A DNA stretch of 64,000 bases from Flavobacterium potami. Lineage in GTDB: Bacteria > Bacteroidota > Bacteroidia > Flavobacteriales > Flavobacteriaceae. The notes beneath the pieces were generated by a model, which did no database searches, was not told the origin of the DNA, and saw only the letters and a list, made by a program, of their open reading frames with translations. Below, piece by piece: positions 1 through 64,000 of the stretch. How positions within the stretch are numbered: position 1 is the stretch's first letter; the number at the start of each line of letters is the position of its first letter. A program made the position numbers and the translations under genes. The stretch covers positions 1 through 64,000 of the forward strand of contig NZ_JAINUY010000001.1 in assembly GCF_020026915.1 (NCBI RefSeq), in the 5' to 3' direction.

Positions 1-2
1 CC

Positions 3-112
3 TTAAGGTGGTTATTGCGGCGGGGCTCACCTCTTCCCATCCCGAACAGAGAAGTTAAGCCCGCCTGCGCAGATGGTACTGCAGTTATGTGGGAGAGTAT
101 GTCGTCGCCTTT
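3..112 (+). rRNA. rrf: 5S ribosomal RNA
   Basis: The RNA component of the large ribosomal subunit. The sequence has the conserved 5S core CCCATCCCGAACAG around 37-50 and GAAGTTAAGCCC after it. The terminal helix pairs AAGGTGG near position 5 with CGCCTT near 106-111. The length of about 108 nt fits Bacteroidetes 5S RNA. It lies at the window edge, so the 16S and 23S genes of the operon should lie just to the left. The exact ends are uncertain by a few bases. Confidence 0.95.
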
Positions 113-120
113 CTTTTGAA

Positions 121-152
121 AAACCCTATCCAAATCGGATGGGGTTTTTTGT
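121..152 (+). terminator. rRNA operon terminator
   Basis: An 11-bp stem (121-131 with 137-147, one G-T pair) around a 5-nt loop is followed by a T-rich run. It sits 9 bases after the 5S RNA, so it very likely ends the rRNA operon. Confidence 0.85.
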
Positions 153-392
153 TTTTGGACCTTTTCTGTTTTTTCGGATGCGCGCCGAATACCTTAATAG
201 GCAGTCTTCTTCAAAGCCTTATTTTCTCCTAAATCTTGTTCTCAAAAATATATAACGTGAAACACTACAATTGTAAAAAGATCTTAGATTTTATAACTGT
301 TAAATTATGGTCAATTGTTAAGCTTAAATATGGATACCTTAGAGTATTTGAATAGGATTAAGTATTTTTGTGTTCAAATTATTTATTTAAAC

Positions 393-2012
393 ATGAAGAA
401 AAGTATTTTACTGTTGACGCTTTTTGTTATTACAAATTTAAGTGCACAGCAACGTCCCAAATTAGTCGTAGGTATAGTAGTTGATCAGATGAAAATGGAA
501 TATTTATATCGATTTTCAGATGATTTTTCGCCAAATGGCTTTAAAAGATTGATGAATGATGGATTTACTTTCCAGAATATGCATTACAATTATATGCCAA
601 CTTACACTGCTCCTGGACATGCTTCAATTTACACTGGTACAACGCCTGCTACTCATGGAATTGTAGGTAACGAATGGTTTAGCAGAACTCTTGGTAAAGA
701 AATGTATTGTACTGATGACGCAGGCGTAAAAACTATTGGAGATGGTACAGTTGAAGAAGGGGCTATGTCTCCTAAGAATCTTCAAGCTACAACTATTACG
801 GATGAAGTTAGAATGGCTACCAACTTTAATGGAAAAGTAATAGGAATGAGCCTTAAAGATCGTGGTGCGATTCTTCCAGCAGGTCATTTCGCCAACTGGG
901 CATTTTGGTTCAGTAAAACAGGTTCATTTATTTCTAGTACCTTTTATGGAGAGAAATTGCCGGAATGGGTAACAGAATTCAATAATGAAAAAAACTATTT
1001 AAAATATATAAATAAAGGTTGGGATTTGTATAAGCCTGCCTCTACTTATAATGAAAGTCTTCCAGACAATAACCCATATGAAGGGAAGCTATTTGGAAGT
1101 GCTGCTCCAGTTTTTCCATACGATTTGAAAAGTATGTATGAGAAAAATGATGCGGGAATTATTCGTTCTACTCCTTATGGAAATGATTTACTAGCAGAAT
1201 TTGCTAAAAGAGCAATAGAGAAGGAAGAATTAGGTAAAGACAATATTACCGATTTCCTTACAGTAAGTTTTTCTTCTACAGATTATGTTGGGCATTTGTT
1301 AGGTCCTAGATCTATGGAGCTTCAAGATACTTACTTAAGATTAGATCAAACTATTGCTGATTTTTTAGCTTATCTTGACAAAACAGTAGGAAAAGGAAAT
1401 TATCTACTTTTCTTAACCGCTGATCATGCTGGTGCAGAAAATGTCATTTATTTAAAAGACCGTAAGTACAATGTAGATAATTATCCATCGAAAGAGGTTA
1501 GAAAAAGTTTACAGGATTTTTCAACGAAGACTTTTGGTGTTGATTTGATTCAAAATTATTCAAACTTTAATATTTTCTTCAATAAACAAATTATAAAAGA
1601 TAAAGGACTTGAGTTAGCGAAAGTAAAGCAATCTTTCAAGGAATTTCTTATTTCGCGACCACAAGTTAAAAAAGTTTACACAGAGGAAGAAATATTAGCT
1701 AACGCTGGAAATGATTATTCTTTAAACTTTGTTGCGAAAGGTTATGATGTAACTCAAAATGGAGATTTAGTTGTTGTGGACAAACCTGGAGATATTGAGT
1801 ATTCTACTACGGGAACATCTCATGGAACTATTTATTCTTATGATACCCATGTTCCGGCTATTTTTTATGGATGGCATATTAAAAAAGGAGAATCTTATGA
1901 TAAAAAAGCCATAACAGAGATCGCTCCAACAATTGCTCAGAAAATTAAAGTTACTTTCCCAAATGGAACGGAAGCGAAAGTATTGACTGAAGTTCTTGAT
2001 AATAAGAAATAA
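393..2012 (+). CDS. pafA: PafA-type alkaline phosphatase
   Basis: A secreted or periplasmic phosphate-monoester hydrolase of the alkaline phosphatase superfamily, probably used to obtain phosphate. I start it at 393 (539 residues) because this gives a signal peptide at once (MKKSILLLTLFVITNLSAQ), while the longer frame from 315 adds a 26-residue polar tail. The four residues that define PafA are present: the nucleophile Thr72 in YTAPGH, Asn93 in GNEW, and Lys155 and Arg157 in SLKDRG. They are all exactly seven positions lower than T79/N100/K162/R164 of the Elizabethkingia enzyme. Metal-ligand motifs STDYVGH and TADHAG follow. It is monocistronic, with a terminator after it. No clear Pho-box was recognised upstream. 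Confidence 0.93.
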   Translation: MKKSILLLTLFVITNLSAQQRPKLVVGIVVDQMKMEYLYRFSDDFSPNGFKRLMNDGFTFQNMHYNYMPTYTAPGHASIYTGTTPATHGIVGNEWFSRTLGKEMYCTDDAGVKTIGDGTVEEGAMSPKNLQATTITDEVRMATNFNGKVIGMSLKDRGAILPAGHFANWAFWFSKTGSFISSTFYGEKLPEWVTEFNNEKNYLKYINKGWDLYKPASTYNESLPDNNPYEGKLFGSAAPVFPYDLKSMYEKNDAGIIRSTPYGNDLLAEFAKRAIEKEELGKDNITDFLTVSFSSTDYVGHLLGPRSMELQDTYLRLDQTIADFLAYLDKTVGKGNYLLFLTADHAGAENVIYLKDRKYNVDNYPSKEVRKSLQDFSTKTFGVDLIQNYSNFNIFFNKQIIKDKGLELAKVKQSFKEFLISRPQVKKVYTEEEILANAGNDYSLNFVAKGYDVTQNGDLVVVDKPGDIEYSTTGTSHGTIYSYDTHVPAIFYGWHIKKGESYDKKAITEIAPTIAQKIKVTFPNGTEAKVLTEVLDNKK

Positions 2013-2029
2013 TAAAATTTACTATTTTG

Positions 2030-2058
2030 AAACCTGTCTTCATGACAGGTTTTTTTTA
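2030..2058 (+). terminator. pafA terminator
   Basis: A 9-bp perfect stem (AAACCTGTC with GACAGGTTT) has a 5-nt loop and an uninterrupted T-run. It lies 18 bases after the pafA stop codon. Confidence 0.85.
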
Positions 2059-2063
2059 TGCAA

Positions 2064-2096
2064 TAAAAAAAGGCTTTTCAATTAAGAAAAGCCTTT
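2064..2096 (-). terminator. ald terminator
   Basis: An 11-bp stem (2069-2079 with 2086-2096) with a 6-nt loop reads into a T-run on the minus strand. It faces the convergent ald gene. Confidence 0.8.
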
Positions 2097-2135
2097 ATAG
2101 TAGTGACTTAGTAAGCACTTATATAAGTATTAGCA

Positions 2136-3254
2136 CTATGCGTTTGCTAATACTATTTCTTCGTTAAAAGGAAGATTCCAAGCTTCTGCAACTCCTTTGT
2201 AAAGGATTTTTCCATTCGCTACATTTAGTCCTTTTTTCAATTCTTCATTTTCAGCACAAGCTTTTTCCCATCCTTTGTTTGCTAATTGTACAGCATATGG
2301 CAAAGTTGCATTTGTTAATGCTAAGGTAGAAGTGTAAGGAACAGCTCCTGGCATATTAGCTACACAGTAGTGAACGATATCGTCAATAATGAAAGTTGGG
2401 TTTTCGTGAGTTGTAGGAGTACAAGTTTCTATACAACCACCTTGGTCTACTGCTACGTCAACAACAACAGTTCCCGGACGCATTAATTTAAGCATATCAC
2501 GAGTAATTAAGTGAGGTGCTTTTGCTCCTGGAATTAAAACTGCTCCAACAATTAAGTCAGCCTCTTTAATTGCTCTTGTAATATTGTAGTGGTTAGACAT
2601 CTCTGTATTTACGTTAGCAGGCATGATATCATCTAACTGACGTAAACGAGGCAAGCTTAAGTCCATGATAGTTACCTGAGCACCTAATCCAGCAGCCATT
2701 TTAGCAGCTTGAGTTCCTACGATTCCACCTCCTAAAACTAATACTTTTGCTGGTGGAACACCTGGAACACCTCCTAAAAGAATTCCTCTTCCTTTTAATG
2801 GTTTTTCAAGGTATTTTGCTCCTTGTTGAATTGCCATACGACCTGCAACTTCAGACATTGGTACTAATAATGGTAAACTTCTATCTGTTTTTTCTACAGT
2901 TTCGTAAGCTAAACAAATAGCTCCTTTTTCCAACATTGCGTGTGTTAGTTCTTCAGAAGAAGCAAAGTGGAAATAAGTAAATAATAATTGATCTTTTTTG
3001 ATCAACGGGTATTCAGAAGCAATTGGCTCTTTTACTTTGATGATCATTTCTGCAATAGCATAAACTTCTTCAATAGTTGGTAGAACAATTGCACCAGCTT
3101 CTGCATATTCAGCATCAGCAAAACCACTTCCTAAACCAGCAGTAGATTGAACATAAACTGTATGTCCGTGTTTTTTCATTTCAGAAACACCTGCAGGAGT
3201 TAAAGCAACTCTGTTTTCGTTATTTTTTATTTCTTTAGGAACACCTATAATCAT
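2136..3254 (-). CDS. ald: Alanine dehydrogenase
   Basis: NAD-dependent reversible deamination of L-alanine to pyruvate and ammonia, a cytosolic link between amino-acid use and central carbon metabolism. The 372-residue length is that of the family. The N-terminal MIIGVPKEIKNNENRVALTP is the AlaDh/PNT signature. Active-site residues Arg15, Lys75 and His96 (numbering as in the mycobacterial enzyme) are present, and the NAD-binding glycine-rich loop LGGGIVGTQAA lies near residue 175. The gene is divergent from an Lrp/AsnC regulator 202 bases away, the usual arrangement for a locally controlled ald gene. A TAGATTTG -7 element lies 39 bases upstream of the start. Confidence 0.95.
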   Translation of the reverse strand: MIIGVPKEIKNNENRVALTPAGVSEMKKHGHTVYVQSTAGLGSGFADAEYAEAGAIVLPTIEEVYAIAEMIIKVKEPIASEYPLIKKDQLLFTYFHFASSEELTHAMLEKGAICLAYETVEKTDRSLPLLVPMSEVAGRMAIQQGAKYLEKPLKGRGILLGGVPGVPPAKVLVLGGGIVGTQAAKMAAGLGAQVTIMDLSLPRLRQLDDIMPANVNTEMSNHYNITRAIKEADLIVGAVLIPGAKAPHLITRDMLKLMRPGTVVVDVAVDQGGCIETCTPTTHENPTFIIDDIVHYCVANMPGAVPYTSTLALTNATLPYAVQLANKGWEKACAENEELKKGLNVANGKILYKGVAEAWNLPFNEEIVLANA

Positions 3255-3292
3255 TTTGTTATATTTTTTTGTTTTTTGTTGAAATTGTTTTA

Positions 3293-3300
3293 CAAATCTA
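3293..3300 (-). promoter_or_regulatory. Candidate -7 element of ald
   Basis: On the minus strand this reads TAGATTTG, a full match to the Bacteroidetes TAnnTTTG -7 box. It would start transcription about 30 bases before the ald ATG. I found no TTG -33 box at 17-23 bases upstream, so support is only partial; an activator such as the divergent Lrp protein could compensate. Confidence 0.4.
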
Positions 3301-3456
3301 CAGATAGAGAATAAATTATGGTTTCGCGCTTAATAAATAAGAAAATATTATTTTATTTTTTATTTTTACAGAAAAATATTCTGTTTGAAGGTTGAAATTA
3401 TTCTTCAAAAAGAAAAAATGACTAAATAGAGGTTATTTTAATCAAACGTTTTCGTT

Positions 3457-3915
3457 ATGGCTTTAGATGAAATTGACAAAAAAATCTTACGGTTGTTGCA
3501 GGAAGATGCGCACTACACATTAAAAGACATTGCAAACAAAATAAATTTGTCTTTGACTCCTGTTCATGATCGTGTGAAACGTCTTGAAAAAGATGGAATT
3601 ATAGAAAAATATGTAACCATTTTAGACAAGAAAAAGCTCGGAAATAATCTCACCGTTTATTGCCAAGTGACACTTACTAAACAAACTTATGATACTTCGG
3701 AAGGTTTTAATCAGTCAATTTTGAATTTGCCGGAGGTCGTGGAATGTAATTATGTTTCTGGAAATTTTGATTATATGTTGAAAATTATAATTCCAGACAT
3801 GGAAAGCTATCATCATTTTCACCAAAAAAAATTATCAGTTTTACCTGAAGTCTCCTTGATTAATACCGTTTTTGTCATTTCTGAAGTAAAAAGTACTACA
3901 GTGCTACCAATTTAA
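3457..3915 (+). CDS. Lrp/AsnC family transcriptional regulator
   Basis: A 152-residue leucine-responsive-type regulator. The N-terminal winged helix (residues 1-60, LDEIDKKILRLLQEDAHYTL and the recognition segment LSLTPVHDRVKRLEKDG) binds DNA. The C-terminal half (about 68-145) is the RAM ligand-binding and oligomerisation domain with its characteristic beta-alpha-beta pattern. It is transcribed away from ald with a 202-base shared spacer, so by analogy with other Ald/Lrp pairs it probably controls ald in response to alanine or a related amino acid. That regulatory link is inference. Confidence 0.9.
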   Translation: MALDEIDKKILRLLQEDAHYTLKDIANKINLSLTPVHDRVKRLEKDGIIEKYVTILDKKKLGNNLTVYCQVTLTKQTYDTSEGFNQSILNLPEVVECNYVSGNFDYMLKIIIPDMESYHHFHQKKLSVLPEVSLINTVFVISEVKSTTVLPI

Positions 3916-3923
3916 AAATAAAA

Positions 3924-3951
3924 AAACCATCAAGATTCATCTTGATGGTTT
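3924..3951. terminator. Bidirectional terminator between the lrp-type gene and gap
   Basis: A perfect 11-bp stem (AAACCATCAAG with CTTGATGGTTT) with a 6-nt loop is flanked by an A-run on the left. It sits between two convergent genes and can serve both strands. Confidence 0.75.
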
Positions 3952-3976
3952 AAAGAAAAAAGTTAGTTTGGTTGAA

Positions 3977-5425
3977 TTAATAATAAGTATAACGTCTCAC
4001 TTTGGCAATATATTTTGCTAAACGAATTACTTGATGACTGTATCCATATTCATTGTCGTACCAAATGTACAGTACAATGTTTTTTCCGTCTTTTGAAACA
4101 ATTGTTGCATTGCTGTCATAAATCGAAGGGGCAGATGTTCCAACAATATCAGAAGAGACCAATTCATTATTTAGTGAATATTTAATCTGTTCGACTAACT
4201 CACCTTCCAGTGCATATTTCTTCATTGCCTTATTAACTCCGGCAATTGAAGTCGCTTTTTTAACTTCCAGATTTAAAACGGCTAAAGATCCATTTGGAAC
4301 GGGAACTCTAATGGCATTTGAAGTTAATTTTCCTTCTAAAGATGGAATTGCTTTTGAAACGGCGCTTCCTGCTCCAGTCTCTGTAATAACCATATTTAAA
4401 GCAGCAGCTCTGCCACGACGGTATTTTTTATGCATATTATCAACCAAATTCTGGTCATTTGTATAAGCATGAATGGTTTCTAAATGCCCTTTGCTAACAC
4501 CAAAAGTTTCCTCAATTACTTTTAAAACTGGAGTAATAGCGTTAGTTGTACAAGATGCTGCTGAAAAAATATCTAATTCATCCGGATTAAAATCATTTTG
4601 ATTTACACCGTGAACAATATTTGGAACTCCTTTTCCAGGTGCTGTCAATAAGACTTTACTAACACCATTTGATTTCAGATGTCTTTTTAATGCTTCTTCT
4701 GTCGTAAATGCGCCTGTATTATCAATTACTAAAGCATCGTTGATTTCAAATTGTGTATAATCGATTTCTTCAGGTGAATTTGCCGTAATAACATGAACTG
4801 TTGTTCCATTAATTATTAATGCATTGTTTTTAGAATCAGCAATTACAGAACCATGAAAATCTCCGTGAATCGAATCATAACGCAATAGAGAAGCTCGTTT
4901 CTCTAAACTTGTTGCATCATTTTTATCACGGGTCACAATTGCTCTCAAGCGCAATTGACTTCCTTTTCCTGTTTTAGACATCAGCTCTCTTGCTAATAAC
5001 CTGCCAATTCTTCCAAAACCATATAATACAACATCTTTTGGCTGAATTTCTTTGGAAGTTTTTGATTTCTTCAATTTTTCAATTACAAAATATCTTGCAT
5101 CAGGATATTTTTCATCTTCTAAATGATATTCATAAGTTAGTTTTCCAAGATCTATTTTCGCAGGCGGAAGATCTAATGATAAAACTACTTTTGCGATTTC
5201 AACTGAATCAAAAATCGTGATTGGTTTTCCAACAAATTCTCCAGCGTATTGATGAAGATTAATAATGTCACTGACATTTTTATCCAATAATTGATTTTTA
5301 AATAAAACCATTTCAATGGATTTGTCATACCATAAATCACTTATGATTTTGATTAATTCGACTCCAGCTCTTCTTCGGTCGACTTGTAAGGATACCTCTT
5401 TTTGGTATAATGATTTGTTGTTCAT
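3977..5425 (-). CDS. gap: Glyceraldehyde-3-phosphate dehydrogenase, long form
   Basis: Oxidative phosphorylation of glyceraldehyde 3-phosphate to 1,3-bisphosphoglycerate, or the reverse. The 482-residue protein is about 145 residues longer than the usual enzyme. Residues 1 to about 130 form an N-terminal extension of unknown function. The NAD-binding Rossmann start YGFGRIGRLLARE follows. The catalytic pair is Cys292 in ASCTTN and His319 in HAYTNDQ, and the end has the family motif WYDNEYGYS. Long GAPDHs of this type are common in Bacteroidetes and some proteobacteria; whether this one is glycolytic or gluconeogenic cannot be read from the sequence. It stands alone, convergent with the lrp-type gene. 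Confidence 0.92.
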   Translation of the reverse strand: MNNKSLYQKEVSLQVDRRRAGVELIKIISDLWYDKSIEMVLFKNQLLDKNVSDIINLHQYAGEFVGKPITIFDSVEIAKVVLSLDLPPAKIDLGKLTYEYHLEDEKYPDARYFVIEKLKKSKTSKEIQPKDVVLYGFGRIGRLLARELMSKTGKGSQLRLRAIVTRDKNDATSLEKRASLLRYDSIHGDFHGSVIADSKNNALIINGTTVHVITANSPEEIDYTQFEINDALVIDNTGAFTTEEALKRHLKSNGVSKVLLTAPGKGVPNIVHGVNQNDFNPDELDIFSAASCTTNAITPVLKVIEETFGVSKGHLETIHAYTNDQNLVDNMHKKYRRGRAAALNMVITETGAGSAVSKAIPSLEGKLTSNAIRVPVPNGSLAVLNLEVKKATSIAGVNKAMKKYALEGELVEQIKYSLNNELVSSDIVGTSAPSIYDSNATIVSKDGKNIVLYIWYDNEYGYSHQVIRLAKYIAKVRRYTYY

Positions 5426-5522
5426 AATTGAAAAAATAAAATGCTCACTATTTTAAAATTTTGGGCAAAAGTATCTATTTCAATCGATTTCGTAAACTAT
5501 TTTAGCATTTATTTTTAAAATG

Positions 5523-5551
5523 AAAAAGCCACCTTTTTAAGATGGCTTTTT
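5523..5551 (-). terminator. degP/htrA terminator
   Basis: A 13-bp stem (5523-5535 with 5539-5551, one G-T pair) with a 3-nt loop has A/T runs on both sides. It lies downstream of the htrA gene on the minus strand and upstream of gap. A CAGTCTC repeat lies between it and the htrA stop. Confidence 0.75.
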
Positions 5552-5560
5552 TTAGTTTTT

Positions 5561-5617
5561 AGTCGCAGTCTCAGTTTTCAGTTTTGGTAACTGTAAACAG
5601 AGACTGCAAACTGAGAC
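5561..5617. repeat. CAGTCTC-family intergenic repeat, copy 1
   Basis: An imperfect inverted repeat made of the words GTCTCAGTTT (5568-5577) and AAACTGAGAC (5608-5617), with inner pair GCAGTCTC (5565-5572) and GAGACTGC (5600-5607). It ends exactly at the htrA stop codon (5618-5620). Four further copies of the same vocabulary lie at 10849, 26222, 38363 and 38663. Confidence 0.85.
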
Positions 5618-7018
5618 TTATATAATAATTCTGAAAATCTCTCCGTTTCTGTTGATCATTTCAATTCGAACGCTTTGGCCTTCGTCTTTTTTACTTAAAA
5701 GTTTGGAAACTGTTTCAACGTTTGTTGCTTTTACATTATCAATGCTCAAAATGATGTTTCCTAGTAATTCGTTTTGATATTGCATTAAATTCTCATTAGT
5801 GATGTTTTTGATTTTAACACCATAATCAATTCTGAATTTCTTCTTGTCAGCAGCATCGATATTTTCTAATTCAATCCCTTTGACTTCAGCACTGTAAAAT
5901 TCGTTTTTACTTAATGTTACAGGAACCGTTTTCGTTTTTCCGTCTTTTATGTAAGTCACTTTTACAACATCGTTTGGACGTTTGGTATTAATATAACCTG
6001 ATAAATCTGCATAAGTTGAAATATTTTGCTCGTCCAATTTCACGATAATATCCCCTTTTGCTAAACCAGCTTTTTCTGCTCCAGAATTTTTAGAAACTCT
6101 ATTAATATAGAATCCTTGAGTTTCTGTAATACCTAATTCTTTAGAAGCTGTGCTATTCAATTCGCCACCTTCAACGCCTAAAATTCCTCTTTGAACATTT
6201 CCATATTCCATAATATCCTCGATAATTTTTCGAGCAATATTAGAAGGAACCGCAAAAGAATATCCAACATAAGAACCAGTCATAGAAGAAATCATGGTAT
6301 TGATTCCAATTAATTCGCCTCTTGCATTTACTAACGCTCCACCACTATTACCAGGGTTTACAGCAGCATCAGTTTGAATGAAAGATTGGATTCCGCTTTG
6401 GTCTAAATTTCTGGCTTTCGCCGAAACAATTCCAGCAGTTACAGTTGAAGTCAAATTATACGGATTCCCTACTGCCAATACCCATTCTCCAACTTTTACT
6501 GTGTCCGAATTTGCAAAGGCCGTATAAGGAAGTTTTTCGTCAGCATTGATTTTCAAAAGAGCAATGTCCATTTTAGAATCAGTACCAATTAACTTCGCTT
6601 TGTATGATTTTTTGTTGTTTAAAGTGATTTCAATATCTGTAGCATCTTTGATTACGTGATTATTCGTTACGATATATCCGTCTTCAGATATGATTACACC
6701 AGAACCAGTTCCTACTTGTTCTTGTTGTTGCTGTCCACCGTATCCGTAAAAAAACTCAAGCATTGGGTTGCTTACAGTTCTCCTTGAAACATTTTTAACG
6801 TGAACAACGGTATGAATTGTTTTGTCTGCGGCTTCGGTAAAATCGACTGTCTCAGCACCCAAACCAACATTTTTTCCATATGAGTTAGGGGCAAGAGTTA
6901 CAACAGAATTTCCTTTTCCAAAAAAAGAATTGTTGCTTTCAAATAATAACTTGTAAGCACCAAGAGTAATAGCACCACTTAATAATGACACTAAAAATAA
7001 GGATGAAAATCTTTTCAT
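5618..7018 (-). CDS. degP: HtrA/DegP-family periplasmic serine protease
   Basis: An envelope quality-control protease that degrades misfolded exported proteins. The 466-residue protein starts with a membrane or signal segment (residues 5-25). The trypsin-like domain carries the triad His121 (TNNHVI), Asp151 (DSKMDIALL) and Ser225 (NPGNSGG). Two PDZ-like regions follow, at about 280-370 and 385-465; the second is divergent. The gene is divergent from dapF across 157 bases. The choice between DegP, DegQ and DegS naming cannot be made from sequence alone, but two PDZ regions favour DegP/DegQ. Confidence 0.92.
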   Translation of the reverse strand: MKRFSSLFLVSLLSGAITLGAYKLLFESNNSFFGKGNSVVTLAPNSYGKNVGLGAETVDFTEAADKTIHTVVHVKNVSRRTVSNPMLEFFYGYGGQQQQEQVGTGSGVIISEDGYIVTNNHVIKDATDIEITLNNKKSYKAKLIGTDSKMDIALLKINADEKLPYTAFANSDTVKVGEWVLAVGNPYNLTSTVTAGIVSAKARNLDQSGIQSFIQTDAAVNPGNSGGALVNARGELIGINTMISSMTGSYVGYSFAVPSNIARKIIEDIMEYGNVQRGILGVEGGELNSTASKELGITETQGFYINRVSKNSGAEKAGLAKGDIIVKLDEQNISTYADLSGYINTKRPNDVVKVTYIKDGKTKTVPVTLSKNEFYSAEVKGIELENIDAADKKKFRIDYGVKIKNITNENLMQYQNELLGNIILSIDNVKATNVETVSKLLSKKDEGQSVRIEMINRNGEIFRIII

Positions 7019-7148
7019 ATTAGAATTTGTAATTAAGTTATTAGAATTTATGTCATGTTATTTAACGTAAATTTACTTCAAAAAATTATTCGTAAAAATG
7101 GTTTAACGCTCTTTAACAATGATTAACATTTCATTAATTAATAGTTCG

Positions 7149-7156
7149 TACTTTTG
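7149..7156 (+). promoter_or_regulatory. Candidate -7 element of dapF
   Basis: TACTTTTG matches TAnnTTTG and lies 19 bases before the dapF ATG. No good TTG box was found at the expected distance, so only half of the promoter is supported. Confidence 0.4.
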
Positions 7157-7175
7157 TACTTCTAACAACTAAAAA

Positions 7176-7958
7176 ATGCAAGTAGAATTTTATAAATATC
7201 AAGGTACCGGAAACGATTTTGTAATGATTGATAATCGTTCCAATTTTTTTCCAAAAGAAGATGTAAAACTTATTGAACGACTGTGCGACAGACGTTTCGG
7301 AATTGGAGCAGATGGATTAATTCTTTTAGAAAATGACTCTGAAACCGATTTTAGAATGGTGTATTATAACTCAGACGGAAACCAAAGTTCAATGTGCGGA
7401 AACGGCGGTCGTTGCCTTGTAGCCTTTGCCAATCAATTGGGAGTAATTGATGATAAAACGACTTTTATTGCTACAGACGGATTACATCACGCTTCTGTAA
7501 ATGCAGATTCAATTGTTTCTTTGCAAATGATTGATGTTAATGAAATACAGAAAAAAGATTCTTATACTTTTTTAAATACAGGTTCTCCTCATCATGTTCA
7601 AATTGTAGACGATTTAGAACATTATAATGTAAAGGAAAATGGAGCAGCAATTCGTTACGGAGAATTGTATGGAGAAAAAGGTAGTAATATCAATTTTGTG
7701 AAAAAAGTGGATAATGATACTTTTTCTTTGAGAACTTACGAAAGAGGTGTTGAAGACGAAACTCTTGCTTGTGGAACCGGAGCTACTGCTGTTGCAATAG
7801 CTATGAATGCAATTGGAGAAACAGACAAAACTTCAATTAACTTAAATGTCGAAGGCGGAAAATTAGTAGTTTCTTTTGATAAAGATAATAATGGATATAC
7901 CAATGTTTTCTTGACAGGACCTGCAAAATTCGTTTTTAAAGGAACAATTGAGATTTAA
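7176..7958 (+). CDS. dapF: Diaminopimelate epimerase
   Basis: Converts LL-diaminopimelate to meso-diaminopimelate, the last step before lysine and the peptidoglycan cross-linking residue. The 260-residue protein has the family N-terminal YQGTGNDFVMID. Both catalytic cysteines of this cofactor-free two-base racemase are present: Cys74 in MCGNGGRC and Cys199 in ACGTGATA. It heads a plus-strand run with an acetyltransferase and mltG. The pairing with mltG puts two peptidoglycan functions next to each other. Confidence 0.95.
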   Translation: MQVEFYKYQGTGNDFVMIDNRSNFFPKEDVKLIERLCDRRFGIGADGLILLENDSETDFRMVYYNSDGNQSSMCGNGGRCLVAFANQLGVIDDKTTFIATDGLHHASVNADSIVSLQMIDVNEIQKKDSYTFLNTGSPHHVQIVDDLEHYNVKENGAAIRYGELYGEKGSNINFVKKVDNDTFSLRTYERGVEDETLACGTGATAVAIAMNAIGETDKTSINLNVEGGKLVVSFDKDNNGYTNVFLTGPAKFVFKGTIEI

Positions 7959-7969
7959 TTTATATATCT

Positions 7970-8030
7970 CAATTTATAAATTCCAAATTCCAATTGATAT
8001 TCTAAAATCTGAAATCAAAAATCTAAAATT
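7970..8030. repeat. AATTCC / AATCTAAAAT word-rich spacer
   Basis: The spacer between dapF and the acetyltransferase is mostly AAATTCCAAATTCC followed by iterated AAATCTGAAATC and AAATCTAAAAT words. The same words recur at 27755-27783, 30338-30390 and 32607-32668. Confidence 0.55.
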
Positions 8031-8034
8031 GTAA

Positions 8035-8568
8035 ATGATAACATTAAAAGGCGATTCTGTTTATTTGCGTGCACTCGAACCTCAAGATTTGGAGTTCATC
8101 TATTCTATAGAAAATGACGAAAATATCTGGGAAGTTAGTAATACGCAAACTCCGTATAGCCGTTTTTTGATTAAACAATATTTAGAAAATGCCCATCAAG
8201 ATATTTATGAGGCAAAACAACTTCGTTTAGCTATTTGTCAAGACGAAGATTTTCCTGCTATCGGGTTGATAGATTTGTTTGAATTTGACCCTAGAAATAA
8301 TAGGGCAGGGATTGGTATTGTAATTCAAAAAGAAGAAAATCAAGGAAAAAATATTGGTTCTGAGGCTTTAGAACTTTTAATTAAATATTCTTTTACCAAT
8401 TTAAATCTCCATCAATTGTATGCAAATATTGGCGTACAAAATGTAGCGAGTATTGCACTTTTTACTAAATTTGGTTTTAAGAAAATAGGAATAAAAAAAG
8501 ACTGGATTTTGTATCATAACCACTATCATGATGAAGCAATTTTTCAGCTAATTAATAAACAAATTTAA
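8035..8568 (+). CDS. GNAT family N-acetyltransferase
   Basis: Transfers an acetyl group from acetyl-CoA to an amine; the substrate is unknown. The 177-residue protein has the RimJ/RimL/SpeG-like layout: an N-terminal VYLRALEPQDLEFIYSIEND, the acetyl-CoA loop around QGKNIGSEALELLIKY (about residues 112-127), and the C-terminal motif VASIALFTKFGFKKIG. It lies between dapF and mltG and is probably cotranscribed with mltG, whose start is only 10 bases after its stop. A role on polyamine or ribosomal protein cannot be told apart here. Confidence 0.85.
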   Translation: MITLKGDSVYLRALEPQDLEFIYSIENDENIWEVSNTQTPYSRFLIKQYLENAHQDIYEAKQLRLAICQDEDFPAIGLIDLFEFDPRNNRAGIGIVIQKEENQGKNIGSEALELLIKYSFTNLNLHQLYANIGVQNVASIALFTKFGFKKIGIKKDWILYHNHYHDEAIFQLINKQI

Positions 8569-8578
8569 AACTTAAGCT

Positions 8579-9619
8579 TTGAGTCTAAAAAAAATAATCA
8601 CAATAAGTGCCGTAGCTATAATTTCAGTTTTGCTGGTTTATGGTTTTATTTTAATCAGTAAAATTTTTAGTTCTAATACTAAATTTGAAGAGAAAGAAGT
8701 ATATGTATATGTACCAACAGATGCAAATTACGCAGACGTAAAAAAGATTTTGACTCCTTATGTAAAGAATTTCGACAACTTCGAGATGGTTGCAGAAAAG
8801 AGAGATTATCCGCAAAATGTAAAATCAGGTCGTTTTCTTTTAAAGAAAGACATGAATAATATCGACTTAGTGCGAGCAATGCGTTCTAATATTCCCGTAA
8901 AATTGGTTTTTAATAATCAAGAACGTTTAGAAAATTTTGCAGGAAGAATTGGTGCAGAAATTGAAGCAGACAGTTTATCATTATTGAAAGCCATTAAAGA
9001 CCCAGCTTTCTTACAAGCGAACGGTTTTAATGAAGACAATGTTTTTGCGATGTTTATTCCAAATACTTATGAAATTTATTGGAATACTTCAGCTGAAAAA
9101 TTCCGTGATAAAATGATTAAGGAATATCATAATTTCTGGACAGCTGAAAGAATTGAAAAAGCAAAAGCACAAGGGTTAACTCCGGTTCAAGCAACAATCT
9201 TAGCATCGATTGTTCATAAAGAATCAGTTAAAAAAGACGAAAGACCTCGTATTGCGGGAGTTTATTTAAATCGTTTGCGTTTAGAAATGCCTTTACAAGC
9301 GGATCCAACGGTTATTTATGCTTTAAAATTAAGAGATAATGATTTTGACCAAGTTATTAAAAGAGTTTTTTATAATGATTTGGTAATGAGATCTCCATAT
9401 AATACTTATGTAAACAAAGGACTTCCTCCAGGACCCATTGCAATGCCGGATATTACAGCTTTAGAAGCGGTTTTAAACCCAGAGAAAAACGATTACATCT
9501 ATTTCTGTGCAAGTGTTGATCGTTTCGGATATCATGAGTTTGCAGCAACATTAGCAGAACATAATGTAAATGCAAAAAAATATTCTGACTGGATCGCTAG
9601 TCAGGGAGTAACGAGATAA
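8579..9619 (+). CDS. mltG: Endolytic murein transglycosylase MltG
   Basis: Cleaves nascent glycan strands at the inner membrane and so terminates peptidoglycan polymerisation. The 346-residue protein has one N-terminal membrane helix (about residues 5-27), a LysM-like region (about 40-105), and the YceG catalytic domain with Glu215 in ASIVHKES followed by AGVYLNRL and LQADPTVIYA. The start must be the TTG at 8579: an in-frame stop lies at 8573-8575, and the first internal Met would remove the membrane anchor. A terminator follows 24 bases after the stop. Confidence 0.93.
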   Translation: MSLKKIITISAVAIISVLLVYGFILISKIFSSNTKFEEKEVYVYVPTDANYADVKKILTPYVKNFDNFEMVAEKRDYPQNVKSGRFLLKKDMNNIDLVRAMRSNIPVKLVFNNQERLENFAGRIGAEIEADSLSLLKAIKDPAFLQANGFNEDNVFAMFIPNTYEIYWNTSAEKFRDKMIKEYHNFWTAERIEKAKAQGLTPVQATILASIVHKESVKKDERPRIAGVYLNRLRLEMPLQADPTVIYALKLRDNDFDQVIKRVFYNDLVMRSPYNTYVNKGLPPGPIAMPDITALEAVLNPEKNDYIYFCASVDRFGYHEFAATLAEHNVNAKKYSDWIASQGVTR

Positions 9620-9643
9620 TTTATTTTAAAAATATAAAAGTGA

Positions 9644-9675
9644 AAACCGAAGTTAATTTTACTTCGGTTTTTTTG
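9644..9675 (+). terminator. mltG terminator
   Basis: A perfect 10-bp stem (AAACCGAAGT with ACTTCGGTTT) with a 7-nt loop is followed by a T-run. Confidence 0.85.
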
Positions 9676-10046
9676 GATCTAAATTTTCAAGTAAAATTGA
9701 CTTTCTTTTGAAAATTATTGAATTCGTATTTAGGTCATTTTTCGACTTCAAAGTTTTCAAAATTTAAACATTTTTTGACTTGAAATGTTATAAAATTCAA
9801 AAACTCATTTTCAAAATTGGCACAAAAATCACGATTTTATTGTAGTCTATTTCTTTCTTTTTTGATAAATTTGCTTAAAATTAATATAAAATTGATTTTT
9901 TTTTGACCCAAAATTTCCATTTTCAAGGTTAAAAAATCGTTACCAAATTCTTTCGGAATCCATTAGTATAGTTGGGATTATAGCGAATCTCACTTTTTCT
10001 CTAAAAATGTTAAAATGCTGGTTTTTAGCATATTTTGAAAATGTCT
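9676..10046. other. Long AT-rich spacer, no gene seen
   Basis: About 370 bases between the mltG terminator and the next promoter element. It is very AT-rich, with runs such as TTTTTTTGACC and repeated TTTTCAAAATT-like words, but I see no ORF, tRNA or strong hairpin. It may be a long leader or simply decayed sequence. Confidence 0.5.
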
Positions 10047-10054
10047 TATCTTTG
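10047..10054 (+). promoter_or_regulatory. Candidate -7 element of the lysozyme-like gene
   Basis: TATCTTTG is an exact TAnnTTTG match. It would start transcription near 10061, about 43 bases before the ATG at 10104. The -33 box is not obvious. The same octamer occurs before the MATE gene at 53892. Confidence 0.5.
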
Positions 10055-10103
10055 CACCGTAGAAATTTCAAGAGGGTGACAGCGTTTTGAAGAAAAACAA
10101 TTT

Positions 10104-10742
10104 ATGATAAAGAAATGGTATTTTTATGCGAGTTTAGTCGTTATTATTACATTTTTAAGTTTGGGATTTATTCCCAATAAAGTAGAAACCAAACCTTGGT
10201 TTTTAGTTGAAAAAACAGATGGATCAGAATACATTTTTCCATCAAAAGAGAAGGATGATTATCCGAACACCAACGTCCCATACACAGGAAATCATCTTAT
10301 AGGATTTAAAGAAGCAGTTGCTTTTAAAGAATCACAAGGGAAATACAGATTAGTTAATTCTCTTGGTTACATGGGTAAATATCAATTTGGTTCTAAAGCT
10401 TTAAGAGCAATCGGAATTAATGATAACAAAGCCTTTTTAAAAGATCCTGCTCTACAAGAAAAAGCTTTCATGGCCCTACTAGCCAAAAATAAATGGATTT
10501 TACGTAGCGAAATCCGAAAGTACGAAGGCAAAATCATTAGCGGTATTGAAATTACCGAATCTGGAATTTTAGCTGCAGCGCATTTAGGTGGTGCAGGTTC
10601 AGTAAAGAATTTTTTCAAAAACAAAGGAAGCAGACATTTTAGAGATGCTTTCGGAACTTCTTTGAAAAGCTATATGAGAGATTTTGCAGGTTACGATCTT
10701 TCTTTTATAGAAGCAGATAGTAACGCAACAGTAAACGACTAA
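10104..10742 (+). CDS. Exported lysozyme/transglycosylase-like protein
   Basis: A 212-residue protein with an N-terminal membrane or signal segment (residues 5-23). The central part, GFKEAVAFKESQGKYRLVNS followed by GYMGKYQFG, has the layout of lytic-transglycosylase folds: a catalytic-type Glu before S-x-G, then an Asn/Gly-Tyr-x-G-x-Tyr-Gln segment. The later AAAHLGGAGS fits the end of such a domain. It probably cleaves peptidoglycan in the periplasm, but this is assignment by motif only and the Glu role is not proven. It is monocistronic, with its own promoter element and a strong terminator. Confidence 0.65.
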   Translation: MIKKWYFYASLVVIITFLSLGFIPNKVETKPWFLVEKTDGSEYIFPSKEKDDYPNTNVPYTGNHLIGFKEAVAFKESQGKYRLVNSLGYMGKYQFGSKALRAIGINDNKAFLKDPALQEKAFMALLAKNKWILRSEIRKYEGKIISGIEITESGILAAAHLGGAGSVKNFFKNKGSRHFRDAFGTSLKSYMRDFAGYDLSFIEADSNATVND

Positions 10743-10745
10743 ATT

Positions 10746-10787
10746 AAAAGAGGTTGTTTCACAACAGTGAAACAACCTCTTTTTCTA
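10746..10787 (+). terminator. Strong terminator after the lysozyme-like gene
   Basis: A perfect 17-bp stem (10746-10762 with 10767-10783) with a 4-nt loop is followed by more T. It starts 3 bases after the stop codon. Confidence 0.85.
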
Positions 10788-10848
10788 TTTTTTATTCTCT
10801 TTCATGAGTAGTAAATCTCAATCCACAACTTTTTTCTCATCATTAATA

Positions 10849-10877
10849 ACTGAAAACCGAGACTGAGACTGTAAACG
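10849..10877. repeat. CAGTCTC-family intergenic repeat, copy 2
   Basis: A short copy with the words ACTGAAAACCGAGACTGAGA and CTGTAAAC. It ends directly at the mutB stop codon (10878-10880), as copy 1 does at htrA. Confidence 0.75.
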
Positions 10878-13004
10878 CTAATCTATTAAGGCTTCTAAGA
10901 TTTTAATTGCGGCTTCGCTTATTTTAGTTCCTGGACCAAAAACTGCTGAAGCTCCGGCATCAAAAAGAAATTGATAGTCCTGAGACGGAATTACACCGCC
11001 CACAATTACCATTATATCATCTCGTCCATGTTTTTTTAATTCTTCGATAACTTGCGGAACTAAAGTTTTATGACCTGCTGCAAGAGATGAAACTCCTAAA
11101 ATGTGAACATCGTTTTCTACAGCTTGTTTTGCTGCTTCAGCAGGAGTTTGAAATAATGGACCTATATCAACATCAAAACCTACATCGGCGTAGCCTGTTG
11201 CGACTACTTTTGCACCGCGATCATGACCATCTTGTCCCATTTTGGCAATCATAATTCTAGGGCGTCTTCCTTCTTGTTTGGCAAAAACATCTGCTAGTTG
11301 TTTTGCTCGCTCAAAATTCTCGTCATTTTTTATTGCTGCGCTATACACTCCGCTAAAAGATTTAATTTGTGCTTTAAAACGGCCAAAAACAGTTTCCAAG
11401 GCATTACTGATTTCGCCAAGTGTCGCTCTGTTTTTAGCAGCTTCAATTGCGATTTCTAATAGATTGCCTTGTCCCGTTTGTGCACAAAGGATTAATTTTT
11501 CTAGTGACTTACTTACTTTTTCAGAATCTCTGGTTTGTTTTATTTTTTCAAGACGGTCAATTTGCTGCTTACGTACCAATTGATTGTCTACATCTAAAAT
11601 ATCTAACGGATCTTCTTTTTCTAAACGGTATTTATTTACGCCGACAATAATATCTTGTCCGCTGTCAATTCTGGCTTGTTTTCTTGCAGCTGCTTCTTCA
11701 ATTCGAAGTTTCGGAATTCCAGCTTCAATCGCTTTTGTCATTCCGCCCAATTCTTCTACTTCTTCAATTAGTTTCCAAGTTTTTTCAACGATTTCCTTGG
11801 TCAAACTTTCAACATAATAACTTCCTGCCCATGGATCTACTGTTTTAGTTATTTTGGTTTCTTCTTGAAGGAATATTTGAGTATTTCTGGCAATTCTAGC
11901 AGAGAAATCTGTTGGAAGTGCAATTGCCTCGTCTAATGCATTGGTATGCAAAGATTGTGTTCCCCCAAAAACTGCTGCCGAAGCTTCAATACAAGTTCTC
12001 GCTACATTATTAAAAGGATCTTGTTCAGTTAAACTCCATCCGCTAGTTTGGCAATGAGTTCTTAAAGTTAAAGATTTATCACTTTTTGGATTGAATTGTT
12101 TCAGCAACTTAGCCCAAATCATTCGTCCGGCTCTCATTTTGGCAATTTCCATAAAATGATTCATTCCAATTGCCCAAAAGAAAGATAATCTCGGAGCAAA
12201 TTCATCAATCGTCATTCCGGTAGATAATCCGGTTCTAATGTATTCTAAACCATCTGCCAAAGTATATGCCAATTCGATATCTGCCGTTGCACCAGCTTCT
12301 TGCATATGATAACCCGAAATAGAGATCGAATTGAATTTCGGCATTTTTTTGCTCGTAAATTCAAAGATATCGGCAATAATTTTCATTGACGGAGTTGGAG
12401 GGTAGATATAAGTATTTCGTACCATAAACTCCTTTAAAATATCATTTTGGATTGTTCCTGCTAATTTTTCTGGGCTAACGCCTTGTTCTTCAGCGGCAAC
12501 AATGTAAAAAGCCATAATGGGTAAAACAGCGCCATTCATGGTCATAGAAACTGACATTTCGTCTAATGGAATCTGATCGAAAAGCACTTTCATGTCTTCG
12601 ACAGAATCTATCGCAACGCCAGCTTTTCCAACATCGCCAACAACTCTTTCGTGATCTGAATCGTAACCGCGATGCGTTGGAAGATCAAAAGCTATAGAAA
12701 GTCCTTTTTGACCCGCTGCTAAATTTTTTCTGTAAAAAGCGTTACTTTCTTCTGCCGTAGAAAATCCTGCATATTGACGAATCGTCCACGGACGTCTCAC
12801 ATACATTGTTGCGTAAGGTCCACGTAAATTTGGTGCAAAACCAGCTCCGAAATCCAGAAATTCTAAATCTTCGATATCTTGTTCAGAATAATTTCTTTTG
12901 ATTTCAATTCCTTCAGCGGTCATAAAGTTATCTGCCAAGTTTTCTTGACTTTCAACTTCCGACTTTTGATTTTGAAGTGTAATATGTTTAAGGTCTTTTC
13001 TCAA
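10878..13004 (-). CDS. mutB: Methylmalonyl-CoA mutase, large (B12-binding) subunit
   Basis: Adenosylcobalamin-dependent isomerisation between succinyl-CoA and (R)-methylmalonyl-CoA. The 708-residue protein has the TIM-barrel substrate domain (about 35-560, with [20 protein letters not shown] and [14 protein letters not shown]). The C-terminal cobalamin domain carries the base-off motif Asp592-x-His594-x-x-Gly597 in DGHDRG. Its partner mutA lies upstream on the same strand, and the two are separated by a toxin-antitoxin pair. The GTPase chaperone meaB lies about 45 kb away at 57866. Confidence 0.95.
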
Positions 13005-13020
13005 TTGTAAAAATTGTTGT

Positions 13021-13311
13021 TTAAAATTGGTTCAATTCACTGTTCCTAGATGTATGATAAATAGATTTGATAACTATTGTATCTTCATAAATAGTGTAGT
13101 GTATAGCGTAAGGAAAAGTTTTAAAAAAGATGATTCTAGTATTATCATATTTTATTTGAAATAGAAATGGATCTTTTGAAATAAATGCAATACTTCTCTT
13201 AAAAGAATCATTAAATCTGATAGCTAATTTTGGATTTAAATCTTTATAAAATAATAATGACTCTTTATAATCCGCTTTAGCTTCTTCAAGAATAACTATT
13301 TTATAACTCAT
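13021..13311 (-). CDS. RelE/ParE-type toxin
   Basis: A 96-residue protein with the RelE/ParE superfamily pattern: [20 protein letters not shown] at the start, [15 protein letters not shown] in the middle, and a C-terminal strand-rich part with [20 protein letters not shown]. Family members are mRNA interferases or gyrase poisons; which one this is cannot be said. I use the ATG at 13311; a TTG two codons earlier is also open. It overlaps the antitoxin stop by 11 bases, the usual translational coupling. The pair sits between mutA and mutB on the same strand. Confidence 0.8.
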
Positions 13312-13537
13312 CTTCAATTTCTTTTAAAAAATCATCAATGTCTGTAACATTCTTTGGATTTTTTAAATAGTTTTCCGTTCTTTCTCTAACTTGATCAATT
13401 TGCCATTGAGGAACTTGATATTCATCATTTTGAACTGGTAAGATAATTACTTCTACTTTATCTGCTGTAAAATCATCTGGCAAGACAACAGTTACAGAAT
13501 GATTTTTAACGGATATAATTTGTCTAATGGCTTCCAT
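13301..13537 (-). CDS. Antitoxin partner of the RelE/ParE-type toxin
   Basis: A 78-residue acidic protein preceding the toxin and overlapping it. The N-terminal half (QIISVKNHSVTVVLPDDFTA, then DKVEVIILP) looks like a small beta-rich dimer or DNA-binding part. The C-terminal half (QVRERTENYLKNPKNVTDID, then [10 protein letters not shown]) is a helical acidic tail of the kind that wraps the toxin. The family is assigned from gene order, size and composition rather than from a firm motif. It would be expected to repress its own operon, which could also affect mutB. Confidence 0.7.
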   Translation of the reverse strand: MEAIRQIISVKNHSVTVVLPDDFTADKVEVIILPVQNDEYQVPQWQIDQVRERTENYLKNPKNVTDIDDFLKEIEDEL

Positions 13538-13579
13538 AATTATTTAGTTTGTATTAAATATAGCAAATTGAAATTGGTT

Positions 13580-14944
13580 TTATTCCAATTCTAATCGTTC
13601 TTGCTCCATTTTTTCTGCCAATCTTTTTTCGATTATTGGCGTAATTAATGTTTTTCTTGGTTTGATTTTTACAAAAGGAAACAATTCTAAATCATGTTTC
13701 ATTCTGTCTTCTTTATTCGGATATTTATTGGTGCCTAATAAAATTTCTTTTTTAGAATCGAATAATTCTTGCTCTTTATTGGCACTTTCTTGAATTTTCT
13801 TTTTGATAGTTCCATCATTCAAAAGTTTCAAGAAACCTCCGTTGGCTTCGATATCTTTAAATAAAGCCAAAGCTTTTTCAGCCAATTGCATGGTTAAACT
13901 TTCAATATAATAACTTCCGTCTGCTGGATTATTTACTTTATCAAAATAACTTTCGTGTTTTAAAATCAAAAGCTGGTTTCTGGCAATTCGATCTCCAAAT
14001 TCATTGTCTTTATGATACAACGCGTCATAAGGTAAATTGGCAATTGCATCCGCACCTCCCAAAATTGCCGACATGCATTCTGTTGTGGTACGTAACATAT
14101 TTACATTATAATCGTAAATGGTTTTATTTCGTTTGGTCGGCGTTGCTAATAAATGACATTCGATATTTGAATTGTATTCTGCAGCAATTAAATCAAAAAG
14201 CATTCTGAGTGCACGAAGTTTGGCAATTTCGAAGAAATAATTTGTTCCAACAGAAACTTGAAAAATAATTGATTTTGCATTTTCAGAGAAACGGTTTAAA
14301 TATTCGTTTGCGTGGGCTAAACTATACCCAATCTGTTGGGTAATATTTGCTCCAGCATTTTGGTATAAACCTAAGTCTACACTTAATAGATTTAAATTGG
14401 TTGTATTTTTTAAAAGTAAATCTAAAGTTTCAAAGTTGTTTTTCTCTGAAGTTGTAAACCAATTTCCATCTTTTGCTAATTGTCCGATTGGATCAAAATT
14501 GCAATAAAAATTTGCTTTTTTCTGGATTGAAATAGTATCTAATTTTTTAACGAAATCGATTGAGATGAAATTGAAATTAAAGTAAACGGTTTTGTTTTCT
14601 AAAGGAAGATTGTTTAGTAATTTTTCAATATCAATTTTGTCATTTTCAATAGTAAAACGAAGACTTTCTGCACCTCTTTCTAAAGTGTTTAAAGCACGTT
14701 CGATAGATTTTTCTACATCGAAAACAAAGATATTCTGGCAGATTTTAAAATCTGAGGCTTGCGTATTTACATTGGCTGCTTTTGTAAATTCGTCAATATG
14801 ATAAAAAGGTTTTACCTGAATGTCTTCTGGCGAATTCCAAATAACAGTCTGATTGTAATCGGCTCCATCTAATTCAAACTGAATTTTTTGTTTCCATTGT
14901 TTGGATGAAATCGGATTAAAATCGTCGAATAGGTTAGTGGCCAT
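13580..14944 (-). CDS. mutA: Methylmalonyl-CoA mutase, small subunit
   Basis: The non-catalytic partner of mutB. The 454-residue protein resembles the mutase barrel (FFEIAKLRALRMLFDLIAAE, NNPADGSYYIESLTMQLAEK) but ends without a cobalamin-binding domain and has no DxHxxG motif, as expected for the small subunit. It is the first of the two mut genes in reading order and is followed 42 bases later by the antitoxin gene. Its start lies 14 bases after the divIC-like stop, so it may be cotranscribed with the division gene. Confidence 0.92.
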   Translation of the reverse strand: MATNLFDDFNPISSKQWKQKIQFELDGADYNQTVIWNSPEDIQVKPFYHIDEFTKAANVNTQASDFKICQNIFVFDVEKSIERALNTLERGAESLRFTIENDKIDIEKLLNNLPLENKTVYFNFNFISIDFVKKLDTISIQKKANFYCNFDPIGQLAKDGNWFTTSEKNNFETLDLLLKNTTNLNLLSVDLGLYQNAGANITQQIGYSLAHANEYLNRFSENAKSIIFQVSVGTNYFFEIAKLRALRMLFDLIAAEYNSNIECHLLATPTKRNKTIYDYNVNMLRTTTECMSAILGGADAIANLPYDALYHKDNEFGDRIARNQLLILKHESYFDKVNNPADGSYYIESLTMQLAEKALALFKDIEANGGFLKLLNDGTIKKKIQESANKEQELFDSKKEILLGTNKYPNKEDRMKHDLELFPFVKIKPRKTLITPIIEKRLAEKMEQERLELE

Positions 14945-14958
14945 TGTATTTTGTTTGA

Positions 14959-15291
14959 TTATTCTTTTTCCTGGATGGTGTCTCCTTCAAATTGTATGAT
15001 ATAAATATCTTCGCTGTCTTTTTTCATGAAATACTTTTCGCGAGCGTATTTCTCAATTTGTTCCGGATTTTTGAGCTGTTTGATCTGCTCTTGATCTTTT
15101 TTGATTTCTTCCTGATAATACTTTTTATTATCCTGAAGTTCATGAATTTGCTCATCTAAAAAACGATGATCAAAATAGGAGTAATTGTCTAGAAATAGCA
15201 TCCAAACTATAAAAAACAGCAAAACCCAAACGTATTTGTTTCCTAGGTATTTGAACCATTTTTTGTCTTTGTATGGAATTTTAAATTTCAT
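14959..15291 (-). CDS. DivIC/FtsB-like septum formation initiator
   Basis: A small bitopic protein of the divisome that joins FtsL and FtsQ/DivIB homologues. The 110 residues contain one membrane helix (about 18-34, YVWVLLFFIVWMLFL), then a coiled coil (about 42-75, LDEQIHELQDNKKYYQEEIK onward). The family tail is LKNPEQIEKYAREKYFMKKD. It lies between udk and mutA, all on the minus strand. The split between DivIC and FtsB names is arbitrary here. Confidence 0.88.
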   Translation of the reverse strand: MKFKIPYKDKKWFKYLGNKYVWVLLFFIVWMLFLDNYSYFDHRFLDEQIHELQDNKKYYQEEIKKDQEQIKQLKNPEQIEKYAREKYFMKKDSEDIYIIQFEGDTIQEKE

Positions 15292-15328
15292 TTTAACGAA
15301 TATTTCTTTTGAATTTGAGTGTTGTCTC

Positions 15329-15411
15329 TAGCCCCGATAGAGCCGGTATCCTTTTTATGGCTTTTTCTGCCATAAAAAGATAAAGGCGAAAGCGGGAATC
15401 AGCTCCTAATT
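15329..15411. repeat. TAGCCCCGATAG element, full copy
   Basis: An 83-base element begins TAGCCCCGATAG and ends GCGGGAATCAGCTCCTAAT. Its centre is a hairpin (about 15349-15382) pairing CTTTTTATGGC with GCCATAAAAAG around TTTTTCT. The outer parts CCCC and GCGGG can also face each other. It is far more GC-rich than the spacers around it. It fills the gap between the udk stop and the divIC-like start. A degraded relative lies at 51977. From general knowledge, similar sequences recur in Flavobacterium genomes, but I know of no assigned function. Confidence 0.7.
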
Positions 15412-15437
15412 ATTATGGACTAAATTTACGATAAAAA

Positions 15438-16046
15438 TTATGAAATCCTCTGATTAATTACAGCGCGAACAACATCAATTGCTACCGTATTGTATTTGTC
15501 ATTTGGGATTATGATGTCTGCAAAAGCTTTAGACGGTTCGATAAACTGCTCATGCATAGGTTTTAAAGTCGTTTGATAACGGTTTAAAACTTCATCGATA
15601 TCACGTCCGCGTTCTGAAATATCTCTTTTTAAACGACGAATTAATCTTTCGTCAGAATCTGCGTGAACGAAGATTTTAATGTCAAACATATCTCTTAATT
15701 CTGGATTTGTTAGAATTAAAATTCCTTCCACAATCATTACTTTTCTCGGGTGAGTTGAAACAGTGTCGTCTGTTCTATTGTGCTGTACAAATGAATAAAC
15801 AGGCTGATCGATTGTTTCTCCTGCTTTTAAAGCTTTTAAATGACTTACCAATAAATCAAAATCAATCGCTCTTGGGTGATCAAAATTGATTAATGCTCTT
15901 TCGTCAAAAGATAAATTGCTTGTTTCTTTATAATAAGAATCTTGAGAAATTACCCCAACTTCTGTATGTGGCAATTCGTTCATGATTTGGTGTACTACTG
16001 TTGTTTTTCCACTTCCTGTTCCTCCGGCGATTCCTATAATGAGCAT
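15438..16046 (-). CDS. udk: Uridine kinase
   Basis: Phosphorylates uridine and cytidine to UMP and CMP in pyrimidine salvage. The 202-residue protein has the P-loop IAGGTGSGKTT (residues 5-15), the family segments SQDSYYK and NFDHPRAIDFDLL, and the lid-region motif RLIRRLKRDISERGRD. Length is normal for the family. It precedes the divIC-like gene on the same strand with a TAGCCCCGATAG element between them. Confidence 0.95.
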   Translation of the reverse strand: MLIIGIAGGTGSGKTTVVHQIMNELPHTEVGVISQDSYYKETSNLSFDERALINFDHPRAIDFDLLVSHLKALKAGETIDQPVYSFVQHNRTDDTVSTHPRKVMIVEGILILTNPELRDMFDIKIFVHADSDERLIRRLKRDISERGRDIDEVLNRYQTTLKPMHEQFIEPSKAFADIIIPNDKYNTVAIDVVRAVINQRIS

Positions 16047-16317
16047 ATAATTTTTGTTTGATATTTGTTTCGCAAAAATAATAATTTAACTGAATCGCTA
16101 AACATTTAAAATAATTTAACCATATAAGTAATGTAAGTAAATTTAAGCTAGAAAATATTTAAACAAAATGTTACTTAACTGAAATAATTGAAGTTAAATT
16201 GATAAAAGAGCGAATTATTTATTTTTTAAACCATTTAAGTAATATACGTTCATTTAAAAACATTCCAGAAAAACTTATAATCTCTTAAATGAACTTATAT
16301 GGTGAAAAAACATAAAA
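16047..16317. other. Spacer with AACCATATAAGT-family repeats
   Basis: A gene-free stretch between the udk start and the terminator of the next gene. It holds three related words: AACCATATAAGTA (16118-16130), AAACCATTTAAGT (from 16228), and the reverse-complement form CTTAAATGAACTTATATGGT (16284-16303). TTAAATGAACTTATATGG on the right can pair with the left copies only imperfectly. No ORF is present. Confidence 0.6.
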
Positions 16318-16345
16318 AAATCCCGAAAGTAAACCTTCGGGATTT
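16318..16345 (-). terminator. Terminator of the dienoyl-CoA reductase-like gene
   Basis: A perfect 10-bp stem (AAATCCCGAA with TTCGGGATTT) with an 8-nt loop reads into a T-run on the minus strand. Confidence 0.8.
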
Positions 16346-16399
16346 CGTGCAATCAGTATAGTTTTAAAAAAATATTCTGAATTTAGTAAGCACTTGTAA

Positions 16400-17281
16400 T
16401 TATTTATTCTTTTTTGCTTTTATCATCATTTCAAGCTGATCCCAAAGTTCCTCTGGAATTGCTTCTAATAAATTGAATTGTCCAGCGCCTTTTAACCATT
16501 CACCCCCGTCAATCGTGATTACGTCACCGTTGATGTAAGATGAAAAATCAGAAACTAAATAAGCAGCTAAATTGGCTAATTCTTGGTGATCTCCAACTCT
16601 TTTTAATGGCACTTTTTTAGCCATATCAAATTTCTCAGAAAGATCTCCAGGCAATAATCTGTCCCAAGCTCCTTTTGTTGGGAATGGTCCTGGAGCAATC
16701 GCATTAGAACGAATTCCATATTTTGCCCATTCTACTGCAAGACTTCTTGTCATTGCTAAAACTCCTGCTTTTGCTGTTGCGCTAGGAACCACATAAGCAG
16801 ATCCTGTCCAAGCATAAGTTGTCACAATATTTAAAATCGTTGCCGAAGTTTGTTTCGTATCAATCCAGTGTTTTCCAAAAGCTAGCGTACAATTTTTAGA
16901 ACCTTTAAGTACGATATCTATCACAGTATCAAATGCATTTGCAGATAAACGCTCTGTTGGAGAAATGAAATTTCCTGCCGCATTATTTAAAAGAACATCC
17001 ACTTTTCCGAAAACTTTTAACGTTTCCTGAAGCATATTTTCTACTTCTTCGTAATGACGAACATCACATTGAAGCGGTAAACATTTACCTCCAGTTTGGC
17101 TTTCCAGTTCGGCAGCTGTAGTTTTTAACTTCTCTAAATCTCTAGAAGTTATCGCTACTTGAGCTCCTAATTCGAGAAAATATTTGGTCATAGCTTTTCC
17201 TAGACCACTTCCGCCGCCTGTAACGACAATGACTTTGCCTTGTAAAGCATCGTCACGTAACATTTTATCTGTGTAGCTCAT
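16400..17281 (-). CDS. SDR oxidoreductase, 2,4-dienoyl-CoA reductase-like
   Basis: Probably reduces dienoyl-CoA intermediates in the beta-oxidation of unsaturated fatty acids. The 293-residue protein starts with the NAD(P)-binding motif VVTGGGSGLGKAM and has LNNAAGNF. In place of the usual YxxxK, the active region reads VVPSATAKAGVLAMTRSLAV followed by EWAKYGIRSNAIAPGP. This matches the dienoyl-CoA reductase branch (compare VVPSASAKAGVEAM in the mammalian enzyme). The C-terminal NGDVITIDGGEWL fits too. The exact substrate is inferred from the family. Confidence 0.85.
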   Translation of the reverse strand: MSYTDKMLRDDALQGKVIVVTGGGSGLGKAMTKYFLELGAQVAITSRDLEKLKTTAAELESQTGGKCLPLQCDVRHYEEVENMLQETLKVFGKVDVLLNNAAGNFISPTERLSANAFDTVIDIVLKGSKNCTLAFGKHWIDTKQTSATILNIVTTYAWTGSAYVVPSATAKAGVLAMTRSLAVEWAKYGIRSNAIAPGPFPTKGAWDRLLPGDLSEKFDMAKKVPLKRVGDHQELANLAAYLVSDFSSYINGDVITIDGGEWLKGAGQFNLLEAIPEELWDQLEMMIKAKKNK

Positions 17282-17357
17282 ACTTTTTCTTTTTTTGCAA
17301 TATTAGTTAAATAAAATAGGATGCGCGCATAATAATGTTATAAAATTTTGAAAAATT

Positions 17358-18485
17358 TTATATTTCAGATAATTTTTTTGCTGCAGACTCTAATGTAGCA
17401 TCATCTTTTGCGAAGCAGAAACGGATTAATTTTTGATCTTTATGATCAGAATAAAAGGTAGATATCGGGATTGCAGCCACACCATGATCGATGATTAGAT
17501 TTTTGCAGAAAGTAACATCGTCATCGTTTGAAATGTTGGCATAAGAAGCAACTTGGAAATAAGTTCCCTCGCAAGCTTTTAATTCAAAACGGCTATTTTG
17601 AAGAAGTTTCTGAAAATAATCCCTTTTTTCCTGATAGAATTTTCCAAGTAAATTGACATCAACAACATCAAGATATTCACTAATTGCAAATTGTGAAATA
17701 CTATTTACACTAAAAACCAAAAACTGATGTACTTTCTTGATTTCTTTCATTAAATGTTCTGGTGCAATTGTGTAGCCAATTTTCCACCCAGTTATATGAA
17801 AAGATTTTCCGAAAGAAGAAACCATTACGCAACGGTCTAAAAGAAAATCTTTGGTATGTGCAGAAATATGTTTTTCTTCGAAAGTAATGTATTCGTAAAC
17901 TTCGTCAGATAAAATAATAATGTCTGGATATTTTTCAAGAAGATTTTTTAATTGAATAAAATCATTTTCGGTTAAAATCTTGCCAGTAGGATTATGCGGA
18001 TTATTGATAATCATCATTCTGGTTTTAGCAGAACAAGCTTTTTCAATTCGCTCCCAATTTGGCGTATAATCATCGTTTAAAGGAACTCGAACAGGTTTTG
18101 CTTTGCAAAGTAAAACAGGAGATTCATAAGAATCATAACTTGGATCTAGAATAATTACTTCATCATTTTCTTTTACTAAAGCCAAAATAGTGGTAAAAAT
18201 TCCCTGTGTCGCTCCAGCTGTAACCAATAGTTCTGTGTCTGGATTGATTGTTCTATTATAAGAACTCTTGGTTAATGAAGTGATTTTATTCATCAATGGA
18301 GGATAACCAGCCATTGGTGTATATTGGTGAACATTTTCTTTTGATAATTTCGCTACAATATCAGTTAATCTTTCATCAACAGGAAAATTTGGAAATCCCT
18401 GAGAAAGATTTATGGCATTGTATTCGGCTGCCATTTTTGACATTACTGTAAAAATGCTTGTGGTTACGTTTGGTAGTTTGCTCAT
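17358..18485 (-). CDS. Class I aminotransferase, methionine/kynurenine type
   Basis: PLP-dependent transamination of methionine and other bulky amino acids, related to YbdL and kynurenine aminotransferase. The 375-residue protein has INLSQGFPNFPV near the N-terminus, NNPHNPTGK, SDEVYEYITFE, and the PLP-lysine segment SFGKSFHITGWKIGY. The last is characteristic of this subgroup. It is preceded by the SDR gene 76 bases away on the same strand. Methionine salvage is the usual role, but the preferred substrate is inferred. Confidence 0.88.
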   Translation of the reverse strand: MSKLPNVTTSIFTVMSKMAAEYNAINLSQGFPNFPVDERLTDIVAKLSKENVHQYTPMAGYPPLMNKITSLTKSSYNRTINPDTELLVTAGATQGIFTTILALVKENDEVIILDPSYDSYESPVLLCKAKPVRVPLNDDYTPNWERIEKACSAKTRMMIINNPHNPTGKILTENDFIQLKNLLEKYPDIIILSDEVYEYITFEEKHISAHTKDFLLDRCVMVSSFGKSFHITGWKIGYTIAPEHLMKEIKKVHQFLVFSVNSISQFAISEYLDVVDVNLLGKFYQEKRDYFQKLLQNSRFELKACEGTYFQVASYANISNDDDVTFCKNLIIDHGVAAIPISTFYSDHKDQKLIRFCFAKDDATLESAAKKLSEI

Positions 18486-18520
18486 GAAATTGAATTAAGA
18501 AAAAGATGAATAATAGAAGG

Positions 18521-18958
18521 CTATTGCTGTACAGGCACAACAAGAGAATATAAAGTTCTTACTTCTTTACCATATAATTTTCCTGGATTCCATCTAGGGG
18601 ATAATTTTAAAACTCTAACTACCTCCTCTCCAGTGCCATGTCCAATATCTCGGAGGATTTTTATATCACTTAAGGAACCATTTATTTCAACGATAAAAGT
18701 AGCAAATACTTTTCCTTGAAGAGTAGGTTTCTTGTTTGGTTTTTTATAGTTTTCATCTATGAATTGGTAAAGTTTTTGAATGCCACCAGGAAACTCTGGT
18801 TTTACGTCAATTGCACTAGAATAATAAATGTCGATTTCGTTAGGAGGAATAATATTTCCATTTAAATCTTTCTGAGGTTCAGGCGCTCTTCTACTTTCTT
18901 TTTGAGAGAATACACTTTGAGTAAAAACAATTAAAACTAAAATTAAAAGCTTTTTCAT
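18521..18958 (-). CDS. Exported TonB_C-like domain protein
   Basis: A 145-residue protein with a signal peptide (MKKLLILVLIVFTQSVFSQ). The C-terminal part, LQGKVFATFIVEINGSLSDI followed by SPRWNPGKLYGKEVRTLYSL, has the beta-beta-alpha-beta pattern of the TonB C-terminal domain. It has no membrane anchor or proline-rich spanning segment, so it is not a standard TonB; Bacteroidetes have many such orphan domains. The longer open frame from 19027 overlaps the previous gene and would bury the signal peptide, so I start at 18958. Confidence 0.8.
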   Translation of the reverse strand: MKKLLILVLIVFTQSVFSQKESRRAPEPQKDLNGNIIPPNEIDIYYSSAIDVKPEFPGGIQKLYQFIDENYKKPNKKPTLQGKVFATFIVEINGSLSDIKILRDIGHGTGEEVVRVLKLSPRWNPGKLYGKEVRTLYSLVVPVQQ

Positions 18959-18980
18959 AGATGACGGATTTAAAGCCAAT

Positions 18981-19694
18981 TTACATTTTATGAATAATAA
19001 AAATAGTCGGTCGCTTATCAATATCAATTTTTAATTTTTTCCAGTCAGCTACTTTCAAAGTTTTGATGAACTCTGTTGGCAAAGTAATATCTGTTGCAAT
19101 GCAAAGATGCGTTGCAGGACTTAAGATCTGTAAAAGATCTTCAATCAGTTTATTGTTTCTGTATGGTGTTTCAATGAATAGTTGTGATTGATTTTTATCA
19201 TAAGATAATTTCTCAAAATGACGAATTGCCGATTTTTTCTCGTCCTTATCTATTGGTAAATAGCCGTTGAAAGTAAAACTCTGGCCATTCATTCCAGAAG
19301 CCATCATTGCCAATAGGATAGAAGAAGGTCCAACTAAAGGCACAACTTGAATTCCTTTTTCATGAGCCAATTTTACAATTACTGCACCTGGATCTGCAAC
19401 GCCTGGGCAACCTGCTTCGCTCATTAATCCCATATTTTTACCTTCTAATAAAGGTTGGATGAAATCTAAGTGTTCGCTGGTTTCAGTTCTTTTGTTTAAA
19501 GTGAAAAGCACTAATTCCGATTGTTTTTTTTCTGGATAAACTGCCTTAATAGATTTTCGAGCAGTTTTGTCATTTTCAACTATATAATGGTCAATAACTT
19601 CAATTGTTCTTCTTACAGTTTGCGGTAAAACATCCATCGGATCGCTTTCGCCCATTGTAGTTGGAATTAAATATAGTTTTCCGAGAAGTTTCAT
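18981..19694 (-). CDS. RsmI-like SAM-dependent tetrapyrrole-methylase-fold protein
   Basis: A 237-residue relative of the 16S rRNA 2'-O-methyltransferase RsmI. Visible family segments are GKLYLIPTTMGE at the start, MSEAGCPGVADPGAVIVKLA, VPLVGPSSILLAMMASGMNG, and FIETPYRNNKLIEDLL. It is about 40 residues shorter than E. coli RsmI and lacks its C-terminal helical domain. The position in a run of dnaA, phosphatase and this gene suggests a housekeeping role. Methylation of C1402 is likely but unproven for this short form. Confidence 0.8.
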   Translation of the reverse strand: MKLLGKLYLIPTTMGESDPMDVLPQTVRRTIEVIDHYIVENDKTARKSIKAVYPEKKQSELVLFTLNKRTETSEHLDFIQPLLEGKNMGLMSEAGCPGVADPGAVIVKLAHEKGIQVVPLVGPSSILLAMMASGMNGQSFTFNGYLPIDKDEKKSAIRHFEKLSYDKNQSQLFIETPYRNNKLIEDLLQILSPATHLCIATDITLPTEFIKTLKVADWKKLKIDIDKRPTIFIIHKM

Positions 19695-19754
19695 GTGTAA
19701 GTATTTAAAATTAAAAAATTCAATTATTTCAGTTTCTGAAACAATTGAATTATA

Positions 19755-20222
19755 TTATGCGTGTTTTTTTATCAGTTTATCCGCGATGATATCGGTTACT
19801 TCATCCAGCATTTGATATACATTGTTGAATCCGTTTGATGCGCCGTAGTAAGGATCTGGTACATCGACATTTTCGTCTGGGAATAATTCATTCAAAATTA
19901 AATGAATTTTTTGTTTGTGTTCAGGAGTTTTAGCAAGATGGTTTACATCGTTGAAATTGGAATTATCCATAACATAGATGTAGTCAAACTCATCAAAATC
20001 AGAAGTTTTAATCTGTCTTCCTTTTTGTTCGCTAATATTGATTCCGTTTTTACGGGCTACTTCAATCGAACGTTTATCTGGACAATGGCCAACATGCCAA
20101 GAACCTGTACCTGCCGAATCGACAAAGAATTTATCTTTAGGTAATTTAGAAGCTAAAATTCCTTCTGCTAAAGGAGATCTACAGATATTCCCTAAACAAA
20201 CCATTAAGATTTTTACAGGCAT
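19755..20222 (-). CDS. Low-molecular-weight protein-tyrosine phosphatase
   Basis: A cytosolic phosphatase of the LMW-PTP/arsenate reductase fold. The 155-residue protein has the active-site loop VCLGNICRSP (Cys9, Arg15) and the general-acid motif VPDPYYG. Both are complete. It follows dnaA by 8 bases and so is probably cotranscribed with it. No adjacent tyrosine kinase or capsule genes were seen, so the physiological substrate is unknown. Confidence 0.92.
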   Translation of the reverse strand: MPVKILMVCLGNICRSPLAEGILASKLPKDKFFVDSAGTGSWHVGHCPDKRSIEVARKNGINISEQKGRQIKTSDFDEFDYIYVMDNSNFNDVNHLAKTPEHKQKIHLILNELFPDENVDVPDPYYGASNGFNNVYQMLDEVTDIIADKLIKKHA

Positions 20223-20230
20223 GGTGGGTC

Positions 20231-21658
20231 TTAAAGCGTTAGTTTTTTATTAATGTCTTCAACAAACTTTTTAAATTGTTTGTCTGTAGAAACTAAATTG
20301 TCAACTGTTTTACAAGCATGAAGAACCGTTGCATGATCGCGGTCTCCAATTTGTGAGCCAATATTAGCCAATGAAGCTTTGGTGAATTTCTTTGCAAAAA
20401 ACATAGCCAATTGTCTAGCTTGTACAACATGCCTCTTTCTAGTCTTAGATTGAAGTGTTTCTATATCTAACTGGAAATAATCTGAAACGATTTTTTGAAT
20501 ATAATCGATTGAGATTTCTCTCTTTACGTTTTTAACAAATTTCTCTACAACGCTTTTTGCTAATTCGATCGTAACTTCTTTTTTGTTGAAAGAAGACTGA
20601 GCGATTAACGAAATAATAGCACCTTCCAATTCTCTAACATTAGATTTGATATTACGAGCGACATATTCTAAAATATCTTCTGGCATTTCTACACCATCAC
20701 GGTACAAAATGTTTTTTAAGATCGAAATACGAGTTTCGTAATCAGGCTGATGCAATTCTGCAGATAATCCCCATTTAAAACGAGACAATAATCTTTGTTC
20801 GATATCCTGCATATCAACAGGAGCCTTGTCAGAAGTTAAGATTACTTGTTTTCCGTTTTGATGCAAATAGTTGAAGATGTGAAAGAATACATCCTGTGTT
20901 CCTGATTTTCCAGATAAAAACTGAACGTCATCAATAATTAAAACGTCAATCAATTGGTAAAAGTGAATAAAGTCATTACGATTATTCTTTTTTACTGAAT
21001 CAATATATTGTTGTGTGAAAATCTCCGCTGAAATATATAAAACGGTCTTTTCAGGATATTTGTCTTTTACTTCTACGCCTATAGCATGCGCTAAGTGCGT
21101 TTTTCCTAAACCAACTCCTCCAAAAATCAATAATGGGTTAAATGAAGTTCCTCCCGGTTTGTTGGCAACAGCCATACCCGCAGAACGAGCCAAACGGTTA
21201 GAATCTCCTTCTAAGAAATTATCAAAACTGTAGTTCGGATTTAACTGAGATTCAATTTTTAAATTTCTGATTCCAGGAATTACAAACGGATTTTTTAATT
21301 CAGGATTTAAATTTTTAAATGGAGCATCAACTTCTTGCGGTTTCATCGGAACTCTATTAGAACTTGGCAGCTGCTCGGTAAACGGCTGTTTGTTTCCATA
21401 AGTGTTCTCCATTTTAATTTTATAGAGTAACTTTGCGTTTTTTCCCAGTTCTTTGGTAAGCGCAACTTTCAACAATTTTACATAGTGCTCTTCGAGCCAC
21501 TCGTAGAAAAATTTACTTGGAACTTGAATATATAATGCGTTATCGGTTAGTTCAACTGATTTGATTGGTTCAAACCAAGTTTTGTATGCTTGATCTTGAA
21601 TATTATCCTTAATAAAGGACAAACAGTTTTCCCATACCGATTGAGCAGTTTTAGACAT
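20231..21658 (-). CDS. dnaA: Chromosomal replication initiator DnaA
   Basis: Binds DnaA boxes and opens the origin. The 475-residue protein has domain I at about 1-85, a linker, and the AAA+ domain with Walker A GGVGLGKTHLAH and Walker B VLIIDDVQFL. Domain IV at the C-terminus carries the recognition helix region GSQIGDRDHATVLHACKTV. It is the first gene of a minus-strand run with a phosphatase and an RsmI-like gene. I could not find a cluster of TTATCCACA boxes in the 188-base upstream spacer, so an adjacent oriC is not supported. Confidence 0.97.
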   Translation of the reverse strand: MSKTAQSVWENCLSFIKDNIQDQAYKTWFEPIKSVELTDNALYIQVPSKFFYEWLEEHYVKLLKVALTKELGKNAKLLYKIKMENTYGNKQPFTEQLPSSNRVPMKPQEVDAPFKNLNPELKNPFVIPGIRNLKIESQLNPNYSFDNFLEGDSNRLARSAGMAVANKPGGTSFNPLLIFGGVGLGKTHLAHAIGVEVKDKYPEKTVLYISAEIFTQQYIDSVKKNNRNDFIHFYQLIDVLIIDDVQFLSGKSGTQDVFFHIFNYLHQNGKQVILTSDKAPVDMQDIEQRLLSRFKWGLSAELHQPDYETRISILKNILYRDGVEMPEDILEYVARNIKSNVRELEGAIISLIAQSSFNKKEVTIELAKSVVEKFVKNVKREISIDYIQKIVSDYFQLDIETLQSKTRKRHVVQARQLAMFFAKKFTKASLANIGSQIGDRDHATVLHACKTVDNLVSTDKQFKKFVEDINKKLTL

Positions 21659-21846
21659 AGATTCAGATAAATTTTTTATTATTGTTATAAAGATTCTCCT
21701 AATAAATAAGGAGCAATTTTATTCCGTATTTCGGGATAACAAATATGTGAACAAATTTCTGTAAAAAAAAATATTTTGGTATCTAATTTTATAAAAAAAA
21801 GTTGTAAAAGGACTTTTTAAATTCGAATTTTTTTAATATTTTATCA

Positions 21847-22251
21847 ATGAAAAATCACCAGACTCAAGTACGAGTTCGTTACTCAGAAACCGACCAAATG
21901 GGAGTCGTTTATCACGGAAATTATGTTCCTTATTTTGAGATCGGACGCGTGGAATGGCTTAGAAATAAAGGAGTTTCCTATAAAAGTATGGAAGAAAGCG
22001 GAATTGGTCTTCCAATTGTGAATATGAATATTAATTACAAAAAGTCGGCACGATATGATGAACTTTTAACAATTCATACCACTTTTAAAAGTCACTCTTC
22101 TGTCAAGATTGAATTCGACTGTGCAATCTATAATGAGGCAAATGAGTTATTAACAACTGCGTCGTTTATTTTAGTATTTGTTGCGTTAAAAACTGGTCGT
22201 CCGACAGCTCCTCCAGATTATATTTTGGAAATATTTAAAACGCTTGAATAA
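21847..22251 (+). CDS. YbgC/4HBT-family acyl-CoA thioesterase
   Basis: A hotdog-fold thioesterase. The 134-residue protein has the 4HBT signature around residues 9-30: VRYSETDQMGVVYHGNYVPY followed by FEIGRVEWLR. The Asp in TDQMG and the His in YHGNY are the expected catalytic region. It hydrolyses acyl-CoA or acyl-ACP esters; the acyl chain preference is unknown. It is divergent from dnaA and convergent with the yigZ-like gene, with only 31 bases between the stops. Confidence 0.88.
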   Translation: MKNHQTQVRVRYSETDQMGVVYHGNYVPYFEIGRVEWLRNKGVSYKSMEESGIGLPIVNMNINYKKSARYDELLTIHTTFKSHSSVKIEFDCAIYNEANELLTTASFILVFVALKTGRPTAPPDYILEIFKTLE

Positions 22252-22282
22252 TTGTGAAAATGAATGAGATTTTGATGTTAAT

Positions 22283-22915
22283 TTATACTAATTTAATATC
22301 AATTTCGAACATTAAATCAAAAATGCTGAACACGGTTTCGGCATTTTTTTTTCGCGTTTTTGTAATGATTTTTCCAATTGGGAGACCTGAAACCTCATCA
22401 ATTTCCATTTCCTGAGAGATGATTTCTAGTTTTTTCTCCTTAATAACCCGCATTACTTTATTCATGTTTTTGTAATCAAAAGAGATTAAAAACGCTACAT
22501 CAATTGTTTTTTCGACAATTTCGCAAACTTCCAAAGTCATTTGAGCAGTTGTTCGATAAGAAGAAATTAATCCTCCGACTCCTAATTTTACTCCACCAAA
22601 AATTCGGACTACCACAACTAAAACGTTCGTTAACCCGAAAGATTGTATCTGGCCATAAATTGGAGCACCGGCTGTATTGCTTGGTTCGCCGTCGTCGTTG
22701 GCGCGATACGAAATTTTATTTCCAACACCTATTTGATAGGCATAACAATAATGTACCGCATGAGGATGTTGCTTTTTTAAATCTTCAATAATGGGTTTTA
22801 CTTCGTCTTCATGGTCTATCGGAAAAGCGTAACCAAAGAATTTACTGCCTTTTTCTTTAAACAGTATTTCTTCAGATGCAGATGCAATAGTTTGATAAGT
22901 ATCGTTGATTTCCAA
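22283..22915 (-). CDS. YigZ/IMPACT family protein
   Basis: A 210-residue protein related to E. coli YigZ and eukaryotic IMPACT. The N-terminal domain has KGSKFFGYAFPI, HAVHYCYAYQIG, and the signature RANDDGEPSNTAGAPI. The stretch VLVVVVRIFGGVKLGVGGLI follows, and a C-terminal DUF1949-like domain of about 65 residues ends the protein. In eukaryotes the family regulates translation through GCN2; the bacterial role is not established. Confidence 0.9.
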   Translation of the reverse strand: MEINDTYQTIASASEEILFKEKGSKFFGYAFPIDHEDEVKPIIEDLKKQHPHAVHYCYAYQIGVGNKISYRANDDGEPSNTAGAPIYGQIQSFGLTNVLVVVVRIFGGVKLGVGGLISSYRTTAQMTLEVCEIVEKTIDVAFLISFDYKNMNKVMRVIKEKKLEIISQEMEIDEVSGLPIGKIITKTRKKNAETVFSIFDLMFEIDIKLV

Positions 22916-22944
22916 AAGCAGTAATCTTAATTGTAATTATTTTC

Positions 22945-23015
22945 AGCTACAGACTAAAAGGGCTTTAAAGGATTTCTTTTTTTTAAAATCTGTGTAAATC
23001 TATTAATCTGTAGCT
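22945..23015. repeat. AGCTACAGA inverted-repeat spacer
   Basis: The spacer between the HAD and yigZ-like genes has arms AGCTACAGA (22945-22953) and TCTGTAGCT (23007-23015). Between them lie the words AAAATCTGTGTAAATCTATT and AAAGG. It lies upstream of the HAD stop; a related text occurs at 55321-55375. Confidence 0.5.
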
Positions 23016-23025
23016 TTTTGTTTTC

Positions 23026-23625
23026 TTAAAGTATGTTTTTTTTATAAAGATCAACCACATCTTCTTTTCCAACTTGAAGATTCCAAACTTTAATTCCTAA
23101 AGCTGCTGCACTATCTGTGTTTTCTGTTTTGTCATCAACAAATAATGTATTTGCAGGAATTAAATTATGTTCATCCAGTAAGGTTTGATAGATTTTAGGA
23201 TCTGGTTTTCTGAGTCCCATATCAAATGAAAAATGAACTTTTTCAAAACAGTTATAGAAGTCCTGATAAAAAGAAGGATTGTTCTTCTCAAAAGTATTAA
23301 TGTGAATAGAATCGGTATTGCTCAATAAAAACAAACGATATTTTTTAGATAGTTCCTGAAGAAATTCCAGACGATATTTTGGAAAATCGGCTAAAACGGC
23401 ATTCCATGCTTTTAAAATTTCTTCTTTTGAAGTATTTGGAAGTCGTTTCTGAAAACCACCAATAAAATCTTCCGGAGATATAGATCCTGTTTCGAAAGAA
23501 AAATTTAATTGATCAAATTCAGAATTCCATTCCGTCATTCCTAATTTTTGTAAACCTGTAATTGTGGCAGCTTTATCTAAATTGATAAAAATATCTCCAA
23601 AGTCAAAAATTATAGCATCAATCAT
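23026..23625 (-). CDS. HAD-superfamily hydrolase
   Basis: A 199-residue cytosolic phosphatase-type protein. HAD motif I is degenerate, reading IIFDFGDIFINL (Asp-Phe-Gly-Asp). Motif II is LLSNTDSIH, and motif III/IV is RKPDPKIYQ followed by FVDDKTENTDSA. All catalytic acids are in place. It overlaps the ribD stop by 8 bases and is therefore translationally coupled. This suggests a possible role as the phosphatase step of riboflavin synthesis, which is often done by a HAD enzyme; that link is inference from position only. Confidence 0.85.
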   Translation of the reverse strand: MIDAIIFDFGDIFINLDKAATITGLQKLGMTEWNSEFDQLNFSFETGSISPEDFIGGFQKRLPNTSKEEILKAWNAVLADFPKYRLEFLQELSKKYRLFLLSNTDSIHINTFEKNNPSFYQDFYNCFEKVHFSFDMGLRKPDPKIYQTLLDEHNLIPANTLFVDDKTENTDSAAALGIKVWNLQVGKEDVVDLYKKNIL

Positions 23626-24664
23626 AATTTCTAAGTTGTATTAATTCGTCTGTTAGAATGTTGGTTTTAATTGTGTGTTTTTTAGAAATAAAGGGAGCTT
23701 TTGTTCCGTTTTCAAAATTTGCTTTTCCAATAAAAATTCGAGCTTCATCCCATATATTCTCATCTATAAAGGATTGTAAAGTTTGTCTTCCGCCTTCAAT
23801 AATAATAGACTGAATTTGATTTTGATATAAAACATCCAAAATTTGTGGTATAATATTTTTTTCAAAATCAATAATTTCAAATTGAGTATTTTCTTTTGAC
23901 GGTTTTTGTGTTTTAGAAAAAACAATCGTTTTTATAGTATTGTCAAAAATAAAACTGTTTTCCTCAATTCGATTATTTTGATCGATAACGACCCGTACAG
24001 GATTATTTCCGTCCCAATCTCTGGCATTTAATTTCGGATTGTCATCAACAACAGTTTGTGTTCCAACTAAAATTGCCTGCTCTTCTGTTCTCCATTTATG
24101 AACCAATTGTCGGGAGTATGGGTTGGTAATCCAAATTGGTTTACGTTCCTGGCCGGTTATTTTTTCAGGAGCTAAAAAGCCATCCAGACTTTCGGCCCAT
24201 TTTAAAATAATATAAGGTCTCTTTTTTTTATGAAAGGTAAAAAAACGTTTATTTAGTTCGTTACATTGGTCTTCTAAAACGCCAACGGTAACATTTGCTC
24301 CAGCTTCAATTAATTTCAAAATCCCTTTTCCCGCTACTTTTTCATTCGGGTCAACCGTTCCGACAACTACGTTAGGAATTTTATTTGCAATAATTAAATC
24401 GCAGCAAGGCGGTGTTTTGCCAAAATGACTGCAAGGCTCTAGACTTACATATATAGTAGCTTTTTTTAGCAGTGATTTATCTTTTACGGAACGAACAGCA
24501 TTGACTTCAGCATGTGGTTCTCCAGCTTTTTTGTGCCAGCCTTCGCCAATAATTTGATCTTCATAAACAATTACGCTTCCAACCATTGGGTTTGGATATG
24601 TTGTTCCAAGCCCATTTTGTGCCAGTTCGATACAGCGTTTTATGTATTTTTCATGTATATTCAC
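23618..24664 (-). CDS. ribD: Bifunctional riboflavin deaminase/reductase RibD
   Basis: Catalyses the deamination and reduction of the pyrimidine intermediate in riboflavin synthesis. The 348-residue protein has the deaminase domain (residues 1-145) with zinc ligands in HAEVNAV and PCSHFGKTPPC. The reductase domain has RPYIILKWAESLDG and TVVDDNPKLNARDWDGNNPV. No FMN riboswitch was seen upstream, and the other rib genes are not in the window. A HAD hydrolase gene overlaps its 3' end. Confidence 0.95.
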   Translation of the reverse strand: MNIHEKYIKRCIELAQNGLGTTYPNPMVGSVIVYEDQIIGEGWHKKAGEPHAEVNAVRSVKDKSLLKKATIYVSLEPCSHFGKTPPCCDLIIANKIPNVVVGTVDPNEKVAGKGILKLIEAGANVTVGVLEDQCNELNKRFFTFHKKKRPYIILKWAESLDGFLAPEKITGQERKPIWITNPYSRQLVHKWRTEEQAILVGTQTVVDDNPKLNARDWDGNNPVRVVIDQNNRIEENSFIFDNTIKTIVFSKTQKPSKENTQFEIIDFEKNIIPQILDVLYQNQIQSIIIEGGRQTLQSFIDENIWDEARIFIGKANFENGTKAPFISKKHTIKTNILTDELIQLRNYD

Positions 24665-24734
24665 GGTGCAAAAATAGTTAATTTTAAAGTTTTTGTCTAA
24701 TGTTTGTTGTTAAGTTGTGAAACAATCCAAATAG

Positions 24735-24768
24735 TTGTAATACTATCAGAAAAGTATTTTTATTTTTG
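24735..24768 (+). promoter_or_regulatory. Promoter of the acetyltransferase gene
   Basis: TTG at 24735-24737 and TATTTTTG at 24761-24768 are 23 bases apart, within the Bacteroidetes range. Transcription would start near 24775, 19 bases before the ATG at 24794. This position rules out the longer reading frame from 24704. Confidence 0.5.
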
Positions 24769-24793
24769 TGTAGATAAAGATGTAAAAGAAAAA

Positions 24794-25279
24794 ATGGAAA
24801 ATCGGATTATCAGGAAAATTAGAAAAGAAGACAATCAGGCTGTTGCAAGTTTAATAAGATCAGTTTTTGATGAGATGGAAATTCCTAAAGTCGGAACTGC
24901 CTACGAAGATCCTTACCTGGATTTAATGTTTGAAGAATATGGTAAACCAAAGTCGGCTTATTTTGTGGTGGAAAATGAAGGGGAAATTGTTGGATGTGCC
25001 GGGGTTGCACCTTTAGAAAATGGTGATCCGCAAATTTGTGAATTGCAGAAAATGTATTTTTTGCCCAAAACCAGAGGATTAGGAATCGGAACTGAAATGA
25101 TGGAAAAATGCCTAGAACAGGGACGAGAATTTGGGTTTGAAAAATGTTATATAGAAACGATGCCTTTTATGCACGCTGCGCAAAAGTTGTATAAAAAATC
25201 AGGTTTTGAATATTTAGATAGACCACTAGGGTCAACTGGACATAGTTCGTGTCCGGTATGGATGTTGAAAGTTTTATAA
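24794..25279 (+). CDS. GNAT family N-acetyltransferase
   Basis: A 161-residue acetyl-CoA-dependent acetyltransferase of unknown substrate. The core has VENEGEIVGCAGVAPLENGD, the acetyl-CoA loop LPKTRGLGIGTEMMEKCLEQ, and AAQKLYKKSGFEYLDRP. The start at 24794 is chosen because a promoter -7 element overlaps the longer frame. It is followed 87 bases later by prmC on the same strand. Confidence 0.85.
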   Translation: MENRIIRKIRKEDNQAVASLIRSVFDEMEIPKVGTAYEDPYLDLMFEEYGKPKSAYFVVENEGEIVGCAGVAPLENGDPQICELQKMYFLPKTRGLGIGTEMMEKCLEQGREFGFEKCYIETMPFMHAAQKLYKKSGFEYLDRPLGSTGHSSCPVWMLKVL

Positions 25280-25366
25280 TTAAAGTTTGTAACAAATCTT
25301 TAGGATTAAGACTTATGGAGGATAAAATCAGTTTTGGGCTGACGAAATAATGTTCAAAAAATTAAA

Positions 25367-26221
25367 ATGAAAATTAAACAATACCGCACTCAATTTATTA
25401 AAGAATTATCGCCTTTTTACGATGCGTACGAAGCGGAAAGTTTTTTTTATTTGATTTTGGAAGATAGACATAAACTTCGCCAGATTGATTTGGCTTTGAA
25501 CCATGAATTGGCTTTTGAGGAAAACGATTTTGCCATGTGGGAAGAATTGGTAAATCATCTTAAAAATGAAGTTCCGATTCAGTATTTACTTGGAAAGACT
25601 CATTTTTATGGTTTGGATTTTGAAGTAAATGAAAATGTTCTGATTCCGAGACCTGAAACCGAAGAATTGGTGGAATGGATTATTAATGAAAATGCGTCTC
25701 AAGAAAAGTCAAAAAAAATAAAGATTCTAGATATTGGTACCGGAAGTGGTTGTATTGCTATTTCTTTGGCAAAAAATCTCCCAAATGCAGAAGTTTTCGG
25801 AATTGATGTTTCTAAAAAAGCAATTGAAACAGCCAAGAGAAATGCGGTAAGAAATAATGTTGACATGACTTTTATGTTTCTTGATATTTTACAAACGGAA
25901 GAATTTACATGTCAGTTTGATATTATTGTTTCTAATCCTCCTTATATTCGAAATCTAGAAAAAGTAGAAATCAAAAAAAATGTGCTGGACTACGAACCTC
26001 ATTTGGCACTTTTTGTAGAAGATAACGATGCATTGATTTTTTATAGAAAAATAGCATCATTGGCAAAAGCAGGCCTTAAGAAAAATGGGAAATTATATTT
26101 CGAAATCAATCAATATCTTGGAAAAGAAATGATTGAGTTGCTTGAAAATATGGATTTTAAAAATATCGAACTCCGAAAAGATATTTACGACAACGATCGC
26201 ATGTTGAAAGGGAATGTTTAG
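25367..26221 (+). CDS. prmC: Release factor glutamine methyltransferase
   Basis: N5-methylates the glutamine of the GGQ motif in RF1 and RF2, raising termination efficiency. The 284-residue protein has an N-terminal helical domain, the SAM-binding motif ILDIGTGSGCIAISLA, and the catalytic glutamine-methylase motif SNPPYIRN. RPETEELVEWI in front is also typical. A CAGTCTC-family repeat begins right after its stop codon. Confidence 0.93.
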   Translation: MKIKQYRTQFIKELSPFYDAYEAESFFYLILEDRHKLRQIDLALNHELAFEENDFAMWEELVNHLKNEVPIQYLLGKTHFYGLDFEVNENVLIPRPETEELVEWIINENASQEKSKKIKILDIGTGSGCIAISLAKNLPNAEVFGIDVSKKAIETAKRNAVRNNVDMTFMFLDILQTEEFTCQFDIIVSNPPYIRNLEKVEIKKNVLDYEPHLALFVEDNDALIFYRKIASLAKAGLKKNGKLYFEINQYLGKEMIELLENMDFKNIELRKDIYDNDRMLKGNV

Positions 26222-26303
26222 AGTTTTCAGTCTCAGTTTTCAGTCTCAGTCTCGGTCTTCAGTAACTAGATCGCTGAGACTGAGACTGAAAACTGAGACT
26301 AAA
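26222..26303. repeat. CAGTCTC-family intergenic repeat, copy 3
   Basis: This repeat fills the whole 84-base gap between the prmC stop and the stop of the convergent permease gene. The left half has TTTTCAGTCTCAGTTTTCAG and CAGTCTCAG; the right half has CTGAGACTGAGACTG and AAAACTGAGAC. The two halves fold into one long imperfect hairpin about 25 bp long. Confidence 0.88.
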
Positions 26304-26305
26304 AA

Positions 26306-27547
26306 TTATTCATAGCGCAAAGCTTCAATTGGATCTAGTTTTGAGGCTTTAATTGCTGGATACAGTCCAGATACCAATGCGACACAGAAACTTGTTGCAA
26401 AAGCGGCAAAAATTGCCATCCACGGAATCACAAAAGCAAAATTCATTACGCCTGCAAACGCAGCGCCGACCAGAATTCCCAGTACAATACCTACTAAACC
26501 GCCAATTTGTCCAATTAGTAAAGTTTCTATAAAAAACTGTACAGAAATAGTCGTTTTAGTTGCACCTAAAGCTTTTCTAACGCCAATTTCGCGAGTACGT
26601 TCAGTAACCGAAACAATCATTATATTCATTAAAGCGATTGAAGATCCTAAAATCGTGATAACACTGATAATCCATGCCGCCCATCCTAAGTATTGTGTAA
26701 TTCCTAAAATACGATTTATTAAATCGTCACTTCTTCCAATTCCAAAATTGTTATCACGTACAGGACTCAATTTTCGAACCTTTCTCATCGTAATGGTCGC
26801 GTTGTCAACAGCTTCATCCAGAAGTTCCTTTTTGGCAACCATAACACTAATGGTGTAATTAATGTTTGGGGCCGTAAATAATGATCTTGCAACTTGAATC
26901 GGAATCAAAACTCTTAAATCCTGACTGTTTCCAAAAGTAGAACCTTTTTCTTTTAAAACACCAATTACTTTAAAACGCGCGCCGCGAATGGAAATTATTT
27001 TATCAATCGGATTGACATCTTTCAGTAGACCTTTTTCAAAGTCAGAACCTACAATGCAAGAATACGTATTGTTTTCAATGTCGAATTGATTAAATGAACG
27101 GCCTAAAGTAGTTTCTAAACCTGAGTTTGAAATAAAATGTTCATCAACTCCAACTATTTTGATTTCTGGATCTGTTTTACTGTCCAGATATTTAACTTCA
27201 GCTTTTGAAGTGGCTGTAAAAGACAGAGACGTTTCTGTAAAAGGATATTTGTATTTGTTTTTAAAAGCAACTGCTTCAGGGTAAGAAATAATCGGATTTA
27301 TGATTTCACGTTCATTTCCACCACGATTTTTAAGGTTGTTTTCGTATTGATTGATGTTGAAAGTATTTGCTCCCATTGAAGCAAAATTGGTAGAAACAGT
27401 ATTTTCAAGTGCAGTAACAACTGTCAAAATTCCAACCAAGGCCGTAATACCGATAGCAATAATTAAAACGGTAAGAATGGTACGCAGAAGTTGGGTTTTG
27501 ATGGAACCAAACGCAATTCGGATATTTTCTTTAAGTAATTTTAGCAT
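26306..27547 (-). CDS. MacB/FtsX-type ABC transporter permease
   Basis: A 413-residue inner-membrane protein with the MacB layout. One helix lies at about residues 20-42, then a large periplasmic domain (45-275), then three helices near 285-310, 335-365 and 370-400. The intracellular signature [20 protein letters not shown] is present, and the tail [13 protein letters not shown] is typical. Such permeases export substrates or work as mechanotransmitters with an ATPase. No ATPase or membrane-fusion gene is adjacent here. I use the ATG at 27547; one at 27550 and a TTG at 27556 are also open. Confidence 0.88.
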
Positions 27548-27754
27548 CATGACCAATTTGTCACGAAAATACGTTTTTTGTTACAAGTTTGTTTTCGAAG
27601 TGTTATTATTTATTTTAAAAAGTAAGATATTTGCAGACTTAATAAGTCGAAAGTTGGAAAGTTTTAAAGTCGAAAGCCAAAAGAACTAACAACCTAAAAA
27701 AATCTAGAAATAAATTAATATTATAAGATTTTTAGATAAAGATTGGAACAATCT

Positions 27755-27783
27755 AAAATCTAAAATCAGAAATCTAAAATAAA
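27755..27783. repeat. AATCTAAAAT word repeat before hisS
   Basis: Iterated AATCTAAAATCTAAAATCAG and AAATCTAAAAT fill the last bases before hisS. The same words occur before the acetyltransferase at 8035. Confidence 0.5.
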
Positions 27784-27787
27784 AAAG

Positions 27788-29212
27788 ATGGCTTCAAAAC
27801 CAAGTATTCCAAAAGGAACCAGAGATTTTTCACCTGCAGAGGTGTCAAAGCGTCAATATATTATTCAGACAATAAAAGCGAATTTCGAGAAATTTGGTTT
27901 TCAGCCAATCGAAACTCCTTCGTTTGAAAACTCAGATACTTTGATGGGGAAATATGGAGAAGAAGGAGATCGTTTGATTTTTAAAATTCTTAATTCTGGA
28001 AATTTTTTCTACAATAAAAGTAAAATTGAATTGCCAGCTTCAATTGAAGAATTACAACTTAATTCGGCTGAAAAAATCAGTTTAGAACAGAGAATTGAAC
28101 TGAATAAATTCACGGGGAAAATTTCAGAAAAAGCGTTGCGTTACGATTTGACAGTTCCGTTTGCAAGATACGTGGTACAACACCAAAGCGAAATTGAATT
28201 TCCTTTCAAAAGATATCAAATCCAACCCGTTTGGAGAGCAGATAATCCACAAAAAGGACGTTTTAGAGAATTCTTTCAATGTGATGCCGATGTTGTAGGT
28301 TCAAAATCTCTTTGGCAGGAAGTTGAATTAGTTCAATTATACGATACTGTTTTTACCTCTTTAGGTTTAGAAGGCGTAACCATTAAAATTAATAATAGAA
28401 AAATTTTATCTGGAATTGCTGAAGTAATCGGCGCTTCAGATAAATTAATCGATTTTACCGTAGCGCTCGATAAATTGGATAAAATTGGAGAAGACGGCGT
28501 TAAAAAAGAAATGATCGAAAAAGGAATTGCTGAAGAAGCTTTGGTAAAAGTACAGCCACTATTTAGTTTTTCAGGAACTTTTTCAGATAAAATCAATCAG
28601 CTTTCAACATTATTGTCTTCTTCTGAAGAAGGAATGAAAGGTGTTGAAGAACTTAAATTTATCTGTGACAATGTTGCAGAATTAGGTCTTTCAACGGCGA
28701 TTCTAGATTTAGATGTGACTCTGGCTCGTGGTTTAAATTATTACACCGGAGCTATTTTTGAAGTTGCAGCTCCAAAAACGGTTGCCATGGGATCTATCGG
28801 CGGTGGCGGAAGATACGACGATTTGACGGGTATTTTTGGTTTGAAAAATATGAGTGGTGTCGGAATTTCTTTTGGATTGGATAGAATCTATTTAGTTTTA
28901 GAAGAATTACAATTATTCCCAGAAACAGTTGCCGCAACTTCAAAAGCGATGTTTATTAATTATGGAGACAAAGAAGCGTTGTATGCTTCGAAAGCAATCC
29001 AGAAGTTAAGAAAAGAAAATATAAAAGTAGAATTATATCCTGACAATGTAAAAGTGGGGAAGCAATTTCAATATGCAGATAAACGACTTATTCCATTTGC
29101 AGTAATTGCTGGCGATCAGGAAATTGCGTCAAATACTTTTGCGCTTAAAAATTTAGTGACAGGAGAACAGGTTTCTGTTGATTTTGAAGGATTGAAGAAT
29201 GCTTTGCTTTAA
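27788..29212 (+). CDS. hisS: Histidine--tRNA ligase
   Basis: Charges tRNA-His. The 474-residue class II synthetase begins [20 protein letters not shown]. It has motif 2 around [20 protein letters not shown], the HisA signature [19 protein letters not shown], and motif 3 near [16 protein letters not shown]. The C-terminal anticodon-binding domain occupies about residues 380-470. It is about 40 residues longer than E. coli HisRS. A tRNA-Trp gene follows on the same strand from its own promoter. Confidence 0.96.
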
Positions 29213-29302
29213 AAGCTAAAAAAAGTTTTTAAGCTATAGTTTTGATTTCTAATTAGATTCGTCTGTACTGATTTGAAACTTTAGAAATTGAATGCGAAAT
29301 AG

Positions 29303-29333
29303 TTGCGGGTAAAGAAAAAAACCGTTTAATTTG
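29303..29333 (+). promoter_or_regulatory. Promoter of tRNA-Trp
   Basis: TTG at 29303-29305 and TTAATTTG at 29326-29333 are 20 bases apart. The -7 box matches TAnnTTTG at seven of eight positions counting the free bases, and lies 12 bases before the mature tRNA. Confidence 0.5.
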
Positions 29334-29345
29334 CGACCTCAAGTT

Positions 29346-29416
29346 ACGGGCGTAGTTCAAGGGTAGAATAGCGGTCTCCAAAACCGTTGATGGGGGTTCG
29401 AATCCCTCCGCCCGTG
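29346..29416 (+). tRNA. trnW: tRNA-Trp (anticodon CCA)
   Basis: A 71-nt cloverleaf. The acceptor stem ACGGGCG pairs with CGCCCGT. The anticodon stem GCGGT/ACCGT encloses the loop CTCCAAA, so the anticodon is CCA. The T-arm is GGGGG/CCCTC around TTCGAAT, and G is the discriminator. The CCA end is not encoded (CAA follows the discriminator). A strong terminator follows. Confidence 0.95.
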
Positions 29417-29460
29417 CAAAAAAGTCAAAAGGCTTTTGAGAAAATAAAAGAAAAAAGCAA

Positions 29461-29496
29461 AAAAAAAGCTTCGTCTCTATAGGCGAAGCTTTTTTT
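29461..29496 (+). terminator. tRNA-Trp terminator
   Basis: A perfect 13-bp stem (29461-29473 with 29484-29496) with a 10-nt loop ends in seven T. Confidence 0.85.
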
Positions 29497-29687
29497 AATA
29501 TAAGGTAAATTTGAATTAATAATTATTTTGAGGCCAAAGCCAACCCTTAAATTCAATTTTGGTGGTAATGATTTTTGTTTTACGCTATCAAAGATAAAAT
29601 AACTATAACGTAATAGTCTTAAAATTGTATTAAATTTTTAAAGCCTAATTTTGGTTTTTAAAAGGCTCATAATTAATAAGGTGACAA
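29497..29687. other. AT-rich spacer between tRNA-Trp and the grpE promoter
   Basis: About 190 bases without ORF. I see a weak hairpin AAGCCTAATTTTGG...AAAAGGCT near 29641-29667 and nothing else. No CIRCE-type inverted repeat was found near the heat-shock operon. Confidence 0.5.
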
Positions 29688-29720
29688 TTTGACATTTTAT
29701 AAGATTTGGCAGTACTTTTG
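29688..29720 (+). promoter_or_regulatory. Promoter of grpE-dnaJ
   Basis: TTTG at 29688-29691 and TACTTTTG at 29713-29720 are separated by 21 bases. Both match the Bacteroidetes -33/-7 consensus fully. The ATG follows 23 bases after the -7 box. Confidence 0.7.
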
Positions 29721-29743
29721 CAATCCAACAGAAAGAAATAAAA

Positions 29744-30322
29744 ATGAAGTTTAAAAATATTTTTAAAAATAAAAGTAATATGACTACGGAAAATACAGAA
29801 TTCGATCAGGAATTAGACGATGCAACGATAGAGACTAACGCTAATGGAGAGCAGTTAATTGTTGAAGAATTAAGTGTTGAGGAGCAATTAGCTCAAGACT
29901 TGGCTAAAGAAAAAGATAAGTTTTTGAGATTATTCGCCGAATTTGAAAATTACAAAAAAAGAACTTCAAAAGAGCGTCTTGAATTATTTAAAACAGCAAA
30001 CCAAGAAGTTTTATTGGCAATGCTTCCAGTTTTAGATGATTTTGACAGAGCTGCGGTAGAAATTAACAAATCTGAAGACGAAAACCTTAAAAAAGGAGTG
30101 GAGTTGATTCATGAAAAACTAAAAAGTACTTTAGTTTCTAAAGGTTTAGAGCAAGTTGAAATTCAGGCAGGAGATGCTTTCAATGCAGATATCGCAGAAG
30201 CAATTACTCAAATTCCAGCTCCATCTGATAAGTTAAAAGGGAAAGTTGTTGATGTTATTGAAAAAGGATACAAATTAGGTGACAAAATTATTCGTTACCC
30301 TAAAGTTGTTGTTGGAAACTAA
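29744..30322 (+). CDS. grpE: Nucleotide exchange factor GrpE
   Basis: Releases ADP from DnaK. The 192-residue protein has an acidic disordered N-terminus (1-50), the long dimerising helix (about 55-105, QDLAKEKDKFLRLFAEFENY then KKRTSKERLELFKTANQEVL), and the C-terminal beta domain ending GYKLGDKIIRYPKVVVGN. It is followed by dnaJ with 74 bases between, and both share the promoter at 29688. The dnaK gene is not in the window. Confidence 0.95.
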   Translation: MKFKNIFKNKSNMTTENTEFDQELDDATIETNANGEQLIVEELSVEEQLAQDLAKEKDKFLRLFAEFENYKKRTSKERLELFKTANQEVLLAMLPVLDDFDRAAVEINKSEDENLKKGVELIHEKLKSTLVSKGLEQVEIQAGDAFNADIAEAITQIPAPSDKLKGKVVDVIEKGYKLGDKIIRYPKVVVGN

Positions 30323-30337
30323 AATACAGTAAGGTTC

Positions 30338-30390
30338 AGGAATTCAGTTTTTTAAAATTGGAATTTGGAATTTTAGATTGGAATTTAATC
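30338..30390. repeat. AATTGGAATTTGG word spacer between grpE and dnaJ
   Basis: AATTCAGTTTTTTAAAATTG, GGAATTTGGAATTTTAG and ATTGGAATTTAATC words fill the gap. They belong to the AATTCC family seen at 7970 and 32607. Confidence 0.5.
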
Positions 30391-30396
30391 TAGATT

Positions 30397-31506
30397 ATGA
30401 AAAAAGATTTTTACGAAATACTAGGCATTTCAAAAAATGCTGATGCTGCTGAAATTAAAAAAGCATACAGAAAAAGTGCTTTAAAATACCACCCTGATAA
30501 AAATCCAGGCGACAAAGAGGCAGAAGAAAACTTCAAATTGGCAGCAGAAGCTTATGAAGTTTTAAGTGATCCGCAGAAAAAAGCGAAATACGATCAATAT
30601 GGTCATCAAGCATTTGATGGTTCTGGCGGATTTGGCGGTGGTCATGGCGGTATGAATATGGATGACATTTTCAGCCAGTTTGGTGATATTTTCGGAGGCG
30701 GATTTGGAGGTTTCGGAGGCGGAGGCGGAGGTCCTCGCCGTGCTAAAGGAAGTAATCTTCGAATTAAAGTTAAATTGACTTTAGAAGAGATTGCAAATGG
30801 AGTGGAGAAAAAAGTAAAAGTAAAACGTAAAGTTCAAGCAAAAGGTGTTACGTATAAGACTTGTACGACTTGTAATGGTCAAGGACAAGTAATGCGTGTT
30901 ACCAATACCATTTTAGGAAGAATGCAATCTGCGTCAACTTGTCCTACTTGTGGCGGTTCAGGTCAGATTTTAGATAAAAAACCTTCTGAGGCAGATTCAC
31001 AAGGAATGGTTCAGGAAGATGAAACAGTATCAATCAAAATTCCTGCGGGAGTGGTTGACGGAATGCAGTTAAAAGTTTCTAATAAAGGAAACGATGCGCC
31101 AGGAAACAGTATTCCTGGAGATTTAATTGTTGCCATTGAAGAAATTGAGCACGAATTCCTGAAACGTGAAGGTGAAAACGTTCATTTCGATTTATACATC
31201 AGTTTTCCTGAGGCAGTTTTAGGAGCTTCAAAAGATATTGAAGCTATTAACGGAAAAGTACGTATTAAACTAGAAGAAGGAATCCAATCTGGAAAAATCT
31301 TAAGATTGAAAGGAAAAGGAATTCCAAGTTTAAATGGTTACGGAAGCGGAGATTTATTAGTTCACGTAAATGTTTGGACTCCAAAAACATTAAACAAAGA
31401 ACAAAAACAATTCTTTGAAAACGCTCTAACTGACGAGCATTTTGCTCCAAGTCCAGAGAAATCGGAGAAATCATTCTTTGAAAAAGTAAAAGATATGTTT
31501 TCATAA
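30397..31506 (+). CDS. dnaJ: Chaperone DnaJ with reduced zinc-finger region
   Basis: A J-domain co-chaperone that stimulates DnaK. The 369-residue protein has the J-domain (1-70) with HPD in YHPDKNPGD and a Gly/Phe region (about 75-115). The two beta-barrel client-binding domains follow. The zinc-finger part is short: only two CxxCxGxG motifs, CTTCNGQG and CPTCGGSG, are present, while the classic DnaJ has four. It can therefore form at most one zinc site. I believe this shortened form occurs in other Flavobacterium proteins, but cannot check it here. A terminator follows 29 bases after the stop. Confidence 0.93.
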   Translation: MKKDFYEILGISKNADAAEIKKAYRKSALKYHPDKNPGDKEAEENFKLAAEAYEVLSDPQKKAKYDQYGHQAFDGSGGFGGGHGGMNMDDIFSQFGDIFGGGFGGFGGGGGGPRRAKGSNLRIKVKLTLEEIANGVEKKVKVKRKVQAKGVTYKTCTTCNGQGQVMRVTNTILGRMQSASTCPTCGGSGQILDKKPSEADSQGMVQEDETVSIKIPAGVVDGMQLKVSNKGNDAPGNSIPGDLIVAIEEIEHEFLKREGENVHFDLYISFPEAVLGASKDIEAINGKVRIKLEEGIQSGKILRLKGKGIPSLNGYGSGDLLVHVNVWTPKTLNKEQKQFFENALTDEHFAPSPEKSEKSFFEKVKDMFS

Positions 31507-31535
31507 AACAGAACTTTTTTTAAATAATATATTGA

Positions 31536-31570
31536 AAACCCATTCTAGCGTAAATTAGAATGGGTTTTTT
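31536..31570 (+). terminator. dnaJ terminator
   Basis: A perfect 12-bp stem (AAACCCATTCTA with TAGAATGGGTTT) with an 8-nt loop is followed by T. Confidence 0.85.
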
Positions 31571-31663
31571 GCGTTATATGACACAATTTTGCTTCGAATT
31601 ATTTACTTTTACATTCGCTGAGCCGTTATAGGCGAAGTGACGCAGTAAATCCTTAAAAAAAAC

Positions 31664-32608
31664 ATGAGCAACTTACTTGAAGTACGTAACGTCGTAAAAA
31701 AATATGGCGATTATGTAGCGCTTAACGAAGTTTCATTAAATGTGCCGAAAGGTAGTATCTATGGACTTTTAGGTCCAAATGGAGCCGGAAAAACTTCCCT
31801 TATCAGAATCATAAACCAAATTACAATGCCCGATAGTGGCGAAATAATTTTGGATGGTGAAAAACTACAACCAAAACACGTACAGACTATCGGATATCTT
31901 CCGGAAGAAAGAGGTTTGTATAGTACTATGAAAGTGGGCGAGCAATGCTTGTATTTGGCTCAAATGAAAGGACTTTCTAAGGCCGAAGCCAAAAAACAAC
32001 TGGATTATTGGTTTGATCGTTTAGGAATTCAGGGTTGGTGGAATAAAAAAATCCAAGAACTTTCTAAAGGAATGGCACAAAAAATTCAGTTTGTAGTTTG
32101 CGTACTGCATAAACCAAAACTTTTGATTTTGGATGAGCCTTTTTCAGGATTTGACCCCGTAAATGCAAATGTCATAAAAGACGAAATTTTAGCTTTGAAA
32201 GAACAAGGTTCGACGATTATTTTCTCGACACACAGAATGGAAAGTGTAGAAGAACTTTGCGAAAATATTGCTCTTATTCATAAATCAAATAAATTGATTG
32301 AAGGTAAAGTGAGTGATGTAAAACGCCAGTTTAGAACTCATAGTTTTGAAGTGGGAATTTTGACGAATAATGTAGAAGGTTTGATGTATGATATTACACA
32401 AAAATTCACTGTTTCACCTGCTAGTTTTAAATCTTTAAATGACGATTTGAAATTAAATATCGAAATTGGAAATGCATCGCCAAATGAGTTGCTTCATATT
32501 TTGACACAACGTGGACAAGTAACACATTTCGTGGAGAAAATTCCAAGCATAAACGATATTTTTATTCAAACTGTAACAGAAAACAAAAAATTAAATTCCA
32601 ATAATTAA
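31664..32608 (+). CDS. ABC-2 transporter ATP-binding protein
   Basis: Energises the permease encoded next to it. The 314-residue protein has Walker A GLLGPNGAGKTS, the signature ELSKGMAQKIQF (a degenerate LSGGQ), Walker B KLLILDEPFSGFDPV, and the switch STHRMESVEE. A C-terminal DUF4162-type extension of about 80 residues is typical of the NatA group. The target could be sodium, a drug or a small peptide; it cannot be named from sequence. Confidence 0.92.
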   Translation: MSNLLEVRNVVKKYGDYVALNEVSLNVPKGSIYGLLGPNGAGKTSLIRIINQITMPDSGEIILDGEKLQPKHVQTIGYLPEERGLYSTMKVGEQCLYLAQMKGLSKAEAKKQLDYWFDRLGIQGWWNKKIQELSKGMAQKIQFVVCVLHKPKLLILDEPFSGFDPVNANVIKDEILALKEQGSTIIFSTHRMESVEELCENIALIHKSNKLIEGKVSDVKRQFRTHSFEVGILTNNVEGLMYDITQKFTVSPASFKSLNDDLKLNIEIGNASPNELLHILTQRGQVTHFVEKIPSINDIFIQTVTENKKLNSNN

Positions 32609-32654
32609 ATTCCAAATTCCAAATTTTTGACGTCGAAGTTGGAATTTGGAATTT
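32607..32654. repeat. AATTCC-family perfect inverted repeat
   Basis: A perfect 16-bp inverted repeat: AAATTCCAAATTCCAA (32607-32622) with TTGGAATTTGGAATTT (32639-32654), 16-base loop. It overlaps the last two bases of the ATPase stop codon. GTGATTTGAAATTTAA follows. Confidence 0.8.
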
Positions 32655-32677
32655 GTGATTTGAAATTTAAGATATAA

Positions 32678-33994
32678 ATGAGTATAATTTCATTAATTAT
32701 AAAAAGAGAATTTATTGCCAAAGTCCGCAATAAATCTTTTGTTGTCATGACTTTTTTGAGTCCGCTTTTGTTTGTAGCAATAGCCGTTTTTATTGGCTAT
32801 TTGAGTTCAATGAAAGCTGAAACAAAATATATTGCAATTCATGATGAAACTGGACTTTTTGCTTCCGATTTTTTAAAAGAAAATAAAAAAGGAGCAGAGT
32901 TCAACTATCTTAATTTGTCTGAAGCCAATGTAAATGCTTTAAAAGACAGCATTACAAAAGAAAATTTCGATGGATTAATTCTAATTCCGAAAACGGAAAA
33001 CGTTAACGATTTAAGTGGTAAAATAGAATTTATTTCAAATAATAGTCCAAGCATTTCTTTTATTGAAAATACTCAGGATGTTATTGCTTCAAAGATTACA
33101 AAGATAAATCTTGAAAAACTAAAGTTAGATACTTTGGCCATTCAGAAAGCACAATCAAATGTAAATATTCATTTAGTTAAAGCTTCTGGGGAAGAAAGTT
33201 TGAAAGGTTTAAACGAAATTAAAATCGGAATTGGCGGCGCATTCGGTTACTTGATTATGATGTTTATTATCATTTACGGAAACATGGTAATGCGAAGCGT
33301 AATCGAGGAAAAAACAAACCGAATTATCGAAATCATTATTTCATCTGTAAAACCATTTCAATTGATGATTGGAAAAATTATAGGAACTTCATTGGCAGGA
33401 ATTCTACAATTTATGATTTGGGCGATTATTGGTTTAGGATTAATGTTTGCAGCTTCGGCATTTTTTGGTGTGAATGTTGGGCCAGGAACAAACATTCCTC
33501 CAGCAATGGCTCAATCGATGCAGCAGGATTTTTCAGGTATAGTACAAATGGGACTTAAAGAAGCATGGAATCTACCAATTGCCAGCATTCTAATTGGTTT
33601 TGTAATTTATTTTATCGGAGGATATTTTCTGTACAGTTCATTTTATGCCGCAATTGGAGCCGCAGTCGATAATCAAACAGATTCACAGCAATTTTTGTTG
33701 CCAATCATAATGCCGCTTATTCTAAGTGTTTATATTGGATTTTTTACTGTCGTAAATGATCCACACGGAACTGTTGCAGTTGCTTTTTCAATGATTCCGT
33801 TGACATCGCCAATCGTAATGTTAATGCGTATTCCGTTTGGAGTGCCGTGGTGGCAAATTGCAATTTCGGTATCATTATTGTTTGCTACATTTTTCCTTGT
33901 AGTTTGGTTCGCAGCCAAAATTTACCGAGTAGGTATTTTAATGTACGGCAAAAAACCAACGTGGAAGGAATTGTATAAGTGGCTTAAATATTAA
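32678..33994 (+). CDS. ABC-2 type transporter permease (NatB-like)
   Basis: A 438-residue inner-membrane protein partnered with the ATPase just upstream. One helix lies near residues 20-42 (VVMTFLSPLLFVAIAVFIGY), then a periplasmic domain of about 140 residues. A block of five to six helices starts at about 185; the coupling segment EEKTNRIIEIIISSVKPFQL is characteristic of the NatB/YhaP family. Function as an exporter is from the family; substrate unknown. Confidence 0.88.
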   Translation: MSIISLIIKREFIAKVRNKSFVVMTFLSPLLFVAIAVFIGYLSSMKAETKYIAIHDETGLFASDFLKENKKGAEFNYLNLSEANVNALKDSITKENFDGLILIPKTENVNDLSGKIEFISNNSPSISFIENTQDVIASKITKINLEKLKLDTLAIQKAQSNVNIHLVKASGEESLKGLNEIKIGIGGAFGYLIMMFIIIYGNMVMRSVIEEKTNRIIEIIISSVKPFQLMIGKIIGTSLAGILQFMIWAIIGLGLMFAASAFFGVNVGPGTNIPPAMAQSMQQDFSGIVQMGLKEAWNLPIASILIGFVIYFIGGYFLYSSFYAAIGAAVDNQTDSQQFLLPIIMPLILSVYIGFFTVVNDPHGTVAVAFSMIPLTSPIVMLMRIPFGVPWWQIAISVSLLFATFFLVVWFAAKIYRVGILMYGKKPTWKELYKWLKY

Positions 33995-34004
33995 TTTTTT
34001 TGAA

Positions 34005-34100
34005 GCTGCTAAGTGGCTAAGATTCTGAGATGCTAAGTTTTTTAGCCATCAAAAGAAAAACTTAGAAACTTAGCATCTTAGAATCTCAGAAACTTAAAAA
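34005..34100. repeat. CTTAGAATCTCAG-family intergenic repeat
   Basis: Left words GCTAAGTGGCTAAGATTCTG and GAGATGCTAAGTTTTTTAGC (34010-34047) face right words AAAAACTTAGAAACTTAGCA and TCTTAGAATCTCAG (34056-34089). Together they form a long imperfect hairpin between the permease and the sigma-54 activator. A shorter relative is at 59220-59248. Confidence 0.75.
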
Positions 34101-34103
34101 AGA

Positions 34104-35267
34104 ATGAGTAAAATACTAATTATCGAAGACGAAGCAGCGATCAGAAGAGTTTTGGTAAAAATATTATCAGAAGAAAATGATTCGTATCAGGTTGATGAAG
34201 CGGAAGATGGCGTTGCGGGACTTGAAAAAATAAAAAATAACGATTACGATTTGGTTTTGTGCGATATCAAAATGCCAAAAATGGACGGTGTTGAGGTTTT
34301 AGAAGAAGTGAAAAAAATAAAGCCAGAAATTCCGATGGTGATGATTTCGGGTCATGGTGATATGGAAACAGCAATTCATACGATGCGTTTGGGTGCTTTT
34401 GATTATATTTCTAAACCGCCAGATTTAAATCGTTTATTGAATACCGTTCGTAATGCTTTGGATAAAAAGCAATTAGTTGTTGAGAATAAAATTCTAAAGA
34501 AAAAAGTCAGCAAGAATTACGAAATGATTGGAGACAGCGAATCAATTAATCATATTAAATTAATGATTGATAAAGTAGCTCCAACCGAAGCCAGAGTTTT
34601 AGTTACAGGTCCAAACGGAACAGGAAAAGAATTGGTAGCGCATCAATTACATGAAAAAAGCGAACGTGCAGGTTTTCCTCTAATTGAAGTAAACTGCGCA
34701 GCGATTCCAAGCGAATTGATTGAAAGCGAATTGTTCGGGCACGTAAAAGGCGCTTTTACATCTGCAGTTAAAGATCGTGCAGGAAAATTCGAAGCGGCAG
34801 ATAAAGGAACTATTTTCTTAGATGAAATTGGAGACATGAGTCTTTCGGCGCAAGCCAAAGTTTTACGAGCTTTACAAGAAAGTATGATTACAAGAGTTGG
34901 AGCCGATAAAGACATTAAAGTTGATGTTCGTGTTGTAGCTGCAACAAATAAAGATCTGAAAACAGAAATTGCCGAAGGTCGTTTCCGTGAAGATTTATAC
35001 CATCGTCTGGCTGTAATTTTAATCAAAGTACCGCCATTGAATGAAAGAAGAGATGATATTCCAGCGTTAATTAAACACTTTGCAGAAAAAATTGCTTCAG
35101 AACAAGGGAATGCTGTCAAAGTATTTTCAGCGCAAGCGATACAATTATTGCAGGAATACGATTGGACAGGAAATATTCGTGAACTTCGTAATGTAGTTGA
35201 AAGATTGATTATTTTGGGAGGAAACGAAATATCTGAAACAGATGTAAAGCTGTTTGCAAGTAAATAG
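34104..35267 (+). CDS. Sigma-54-dependent response regulator lacking a DNA-binding domain
   Basis: A 387-residue NtrC-family protein. The receiver domain (1-120) has acidic pocket IIEDE and phospho-acceptor Asp54 in LVLCDIKMPKMDG. The AAA+ domain (about 140-385) has Walker A GPNGTGKE (169-176), the sigma-54 contact loop GAFTSA (216-221; usual form GAFTGA), Walker B IFLDEIGD, and the arginine-finger region REDLYHRL. The chain stops right after the AAA+ domain (ISETDVKLFASK), with no Fis-type helix-turn-helix. No histidine kinase is adjacent. It probably activates sigma-54 holoenzyme from solution, which is inference. Confidence 0.9.
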   Translation: MSKILIIEDEAAIRRVLVKILSEENDSYQVDEAEDGVAGLEKIKNNDYDLVLCDIKMPKMDGVEVLEEVKKIKPEIPMVMISGHGDMETAIHTMRLGAFDYISKPPDLNRLLNTVRNALDKKQLVVENKILKKKVSKNYEMIGDSESINHIKLMIDKVAPTEARVLVTGPNGTGKELVAHQLHEKSERAGFPLIEVNCAAIPSELIESELFGHVKGAFTSAVKDRAGKFEAADKGTIFLDEIGDMSLSAQAKVLRALQESMITRVGADKDIKVDVRVVAATNKDLKTEIAEGRFREDLYHRLAVILIKVPPLNERRDDIPALIKHFAEKIASEQGNAVKVFSAQAIQLLQEYDWTGNIRELRNVVERLIILGGNEISETDVKLFASK

Positions 35268-35274
35268 ATGCTGC

Positions 35275-35399
35275 GCGCTTTAGGCTATAAGCTTTAAGTA
35301 ATGAGCTTTTAAAAAATCCTATAGCATATTGCCTAAATCTTACAGCATTTGAAAATATGAATAATTTTTGCTTATAGCGTAAAGCTTAAAGCTTAAAGC
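35275..35399. repeat. GCTTAAAGC-family intergenic repeat
   Basis: The 141-base spacer after the activator holds GCGCTTTAGGCTATAAGCTT and AAGTAATGAGC on the left and GCTTATAGCGTAAAGCTTAA then AGCTTAAAGC on the right, forming an imperfect inverted repeat with an AT-rich centre. Confidence 0.65.
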
Positions 35400-35408
35400 T
35401 AAATTGAA

Positions 35409-36068
35409 ATGAAACTAAAAAAAATAAACGAGAAATTACAAGACGCCTTAATTGAAAACGGTTTAACAGAAGCAAATGCTTTACAGCTTGAAACTTTTTC
35501 AACCATAAAAAGTGGTGCCGATTGTGTCATTATTTCTCCAAAGGGAAGTGGAAAAACAACAACGATTGTTTTAAATGTAATTCAGCAATTGGCTGGTCAA
35601 ACAGAAGAATCACCTCGTGCTTTAATCATTGTTGAAGATAAAGCGAAAGTGCTGGAAATGGTTGATCTTTTTGAGAAGTATGGAAAATATACCAACTTAG
35701 AGGTTTACGGTGTGAATGAGAAAGGCGATATGGATTACGATAAAAACTACGTTTCTACAGGAATCGATGTTTTAATTGGTACTCCAACCAAATTAAACGA
35801 TATGTTTAGTACGGCAGGTTACAATGTAAACCGTCTTAAAATGTTTATTTTGGATGATGCAGATCCGATTTTGAAATTACGTCATGAACCTAAAATTATG
35901 CGTATTTCTAATAGTATTGCCAAAACACAGCGAATCATTTTTGCTGAGACACTGACAGAACGCATTGAAATTTTGGCAGACAAAATGCTAATTGAACCGT
36001 ATTTGTTTGATATGGATGAAGAAGGCGAAGAGCTTTACGAAGAAGAAGAGGATATTGAAGAAGAATAA
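35409..36068 (+). CDS. DEAD-box-like protein with a single RecA domain
   Basis: A 219-residue protein with only the first half of a DEAD-box helicase. It has the Walker A motif SPKGSGKT (43-50), motif Ib GTPTKL (124-129), a changed motif II LDDAD (148-152, Asp-Asp-Ala-Asp), and motif III FAET (178-181) in place of SAT. The second RecA domain with the arginine fingers is absent, so helicase activity by itself is unlikely. The last 20 residues are nearly all Glu/Asp. It could be an RNA-binding ATPase or a partner of another protein. The open frame ends cleanly, and no second half is found downstream. Confidence 0.8.
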   Translation: MKLKKINEKLQDALIENGLTEANALQLETFSTIKSGADCVIISPKGSGKTTTIVLNVIQQLAGQTEESPRALIIVEDKAKVLEMVDLFEKYGKYTNLEVYGVNEKGDMDYDKNYVSTGIDVLIGTPTKLNDMFSTAGYNVNRLKMFILDDADPILKLRHEPKIMRISNSIAKTQRIIFAETLTERIEILADKMLIEPYLFDMDEEGEELYEEEEDIEEE

Positions 36069-36092
36069 AAATCTGAAAATCATATTTTACAA

Positions 36093-37532
36093 ATGATGAA
36101 AAAAATACTTTTGATTGCTTTGCTTGTTTTTTTGTATAATTCAACATATTCTCAAAACTTATATCCTGAAAAATATGAAAATTGTCATTTGTCTAATTTT
36201 TGTCTTGATTGTGGAGATACTAAAGCAAATCCGCCTAAGACATTTTTAGATGAATTGAAGAATAATTTAGACAAGAAAAAATTAAGTGAAATAAAAGGTA
36301 TTATAGAGGTTCAAATTTTAATTGATGAAAATGGTAAATCATGTTTATTGAGTTCAGTCAATAAAACTAATGTTTCATCCAAAAAAATAAATTTGCAAAA
36401 GGCAATCAACAATATGTCTTTTTGGGAACCTGCTATTTCTAAAAATAAACCTCAAAATAGTTCAGTTTCTTTGATTTTTGAATTTGAAAATGGAATTGTT
36501 TCTGCAAAAAGAAGAGTGTTTGATTTTAAAAATCAAGGAAACATGAAATCTGTCGGAAATCCTGAAGTCAAAGGAAGTGATAAAAATAATCTTTCAGTAA
36601 AGTGGGGTGTTTTTACACAACAAAACTCAGAACTGCCTTGGGATATGACAAGAGCAATTAGTAAGGATCTGGATGATAATATCTGGATTGGAACTGATAA
36701 TGGAATTGTTAAAATTGAAAATGGCAAATGGCATCATTTCAATTCGAAAAATACAACACTTCCGGGGCCACCTTATAACAAGGATCGGACACAATCGGTG
36801 AGGAATTTAGAAGTTGATAAAAAAAACAATAAATGGTTTCTAATCGGTTGGGATGCGTATAAATATGATAATAATACGTGGACTAAATATGATTCTGTAA
36901 ACTCTCCTATTAACTGGGCAAGGGAAATTTTTGTTGATCATTCCAATAATGTTTGGTTTACTTCCTGGAGAGGTGTTTCAAAATTTAATGGTAAAGACTG
37001 GACAGTAATCAATAAACAAAATTCGAATCTTCCAAGTGATAAAATATTAGGGGTTTATGTTGATAAGAAAGATCAAATTTGGATTGGCTCTTCAGAGGGA
37101 AATGTTATAATTGAAAATGGAAAGACCAAATTATTAAACGATAAGAATTCTCCATTATCAAAAGCATTTATTTCAAAAATGTACGAAGACCAGAAAGGGA
37201 ATCTTTGGTTTAGTTTATATAATGATAAATCAGACGATGCTGGAATGTATGTCTTAAATACTGTTGGGAAATGGACAAAAATTGAACATCCTAATTCTAA
37301 AATGTTTAGTGAACATACTATTAATGATTTTTACTTGGATGAAGATGGCAATTCTTTGTGGCTAACGCTGAATGCGGTTGGAGTTCTGAAATATGATTTA
37401 GGTACTAAAAAATGGGAAGTTTATACTAACGAAAATTCGAATGTACCAAGCATTCATTGTGAAAGAATAACAAAAGATAAAAACGGTTCTATTTGGATTG
37501 CAACTTATGCAGGTGTTATAAAAACAGAATAA
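36093..37532 (+). CDS. Exported TonB_C-like / beta-propeller fusion protein
   Basis: A 479-residue secreted protein. Residues 1-20 are a signal peptide (MMKKILLIALLVFLYNSTYS). A TonB_C-like domain follows (about 62-135, IKGIIEVQILIDENGKS and MSFWEPAISKNKP). Then come about six to seven blades of a two-component-regulator-type propeller, each with a WIG/WFT motif: DDNIWIGTDNGIVKIENGKW, NNVWFTSWRGVSKFNGKDW, DQIWIGSSEGNVIIENGK. No kinase or DNA-binding part is attached. The start could also be the second ATG at 36096. A role in sensing or binding outside the cytoplasm is inferred. Confidence 0.8.
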   Translation: MMKKILLIALLVFLYNSTYSQNLYPEKYENCHLSNFCLDCGDTKANPPKTFLDELKNNLDKKKLSEIKGIIEVQILIDENGKSCLLSSVNKTNVSSKKINLQKAINNMSFWEPAISKNKPQNSSVSLIFEFENGIVSAKRRVFDFKNQGNMKSVGNPEVKGSDKNNLSVKWGVFTQQNSELPWDMTRAISKDLDDNIWIGTDNGIVKIENGKWHHFNSKNTTLPGPPYNKDRTQSVRNLEVDKKNNKWFLIGWDAYKYDNNTWTKYDSVNSPINWAREIFVDHSNNVWFTSWRGVSKFNGKDWTVINKQNSNLPSDKILGVYVDKKDQIWIGSSEGNVIIENGKTKLLNDKNSPLSKAFISKMYEDQKGNLWFSLYNDKSDDAGMYVLNTVGKWTKIEHPNSKMFSEHTINDFYLDEDGNSLWLTLNAVGVLKYDLGTKKWEVYTNENSNVPSIHCERITKDKNGSIWIATYAGVIKTE

Positions 37533-37540
37533 AATAATTT

Positions 37541-38356
37541 ATGGAAATTTTAAAAACACTTAAATTCTTGTCAATTGTGCTTTTGTGCTTTTTTCTAGTT
37601 ATTTATGTTTTAATGATTTCCTATTTTTATTTCAATCAGGTTGAATTGGTTTTTCATGCGTCAAGACTTCCGAAGGATTTTAAATTCGATTACCAGCAAA
37701 AGTTTGAAGAAATAAATATTCCTTCTTTCGATGGTAATAACCTTAATGGATTGTTGTTTAAAGCAGAAAATTCTAAAGGGTTGGTTTTTTATCTTCATGG
37801 AAATGCTGGAACACTTGAAACTTGGGGTAAAATTGCCAAAATATACACTTCGTTAGATTACGATATTTTTATTTTAGATTATAGAAGCTTTGGAAAAAGT
37901 GAAGGCGAAATTGAAAATGAAGAGCAATTAAGCAAAGATATTTCGATCGTTTACAAAACAATTGCTAAAAGATATTCTGAAGACAAAATTGTTATAGCAG
38001 GCTATTCCATTGGTTCTGGTTTTGCAACAAAATTGGCTTTAGAAAATAAACCTAAAGCACTAATTCTTCAGGCACCTTATTACAATTTTTTAGAATTGTC
38101 AACTTCAAAAGCGCCATTTTTTCCTGACTTTATGAAAAAGTTTAGCTTGGAAACAAATCTATATCTTCCGCAAATAAAAGCGCCAGTTTATATCTTTCAT
38201 GGAACAGATGATCAGTTAATTCCTTGTGAAAATTCGATTAGATTGAAAAAGCTTTTGAAATCTAATGCGTATTTTTATCCTTTGAAAAATCAGGGACATA
38301 TTGGGATGAATGAGAATGATGACTTTCAAAAACAATTAAAAAGAATATTAGAATAA
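37541..38356 (+). CDS. Membrane-anchored alpha/beta hydrolase
   Basis: A 271-residue hydrolase with one N-terminal membrane helix (about 8-30). The oxyanion region is FYLHGNAGTLETW, the nucleophile elbow GYSIGSG, the acid HGTDDQLIP, and the catalytic His in QGHIGMNE. This is the layout of the YfhR/Bem46-type peptidase-like hydrolases. The substrate is unknown. It follows the propeller gene by 8 bases and is probably in the same operon. Confidence 0.85.
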   Translation: MEILKTLKFLSIVLLCFFLVIYVLMISYFYFNQVELVFHASRLPKDFKFDYQQKFEEINIPSFDGNNLNGLLFKAENSKGLVFYLHGNAGTLETWGKIAKIYTSLDYDIFILDYRSFGKSEGEIENEEQLSKDISIVYKTIAKRYSEDKIVIAGYSIGSGFATKLALENKPKALILQAPYYNFLELSTSKAPFFPDFMKKFSLETNLYLPQIKAPVYIFHGTDDQLIPCENSIRLKKLLKSNAYFYPLKNQGHIGMNENDDFQKQLKRILE

Positions 38357-38362
38357 ATTATA

Positions 38363-38419
38363 AGTCGCAGTCTCAGTTTTCAGCATGTAAACTGTAAACC
38401 ACGACTGCGACTGAAAACT
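38363..38419. repeat. CAGTCTC-family intergenic repeat, copy 4
   Basis: Begins AGTCGCAGTCTCAGTTTTCA 6 bases after the hydrolase stop and ends with CGACTGCGACTGAAAACT. The outer words pair as GTCGCAGTC/GACTGCGAC. Confidence 0.85.
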
Positions 38420-38437
38420 TTAAAAAAATAGATTAAC

Positions 38438-38656
38438 ATGGGATTAATGAAAGTGTTTTCAGGAAGTGAGGTTTTAGCAATTGCTTTGCAAGAAAGATTA
38501 GAAGAAGCAGGAGTAGAAACAGTAAAAAAAGATAATATTCAATCGGCTCGTTTGGGAGGTTTTGGTCAAACAGATTTGGCAATTGAAATATTTATTCAAG
38601 AAACAGATTTTGCAAAAGCAAACCCAGTTATCGAAGAATTTAGAATGAGCCTTTAA
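38438..38656 (+). CDS. DUF2007 family small protein
   Basis: A 72-residue protein of the DUF2007 group (putative signal-transducing family). The fold pattern is MKVFSGSEVLAIALQERLEE, then AGVETVKKDN and LAIEIFIQETDFAKANPVIE. It looks like a small ferredoxin-like alpha/beta domain with no enzyme motif. Its function is unknown. It is unusual in being flanked on both sides by CAGTCTC-family repeats. Confidence 0.8.
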   Translation: MGLMKVFSGSEVLAIALQERLEEAGVETVKKDNIQSARLGGFGQTDLAIEIFIQETDFAKANPVIEEFRMSL

Positions 38657-38662
38657 AAAAAG

Positions 38663-38770
38663 TGTTCAGTATTCAGTCTCAGTTTACAGTCTTAATGCTG
38701 TAAACTGAGACTGAGACTGAGACTGAAAACTGCGACTGAAAACTGCGACTAAATACCGCGACTGAAAACT
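38663..38770. repeat. CAGTCTC-family intergenic repeat, copy 5
   Basis: The longest copy. The left part has AGTATTCAGTCTCAGTTTAC. The right part iterates ACTGAGACTGAGACTGAGAC, then three GCGACTGAAAACT-type units. It starts 7 bases after the DUF2007 stop and nearly reaches the next ATG. Confidence 0.88.
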
Positions 38771-38776
38771 AAAAAT

Positions 38777-39580
38777 ATGCAATACAAAATGTTAGTGCTC
38801 GACATGGATGATACTTTGTTGAGAGATGATCATGCAATTTCAGATTTAAATAAAAAAGCAATTCTAGAAGCGCAGGCAAAAGGCGTTTATGTTGTTTTGG
38901 CTTCTGGACGACCGACCATTGCCATGATAGAATATGCCAAAGAATTGCAACTCGATGTAAACGATTCCTATATTATTTCGTTTAACGGAGCTATAATTAC
39001 CAAAGTGAAAGAAAATCTAGATTTTTTTGAGCAAAAACTGACTGTAGAACAAATTCACGATTTGTACGATTACAGCGTTAAAATGAATACGGATATCATT
39101 ACGTATTTAGATAACGAAATTATCAGCGAGACAGACTCTGAGTATATCGAAGTAGAAAAAGAAATTACGAAAATGGTACATCGTAAAGTGGCTAATTTTA
39201 AAGAATATGTAAATCGACCATCTGTAAAATGTATTTTATTGCAAAATCCCGACTATTTAAAAACTGTCGAAGAAGATTTAAAAGCAACTATGCCGCATTT
39301 GAGTGTAGCTATGTCTAAACCATTTTTCTTAGAAGCAGCGCAGCAAGGAATTGATAAAGCAGCGAGTTTAAGTCTTCTGGCTGAAAAGCTAGGGATTCAT
39401 CAAAATGAAATTATCGCGGTTGGAAATGCAGGAAATGACTTGACAATGATTCAATATGCTGGATTAGGCGTCTGGGTTAATAATGTAACTCCCGAATTGC
39501 GTGATAAAGCCGATGTAATCGTAGCTTCAAATAATAATGATGGCGTTGCTGAAGTTATTACTCGATATATTTTAAACTAA
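38777..39580 (+). CDS. Cof-type HAD-IIB phosphatase
   Basis: A 267-residue sugar-phosphate or flavin phosphatase-type protein. Motif I is LVLDMDDTLLRDD, motif II ASGRPTIAM, and the C-terminal motif GNAGNDLTMIQYAGLGVWV completes the active site. The IIB cap lies at about residues 85-195. The substrate is unknown. It follows a CAGTCTC repeat, and the next acetyltransferase gene starts 7 bases after its stop. Confidence 0.88.
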   Translation: MQYKMLVLDMDDTLLRDDHAISDLNKKAILEAQAKGVYVVLASGRPTIAMIEYAKELQLDVNDSYIISFNGAIITKVKENLDFFEQKLTVEQIHDLYDYSVKMNTDIITYLDNEIISETDSEYIEVEKEITKMVHRKVANFKEYVNRPSVKCILLQNPDYLKTVEEDLKATMPHLSVAMSKPFFLEAAQQGIDKAASLSLLAEKLGIHQNEIIAVGNAGNDLTMIQYAGLGVWVNNVTPELRDKADVIVASNNNDGVAEVITRYILN

Positions 39581-39587
39581 ATTAAAA

Positions 39588-40118
39588 ATGAAAAATCCAA
39601 TTGAAACAGAGCGTTTGCTTTTAAGAGAATTAGAACTTTCTGATGCAGAAGGAATGTTCGAATTGGATTCTAACCCGAATGTGCATTTGTTTGTTGGGAA
39701 TAGGCCAGTAAAACATATTGAAGAAAGTATTGAATATATCAAATTTGTTCAAAAACAATATAAAGACTTTGGTATTGGTCGTTGGGCGGTCATTCTTAAA
39801 GAAACCAACGAATTTATTGGCTGGTCAGGAATAAAATACATCACAGACGAAATCAATAATCATAAAAACTTTTACGAGTTAGGATATCGTTTCATCGAAA
39901 AACATTGGGGAAAAGGTTATGCCACTGAAGCAGGAAAAGCTTTTATTGATTACGCTTTTAAAGAAATGAAAGTAGAAACACTTTATGCCTATGCAGATGC
40001 GGGAAATGAAGGTTCTAGAAAGATTTTGGAGAAATTAGGCTTTCACTTTGTAAATTCTTTCGAATACAATGAAGAACTGGAAGTTTGGTATGAACTTAAA
40101 AATCCAAACTTGATATAA
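39588..40118 (+). CDS. GNAT family N-acetyltransferase (RimJ/RimL-like)
   Basis: A 176-residue acetyltransferase. It begins with the subgroup motif IETERLLLRELELSDAEGMF. The acetyl-CoA loop is EKHWGKGYATEAGKAFIDYA, and the end has AGNEGSRKILEKLGFHFV. It probably modifies a protein N-terminus or small amine. It is likely cotranscribed with the Cof-type gene. Confidence 0.86.
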   Translation: MKNPIETERLLLRELELSDAEGMFELDSNPNVHLFVGNRPVKHIEESIEYIKFVQKQYKDFGIGRWAVILKETNEFIGWSGIKYITDEINNHKNFYELGYRFIEKHWGKGYATEAGKAFIDYAFKEMKVETLYAYADAGNEGSRKILEKLGFHFVNSFEYNEELEVWYELKNPNLI

Positions 40119-40125
40119 AAAACGA

Positions 40126-40170
40126 ATTCCAAATCTTTACATACTTAAAAAGTCAGTAAAGATTTGGAAT
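40126..40170. repeat. Perfect 15-bp inverted repeat between convergent genes
   Basis: ATTCCAAATCTTTAC (40126-40140) and GTAAAGATTTGGAAT (40156-40170) flank a 15-base loop. There is no T-run, so it does not look like a standard terminator. The words are close to the AATTCC family. Confidence 0.7.
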
Positions 40171-40197
40171 CAATTAAAGAATAAAATTCTTGAAATA

Positions 40198-40722
40198 TTA
40201 TTTTTTAGCTACAGAAACAAAATATTTATTTCCGTCACCCATTGTTAATTTTACACGTTCGTCGCAAAGATCGATTGCAAAATTTGCACTTTCGTAACAG
40301 CTGCAAGTTGTGTTTTTGTCTTTAGACATTTCTGTTTTACAGTTGTTGTTTTTGAAAGTTGTTAATTGAGGAGTGTATAAACTAACTAAATCTGTAGAAG
40401 CAGTTACCAAAGAAATGATACTAGCCGAATTGTTATTCGTAATTCTGTATACAATTCTGTCTGTATAGTTTACTTCGTTTACAGTTACTTTACGAATGTA
40501 TGTGTAAGCTGTAGATCCTTCCCCTGGTTCTTTTACTTCAAACTTAAACCCAACAGCACGAATAGCAACATCAAATTGTTGTTGTGAGTTAAAGCTCGCC
40601 CAAGTTGTCAATGTACTGATAGTAGGAAATGGATTTGCATTGGCAGCTGGAGCGTTAGTTTGCGCTTGCGAACTAAAAAGGGTTAAGAACATCAAGCAGA
40701 TCGTGGGTAAAAATGCTTTCAT
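40198..40722 (-). CDS. Exported cysteine-containing protein of unknown function
   Basis: A 174-residue protein that I do not recognise. I start it at 40722, which gives an immediate signal peptide (MKAFLPTICLMFLTLFSSQAQ); the longer frame adds 34 charged residues. The mature part is rich in Thr/Ser/Asn and ends with a cluster of four Cys (NNCKTEMSKDKNTTCSCYES, then DLCDERVKL). This suggests disulphides in the periplasm or outside the cell. It is monocistronic and convergent with an acetyltransferase gene. Confidence 0.65.
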   Translation of the reverse strand: MKAFLPTICLMFLTLFSSQAQTNAPAANANPFPTISTLTTWASFNSQQQFDVAIRAVGFKFEVKEPGEGSTAYTYIRKVTVNEVNYTDRIVYRITNNNSASIISLVTASTDLVSLYTPQLTTFKNNNCKTEMSKDKNTTCSCYESANFAIDLCDERVKLTMGDGNKYFVSVAKK

Positions 40723-41154
40723 AAAGCGTGGTATTTGTAATTTAATTTTGCCTACTCTCTTTGGTTTTCGGCTTTCCCATTTCATTTTGTAACACAAAAC
40801 AACAACATAACGACTAAAATTCAAAATTGTTATGTTCGAATTATTATTAAATTAATTAAAGCTTCCTAAAATTCTCAAATAACAATTTATTTTACCAAAG
40901 TAACATAACAAAGGTAAATGTAAGAAATTTTGAATTTAAAACATTAAAAAATGTATTTAATCGGTAAAAAATGCATTTAATCGATTATTTTGTCATTTAA
41001 TTCTTATTGAAACGTTAAAAAAGTGACTTGCAGGATGTATTTTTGGTAGGTATTTGAAAGTTAAAAAATATGTTTTTGATATTTTAAAATTTACATTAAC
41101 GCAAAATATTGATTCGAAGTAAATTAATCGCTTTCTTTTAATGAATATTGTTCG
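40723..41154. other. AT-rich divergent spacer before mtaB
   Basis: More than 400 bases with no convincing ORF. The words AAAATGTATTTAATCGG and AAAATGCATTTAATCGA (about 40948-40986) form a direct repeat of unknown meaning. The rest is AT-rich sequence between two divergent promoters. Confidence 0.5.
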
Positions 41155-41162
41155 TAAATTTG
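41155..41162 (+). promoter_or_regulatory. Candidate -7 element of mtaB
   Basis: TAAATTTG matches TAnnTTTG and lies 46 bases before the mtaB ATG. No TTG box at proper distance was found. Confidence 0.35.
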
Positions 41163-41208
41163 CAGCCTTAAATTTTTTGACAACGATTTCATTAATTTAA
41201 GACAGATT

Positions 41209-42543
41209 ATGGAAAATAGAAAGAAAGTTGCCTTTTATACGCTGGGTTGTAAACTGAATTTTTCAGAGACTTCTACAATTGCCAGAAATTTTAATGACGA
41301 AGGTTTTGATCGCGTCGATTTTGAAGAAATAGCAGATATTTATGTTATCAATACTTGCTCTGTAACCGAAAATGCAGATAAGCAGTTTAAGCAGGTAGTA
41401 AAGAAAGCAATGAAGCTAAATGAAAAAGCTTTTGTTGCTGCTGTTGGTTGTTATGCACAATTAAAACCAGAAGAATTGGCGTCTGTTGATGGAGTTGATT
41501 TGGTTTTGGGAGCAACAGAAAAATTCAAAATCACAGACTATATCCATGATTTGAGCAAAAACGATATGGGTGAAGTGCATTCGTGCGAAATTGCCGAAGC
41601 CGATTTTTACGTAGGAAGTTATTCTATCGGAGATCGTACAAGAGCCTTTTTGAAAGTACAAGATGGTTGCGATTATAAATGTACGTATTGTACAATTCCG
41701 TTGGCGAGAGGTATTTCTAGAAGTGATGCATTGGAAAATGTATTAAAAAATGCCAAAGAAATCTCAGCTCAAAATATCCGCGAAATTGTTTTAACGGGTG
41801 TTAATATCGGAGATTACGGAAAAGGGGAGTTCGGAAACAAAAAACACGAACATACTTTTCTAGATTTAGTTCAAGCTTTGGATAAAGTAGAAGGAATTGA
41901 ACGTTTACGAATTTCTTCGATTGAACCGAATTTGTTGAAAAACGAAACTATCGAATTCGTTTCTAAAAGCCGCACTTTTGTACCGCATTTTCATATTCCG
42001 TTACAGTCTGGAAGCAATGATATCTTAAAATTAATGAAGCGTCGTTATTTGCGTGAAGTTTATATTGATCGTGTAAACAAAATTCGCGAAGTAATGCCTC
42101 ATGCGTGTATTGGTGTTGACGTAATCGTTGGTTTCCCTGGAGAAACAGACGAACACTTTTTAGAAACATATCATTTCTTAAATGATTTAGATATATCTTA
42201 TTTACACGTTTTTACGTATTCAGAAAGAGATAATACAGAAGCGGTAGATATGCCTGGAGTTGTTCCTTCAAATGTAAGAGCAAAACGTAGCAAAATGCTT
42301 CGTGGTTTATCGGTTAAAAAACGTCGTGCTTTTTACGAGAGCCAATTAGGAACCAACAGAACGGTTCTTTTTGAAGGAGAAAATAAAGAAGGTTATATTC
42401 ACGGATTTACAGAAAACTACGTAAAAGTAAAAACACCTTGGAATCCGGAATTGGTAAATACATTGCAAGAAATCAACTTAACCAAAATCGACGAAGATGG
42501 AAGTGTTCGTTTGGAATTTTTGAATAAGCTTGCTGAGGTTTAA
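41209..42543 (+). CDS. mtaB: tRNA t6A37 methylthiotransferase MtaB
   Basis: A radical-SAM enzyme that turns t6A into ms2t6A at position 37 of tRNAs. The 444-residue protein has the UPF0004 domain with FYTLGCKLNFSET, INTCSVTENAD and AAVGCYAQ, giving three cluster cysteines. The radical-SAM motif CDYKCTYC follows, and a TRAM domain ends the chain. The C-K-L-N-x-S-E start separates MtaB from MiaB and RimO. The neighbours are unrelated. Confidence 0.93.
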   Translation: MENRKKVAFYTLGCKLNFSETSTIARNFNDEGFDRVDFEEIADIYVINTCSVTENADKQFKQVVKKAMKLNEKAFVAAVGCYAQLKPEELASVDGVDLVLGATEKFKITDYIHDLSKNDMGEVHSCEIAEADFYVGSYSIGDRTRAFLKVQDGCDYKCTYCTIPLARGISRSDALENVLKNAKEISAQNIREIVLTGVNIGDYGKGEFGNKKHEHTFLDLVQALDKVEGIERLRISSIEPNLLKNETIEFVSKSRTFVPHFHIPLQSGSNDILKLMKRRYLREVYIDRVNKIREVMPHACIGVDVIVGFPGETDEHFLETYHFLNDLDISYLHVFTYSERDNTEAVDMPGVVPSNVRAKRSKMLRGLSVKKRRAFYESQLGTNRTVLFEGENKEGYIHGFTENYVKVKTPWNPELVNTLQEINLTKIDEDGSVRLEFLNKLAEV

Positions 42544-42560
42544 AAAATATAGATTTTCAG

Positions 42561-42596
42561 AACTTTGTCAAAGTTTCAAACTTTGACAAAGTTGAC
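42561..42596. repeat. CTTTGTCAAAG-family palindrome, copy 1
   Basis: AACTTTGTCAAAGTTTCAAACTTTGACAAAGTT pattern written as two arms: AACTTTGTCAAAGTTT and AAACTTTGACAAAGTT around a single C. It starts 17 bases after the mtaB stop. The word CTTTGTCAAAG is itself almost a palindrome. Confidence 0.85.
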
Positions 42597-42620
42597 AAAC
42601 AAAAAATATACACAAAGTAT

Positions 42621-42721
42621 TGTCATTCTGAGGAACGAAGAATCACAATCGGGACTCTATAAAGATTGGCAATTATAGCATACGGAATTACTAATGTGAT
42701 TCTTCGTTCCTCAGAATGACA
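42621..42721. repeat. Long hairpin element, TGTCATT family, copy 1
   Basis: A perfect 27-bp inverted repeat (42621-42647 with 42695-42721) around a 47-base core. The arms begin TGTCATTCTGAGGAACG and end AATCACA. The core contains ATAAAGATTGG and GGAATT, which recur in the second copy at 57711. No ORF is inside. It resembles a MITE or a structured non-coding element. Confidence 0.9.
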
Positions 42722-42725
42722 AAAC

Positions 42726-42754
42726 AAAAAAGCCTCTTTTTAAGAGGCTTTTTT
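42726..42754. terminator. Bidirectional terminator between mtaB and the next gene
   Basis: A perfect 13-bp stem (42726-42738 with 42742-42754) with a 3-nt loop and A/T ends on both sides. It touches the stop codon of the minus-strand gene. Confidence 0.8.
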
Positions 42755-43269
42755 TATAACAATTTCTGATCTTCAGAAACCACCAATTTCAAAGAATTAA
42801 TATAATCCGTATCAAATTCAATCACTCGAATTTTTTCTGGATTAAAACTCAATTCACCTCCAAATTGTCCGCGTATGTCTATAAAATCAATTGTCAGTTC
42901 TTCATCATTCAATTCGATTAATTTTCCTAAATAAGCAGATTTTGAAGATTTTTTTGCAATTTGAAAAATACCATATTTTTCAGAAAGAAAACTGATAATT
43001 GAAGCTAAATCTTTAATCGGAATAATGTCTTCAGAATTTATTTTTAAACCTTTCATTCGGATTACTTTTTCTGTAAAAGCCAAATCTTGATCTCGGTTTA
43101 CTGCTTCAATATTTTTATTTCTTAGAATAACAAAACCATCCAAAACAAAATCTACGGGATTGTTTCGAAGTAAAATCCAATCATCAGAATAATCAATTAA
43201 AAAGCCTGAAAAAATCTGCTTTTTGTCCTGAAATTCTATTTCGACCAATTGTCTTAAATATTGTTCCAT
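42754..43269 (-). CDS. Protein of unknown function with two Sm-like barrel repeats
   Basis: A 171-residue cytosolic protein with no recognised family. Two parts look alike: residues 8-52 (VEIEFQDKKQIFSGFLIDYS, DDWILLRNNP, GFVILRNKNI) and about 110-160 (AYLGKLIELNDEELTIDFID, then IRVIEFDTDYINSL). Each reads as a five-strand SH3/Sm-like barrel of the type G-x-hydrophobic-D-x-hydrophobic followed by a 'fine-tuning' strand. This suggests a duplicated small barrel, perhaps nucleic-acid or ligand binding. The gene is flanked by CTTTGTCAAAG palindromes on both sides. Confidence 0.6.
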   Translation of the reverse strand: MEQYLRQLVEIEFQDKKQIFSGFLIDYSDDWILLRNNPVDFVLDGFVILRNKNIEAVNRDQDLAFTEKVIRMKGLKINSEDIIPIKDLASIISFLSEKYGIFQIAKKSSKSAYLGKLIELNDEELTIDFIDIRGQFGGELSFNPEKIRVIEFDTDYINSLKLVVSEDQKLL

Positions 43270-43291
43270 TTTACAATTTTTGTGAGTTTAG

Positions 43292-43324
43292 ATCTTTGTC
43301 AAAGTTTTAAACTTTGACAAAGAT
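43292..43324. repeat. CTTTGTCAAAG-family palindrome, copy 2
   Basis: ATCTTTGTCAAAGTTT and AAACTTTGACAAAGAT face each other around a single T, in the spacer between two minus-strand genes. It is just upstream of the gene at 42754 and downstream of the SDR. Confidence 0.85.
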
Positions 43325-43336
43325 TATAAAGATGTT

Positions 43337-44053
43337 TTAAGGATTAGTAGACCAAATACTGCTGTTTTTAATAAACACTCTTCGGTTTAATTTTAACTGT
43401 GCAATGATCAAATCTGCCATATCTTCAGATTGCATAACTTTCTCTGGGTTTCCGTCAGTCAGATTTAAATCTTTTGCCATGTCAGTTGCAACCGTACTTG
43501 GAGTTAACGCTGTAACACGAATATTGTGTTTACGCATTTCCTGCATCAACGAGTCGGTTAAACCTAAAACCGCAAATTTAGACGCACTGTAAGCACTTGT
43601 CAAAGCATTTCCATTTAATCCAGCAGTCGAAGAAATGTTGATGATATCTCCAGATTGTCTTTCGATCATGCTTGGAATAATGGCTCGTGTTGTAAAATAC
43701 GTTCCCATTAAATTTACCTGAATGATTCTTTCCCAGGCTTCTGGCTCTAATTCTAAGAATTTTCCAAAAGAGGCAATTCCGGCGCTGTTGATCAAAATAT
43801 CGATATGTTTAAATTCGGCCAACGCTTTTTCTGCCGCTTTATTGATTGAATCAATATCAGAAACGTCTGCCGCTAATGCCAACGCTTTTACACCTAAATT
43901 AGAAGCTTCGTCAGCCAATTGTTCAATATCTTTTTGAGTTCTTGAAACCAAAATTAGATTTACGCCTTCTTTAGCCAAAGCAATGGCAACAGCTTTTCCA
44001 ATTCCTTTTCCTGCGCCCGTAATAAAGGCGTTTTTATTTTTTAAGTCGGTCAT
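43337..44053 (-). CDS. FabG-like SDR 3-ketoacyl-ACP reductase family protein
   Basis: A 238-residue classical short-chain dehydrogenase. It has the cofactor loop [25 protein letters not shown], catalytic Ser in [11 protein letters not shown] and YSASK. It could reduce a 3-ketoacyl thioester or another carbonyl; the FabG label is by similarity only. I start it at 44053 ([13 protein letters not shown]), since the upstream 11 residues precede the normal fold start. Confidence 0.88.
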
Positions 44054-44167
44054 GATTGTAATTTTATAAAATGCAGAAAGCATCATTTAAGACTTACAAA
44101 AATAAGCTTTTGCAAACTAAAATGATGCTTTAAAAAGTATTCTTAATCTAAGTTTAACAACTTTAGA

Positions 44168-44755
44168 TTATTCTTTCAGAACCATGTCAATACACATTAC
44201 AGCTCCTAAAATTAATTGTCTCAACGGACTGTCGGAAGCAACTGTATCTTCAATTTGAAGAACGTAATTGTCGGCACTCGTGAAAAACTCTTTTCCTAAT
44301 CCTGCCCATTTTTTACTTACTTGAGCCAACTGTCTGTTTTCGTGAGAGAATTTAAAATCCCAGCCTGTCCATTTTCCTTGAAGCGTTGCAACTGGTTTTT
44401 CATTTTTGTCCAGAATATCAAATTTTCCTCCAATAGAAAAGAATTTTTGTTTGAATGTTCCAACCAAACGATCTTTTTCGTCCAATACTTCTACAGTTGA
44501 TCTGAAAATCGCAACACCTCTTCGTACTGTAATTAATTTTTCGCCAGAAGCGGTTGTAATTTCGATATTAAATGGAGTCGCTCTTTTATAATCGGTAAAG
44601 CGAAGTATTTTAGTGAAAAAACCAAGATTGTTTTCTCGGCAGTTCATGATGATTTGATTGCTTTCTGGATTGTAAATGTCGTAATTGTTTGCGGCTTTAA
44701 ACATTCCAACATGTTCTTTTACTAAAAATAGATTTTGGCTTAAAATAGGATTCAT
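44168..44755 (-). CDS. LURP-one/phospholipid-scramblase-related protein
   Basis: A 195-residue protein with the tubby-like LURP-one fold pattern: LFLVKEHVGMFKAANNYDIY, IMNCRENNLGFFTKILRF, KLITVRRGVAIFRSTVEVLD, FDILDKNEKPVATLQGKW. The final segment (SPLRQLILGAVMCIDMVLKE) is hydrophobic and could touch the membrane. The family binds phospholipids or is of unknown role in bacteria. The next gene downstream is the SDR. Confidence 0.82.
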   Translation of the reverse strand: MNPILSQNLFLVKEHVGMFKAANNYDIYNPESNQIIMNCRENNLGFFTKILRFTDYKRATPFNIEITTASGEKLITVRRGVAIFRSTVEVLDEKDRLVGTFKQKFFSIGGKFDILDKNEKPVATLQGKWTGWDFKFSHENRQLAQVSKKWAGLGKEFFTSADNYVLQIEDTVASDSPLRQLILGAVMCIDMVLKE

Positions 44756-44788
44756 GAATTTTGCGTGTAATTATTTGAGTTTATTAAA

Positions 44789-45481
44789 TTATTCTATGAG
44801 AAATTTAGCTTTCACAATACTTGTTATTTTTATCTTTTCAAATTCAATATTAGGTTCTTCAGGAGTACTTTCGGCTTCATATCTGTTTATGTTGCGACTA
44901 ATTATCCTTGCATAAGTATTGTTTGTTTCGTCGTCATAACTAGTAATTTCCTGAACATTGCCAACTTTCTGATTTAATGCTTTTGTAAAACTTTCTGCCC
45001 TTTGTTTCGCATCTAAAATTGCTTTTGCATTAAGTGAAAATACAATTTTCTTTTTATCTGTATTTTCAATTTTTTCAATTCGTACATTCGAAACTCCGAT
45101 TTTTTCTAATCCAACAAAGACTTTTGAAGTTTCGATTGCATTTTTAACTATGATGGAATACGATTTTGATTTAAAGATATCATTTTGTTTTAGTAGATAA
45201 TTTTTAAAATTACTGGACATATCATTCACAGTAACATCTTTTTCGATATTGATTCCGATTTCCTTTAATTTTGAAAGCATTTCTTTCTCCAGATCTTCTA
45301 CTGATTTTTTTCCTTTGGAATCTTTTTCACTTAGTAAAACATTAATCCAGATTTTATTAGGAACTACCAATGTATCTGCTTGACCAGAAACTTCTATAAA
45401 AGGTTTATCAATTGAATTTTTAGTTTGGGAAAAAGAATTTACAGTTGCAAATGCTAATAACGCGAATAGTAGTTGTTTCAT
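44789..45481 (-). CDS. SIMPL (DUF541) domain exported protein
   Basis: A 230-residue protein with a signal peptide (MKQLLFALLAFATVNSFS) and one SIMPL domain: FIEVSGQADTLVVPNKIWIN, DVTVNDMSSNFKN, AKAILDAKQRAESFTKALNQ, GNVQEITSYDD. SIMPL proteins act outside the cytoplasm, often in stress-related clusters, but the biochemical role is not settled. I start it at 45481 because the longer frame overlaps the vWA gene and hides the signal peptide. It is the last gene of the sigma/anti-sigma/vWA cluster. Confidence 0.85.
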   Translation of the reverse strand: MKQLLFALLAFATVNSFSQTKNSIDKPFIEVSGQADTLVVPNKIWINVLLSEKDSKGKKSVEDLEKEMLSKLKEIGINIEKDVTVNDMSSNFKNYLLKQNDIFKSKSYSIIVKNAIETSKVFVGLEKIGVSNVRIEKIENTDKKKIVFSLNAKAILDAKQRAESFTKALNQKVGNVQEITSYDDETNNTYARIISRNINRYEAESTPEEPNIEFEKIKITSIVKAKFLIE

Positions 45482-45518
45482 TGTTTTAAATTGATTTTCA
45501 AATGTAATAAAATTTTGA

Positions 45519-47690
45519 TTAATTGTACTGTTTAGAAGTTTCAACCAAACGAATAAACTCTGCCTTATAACCGTCGACATCATTTGAATTTCCTTGTTTT
45601 GCCAATTTTACAATTTCTTCAGAAGATTTGTCAGCGATTAATTTTGAAGCTCTCAATTTCAATCCAAACCAAGCAACGGCAGAACTAAATTTCATATCAT
45701 CACTCGCTTTTTCTAAAGCAACCGATTTGTTTTCTATAACTTGAACCATTTCGATGCTTTTTTCTCCGTCAGGTTTTTTATAACGGAATTTGATTGTTGC
45801 CAATTCATTACTATAATTGTTTGAAGCAGTTTCTGTTTTGGTGTATTTTAAAGCATCTGGTTGTTCTGCTAAATAATTGCTTTTTACACCAGCTGGAATA
45901 ATTTCGTACAAAGCCGTTACAGTATGATTACTTCCTAATTCGCCCGCATCAATTGCATCGTTTTTAAAATCTTCTGGACGCAATTTTCTGTTTTCATAAC
46001 CAATCAAACGATAAGACTGAACTTGTTTTGGATTAAATTCAATCTGGATTTTTACATCTTTTGCAATAGCAAACATAGAACCTTTGAATTCTTTTCCTAA
46101 AAAACGATTTGCTTCCTGAATATTGTCGATATAAGCATAATTTCCGTTTCCTTTATCAGCCAAGATTTCCATTTTGCTGTCTTTGTAATTTCCCATTCCA
46201 TAACCTAGACAAGTCAAGAAAACGCCTGTTTTTCTTTTTTCTTCGATTAATTTTTCCATATCATTATTCGAAGAACTTCCCACGTTGAAATCTCCGTCAG
46301 TCGCTAGAATTACGCGATTGTTTCCTCCTTTGATGAAATTTTCTGTAGCAGTTTTATAAGCCAATTCAATTCCTGCGCCGCCTGCAGTGCTTCCTCCAGA
46401 TTGCAATTTGTCTAAGGCATCAATAATTGTCTTTTTCTCATCTCCAGAAGTTGGCGGTAAAACCATTCCTGCAGCGCCAGCATAAACAACAATGGCGACT
46501 TTGTCTTTTGCTCTTAATTCATTCACCAAAATCTTCATAGATTGTTTTAATAAAGGCAATTTGTTCATGTCGCCCATTGAACCCGAAACGTCAATTAAGA
46601 AAACAAGATTAGAAGCAGGTAAATCGTTTGTTGGAATGTTTTTTCCCTGTAAACCAATTTTAAGAATTTTATTGTTTGAATTCCAAGGCGAATCGCTCAC
46701 TTCCGTATTTATAGAAAACGGATGTTCATTTTTTGGTTGCGGATAAGTGTATTTGAAAAAATTAACCATTTCTTCGACACGAACTGCATCTTTTGGAACT
46801 TGTTGTCCGTTGTTTAAAAAACGTCTGATATTCGTATAAGAAGCATTGTCAACATCAATAGAAAAAGTAGAAAGTGGTGCTGTTTTCGGACTTTCGAAAG
46901 CATTTTCTACAAAAGTGTCATAATCTTCTTGTGTTGGTTCATTCGGAATTGGAAGAATATTTAATTTTTTGTCCAGTTCTTTTTCGGTAAGATTTTTATA
47001 AATTTCATTTTTGGTTGAAATTACAACTACACCATTTGGATTGTTAACAAAAGTATTGTTTTGATCTTTTAAAACATGTACATCTTTAATGTCATTTGGG
47101 TTGATTTTTGCAATTTGATGTGCTTTAGCCACAACGCCATCCACAATATAGGAAGGTTCGTTTTTTGAAGAAATTGAGGAAGATTCTTTTGGCATCTGAA
47201 AATTTGAATTTGATAGATATCCAACATTATTTTGAACTTGAATTCCTGCAACTTTTCCTTGCATTGCAACTGGAGAAGCTTGTTTCGCTTCTTTTTTTTC
47301 TCTTCTTCTTTCAGCACGTTCGTAACTTCTGGAATTATAATCGGAAGTACTTTCACTTTGTCCATAACCAATAACTACAACTTCGCTTAAAGTTTGGTTG
47401 TATGCTTTAAGTCGTATATTAATGGTATTTGAGTTTTGAACTTTTTGCTTTTGCGTTTCATATCCAATAAAGCTGAAAACTAGCATATCTCCTGGTTTTG
47501 CCTGGATGCTATATTTTCCGTCGAAATCAGTTGCAGTGCCTGTTTTTGAAGTCTGATTAAAGATGTTTACCCCTGGAATAGGCTGTTTGTAGTCATCTGA
47601 AATAATTCCAGAAATAGTTCTTTCTTGTGCCATACTTACGAAACATATAAGCATAGCAATAGCTGATGAAATAAGTTTTAAACTTTTCAT
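45519..47690 (-). CDS. SusC N-terminal module fused to a YfbK-type vWA protein
   Basis: A 723-residue exported protein. Signal peptide 1-22. A carboxypeptidase-regulatory-like domain follows (25-105), ending LSEVVVIGYG as in SusC receptors. An Arg/Lys/Glu-rich linker comes next, then a plug-like half (140-228) with YIVDG, INPNDIKDVHVLKD and NGVVVISTKN. There is no beta-barrel. Instead a vWF_N-type region (about 255-325) leads to a vWA domain with a complete MIDAS start, DVSGSMG (Asp367, Ser369, Ser371), and a DUF3520-type tail. This mixes a receptor front with an adhesion/metal-binding domain. It probably works in the periplasm or at the outer membrane. Confidence 0.88.
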   Translation of the reverse strand: MKSLKLISSAIAMLICFVSMAQERTISGIISDDYKQPIPGVNIFNQTSKTGTATDFDGKYSIQAKPGDMLVFSFIGYETQKQKVQNSNTINIRLKAYNQTLSEVVVIGYGQSESTSDYNSRSYERAERRREKKEAKQASPVAMQGKVAGIQVQNNVGYLSNSNFQMPKESSSISSKNEPSYIVDGVVAKAHQIAKINPNDIKDVHVLKDQNNTFVNNPNGVVVISTKNEIYKNLTEKELDKKLNILPIPNEPTQEDYDTFVENAFESPKTAPLSTFSIDVDNASYTNIRRFLNNGQQVPKDAVRVEEMVNFFKYTYPQPKNEHPFSINTEVSDSPWNSNNKILKIGLQGKNIPTNDLPASNLVFLIDVSGSMGDMNKLPLLKQSMKILVNELRAKDKVAIVVYAGAAGMVLPPTSGDEKKTIIDALDKLQSGGSTAGGAGIELAYKTATENFIKGGNNRVILATDGDFNVGSSSNNDMEKLIEEKRKTGVFLTCLGYGMGNYKDSKMEILADKGNGNYAYIDNIQEANRFLGKEFKGSMFAIAKDVKIQIEFNPKQVQSYRLIGYENRKLRPEDFKNDAIDAGELGSNHTVTALYEIIPAGVKSNYLAEQPDALKYTKTETASNNYSNELATIKFRYKKPDGEKSIEMVQVIENKSVALEKASDDMKFSSAVAWFGLKLRASKLIADKSSEEIVKLAKQGNSNDVDGYKAEFIRLVETSKQYN

Positions 47691-47722
47691 GATAATAAGT
47701 TTTAGAATTAATGTTGAGATTT

Positions 47723-47755
47723 AACTTTGTCAAAGCTGCAGACTTTGACAAAGTT
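47723..47755. repeat. CTTTGTCAAAG-family palindrome, copy 3
   Basis: AACTTTGTCAAAG and CTTTGACAAAGTT are perfect 13-bp arms around CTGCAGA-like centre. It lies between the anti-sigma and vWA genes of the cluster. Confidence 0.85.
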
Positions 47756-47769
47756 TTATAGAAGTATGA

Positions 47770-48729
47770 TTATTTTTTAGGAGTTGGTTTTCCGTTTTTT
47801 GTAGTGATAATGACAACACCTTTTTTACCTTTTTCGCCATATTTAGAAGTAGCTTCAAGATCTTGTAAAATGGTGATGGTTTTTATTTCCTGTTTGTCTA
47901 AAGGCGCATAAGGACTCGTCGGATTTTTTCCGAATAAATCATTTTCAGAGTAATAAATACCGTCGATAATGTATAAAGGTTCATCTAAAATAACGAGTGA
48001 ATCTATATTTTCTGGCTCAAAATTCGGCATTTCGCTTTGCAACATTTTGTCTTTTTTAGCCTCGTCGCTATGTGCCATTGCATTTCCGTTTAGAATAATC
48101 AAAGGAGCATTTTTCTTCGCTTTTTGAGTTGGAGCAGAAGCCATTTTTGCAGATCGAAATCCATTTTCTCTTTTGTATTCCATTTCCGCAGAAACCTCTT
48201 TTTTAGAAATAAAGTCATTATCATTTTCGTCAGAAGCTTCACTTCTAACAGGTGCATTAGCAGAAACAACAACATCTGCAGCAATTTGTCCGACTGGAGC
48301 AGATGGAACAGCTTCGGCTTGTGGAACTGCTATTTCCTGAATTGCTACTCTTTCTTTATTTTTAGTTTGATTTTCTAAAATTTTAACGGCTTCTTCATTC
48401 GAAACAATTCCAGAATCTGAAGACGGATTTGATTTTTTTTGATCTAAAATTGGTTCTTGCGACTTTTTAGTTTCCTGAATCACCACTTTTTGAGTTTCTT
48501 TTACAACTTCTTTATCGGTATGTAAAAATTGAGATCCTAATGAAATTAATAATAGAAGAGAAGCGGCAAAGGCAATTTTTTTCCATAATGCAATGGTGTT
48601 TTTGTCTTCTTTTTTGTCCAGTTTTTCTTCAACTCGCGACCAGACTTTTTCCATTCCGGGAAAGTCTTTAAACTCCTCATTTAGCGAAGCTTGTTTTATT
48701 TTGTCAAATAATTTATCTTGATTGTCCAT
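47770..48729 (-). CDS. Anti-sigma-factor-like membrane protein with a TonB-plug half
   Basis: A 319-residue protein directly after the sigma factor gene (2-base gap). The first 50 residues are cytosolic and helical (LFDKIKQASLNEEFKDFPGM, then EKVWSRVEEKLDKKEDK), as in small anti-sigma factors. One membrane helix is at 51-69 (KIAFAASLLLLISLGSQFL). The periplasmic part is disordered up to about 245. Residues 249-312 form a plug-like half: PLYIIDG, LDKQEIKTITILQD and KYGEKGKKGVVIITTKNG. The anti-sigma role is inferred from position and topology. No ZAS zinc motif is present. Confidence 0.78.
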   Translation of the reverse strand: MDNQDKLFDKIKQASLNEEFKDFPGMEKVWSRVEEKLDKKEDKNTIALWKKIAFAASLLLLISLGSQFLHTDKEVVKETQKVVIQETKKSQEPILDQKKSNPSSDSGIVSNEEAVKILENQTKNKERVAIQEIAVPQAEAVPSAPVGQIAADVVVSANAPVRSEASDENDNDFISKKEVSAEMEYKRENGFRSAKMASAPTQKAKKNAPLIILNGNAMAHSDEAKKDKMLQSEMPNFEPENIDSLVILDEPLYIIDGIYYSENDLFGKNPTSPYAPLDKQEIKTITILQDLEATSKYGEKGKKGVVIITTKNGKPTPKK

Positions 48730-48731
48730 GA

Positions 48732-49268
48732 CTATTTTGCTTTTTGATAATACAGTTTATTAACCAGTTCTTTCAGTTTGGTCTTAGCGGCATTCAATTG
48801 TGATTTTGAGGTGCCTTCGGAGATCTTCAGCATTTCGGCTATTTCTTTATGTCCGTAACCTTCTATCACAAAAAGGTTAAAAACAGTTTTACAGCCATCA
48901 GGAATGTGGTTTAATAAATTAAGTAAATCTTCTTCTTCTAATGTGTTTAGTTCGTCGACAGAAGGCTGAGAAATCAGCTTTACGTCGTCGAGATACATGT
49001 TGAAGTTGGTTGCTTTTCTGATTGTCGCCAAACAATGATTTACAGTTATTCTTTTGGCCCATGCTTCAAAAGCATAAGCTTCTTTTAACTGATCCAGTTT
49101 GGTGAAAATAGTAAAGAACGAATCGTCCAAAGCTTCTTCTATTTCTTCTTCCTTTTTTAAATATCTTTTGCAAAGGCGGTACAACTTCGGCGCCATGTAT
49201 TCGTACACCTCGCGCTGCGCATCGCGGTGCATTTTTCTACAGTTTGCTATTTGAGTCTCGTTTATCAC
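48732..49268 (-). CDS. ECF RNA polymerase sigma factor
   Basis: A 178-residue sigma-70 family ECF factor. Region 2 (about 20-90) has YLKKEEEIEEALDDSFFTIF and AYAFEAWAKRITVNHCLATI. Region 4 (about 115-170) has the helix-turn-helix GYGHKEIAEMLKISEGTSKS followed by QLNAAKTKLKELV. Region 3 is missing, as in all ECF factors. It is the first gene of a minus-strand cluster with an anti-sigma-like protein, the SusC-N/vWA protein and a SIMPL protein. It should respond to an envelope signal and may read its own promoter; this is inference. Confidence 0.9.
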   Translation of the reverse strand: MINETQIANCRKMHRDAQREVYEYMAPKLYRLCKRYLKKEEEIEEALDDSFFTIFTKLDQLKEAYAFEAWAKRITVNHCLATIRKATNFNMYLDDVKLISQPSVDELNTLEEEDLLNLLNHIPDGCKTVFNLFVIEGYGHKEIAEMLKISEGTSKSQLNAAKTKLKELVNKLYYQKAK

Positions 49269-49352
49269 AATTGTTGTCTTTCTTATATAGAGAGATAAAA
49301 AGATAAAAAGGTTGGGACGGAGGTGAAAAAAAATATTAAAATATTTTTTTTA

Positions 49353-49386
49353 GGGGCAAAGGTACAGAGTTACAAAGTGACAAAGG
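49353..49386. repeat. CAAAGG-family repeat, copy 1
   Basis: The words GGGGCAAAGGTACAGAG and TTACAAAGTGACAAAGG lie upstream of the sigma-factor gene. The same vocabulary is found at 57618, 57871, 62351 and 62442. Confidence 0.65.
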
Positions 49387-49417
49387 TTTTTATTGTTGGG
49401 GCGGATATGAAAAAAGT

Positions 49418-49913
49418 TTATTTTTTTATTTTAATTGCATTAATTAATCTTTCCCCAAAAAAAGGAATACTTCCAAAATTATCGATGCAATCCTGCAGAG
49501 AGTTCAATTTTTCGAGTTTGGGTAATATGAAATTTTCAAAATCTGATTTTAATTCTTTATAGAAATCAGTCATATCTGTATGGTTTTCTAAAAGATAACC
49601 ATTTTTGTTTCTAAATGAATGCATATTATTCTTATCGCTAACATATGAATTTTCTCTTTGATATATTATTGAATCATATATTTGAGGCTTTTTGGTAACA
49701 TCTTTCATTTCTGATTTTAGAACTATTACTATATTGAAGCAAAAAATTAACTCTGTCTTTAGTGTTCCATGAAAAATTCTGTAAATTAATTAAAGTATAA
49801 AAATCCCCTTTGTCTTTCCACCAAGTTTGACCACTAGTTTTGTACTCCAAATTCTTTAGAGTTGGTTTTAAATAAGATTTTATAAACTCAAGCTGTTTTT
49901 CTTTTGCATTCAT
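49418..49913 (-). pseudogene. DUF4304-like gene broken by a one-base frameshift
   Basis: Two overlapping reading frames (49674-49913 and 49418-49708) together make one DUF4304-type protein. The first starts MNAKEKQLEFIKSYLKPTLK and reads TSGQTWWKDKGDFYTLINLQ NFSWNTKDRVNF in frame, then falls into nonsense. If one T is removed from the six T (plus strand A-run 49741-49746), the text continues FCFNIVIVLKSEMKDVTKKP and joins the second frame, which ends PKLEKLNSLQDCIDNFGSIP and beyond. The repaired protein would have 164 residues. Either the gene is inactive, or the run is a phase-variable or misread homopolymer. Confidence 0.82.
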
Positions 49914-49920
49914 TCGGAAT

Positions 49921-50757
49921 CTATTTAATCGGCAACGTCAATTTATAAATTTTGGTTTCTAAAGCTTCTGTATCATTGTCTTCGCAAAGTAAAAACTCAA
50001 TTTTATTGTTTTCTTTTTTATAAAGAGTCAAACCTTCAAATTTGTTTGTGGAAGTTATTTTTTGAGTGAAATCTATTTTCATGGTTTTAACATCGATTCT
50101 TCCGATGAAACTTCCTAAGATTGCGCCGTCGTCGTAAGTCGATTTAGTGTCTTCTGCAGTTGAAAGGAAATAAATTTTATCATCGACCAAAATGGCATCT
50201 GTAAAACTGGAACGAACGCCTTTTATTTTTGGGAGTTTATAGTTAACAGAAATCAAAGCAAATTCTTCTCCGAGATTTTTAGCGTGAATCGTAAAAATCG
50301 TGTTTTTGTTCGAAATGCCATTTCCTCGATTGAATAAATACCAATTTTCTCCATCAAAAATAGCGCCTTCTAAATTGAAATCTTCTGGTTTTATTTCGCC
50401 AAAATTCTGCATTACAGCATATAAGTCTACTAAATTGTTTTTTTGTAAAACGGTTTTCGATTTAAGATCAAACTCAATCATTTTATTTCGGTTTTCTGTT
50501 GAACCAGAACCAAAAACATAAAGTGTATCGTTATGATGCGTTATAGATTCGAAATCGGGTTTTTGACTTTTCGGAATATTTGCCGTTGCATTGTCAATTA
50601 AAGCGTGTTGGTTTAATTGTTTGCTTTCGATATTGTATTCGTATAAGAATCCGCTATTATCGCCAATTACGTAAAGGGCGTCATTATTTAAGAATAATCC
50701 TGATGCCGAACCTATTCCGATAATTTGAAATAATATTTCTAAGGTGAATTTTTCCAT
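49921..50757 (-). CDS. DUF6929-like beta-propeller protein
   Basis: A 278-residue protein built of repeated strands such as ASGLFLNNDALYVIGDNSGF, FESITHHNDTLYVFGSGSTE and TDAILVDDKIYFLSTAEDT. The Asp-Asn-Ser/Gly turns fit a single propeller of about five to six blades. There is no signal peptide that I can see, so it may be cytosolic. The family assignment is tentative and the function unknown. It lies 7 bases downstream of the start of the broken DUF4304 gene on the same strand, so the two may be cotranscribed. Confidence 0.65.
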   Translation of the reverse strand: MEKFTLEILFQIIGIGSASGLFLNNDALYVIGDNSGFLYEYNIESKQLNQHALIDNATANIPKSQKPDFESITHHNDTLYVFGSGSTENRNKMIEFDLKSKTVLQKNNLVDLYAVMQNFGEIKPEDFNLEGAIFDGENWYLFNRGNGISNKNTIFTIHAKNLGEEFALISVNYKLPKIKGVRSSFTDAILVDDKIYFLSTAEDTKSTYDDGAILGSFIGRIDVKTMKIDFTQKITSTNKFEGLTLYKKENNKIEFLLCEDNDTEALETKIYKLTLPIK

Positions 50758-50782
50758 GAATTGTTGTTTTGAAGTCTTTTTA

Positions 50783-51433
50783 TTAACGTGACTTTATCTT
50801 TTTAAATGTATTGTTCTTTTCGGCTTCTGAGATTGTTTTTTCTAGAATATCAACGATTGCTTTGCTTTTTAAATTGTTGTTGTGTTCGTAATTAATATTT
50901 ATATCTGAATTGTGTTCTTTCAATAAATTAAAATCATTAAAACGTTTTTCAATAATTTTATTATCATTTAAAATTTTGAAATTGCGATGACATGAATGAT
51001 CTACCATCAAATGATAAATTTGATTATTAGATTTTTCATATGTAAATTTTTTAATCTCTTCTTCTTCAATACTGTTTTTATTTTTAAAGTAAATATGCCA
51101 GAAAATATTGTTATCATCTAAAGTCTCAGCGTATTTAGCACATATACTTATCTTTGTAAAATACTTTCGTCCTTTCTCAATCCAAAAAATATAAACTGGA
51201 TCATTTGGAAAATCTTCAAAACAAAAATCATCCATTTCAGATGGATTTACATCATAAGCTTTAACACTACCAACACAATAATGTTCGTAAATACAAATTG
51301 TATCTATTTTTCTGGATTGAAGCTCTTTGATGTAATTAGAAACTAATTCATCAATTTTGACTTCGGGGTTTGTTTGGGCTTTTCCATTACAACTTAATAA
51401 AATGAAAAATATAAGAGCAATTTTATTTAGCAT
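50783..51433 (-). CDS. Putative lipoprotein of unknown function
   Basis: A 216-residue exported protein that I do not recognise. The N-terminus MLNKIALIFFILLSCNGKAQ contains a lipobox-like LLSC, so it is probably a lipoprotein, although cleavage after KAQ is also possible. The rest is rich in Asn, Glu and Lys. Its start overlaps the end of the gene at 51423 by 11 bases, which indicates translational coupling. The two hypothetical genes probably act together. Confidence 0.65.
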   Translation of the reverse strand: MLNKIALIFFILLSCNGKAQTNPEVKIDELVSNYIKELQSRKIDTICIYEHYCVGSVKAYDVNPSEMDDFCFEDFPNDPVYIFWIEKGRKYFTKISICAKYAETLDDNNIFWHIYFKNKNSIEEEEIKKFTYEKSNNQIYHLMVDHSCHRNFKILNDNKIIEKRFNDFNLLKEHNSDININYEHNNNLKSKAIVDILEKTISEAEKNNTFKKIKSR

Positions 51434-51920
51434 TTTGTTTTATTGCTTTATAATTATTTATTAATTCCATTGTTACTTTATTTACTTCCTCACTCAATTT
51501 TGCTACAGGTTGAAAAACGATACATTCTCCAACGCTTATGTAAACTAAATGATCATCATCTGTCAAAATTTCATTATCCAAATCAGCTTGAGCAGAACTA
51601 TTCATACCGTAGGTTAAATATATTGGAGTGCCTTGGTTATAAAGTCTAATCGCTATTTCTTTAGCTCTTTTTAAAATCGCATTTTCAATATCTTTTTCTT
51701 CTTCAGCATATACTATTCTTGAGGCACATTGATAAAGGGAACAAAATCTCACATTTTTCTTTTCAGGGAGAATATTTATCGTTCCTTCAATTGGAGCTAA
51801 ATCGTCAAAGCATTTTCCAAACACTTCAATGAAAGCCTTTTGTGGATTTGAGTATTCTTTATTTTGAAAGAAAACCTGATTGACGAAAAATAAAAAGAAT
51901 ACAATACAAATATTTTTCAT
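51423..51920 (-). CDS. Exported protein of unknown function
   Basis: A 165-residue protein with a signal peptide (MKNICIVFFLFFVNQVFFQN). The mature part has three Cys (one in GKCFDDL, two in FCSLYQCAS) plus one in VGECIVFQ, so disulphides are possible. The middle (ILKRAKEIAIRLYNQGTPIY, ADLDNEILTDDDHLVYISVG) has alternating helix and strand. No family was recognised. It is upstream of and overlaps the putative lipoprotein gene. Confidence 0.65.
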   Translation of the reverse strand: MKNICIVFFLFFVNQVFFQNKEYSNPQKAFIEVFGKCFDDLAPIEGTINILPEKKNVRFCSLYQCASRIVYAEEEKDIENAILKRAKEIAIRLYNQGTPIYLTYGMNSSAQADLDNEILTDDDHLVYISVGECIVFQPVAKLSEEVNKVTMELINNYKAIKQNAK

Positions 51921-51976
51921 TTTTGGTTTTATATTTTAATCAATAAAAATAAAATGTTCTTTTGAAAATAACTGCC

Positions 51977-52060
51977 TAGCCCTGATAGTAATGGAAATAC
52001 TTTGAAAAGAAATTGTATTTTTTCTTGACAGAACAAAGCGACCAACGGAAGCTCTTGGAA
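51977..52060. repeat. TAGCCCTGATAG element, degraded copy
   Basis: Starts TAGCCCTGATAGTAATGGAA and contains AAGCGACCAACGGAAGCTCT near the end, matching the outline of the element at 15329 (TAGCCC-GATAG start, GCG/GGA and AGCTC end). The central hairpin is no longer good. It lies in the divergent spacer before the PPK2 gene. Confidence 0.5.
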
Positions 52061-52156
52061 TGGCTTAGAAAAAAGCAATTTATTGAAAAGTATTGCAATG
52101 AATAGCAGGAATATGCTTCGTAAAATTAGTATATTTATAATTCAAAATTTGAAAAT

Positions 52157-53035
52157 ATGAAGTCAATAGATCCAAAAGATTTTAAAGTTGTAGAGAAAAT
52201 TAAATTAAAAAAGATTCCAACTCTTTTAAATATCGACGCCGATGATGATGAAAAAGAAGATAAACTTGATAAGGTGAAAGATAAACTGAGCGATTTGCAG
52301 GATATTATGTATGCGCACAATAAATATTCGGTTTTAATTTGTCTTCAGGGAATGGATACTTCGGGAAAAGATAGTTTGATTCGAGAAGTTTTTAAAGAAT
52401 TTAATCCACGTGGAGTAGTGGTGCACAGTTTTAAAACGCCAAATTCGACCGAATTGGAACACGATTATTTATGGCGTCATTATATTGCGCTTCCAGAAAA
52501 AGGAAAATTTGCCATTTTTAACAGAACGCATTACGAAAATGTTTTGGTGACCAGAGTGCATCCTGAATTTATTCTAGCAGAGAATTTACCTGGAATTAAT
52601 TCTGTTGATGATATTAAACCTAAATTTTGGGAAAAGAGAATTGATCAAATTAATAATTTCGAAAAACACATTGCTGAAAACGGAACTGTTGTGATGAAAT
52701 TCTTTTTGCATTTGAGTAAAGACGAACAAAAAAGCCGTTTATTACGTCGTTTGGAAGAAGGAAAGCACAATTGGAAATTTTCGCCTGGAGATTTGAAAGA
52801 ACGTGCACATTGGGACGAATATCAGCAATATTATGAGGAAGCGATAAATCAGACCTCTAAAGAACATGCGCCATGGTACATAATTCCTGCTGACGATAAA
52901 GATATGGCCCGCTATATTGTAGCGAAGATTATTTGGGAAGAAATGAAACAATATACCGATATTCAGGTTCCGGCTTTGGACAAAGAGATTATGGATAATT
53001 TTGATGTTTACAAAAAGACTTTGGAGAATAGTTAA
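52157..53035 (+). CDS. Polyphosphate kinase 2 family protein
   Basis: Transfers phosphate from polyphosphate to AMP or ADP, or makes polyphosphate. The 292-residue protein has the PPK2 Walker A GMDTSGKDS (residues 65-73), Walker B-like FNRTHYENVLVTRVHPE, and the lid motif LLRRLEEGKHNWKFSPGDLK followed by RAHWDEYQQYYEEA. Single-domain size fits class I or III. The nucleotide specificity cannot be read with certainty. It is monocistronic, with a terminator 42 bases after the stop. Confidence 0.92.
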   Translation: MKSIDPKDFKVVEKIKLKKIPTLLNIDADDDEKEDKLDKVKDKLSDLQDIMYAHNKYSVLICLQGMDTSGKDSLIREVFKEFNPRGVVVHSFKTPNSTELEHDYLWRHYIALPEKGKFAIFNRTHYENVLVTRVHPEFILAENLPGINSVDDIKPKFWEKRIDQINNFEKHIAENGTVVMKFFLHLSKDEQKSRLLRRLEEGKHNWKFSPGDLKERAHWDEYQQYYEEAINQTSKEHAPWYIIPADDKDMARYIVAKIIWEEMKQYTDIQVPALDKEIMDNFDVYKKTLENS

Positions 53036-53077
53036 TTGAGATAATTAGCCAATTAGATAATTAGATAATTTTTGATA

Positions 53078-53113
53078 ACCCGATATTTTTTAACAAACTA
53101 TCGGGTTCTTTTT
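53078..53113 (+). terminator. ppk2 terminator
   Basis: A 9-bp stem (AACCCGATA with TATCGGGTT) with a 12-nt loop is followed by CTTTTTT. The words AATTAGATAATTAGATAATT just before it are a small tandem repeat. Confidence 0.75.
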
Positions 53114-53140
53114 TGTTGAAATTTAAACTTATATAAATTC

Positions 53141-53176
53141 AAAAACCCGACAGACTATTCGATCTGTCGGGTTTTT
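53141..53176 (-). terminator. Terminator of the outer-membrane protein gene
   Basis: A perfect 13-bp stem (AAAAACCCGACAG with CTGTCGGGTTTTT) with a 10-nt loop. It can work on both strands, and faces the minus-strand gene at 53211. Confidence 0.85.
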
Positions 53177-53210
53177 ACCAAAAACAAAATAATAAATTTA
53201 AACCTATTTT

Positions 53211-53729
53211 TTATAGTTTAAAACCATAAGCAACACGCAATGCTACTTGATTGGTTCTAAAATCCTTGTAATCTTCGTAACGAACACTTAAGTCGATATA
53301 CTTGTTAGCATATCCAATTCCTGGAGCCCATAAAAAGGTCGTTTTGTCATAACCATTAGTTACCGCAAATCCAGCACCTAGTTCTCCTAATACATAAAAT
53401 TGATCTTTTAAAACAAATGCTTTAAAACCTGCTTTGGCTGGAATAAATCCAACGTCTTTTATGTTATTTCCAAGATCATCTTTTCCCATAAATAAATTTG
53501 TGAAACCTGTTGTTAAGGTCAATGATGTTTTCTTAGAAAGGTCATATTGTAAACGAACGTCTCCACCAAGAGCCCAGTCGTAATCGCCGTCGGTCGGTAA
53601 TCCTCCATTTAATCCGACTCCTAATCTAAATCCTTGATCGTAATTTGTCGCTGCTGTATCTTGAGCGAAAGTCGTGTTGGCATATAAAAATGCGAAAGCA
53701 GCTAGGCATAACATTTGTAACTTTTTCAT
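53211..53729 (-). CDS. Outer-membrane beta-barrel protein
   Basis: A 172-residue protein with signal peptide MKKLQMLCLAAFAFLYANTT FAQ and then alternating polar/hydrophobic strands: FRLGVGLNGGLPTDGDYDWA, GGDVRLQYDLSKKTSLTLTT, FYVLGELGAGFAVTNGY, VALRVAYGFKL at the end. The C-terminal aromatic/hydrophobic strand fits BAM-dependent insertion. About eight strands are expected. Function is unknown; it may be a small OmpW/OmpX-like channel. It has its own strong terminator. Confidence 0.8.
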   Translation of the reverse strand: MKKLQMLCLAAFAFLYANTTFAQDTAATNYDQGFRLGVGLNGGLPTDGDYDWALGGDVRLQYDLSKKTSLTLTTGFTNLFMGKDDLGNNIKDVGFIPAKAGFKAFVLKDQFYVLGELGAGFAVTNGYDKTTFLWAPGIGYANKYIDLSVRYEDYKDFRTNQVALRVAYGFKL

Positions 53730-53891
53730 GGCTTATAATTTTGAATTATTAATATTGTAAAAGTAAAACGGAGGTATTTGCAGATTGTTATACAATTTTT
53801 AAAAATCTTTATATAATATTGAGTTCGTCTTATTTTTGTCTTAAAATTGGCATATATTTTTATTGATAGGATAGAATTCGAAGCTTCTGAC

Positions 53892-53899
53892 TATCTTTG
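53892..53899 (+). promoter_or_regulatory. Candidate -7 element of the MATE gene
   Basis: TATCTTTG is an exact TAnnTTTG match, 19 bases before the GTG at 53919. It lies inside the longer open frame that starts at TTG 53847, so it argues for the later start. The nearest TTG upstream is 26 bases away, which is long. Confidence 0.5.
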
Positions 53900-53918
53900 C
53901 CGACAAAATAGAATACAA

Positions 53919-55301
53919 GTGAATTTAAAGCAGTACACCAAAGAGTTTTCGTATAATTTAAGACTGGCATATCCCGTAATTTTGGGAATGGTCGGACATA
54001 CTTTAATCGGTATTGTCGACAATATAATGGTTGGTAAAATCGGAAGTACAGAACTGGCGGCGGTTTCTCTTGGTAATAGCATGATTTTTATTGCAATGTC
54101 TCTCGGAATTGGTTTTTCTACAGCCATTACGCCAATTGTAGCCGAAGGTGATGCAGAAAAAAACGATACCAAAATTCGTTCGGCTTTTCATCACGGACTC
54201 TTTTTATGTACAATTTTGGGCTTGGTCCTTTTTACTGTAATTATGTTTGCTAAACCAATTATGGAATTATTGCAACAACCCGCAGATGTTATTGTATTGG
54301 CAAAACCGTATTTGGGTTGGGTTGCTTTTTCTTTGATTCCGTTGGTAATGTATCAAGGATATAAACAATTTGCAGACGGAATGTCGTTAACCAAATATTC
54401 GATGTATGCTATGGTTATGGCAAACGTTCTACATGTTGGTATTAACTACGTTTTAATTTACGGAATCTGGATTTTTCCAAAAATGGGAATTATAGGCGCC
54501 GCTTTAGGAACCGTAATTTCGAGAATATTTTTGGTCATGTTCATGCATATTATGCTTTCCAGAAGAGAAGATTTAAAGCGCTTCTTTAAAGGTTTTAGTT
54601 TTAATGAAATCCAAAAAGCAACTATAAAAAAGATTATCAGCATTGGGTTTCCTTCTGCAATGCAAATGCTTTTTGAAGTGGTTTTGTTTACCGCTTCGAT
54701 CTGGCTTTGCGGAAACATCGGAAAAACAAGTCAAGCGGCCAATCAGATTGCTTTGAGTTTGGCATCTATGACATTTATGTTTGCAATGGGACTTAGCGTG
54801 ACATCAATGGTGCGTGTAAGTAACCAAAGAGGTCTAATGGATTATAAAAAGCTGGTCGTTGTAGCGCGTTCTATTTTCTTGCTTGCCATAATTTTAGAAA
54901 CCATTTTTGCCATTTTCTTTATCATTTTCCACGATTATCTCCCGTACATTTTCTTGAATATGGAAAATACAGGACAGATTTTAGATAATGAAGAAGTAAT
55001 TGGCATTGCTTCAAAACTACTTTTAATTGCAGCGATTTTTCAAATTTCTGACGGAATTCAAGTTGTGGTTTTGGGCGCTTTACGCGGATTACAAGATGTG
55101 AAAATACCGATGTATATTACCTTTGTTGCCTATTGGGTTATCGGTTTCCCGATTTCTTATTATTTGGGAGAACATACCGAACTAAAAGCACAAGGAGTTT
55201 GGATCGGACTTTTGGCAGGTTTGACTGCGGCTGCAATTTGCTTGTATGTTCGTTTTCACTATTTAACAAAGAGATTAATAAAGAATTCAGACACAGAATA
55301 A
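53919..55301 (+). CDS. MATE family multidrug efflux transporter
   Basis: A cation-coupled exporter with twelve predicted membrane helices in two bundles of six. The 460-residue protein starts at GTG (VNLKQYTKEFSYNLRLAYPV), which I choose because a -7 element at 53892 lies upstream of it and the family begins here. Family segments are LIGIVDNIMVGKIG, ELAAVSLGNS and the second-half repeat TSQAANQIALSLASMTFM. The C-terminal FQISDGIQVVVLGALRGLQD is also typical. NorM-type drug or cation-coupled substrate export is likely. Confidence 0.92.
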   Translation: MNLKQYTKEFSYNLRLAYPVILGMVGHTLIGIVDNIMVGKIGSTELAAVSLGNSMIFIAMSLGIGFSTAITPIVAEGDAEKNDTKIRSAFHHGLFLCTILGLVLFTVIMFAKPIMELLQQPADVIVLAKPYLGWVAFSLIPLVMYQGYKQFADGMSLTKYSMYAMVMANVLHVGINYVLIYGIWIFPKMGIIGAALGTVISRIFLVMFMHIMLSRREDLKRFFKGFSFNEIQKATIKKIISIGFPSAMQMLFEVVLFTASIWLCGNIGKTSQAANQIALSLASMTFMFAMGLSVTSMVRVSNQRGLMDYKKLVVVARSIFLLAIILETIFAIFFIIFHDYLPYIFLNMENTGQILDNEEVIGIASKLLLIAAIFQISDGIQVVVLGALRGLQDVKIPMYITFVAYWVIGFPISYYLGEHTELKAQGVWIGLLAGLTAAAICLYVRFHYLTKRLIKNSDTE

Positions 55302-55320
55302 TTAAATTTGAAAAATATAT

Positions 55321-55375
55321 TTTGCAGACTACGAAATAAAAATCCTTTTTAATCTGTAAAATCAGTGGCAAAAAA
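55321..55375. repeat. AATCTGTA/GCAGACTA word spacer
   Basis: TTTGCAGACTACGAAATAAA and CCTTTTTAATCTGTAAAATC lie between the MATE gene and the small acidic gene. They resemble the text at 22945-23015, but no strong hairpin forms. Confidence 0.4.
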
Positions 55376-55409
55376 AATAAATAATCAATTAATAAAAAAA
55401 TAGACACAA

Positions 55410-55637
55410 ATGGAATTACCTAAATTTTTACTTGGAGACAATACTGATTTTCCAGACGATATTTTTATCATTCACCTTGATTACCCAAGATTTATCATCA
55501 ATTTGAAAGATGATGAGGTAGAATTTTTAGAAGAAGCAGAAGATCTTGACGAAGCAGAATTAAACGCCGAAATGGAAGGTTTGATTGAAAAAGCAAATGA
55601 TTTTTATGATCGTGAAATAAATCGTTACGAAGAGTAA
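55410..55637 (+). CDS. Small acidic protein of unknown function
   Basis: A 75-residue protein with a very acidic middle and end (DDEVEFLEEAEDLDEAELNA, then EMEGLIEKANDFYDREINRY). The N-terminal part, MELPKFLLGDNTDFPDDIFI followed by IHLDYPRFIINL, is hydrophobic and ordered. It does not match a family I can name. It is not a shadow of another gene and has normal codon use. It ends 45 bases before the LTA-synthase-like gene and may be cotranscribed. Confidence 0.65.
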   Translation: MELPKFLLGDNTDFPDDIFIIHLDYPRFIINLKDDEVEFLEEAEDLDEAELNAEMEGLIEKANDFYDREINRYEE

Positions 55638-55682
55638 TTGTATTTATTGATTAGCACTTTTTTACGTTCTTAATATTTTATA

Positions 55683-57617
55683 ATGAAGAATTTATCTTTT
55701 TTAAAACCTATATTTAATTTTATAGCAATCGGATTATTGATTACTACTTTAAGCCGAATCTTTTTGTTTTTTATTTTTAAAGAAAGAGTAGTACAGACAC
55801 CCGATTTCTGGTATATTTTTCCAATCGGCCTTCGAATGGATTTGATATTATTGTGTTATTTGTCTTTTCTGCCGGCGCTATTGATTACTTTTTTACCTAA
55901 TAAATGGATAAAATTCACCAATACATTTTTAGTCATCTACAGTTTTCTATTTCTGTTTTTAATTCTTTTTGTAGAATTAGCTTCTCCAGATTTTGTAAAA
56001 CAATATGATACGCGTCCGAATAAGATTTTCTTAGATTATCTTATTTATCCAAAAGAAGTAGTCGGAATGCTTTTAAAAAGTTATCTCACTTCTATTATAG
56101 TAACATTCCTTATTTTGGGAGTTGTACTTTATTTTGCTTTTAAAAAAGGAAAAAAACTATTCTATACTTCAAATACAGATTATAAATTCAAATTAATGGT
56201 ATTTCCATTATTGGCATTTTTACTGTTTTTTGGAGCACGTTCAAGTCTGACTTCAAAGCGACCAATTAATGCCAGTAATGCTGTTTTTTCTACAGATCAA
56301 TTGACGAATACTCTAGGTTTAAATTCATTTTACACAGTTGCATTTGCGGCATATTCCATCAAAAACGAAGGAAATACAAAAATGTATGGTAAAATGGATG
56401 AGGCTGAGGCGATTGCTCGTGTCAAAAAATATATGATCGCTGGTCCAAATGATTTTACTGATGCTGAAATTCCGTTTTTACATGTACAGCAACCCGATTC
56501 TGTTATGAAAAAGCCATACAATTTGGTTATTTTTCTACAAGAAAGTTTAGGTGCAGAATACGTTGGAATTTTAGGTGGAAAACCATTAACGCCAGAATTT
56601 GATAAATTATCGAAAGAAGGAACTTTATTTACCAATCTATATTGCACAGGAACAAGAAGTGTCCGCGGAATTGAAGCGGTTGTAACAGGATTTTTGCCTT
56701 CGCCATCAGAAAGTGTAGTAAAACTTGGAAACTCACAACAAGGCTTTTTTACTTTAGCAGAAGCGTTAAAACAAAAAGGTTACGAAACAAGTTTCATTTA
56801 TGGGGGAATGGCCAATTTTGACAATATGGCTTCGTTTTTCAACGGAAATGGTTTCAGCGATATTGTCGATCAAGAAGATTTTGATTCTGATGGAAAAAAA
56901 TATGCCTTCAAAGGAACTTGGGGTTATTCTGATGAGGATTTGGTTACTAAAGCCAATCAGTATTTTAAATCAAAAGGAGACAAACCATTTTTCTCTTTGA
57001 TGTTCTCAACTTCAAATCATGAACCTTTTGAATATCCAGCAGGAAGAATTAAATCTTACGATAAAAAGCCTAATACAGTAAATAATGCAATGAAATATGC
57101 AGATTTCTCTATTGGGAAATTCTTCGAAATGGCTAAAAAAGAAGCGTATTTTAAAAACACTATTTTTATTGTAATTGCAGATCATAACACAAGAACATAC
57201 GGTAAGAATTTAGTTCCGATAAATAAATTCCATATTCCGGCATTTATTATGGGGCCTGGAGTTGCAAAAGGAGCCGTTTACGATCGATTGGCAAGTCAGA
57301 TTGATATTCCGCCAACATTGTTAGGATATTTAGGAATGCCATTTGAAACGCCAATGGTTGGTAGAAACTTGACAAAATTAGATCCAAAAGTACAAGGAAG
57401 ATCTATTATGCAGTTTAATGATATCAATGCTTTTAGAGTAGAAAACCAAGTGGTTATTATGCAGCCAAATTTGAAACCACTTCAATTCGAAATTAAAAAC
57501 GATACCACTTTAATTCCTGTAAAACTAAACGAAAACTTAGCAAAAGATGCTTTGGCTCATGTTATTACAGCGGGGAATTTGTATAAAGAAAGTAAATATA
57601 AGTTGAGAAAAAAATAG
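55683..57617 (+). CDS. LTA-synthase-like membrane sulfatase (phosphoglycerol transferase family)
   Basis: A 644-residue protein with five N-terminal membrane helices (within residues 1-195) and a periplasmic alkaline-phosphatase-fold domain (about 275-565). Metal and nucleophile motifs are LVIFLQESLGAEYVG, the Thr/Arg segment YCTGTRSVRGIEAVVTGFLP, SNHEPFEYP, and IVIADHNTRTYG. In Gram-positives the family makes lipoteichoic acid; in Bacteroidetes the substrate may be a phosphoglycerol or phosphoethanolamine decoration of glycans or lipids. That is inferred. Confidence 0.88.
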   Translation: MKNLSFLKPIFNFIAIGLLITTLSRIFLFFIFKERVVQTPDFWYIFPIGLRMDLILLCYLSFLPALLITFLPNKWIKFTNTFLVIYSFLFLFLILFVELASPDFVKQYDTRPNKIFLDYLIYPKEVVGMLLKSYLTSIIVTFLILGVVLYFAFKKGKKLFYTSNTDYKFKLMVFPLLAFLLFFGARSSLTSKRPINASNAVFSTDQLTNTLGLNSFYTVAFAAYSIKNEGNTKMYGKMDEAEAIARVKKYMIAGPNDFTDAEIPFLHVQQPDSVMKKPYNLVIFLQESLGAEYVGILGGKPLTPEFDKLSKEGTLFTNLYCTGTRSVRGIEAVVTGFLPSPSESVVKLGNSQQGFFTLAEALKQKGYETSFIYGGMANFDNMASFFNGNGFSDIVDQEDFDSDGKKYAFKGTWGYSDEDLVTKANQYFKSKGDKPFFSLMFSTSNHEPFEYPAGRIKSYDKKPNTVNNAMKYADFSIGKFFEMAKKEAYFKNTIFIVIADHNTRTYGKNLVPINKFHIPAFIMGPGVAKGAVYDRLASQIDIPPTLLGYLGMPFETPMVGRNLTKLDPKVQGRSIMQFNDINAFRVENQVVIMQPNLKPLQFEIKNDTTLIPVKLNENLAKDALAHVITAGNLYKESKYKLRKK

Positions 57618-57675
57618 GTCAAAGGGGCAAAGGCACAAAGCGAAAAAGGTTCAAAGTTTTTTACTTTGGACCTTT
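57618..57675. repeat. CAAAGG-family repeat, copy 2
   Basis: The words GTCAAAGGGGCAAAGGCACA and AAAGGTTCAAAG, then ACTTTGGACCTTTT in reverse, start at the base after the sulfatase stop codon. They form an imperfect hairpin. Confidence 0.75.
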
Positions 57676-57710
57676 TCATTTTTTAGTGAAATATTGAAAA
57701 CGCAAAGATT

Positions 57711-57810
57711 TGTCATTTCGACGAAGGAGAAATCACACTAGAAACTCGTCAAAGATTGGTGACTTACTTTATGGAATTTCGCGTGTGATTTCTCCTTCGT
57801 CGAAATGACA
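57711..57810. repeat. Long hairpin element, TGTCATT family, copy 2
   Basis: A perfect 28-bp inverted repeat (57711-57738 with 57783-57810) around a 44-base core. The arms begin TGTCATTTCGACGAAGG and end AATCACAC. The core has CAAAGATTGG and GGAATT, as in the copy at 42621. The arm middles differ between the two copies, yet each copy stays perfectly self-complementary. Confidence 0.9.
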
Positions 57811-57865
57811 AGATTGTGTTTATGTTTAAGGAAAAATAGAAAGGTGAGCAAAGCGATATCTTTTT

Positions 57866-58987
57866 TTACTCTGAACCTTTGTCCCTTTGAGCCTTTGCAC
57901 CTTTATCAAAATACAATTTTAATAACTGAGAAGCAGCTGCAAACGATGAAATTTCATTGTTTTGCACTGCTTTTTTGCTTTTTTCTAATAGTGAAACAAT
58001 TTCAGGTTGATTGAAGAAATTTTGTTTCAACTCTTCATTGATGGTTTCCAGCATCCAGAAATGATTTTGTTCGTTTCTTTTTTCTTGGAAAAAGCCGCTT
58101 TCTTTTGTCAGTTCGAAATAATTAGAAATGGTATTCCAAACTTCTGGAATTCCGTCTTTTGTTAGCGAACTGCAAGTGGTAACTTTTGGTTGCCAATTTG
58201 ATTTTTTGGAAGGAAACAAATGCAGCGCTCTATTAAATTCTACTTTCGCTTGATTTGCTTTTTTGATATTATCTCCGTCTGCTTTATTGATTACGATAGC
58301 ATCTGCCATTTCCATAATGCCACGTTTGATGCCTTGAAGTTCATCGCCTGCGCCAGAAATTTTTAAAAGCAAAAAGAAATCGACCATGCTATGAACAGCC
58401 GTTTCACTTTGACCAACACCAACGGTTTCAATAATAATAGTATCAAAACCAGCAGCTTCGCAAAGAATAATTGTTTCTCGAGTTTTGCGAGCGACACCGC
58501 CCAAAGTTTCGCCAGAAGCGCTTGGTCGAATAAAAGCATTTTCGTCTTTAACCAATTCCTCCATTCGAGTTTTATCGCCGAGAATACTTCCATGAGAAAG
58601 CGAACTGCTCGGGTCAACTGCCAGAACGGCTACTTTTTTTCCAAGTTCTGTCAGATGTTTTCCAAAAGCTTCAATAAAAGTACTTTTTCCAACACCAGGA
58701 ACACCCGTAATTCCAATACGAATTGATTTATTAGCATGAGTTAAACAACCTTGAACCACTTCACTAGCTTTTTCGAAATGATCTGGATTAGTACTTTCAA
58801 TTAAAGTAATAGCTCGACTTAAAGAAGTTCTGTTGCCTTCTAAAATACCATTAATTAATTCCTGAGAAGTGGGTTGCTGTCTGCGTTTGTTTTTAATTTG
58901 ATTGATAGCCGAAATGTTGGTGATTTCGGGTGGTGAAATTCCAGCTTTTTCAGATGTACTGCCGGCTTGTTGATTAGAATTTGACAA
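57866..58987 (-). CDS. meaB: MeaB/ArgK-type GTPase chaperone of methylmalonyl-CoA mutase
   Basis: Protects and reloads methylmalonyl-CoA mutase with adenosylcobalamin. The 373-residue protein has Walker A GVPGVGKSTFIEAF, Mg-binding region VDPSSSLSHGSILGDKTRM, switch ETVGVGQSE, and base motif VINKADGDN. The mutase genes lie about 45 kb away at 10878-14944. The last 11 residues (GAKAQRDKGSE) are encoded by an intergenic CAAAGG-family repeat and are not part of the family fold; the Kef-type protein at 62439 has the same kind of tail. Confidence 0.92.
   Translation of the reverse strand: MSNSNQQAGSTSEKAGISPPEITNISAINQIKNKRRQQPTSQELINGILEGNRTSLSRAITLIESTNPDHFEKASEVVQGCLTHANKSIRIGITGVPGVGKSTFIEAFGKHLTELGKKVAVLAVDPSSSLSHGSILGDKTRMEELVKDENAFIRPSASGETLGGVARKTRETIILCEAAGFDTIIIETVGVGQSETAVHSMVDFFLLLKISGAGDELQGIKRGIMEMADAIVINKADGDNIKKANQAKVEFNRALHLFPSKKSNWQPKVTTCSSLTKDGIPEVWNTISNYFELTKESGFFQEKRNEQNHFWMLETINEELKQNFFNQPEIVSLLEKSKKAVQNNEISSFAAASQLLKLYFDKGAKAQRDKGSE
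57871..57905. repeat. CAAAGG-family repeat, copy 3 (inside the meaB 3' end)
   Basis: CTGAACCTTTGTCCCTTTGA followed by GCCTTTGCACCTTTA lies within the coding sequence just before the meaB stop. On the minus strand it reads AAAGGTGCAAAGGCTCAAAG, then GGACAAAGG. Confidence 0.85.
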
Positions 58988-59044
58988 AACGCACTTTTTA
59001 GAAACGTAAAAGTACAGAAAACAAAAACAGTTTCAAAAAGTTAG

Positions 59045-59217
59045 TTCGCCATGAATTACACGAATTATCACTAATTTGTTATTATCAAAATGAGCTAAAA
59101 AAAAATAGCCACGAATTCACGAATTTTCTTTTGAAAAACTATATCTGATATTATCATTCGAATTAATTCGAAAAATAATCTCAAAGATTTTAAAAAGAAA
59201 ATTCGTGAATTCGTGGC
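59045..59217. repeat. GAATTCACGAATT-family inverted repeat
   Basis: A perfect 25-bp inverted repeat (59108-59132 with 59193-59217) starts GCCACGAATTCACGAATTTT. Its loop is 60 bases. A third degraded word, GCCATGAATTACACGAATTA, lies at 59048-59067. The right arm is followed by the CTTAGAATCT words (59220-59248) that run up to the stop of the next gene. Confidence 0.88.
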
Positions 59218-59245
59218 AAAAAAAACTTAGAATCTTAGCAACTTT

Positions 59246-59887
59246 TTAGTAGCCTGCTGTAAACCTAACTTGGTGATGTTTTGGATTTTCTGCTTCATCA
59301 GCGATAACAACAGCTAAATCTTCTACAGATAAAATACTTCTTTGCTCTTCGTTGAAAACTGGATTTTCTAATCCTAAACGATATTTTCCAGTTCTTCCAG
59401 TTTTAGTTCCAGCATGCATTTCGAAAGCAGGACTAAAGAATGCCCAGTCTAGATCTTTTTCTTCTTTGATGATATTTAGATAATGTCTTGCAGCGTTTGC
59501 ACCAGGGAAAATTTCTTTTGGAAAATCTTGCGTATCAACCGCTTGTAAATCTGGAGCAACGTATAAACTTCCTGCACCACCGATCGTAATAAAACGTCTA
59601 ACGCCCGATTTTTTAACCGCTTCTTGAATCGCTTTAGAACCTGCTAAAAAGTCATCGTAAATATTTGGGTTTGTCCATCCTGGATTATAAGCATTGATAA
59701 CGGCATCGTGTCCTTTTAAGATTTCCGACAAAGCATCAACATTAAAAATATCTGCAGCAACCCAAGTTGCATTTGCTGTGTCTTTTGGAGTTCTTGCAAT
59801 AGCAGTGATTTCGTGTTTTCTGTCTGCTAATTCGTTTAAAATTGCTGAGCCAACAAATCCTGTAGCTCCGATAAGTGCGATTTTCAT
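59246..59887 (-). CDS. NAD(P)H-binding (NmrA/atypical SDR) protein
   Basis: A 213-residue Rossmann-fold protein. The glycine motif is IALIGATGFVGSAIL at the N-terminus; VAADIFNVD and VINAYNPGWTNP follow; FITIGGAGSLYV and DWAFFSPAFEM are typical of NAD(P)-binding NmrA-like proteins. A catalytic YxxxK is absent. It may be an NADPH sensor or quinone-type reductase. It follows an Rrf2 gene by 57 bases on the same strand and is probably controlled by it. Confidence 0.85.
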   Translation of the reverse strand: MKIALIGATGFVGSAILNELADRKHEITAIARTPKDTANATWVAADIFNVDALSEILKGHDAVINAYNPGWTNPNIYDDFLAGSKAIQEAVKKSGVRRFITIGGAGSLYVAPDLQAVDTQDFPKEIFPGANAARHYLNIIKEEKDLDWAFFSPAFEMHAGTKTGRTGKYRLGLENPVFNEEQRSILSVEDLAVVIADEAENPKHHQVRFTAGY

Positions 59888-59944
59888 AATATATAAATTT
59901 ATTTAGTAATAAAAAATGTTACAGTTTAGGTTAAAAAAATAGTT

Positions 59945-60352
59945 TTAAAATTGATTCGAAAAATCTTCCAATGAAATTCCTTCCAGTTGTGCACCGACTT
60001 TTTGGTTCATTTCGCTATACAAATTCTCCAAATGCTGATTGATGTTTTTTCCAACAGGACAATCAGGATTCGGCTGATTTTTAGCAAAGCCTAAACCAAT
60101 TGTTTCAAAGGTCATTTCGAATATTTGTTTTAAAGTCAGTTCAGCAGCGTTTACTGCTAATTTGGTACCGCCATTTTTTCCTTCTTTACTTTCTACAATA
60201 TGATGTGCTTTTAAATTGGCAATTTCTTTTCGAACCAAAACAGGATTTAAATTCATACTTCCTGCAATAAACTCCGACGACAAATAATCGTTTGGAAATT
60301 TATGCAGCAGCGTAAGAATGTGAATCGTTATGGCAAATTTACCTGAAATCAT
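59945..60352 (-). CDS. Rrf2 family transcriptional regulator
   Basis: A 135-residue winged-helix regulator. The helix-turn-helix is in SSEFIAGSMNLNPVLVRKEI and the wing in SKEGKNGGTKLAVNAAELTL. Only one Cys (PDCPVG) is in the usual cluster region, so it is the YwnA-like type without an iron-sulfur cluster. Such proteins often repress a neighbouring NAD(P)-binding gene, here at 59246. The heptamer TGTTACA appears three times around the gene and may be its operator. Confidence 0.88.
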   Translation of the reverse strand: MISGKFAITIHILTLLHKFPNDYLSSEFIAGSMNLNPVLVRKEIANLKAHHIVESKEGKNGGTKLAVNAAELTLKQIFEMTFETIGLGFAKNQPNPDCPVGKNINQHLENLYSEMNQKVGAQLEGISLEDFSNQF

Positions 60353-60365
60353 ACTGTAATAAAAT

Positions 60366-60379
60366 ATGTTACAAATTTA
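60366..60379 (-). promoter_or_regulatory. Rrf2 promoter element with putative operator
   Basis: On the minus strand 60372-60379 reads TAAATTTG, a full -7 match 20 bases before the Rrf2 start. It overlaps ATGTTACAAATTTA. The same ATGTTACA word is at 59916 (before the NmrA gene) and at 60566. An Rrf2 operator is inferred. Confidence 0.4.
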
Positions 60380-60423
60380 CGTGTTTTTGCAACACAAAAT
60401 ACTAATTTAACTATTTTTTTTGA

Positions 60424-60650
60424 AATGAGTGAGTAGTAATTAGTGAAAAGTGATTGGTAGTTAGTTGTTTGTGATTAGTAAATAGTAAATAGTAAATAGT
60501 AAATAGTGAATAGTGAATAGTGAATAGTGAATAGTGAATAGTAAATCGGGATAAGCTATTTATAGATGTTACATTTTTAACAAAAGCAAAATACAAGTTA
60601 TGGTTACCACAAAAGGCTAATTACTAATCACTTTTCACTAATCACTAAAA
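60424..60650. repeat. AGTAAAT/AGTGAAT tandem heptamers with facing inverted words
   Basis: Ten perfect 7-base units in a row lie at 60477-60546: four AGTAAAT, five AGTGAAT and one AGTAAAT. Before it is TAGTGAAAAGTGATT (60441-60455), and after it at 60626-60640 is the exact reverse complement AATCACTTTTCACTA. The whole 227 bases make an inverted-repeat spacer between the Rrf2 gene and the AEC gene; apart from the repeats and one TGTTACA word I see no other feature. Confidence 0.85.
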
Positions 60651-60683
60651 TATAAATACCTATTTTTGTTATGATCTTACAAT

Positions 60684-61595
60684 ATGAACAACTTTATTCT
60701 AATATTTCTATTTCTTTCACTTGGATTGATTTTACAGCGAGTAAAACAATTTCCGACTCATATTTACAAGACACTAAATAAAATTGTCATTTATTTTTGC
60801 CTTCCAGCAATTACTTTATATCACATTCCGAAAATAAAATGGAGTAATGACTTATTGTTTCCAATAGGAGCGGGTTGGATTACTTATATTTTAGCTTTTG
60901 TCTTTTTTCATTTTTTAGGAAGAAGGAATGGCTGGTCGAATAAAATGATTGGATGTTTGATTTTGACAGCAGGATTAAGCAACAGTTCTTTTCTAGGTTA
61001 TCCAATTATTGAGGCTCTGTTTGGAAAGAAAGGTTTAGAAACTGCTGTTTTGGTAGATCAACCGGGAACTTTTGTTGTGGTTTCTACTTTAGGAGTTTTT
61101 ACAGCAGCATTTTATTCTAAAGGAAGTCCAGATGCTTTGGGAATCTTTAAAAAGATTATTTTCTTTCCGCCTTTTATAATGTTTGTTATTGCTTGTCTAA
61201 TGAATGTTTTTCAAGTCGATTTAAGCGAAAATCTTCAATCTGCATTATTAAAAATTGGAAGTTTGGTAACTCCTCTTGCATTGCTTTCGGTTGGTTTACA
61301 ATTAACTTTCGATAAAAAAAGTCAACACTGGAAATTTTTACGTCTGGGACTTTTCTTTAAATTGCTTTTGGTTCCTTTTGTAATTTTTGTGCTTTACGTT
61401 TTCATTTTCAACCAACATTCTGAAGTAATAAAAATAACCATAATGGAAACCGCAATGGCGCCCATGATTACAGGTGCAATTTTGGCTTCAACATACGGAT
61501 TAAAACCAAAATTGAGCAGTATGATGATTGGTTTCGGAATACCAATTTCTTTTGTAACACTTGCTTTTTGGTACTTCATTCTTACTTTTATTTAG
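60684..61595 (+). CDS. AEC (auxin efflux carrier) family transporter
   Basis: A 303-residue membrane protein with about ten helices in two halves: FILIFLFLSLGLILQRVKQF at the start and ALLKIGSLVTPLALLSVGLQ in the second half. The motif LSNSSFLGYPIIEALFG is the AEC substrate region. Bacterial members export or import carboxylates such as malate; the substrate here is unknown. It lies downstream of the heptamer repeat. Confidence 0.87.
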   Translation: MNNFILIFLFLSLGLILQRVKQFPTHIYKTLNKIVIYFCLPAITLYHIPKIKWSNDLLFPIGAGWITYILAFVFFHFLGRRNGWSNKMIGCLILTAGLSNSSFLGYPIIEALFGKKGLETAVLVDQPGTFVVVSTLGVFTAAFYSKGSPDALGIFKKIIFFPPFIMFVIACLMNVFQVDLSENLQSALLKIGSLVTPLALLSVGLQLTFDKKSQHWKFLRLGLFFKLLLVPFVIFVLYVFIFNQHSEVIKITIMETAMAPMITGAILASTYGLKPKLSSMMIGFGIPISFVTLAFWYFILTFI

Positions 61596-61708
61596 GAGTA
61601 AAATAGTAATTATATCGACAAAGTAGAATTTTAACTTTTTTTTACCTTTTGAATGTTTTCTACATGTATTTTTTAGTTAATTTTAGAGGAACTAAAAAAG
61701 ATAAAATT

Positions 61709-62347
61709 ATGTCAACATTAAGATTAGGCGATATAGCTCCAGATTTCCACGCAGAAACCACGCAGGGACCGATTAATTTTCATGAATGGTTAGGAGATTC
61801 TTGGGGTGTTTTATTTTCGCATCCAGCAGATTTTACTCCTGTTTGTACTACTGAATTAGGAACTGTAGCGAACTATGTTCCAGAATTTCAAAAGAGAAAT
61901 ACCAAGGTTATTGCTTTGAGTGTAGACGGTTTAGACTCACACAAAGAATGGATTAAAGACATCAACGAAACTCAAAATACAGAAGTAAATTTCCCAATTA
62001 TTGCAGATGAGGATAAAAAAGTAGCAAATCTTTATGATATGTTGCATCCAAACGCAAGTGACAAATTTACAGTGCGTTCTGTTTTTGTGATCGGACCAGA
62101 TAAAAAAATCAAATTGACTTTGACATATCCAGCTTCTACAGGAAGAAATTTTGACGAATTACTTCGTGTAATCGACAGTTTACAATTGACTGCAAATTAC
62201 AGTGTTGCAACGCCAGCAAACTGGAAAGATGGAGAAGATGTGGTTATAGCTCCTGCAATTCCAGACAGCGATATTCCAGCAAAATTCCCGAAAGGACATA
62301 CGCCAATTAAACCTTATTTGCGTTTGACGCCGCAGCCGAATAAGTAA
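61709..62347 (+). CDS. 1-Cys peroxiredoxin (Prx6 type)
   Basis: Reduces peroxides at a single reactive cysteine. The 212-residue protein has Cys46 in HPADFTPVCTTEL and no other Cys, so it is a true 1-Cys enzyme. LSVDGLDSHKEW and the long C-terminal Prx6 domain (AIPDSDIPAKFPKG, then PYLRLTPQP) are present. I start it at 61709; the longer frame adds 20 residues that are not part of the fold. A terminator hairpin follows. Confidence 0.93.
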   Translation: MSTLRLGDIAPDFHAETTQGPINFHEWLGDSWGVLFSHPADFTPVCTTELGTVANYVPEFQKRNTKVIALSVDGLDSHKEWIKDINETQNTEVNFPIIADEDKKVANLYDMLHPNASDKFTVRSVFVIGPDKKIKLTLTYPASTGRNFDELLRVIDSLQLTANYSVATPANWKDGEDVVIAPAIPDSDIPAKFPKGHTPIKPYLRLTPQPNK

Positions 62348-62350
62348 TTT

Positions 62351-62389
62351 AAAGGGACAAAGGTTCAAAGGGACAGAGGAACAAAGTTT
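62351..62389. repeat. CAAAGG-family repeat, copy 4
   Basis: AAAGGGACAAAGGTTCAAAG followed by GGACAGAGGAACAAAGTTT lies 4 bases after the peroxiredoxin stop. It can face copy 5 (62442) across the terminator hairpin, giving one long inverted repeat. Confidence 0.8.
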
Positions 62390-62429
62390 AAAGGCTGCTA
62401 TTTTTCCAAATGGAAAAATAGCAGCCTTT
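62390..62429. terminator. Hairpin between peroxiredoxin and the Kef-type gene
   Basis: A perfect 18-bp stem (62390-62407 with 62412-62429) with a 4-nt loop. It is symmetric and may end both genes; the T-run is short. Confidence 0.7.
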
Positions 62430-62438
62430 AATTTTTAA

Positions 62439-64000
62439 CTAGGCCTTTGGACCTTTGTCCCTTTGAATCTTTGCACCTTCAAAAGTGAACAAAGCCGTCA
62501 TTCTTTTTTTATCTCCTACAACCCAGAGAATATCATTTTTTTCTAGAATTAAACTAGATTCAGGATTAAGGATGCGATTTCCATTTCGTTCAATTCCGAC
62601 AACCATTCCGTCTGTTTTGGCTCTGAATTGTCCGATGCTTTTTTGGATGAATTCCTCTTGTGAAACTTCTAGTTGACGCAATACAATATCTGTCTCTTGT
62701 ATTTTTGTTGGAGCTTCAGTCTCATTTTGCGTTAGAAATTTTGTGAATTCAGCAATTTGGGCGTCGGTTCCAATTACACAAATTTCATCTCCAGGAAATA
62801 AACGTTCGTTTTTAGTAGGAATCGGAATAGTGACTTCACCTCGTTTAATGTAGGCAATATTGATTCCTAATTGCTCACGGATTTTAAGTTCCTGTAAAGT
62901 TTGTCCAACCAAATTGGATTCTTTTTTAATTTCAAAGAAAGACATGTGTCCGTCCCAAGGCATTAAATTGGCATATCTTCTATCGATCTTTTTGTTTTCG
63001 CGATCGTTAAGGTTTTTCAAAAAGTGATTTTCAATCTTATGATATTGTTCATTTAATTTTTTAGGGAATATCTGATAAGCTCCAATTGCAATAATAAGCG
63101 CAACAAAAGCAACTAAAGGAGAGAAGAAAATATTCAACAAAAATCCGACGAAGAACAATCCAAGGCTCATTCTAATTAATATTAACATTAATAATGCTCC
63201 ACGATATTTACGCTCTTCCCATAAAATTTCAACTTCATCAACTTTAACACGACGAAGCGATAGTGCCCATAAAAAAGGTGCAATAATGACTAAAGTTAGC
63301 AAAGCAGCTAAAGTATTTCCAAATCTTGTATCGGCGACTAAAGGCGCAACAAATTTAGATGACAATAAAATTATAGCAGTAATGATAATAGTATGAAGAA
63401 TAATCTGTGTAACCGATGAACGAAGTACAATTTGCCAAGTACTTACCGATTTGATAGCTTGCGCATTGACACTATATCGATTAATATTTTTAACCCATCT
63501 TTTTGGCATTTTCGATTCCAGAAACAAAGCAAAACGCTCTGAATATTTAATTAAAAAAGGGGTTGTAAAAGTGGTAATCGCTGAGACTGCTACAATTATC
63601 GGATATAAAAAATCACTCGTAACTTTCAAAGTCATTCCCAGAGTTGCAATAATAAAAGAGAACTCTCCAATTTGCGCTAAGCTCATTCCTGTTTGAACCG
63701 ATTGTTTTAAAGGCTGTCCAGAAATTAATGCACCAATCGAAGAACTAAATGCTTTTCCGAAAATTGTGATAAGTGTAATTAACGCAACAGGAAGTGCATA
63801 AGTCAATAAAGTGTTCGGATTAATTAACATTCCTACAGATACGAAGAAAACGGCACCAAATAAATCTTTTACGGGCTGAATTAAGTGTTCGATTTTTTCT
63901 GCCATAGTAGTTTCAGCAATAATAGATCCCATGATAAAAGCTCCCAATGCAGGAGAGAAACCAACATTTGCCGCAAAAACTACCATCATCAAACATAATG
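62439..64000 (-). CDS. Kef/CPA2-type cation:proton antiporter with TrkA_C domain, 5' end outside the window
   Basis: A partial protein (about 519 residues visible, frame open to the window edge). The membrane part has NVGFSPALGAFIMGSIIAET, FGAVFFVSVGMLINP and SLAQIGEFSFIIATLG, the CPA2 family signature. A second membrane block of four helices lies near residues 185-320. A cytosolic TrkA_C domain (about 360-430, LVGQTLQELKIREQLGINIA, FPGDEICVIGT) follows, and a second similar one ends the chain. It should exchange K+ or Na+ for H+. Its last residues, EGAKIQRDKGPKA, come from a CAAAGG-family repeat. Confidence 0.88.
   Translation of the reverse strand, partial: LCLMMVVFAANVGFSPALGAFIMGSIIAETTMAEKIEHLIQPVKDLFGAVFFVSVGMLINPNTLLTYALPVALITLITIFGKAFSSSIGALISGQPLKQSVQTGMSLAQIGEFSFIIATLGMTLKVTSDFLYPIIVAVSAITTFTTPFLIKYSERFALFLESKMPKRWVKNINRYSVNAQAIKSVSTWQIVLRSSVTQIILHTIIITAIILLSSKFVAPLVADTRFGNTLAALLTLVIIAPFLWALSLRRVKVDEVEILWEERKYRGALLMLILIRMSLGLFFVGFLLNIFFSPLVAFVALIIAIGAYQIFPKKLNEQYHKIENHFLKNLNDRENKKIDRRYANLMPWDGHMSFFEIKKESNLVGQTLQELKIREQLGINIAYIKRGEVTIPIPTKNERLFPGDEICVIGTDAQIAEFTKFLTQNETEAPTKIQETDIVLRQLEVSQEEFIQKSIGQFRAKTDGMVVGIERNGNRILNPESSLILEKNDILWVVGDKKRMTALFTFEGAKIQRDKGPKA
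62442..62480. repeat. CAAAGG-family repeat, copy 5 (inside the Kef-type 3' end)
   Basis: GGCCTTTGGACCTTTGTCCC then TTTGAATCTTTGCACCTT lies within the coding sequence, ending at the stop codon. It gives the protein the tail GAKIQRDKGPKA, similar to the MeaB tail GAKAQRDKGSE. Confidence 0.85.

Follow-up and report, generated by a model that had tools for sequence, protein, structure and literature searches.

Two genes ending in repeat arrays

The window, that is, the whole stretch of 64,000 nucleotides that was analysed, carries on its minus strand a gene for a MeaB-like GTPase (57866..58987; Pfam MeaB, E 9e-107; stop TAA at 57866-57868) and the 3' part of a Kef-type antiporter gene (62439..64000; Pfam Na_H_Exchanger and TrkA_C; stop TAG at 62439-62441). 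The Kef/TrkA_C frame continues past the window end to a start near contig position 64712 and has 757 aa from the first M. Both genes end in 13 array-encoded codons on the minus strand, DKGAKAQRDKGSE in meaB (57869..57907, the array part running from 57905 to the stop) and EGAKIQRDKGPKA in kef (62442..62480), the C-termini of the proteins being ...LYFDKGAKAQRDKGSE and ...TALFTFEGAKIQRDKGPKA, respectively. The initial annotation had assigned both tails to one repeat with more copies across each spacer, and both statements were borne out: the tails lie in arrays of CAAAGNNN units, and inverted partner arms of CAAAG units were found on the plus strand at 57620-57656, directly behind the stop of a sulfatase gene, and at 62350-62386, behind the stop (62345-62347) of a gene for an AhpC/1-Cys peroxiredoxin.

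The repeated unit, CAAAGNNN, is 8 bp long; behind the 3' ends of genes it makes up a hairpin whose two arms face inward, and a sister kind, CTAAGNNN, takes the identical sites in other species. The window also holds a further element of the CTAAG kind with inward-facing arms (34009..34081) and a lone CAAAG arm on the plus strand (49357..49385). The long palindrome in the loop between the meaB-site arms (TGTCATTTCGACGAAGGAGAAATC..., 57711..57810) is, judged by its sequence and fold, a MITE/REP-like insert outside the 8-bp family.

The pattern CAAAGGNNCAAAGGNNCAAAGG had 15 overlapping matches in the window with up to three mismatches, versus 0.11 on average over 100 shuffles, and 191 overlapping matches in the 5.69-Mb genome with up to two mismatches, the reversed control giving 0; shuffles and reversed controls thus ruled out a chance origin of the arrays. 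A known RNA family was also rejected as the identity of the repeat, as Rfam gave 0 matches at gathering scores in 55000-64000. The CAAAGNNN element was frequent across a set of Flavobacterium, most of them with large genomes, in which genes were called with a simple caller of our own, not taken from an annotation, and genome stretches were picked around arrays, apart from the window and a single contiguous stretch of 220 kb. Arrays were of one kind throughout in 223 of 259 cases. REP/BIME are fixed palindromic sequences, whereas here only C(A/T)AAG is conserved in every 8 bases and the arms comprise 3 to 12 units; unlike a MITE, with its fixed length and terminal inverted repeats, the element has inverted arms of varying length, with gaps of -5 to 214 bp between paired arms. 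A search of the open literature returned no account of an 8-bp C(A/T)AAGNNN family among the matches listed, and no match to the literal repeat strings.

Reading frames and stops in the arrays

That both tails are read in the same frame, as had been pointed out earlier, is true but uninformative: 8 and 3 being coprime, all frames of CAAAGNNN translate into a single 8-residue peptide cycle, K-G-x-K-x-Q-R-x (K-G-[SATP]-K-x-Q-R-x). The frames are all equivalent, and the shared frame was rejected as evidence of design. The reading frame of a gene that is overlapped by a CAAAG arm runs on through the arm, in which one codon per 24 nt is stop-capable (AAG|TNN), and translation stops where this codon is TAA, TAG or TGA. 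Through the shared cycle and the in-array stop, unrelated genes therefore gain similar tails, and the array also supplies the new stop. In pure CTAAG arms every frame meets a TAA within 24 nt, because CTAAG contains TAA, and such arms add only a few residues.

When arms of at least 4 units in the genome of the window were translated, 151/225 CAAAG arm-frames were fully open, compared with 5/126 for CTAAG. The full motif G[SATP]KxQ(R/S/N)xKG was present in the open part of 16/225 CAAAG arm-frames, most arms being too short for it. The MeaB and Kef tails of the window are alike at 8 of 9 positions, a likeness reached by only 1.9% of 269 in-phase array-peptide pairs, for which 5-6 of 9 is usual. 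Part of this excess probably comes from a change seen in the meaB of this genome only; the other seven of eight related species read QSD or QND.

Tails at orthologous sites and selection on the peptide

The meaB site was followed in 100 distinct orthologous sites (110 loci, from which 10 duplicates were dropped). Tails of at least 8 residues were found in 12 of 33 CAAAG-bearing genes, in 0 of 11 CTAAG-bearing genes and in 0 of 56 genes without a detected array, a class in which the stop of a few rows (L066, L091) bears short, degenerate units of the CTAAG kind. Array-free relatives have 1-7 residues in place of the tail, most commonly K-K. The stop codon lay inside the array at 40 of 44 array-bearing sites. 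Tails in the CAAAG class had 5 (21 genes), 13 (10), 8 (1) or 14 residues (1), so that 31/33 were exactly 5 or 13 residues long, as results from one stop-capable codon per 24 nt; CTAAG tails had 4 residues in 11/11. The array stood in one register relative to the stop in 32/33 CAAAG and 9/11 CTAAG cases, a strong lock that is expected because the array supplies the stop.

In a third, unrelated gene (GH88-like), a reading by eye of 30 loci gave 7 with array-encoded tails, 12 with an array and no long tail and 11 without an array. Repeat-free homologues of meaB, kef and the GH88-like gene carried no extension and ended in the conserved core, close Kef relatives without the tail ending in ...ALLAAK or ...ALLAVK. 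The array-free relatives without tails and the in-array stops support the earlier proposal that the repeat invaded the 3' ends and replaced the original stop. Array-free homologues with the same tail were looked for at meaB, and none was found among the 56. An ancestral tail lost in the relatives would fit its presence throughout its own clade, but no tail of at least 8 residues occurs in those 56 rows, long meaB tails were seen in array-bearing genes only, the repeat itself makes up the tail DNA, and similar tails also arise far off on the tree (L057, L094, L105); we regard this reading as scarcely credible.

The shared tail might instead be a functional C-terminal tag for localisation or degradation that selection has carried to several proteins, and similar basic, hydrophilic tails on three unrelated genes, together with a 13-residue MeaB tail common to eight related species, would agree with this. 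However, the meaB tail in these eight species showed 4 synonymous and 9 non-synonymous changes, the figures for the 150 meaB codons before it being 146 and 55 (Fisher p 0.003), and the tail substitutions did not differ from the neutral opportunity (p 0.32) in a count that covers the near ones, 8 of 12 long-tail meaB rows, and 13 substitutions. Substitutions that look near neutral in this way are evidence against a tag. Long tails also come and go: a quick meaB tree with many weak branches, whose 71 rows include 12 long tails, shows 9 changes between long and short; the identical cycle is forced in all frames; and 32/44 array-bearing meaB genes have a tail of only 4-5 residues. A tag is therefore very improbable, and of the two roles offered by the initial annotation it was the neutral one that found support, from a small sample of 13 substitutions in 8 sequences. 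The tails are probably harmless, tolerated and near-neutral by-products.

Hairpins at gene ends and the kind of their arms

The C(A/T)AAGNNN arms face inward and often start no more than tens of bases away from a stop codon, and in a few genes they overlap the coding end. Among 1010 genes of this genome (genes within 60 bases of a stretch end were dropped, Kef being one of them), 80 had a sense arm and 5 an antisense arm at the 3' end, and 28 had an antisense arm at the 5' end, so arms also reach 5' ends. Arrays were held by 51/164 convergent, 75/549 same-direction and 11/174 divergent intergenic regions in a sample enriched for arrays; at 3' ends in general the element is rare (7/215). This placement, at gene 3' ends and more in convergent than in divergent regions, is that of terminators, and stable stem-loops or bidirectional terminators have been described to favour convergent intergenic regions and the 50 bp that follow stop codons (PMC1590033). 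Unlike those stem-loops as described there, the Flavobacterium element has an 8-bp internal period and two interchangeable kinds.

At both window sites the arms fold with the partner arm. A terminator-like hairpin of 20 pairs with a T-rich tail on both strands lies inside the two kef-site arms (62388..62431), and the whole element around it gave fold z values of -13.8 and -12.7; the meaB arm alone folded no better than shuffles (z -0.95). At the meaB site, the two inner units of the arm at 57620-57656 are the 5' side of a terminator-like hairpin (site 57644-57676). In both inner hairpins a T-run comes directly after a GC-containing stem, as would be expected of an intrinsic terminator, and 7 terminator-like sites were present in 57000-63000 versus 4.0 in shuffles; no T-run follows the outer array stem in the window. 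Perfect arm complementarity was judged too weak as proof of a selected hairpin. In the whole sample, 15/32 CTAAG arrays stood in one register relative to the stop and 8/32 in the next, and no clear lock was seen for CAAAG, with 86 arrays spread over all eight registers.

Neighbouring arm pairs were inward in 84 cases, outward in 5 and on the same strand in 23. The arm kind matched in 75 of the 84 inward pairs, versus 52 expected (p 3e-8). The variable bases of partner arms matched at 0.606, compared with 0.513 for swapped partners and a maximum of 0.575 in 500 shuffles, a modest match that leaves no room for frequent or exact copying between arms. Mixed arrays (at least 4 units, n=19) were blocky, with 23 A/T boundaries versus 37.8 when shuffled (0/2000 as low), the units changing in neighbouring blocks as in slippage of simple tandem repeats. 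Blocky mixed arrays and uniform arm pairs together suggest slippage plus arm-to-arm copying.

Could the arrays be a mobile MITE/REP-like family, repeatedly inserted behind stops, with each copy already A- or T-type and no switching in situ? The mostly uniform arms and the MITE-like palindromes in some loops would favour this, as would the A/T kind on the meaB tree, which did not cluster (9 changes, versus 7-11 in 200 shuffles). Against it, only 5 bases per 8 are conserved and arm length is not fixed, mixed arrays are blocky, and orthologous sites keep at least one arm in 22/27 rows for kef and 45/67 for meaB, sites chosen because this genome bears arrays there, despite the rarity of the element at 3' ends. 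Two-armed kef rows (n=20) were TT in 15 cases, AA in 5 and mixed in 0; in this typing of kef and meaB rows, one row (L086) counts as AA although it has a short CTAAG arm at the stop, which is outweighed by arms farther away. The kef loop was nearly identical in an A-type and a T-type species (G049 and G015; 39/42 columns), and its matches with 0-1 mismatch in these two genomes were at that site only. The case for switching in situ draws on the loops of 14 hand-picked rows of the 20, in which 14/45 A/T pairs exceeded all their 100 shuffles, half of these 14 involving one A-type species (G049, L145), as did 24/46 same-type pairs. The kind at a site differs between close species, while the kef loop can stay orthologous. 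We consider repeated insertion unlikely.

We favour instead, with good though not full confidence, a whole explanation in which a hairpin element of 8-bp units at gene 3' ends gives rise to the tails as by-products. The arms of this element would grow or change through slippage of units, and template switching would at times overwrite one arm with a copy of the other, keeping both arms of one kind and preserving the hairpin. The job of the hairpin may be transcription termination or 3'-end protection, and the peptide tails would be tolerated, near-neutral and without tag function. More tentatively, the element could be a self-renewing hairpin at gene ends, in which both arms switch between CAAAG and CTAAG at a fixed orthologous site by slippage and templated copying, with the loop unchanged and the A/T base of each unit deciding whether the upstream protein gains a tail.

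Repeat-derived C-termini are already known in other systems, and the 8-bp element is the stranger part. The enterobacterial RU-1, RU-2 and RU-3 repeats are single mobile units of 103-168 bp that can fuse to genes, and at the 3' end of the amidase gene ECA3499 such a repeat removed the normal stop, giving a repeat-encoded C-terminus with a stop within the repeat (PMC2759123). An intergenic repeat likewise supplies C-terminus and stop here, but with degenerate 8-bp units, two inverted arms and a frame-independent peptide cycle, unlike the RU repeats as presented in that report. In Coxiella, QMITE1 and QMITE2 lie at the 3' ends of affected functional genes, and EnhC of one strain has 33 additional C-terminal residues (PMC5896051); as described in that paper these are MITE families, with no mention there of period-8 arrays or of a concerted change of arms. 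Template switching between inverted-repeat arms is described to homogenise the arms and can create and keep hairpins (PMC8604942, PMC8794818); compared with those descriptions, it is proposed here jointly with 8-bp tandem slippage at many bacterial gene ends.

A simple rule follows for repeats of this sort: where the period is not divisible by 3, the encoded peptide cycle is independent of frame. A noncoding 3'-end repeat can make the C-termini of unrelated proteins resemble one another in the absence of selection on the peptide, a caution against taking shared tails for tags. If the switching of arms is true, one base per unit, A or T, would set whether an arm is open in all frames or stopped in all frames within 24 nt. 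The element also offers a natural system for testing how long hairpins form and how their arms stay alike, with the same sites in dozens of related genomes and the arms rewritten from one kind to another.

The two window genes and their array hairpins

The meaB-like GTPase gene of the window (57866-58987, minus strand), whose closest named matches are from F. sharifuzzamanii, F. tistrianum and others at 92-94%, encodes the C-terminal end DKGAKAQRDKGSE, and the gene of the Kef/TrkA_C antiporter (62439 to beyond the window end, minus strand) the end EGAKIQRDKGPKA. In both genes, an array of CAAAGNNN units extends to the stop codon and encodes the tail. The convergent neighbours are a sulfatase at the meaB site and an AhpC-type peroxiredoxin at the kef site, and behind the stop of each lies an inverted arm made of the same units as the tail array. 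When folded, each region gave one long hairpin, and in both predicted folds one side of the outer stem consists of the tail codons. The kef arms surround a 20-pair terminator-like hairpin (fold z -13.8 and -12.7) and the meaB arms a second, MITE-like palindrome (fold z -14.6); the meaB arm without its partner folded no better than shuffles (z -0.95).

A MITE/REP-like palindrome family of TTTCGACGAAGGAGAAATC and TTCGAGCGGAGTCGAGAAC kinds was seen inside array-hairpin loops, at 57711-57810 of the window and at four further loci (L033, L034, L037 and L040). Elsewhere in the window, CACGAATTCACGAATT repeats form inverted stretches at 59040-59220, and a short-period array of 7-bp TAGTGAA/TAGTAAA units lies between two genes at 60428-60660, with an inverted TAATCACT-rich stretch beyond it.

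Origin of the likeness between tails

As the arms face inward, a gene entering an arm reads the CAAAG strand. Since 8 is not a multiple of 3, the frame is restored after three units (24 nt), and all three frames give a single cycle, offset by a unit (AAA GGN NCA AAG GNN CAA AGG NNC), with the peptide K-G-[SATP]-K-x-Q-R-x, as checked on pure arrays and on both window arms. Therefore, similar tails need neither selection nor the shared frame pointed out in the initial annotation. The likeness of the two window tails exceeds that of a typical array-peptide pair, with 8 of 9 cycle positions in common, a value reached by 1.9% of 269 pairs (5-6 being usual). Part of the excess comes from a change that only the own-genome meaB shows: its tail has R where the other 7 of the eight compared relatives have S or N.

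The sole cycle codon able to become a stop is GNN (to TNN), which explains the MeaB tail lengths after LYF in the 33 CAAAG-bearing genes: 5 residues in 21, 13 in 10, and 8 and 14 in one each. Tails of the CTAAG-bearing genes, in which the core contains TAA, have 4 residues in 11/11, and those of 56 genes without a detected array have 1 to 7. The stop codon lies within the array in 40 of the 44 array-bearing meaB genes; therefore, it is usually supplied by the repeat, in agreement with the replacement of the original stop first proposed.

At kef, array tails were present at 3 of 30 loci (the own genome and the relatives G057 and G063), and the 27 loci without such a tail include close ones finishing in ...ALLAAK or ...ALLAVK. 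A GH88-like hydrolase elsewhere in the own genome ends in ...EALIKGQRLKGSK; its 30 loci, read by eye, comprised 7 with array-encoded tails, 12 with arrays and no long tail, and 11 with neither (10 finishing RK..L-like and one, L299, in RLKSI). An own-genome tail survey, from which kef was dropped as it meets the window edge, returned the meaB and GH88-like genes only. Long array tails are thus rare, with three genes in about 1.27 Mb.

Distribution of the arrays and proposed exchange of their two kinds

In the own genome, the CAAAG pattern gave 191 overlapping matches vs 0 in the reversed control, and its sister kind CTAAGNNN gave 226 vs 5. Among 121 Flavobacterium genomes, a sample drawn from a larger group, 94 had a CAAAG match and 25 had at least 40, 24 of the latter being at least 4.4 Mb in size; matches with at most one mismatch were found in 8/119 genomes of other genera of the family (highest count 15). 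Arrays of at least 3 units numbered 259 in 1.66 Mb from two genomes (159 pure CAAAG, 64 pure CTAAG and 36 mixed), compared to 11 in the reversed sequence. A distinct CAAAGTCGCAGAGTCGCAAAG form recurs among own-genome arrays, for example at G000:C26:1122434, on the contig of the window, and at G000:C37:752448.

Among neighbouring arrays at most 300 bp apart, 84 pairs faced inward, 5 faced outward and 23 lay on the same strand; the arms matched in kind in 75 of the 84 inward pairs (58 AA, both CAAAG; 17 TT, both CTAAG) vs 52 expected. Arrays favour 3' ends: they occupied 51/164 convergent, 75/549 same-direction and 11/174 divergent spacers. Of 1010 own genes, 80 had a sense arm and 5 an antisense arm at the 3' end; at the 5' end, 1 had a sense arm and 28 an antisense arm, a necessary result of the elements being inverted. 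In stretches not picked for arrays (the window and one 220-kb stretch), 3' arms were 7 sense and 0 antisense among 215.

The element is retained at orthologous sites despite differing kind. The 27 kef rows had two typed arms in 20 (15 TT, 5 AA, 0 mixed), one arm in 2 and none in 5; the 67 meaB rows comprised 30 AA (including L086, where the far arms outweigh a short CTAAG arm at the stop), 10 TT and 2 mixed, plus 3 with one arm and 22 with none. The kef inner loops of the A-type genome G049 and the T-type G015 are identical in 39/42 columns, and with 0-1 mismatch this loop was found in both genomes at the kef site only; at 2 mismatches, it was about as frequent elsewhere as the control. When 14 kef loops were compared, 14/45 A/T pairs and 24/46 same-kind pairs scored above all their shuffles.

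The simplest account of the kind changes is that arms would change by unit slippage, with one arm occasionally being copied from its partner; such copying is described for other inverted repeats in PMC8604942 and PMC8794818. Mixed arrays are blocky in A/T order and are possible intermediates, and at variable bases partner arms agree modestly more than swapped partners. The main rival, in which ready-made elements were inserted repeatedly, is most tenable at meaB, where array kind did not follow the gene tree (9 changes in 44 rows vs 7 to 11 in 200 shuffles). At the orthologous site downstream of meaB, inspection by eye showed that the relatives L041, L049, L051 and L055 have an inverted array of the ATATAAGT type, with a period of about 9 bp, in place of C(A/T)AAG.

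Novelty of the element and role of the tail

Repeat-made C-termini that replace a stop are already on record in PMC2759123 and PMC5896051, so the tails are assigned to a known kind. Stem-loops at 3' ends are general, according to PMC1590033; as no account of the 8-bp C(A/T)AAG family was found among the open-literature matches listed, the array hairpin, whose units come in two interchangeable kinds, is placed among 3'-end hairpin repeats as a new form.

The tails had been suggested to act as localization or degradation tags, or to be neutral. The 12 tail codons of meaB from eight related species showed 4 synonymous and 9 non-synonymous changes, differing from the preceding 150 codons (146 and 55; p 0.003), and in this small sample (8 of 12 long-tail rows) tail substitutions were indistinguishable from neutral opportunity (p 0.32). 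These near-neutral substitutions, together with tail lengths that switched several times along the tree, argue for the tail being a probable by-product that is tolerated.
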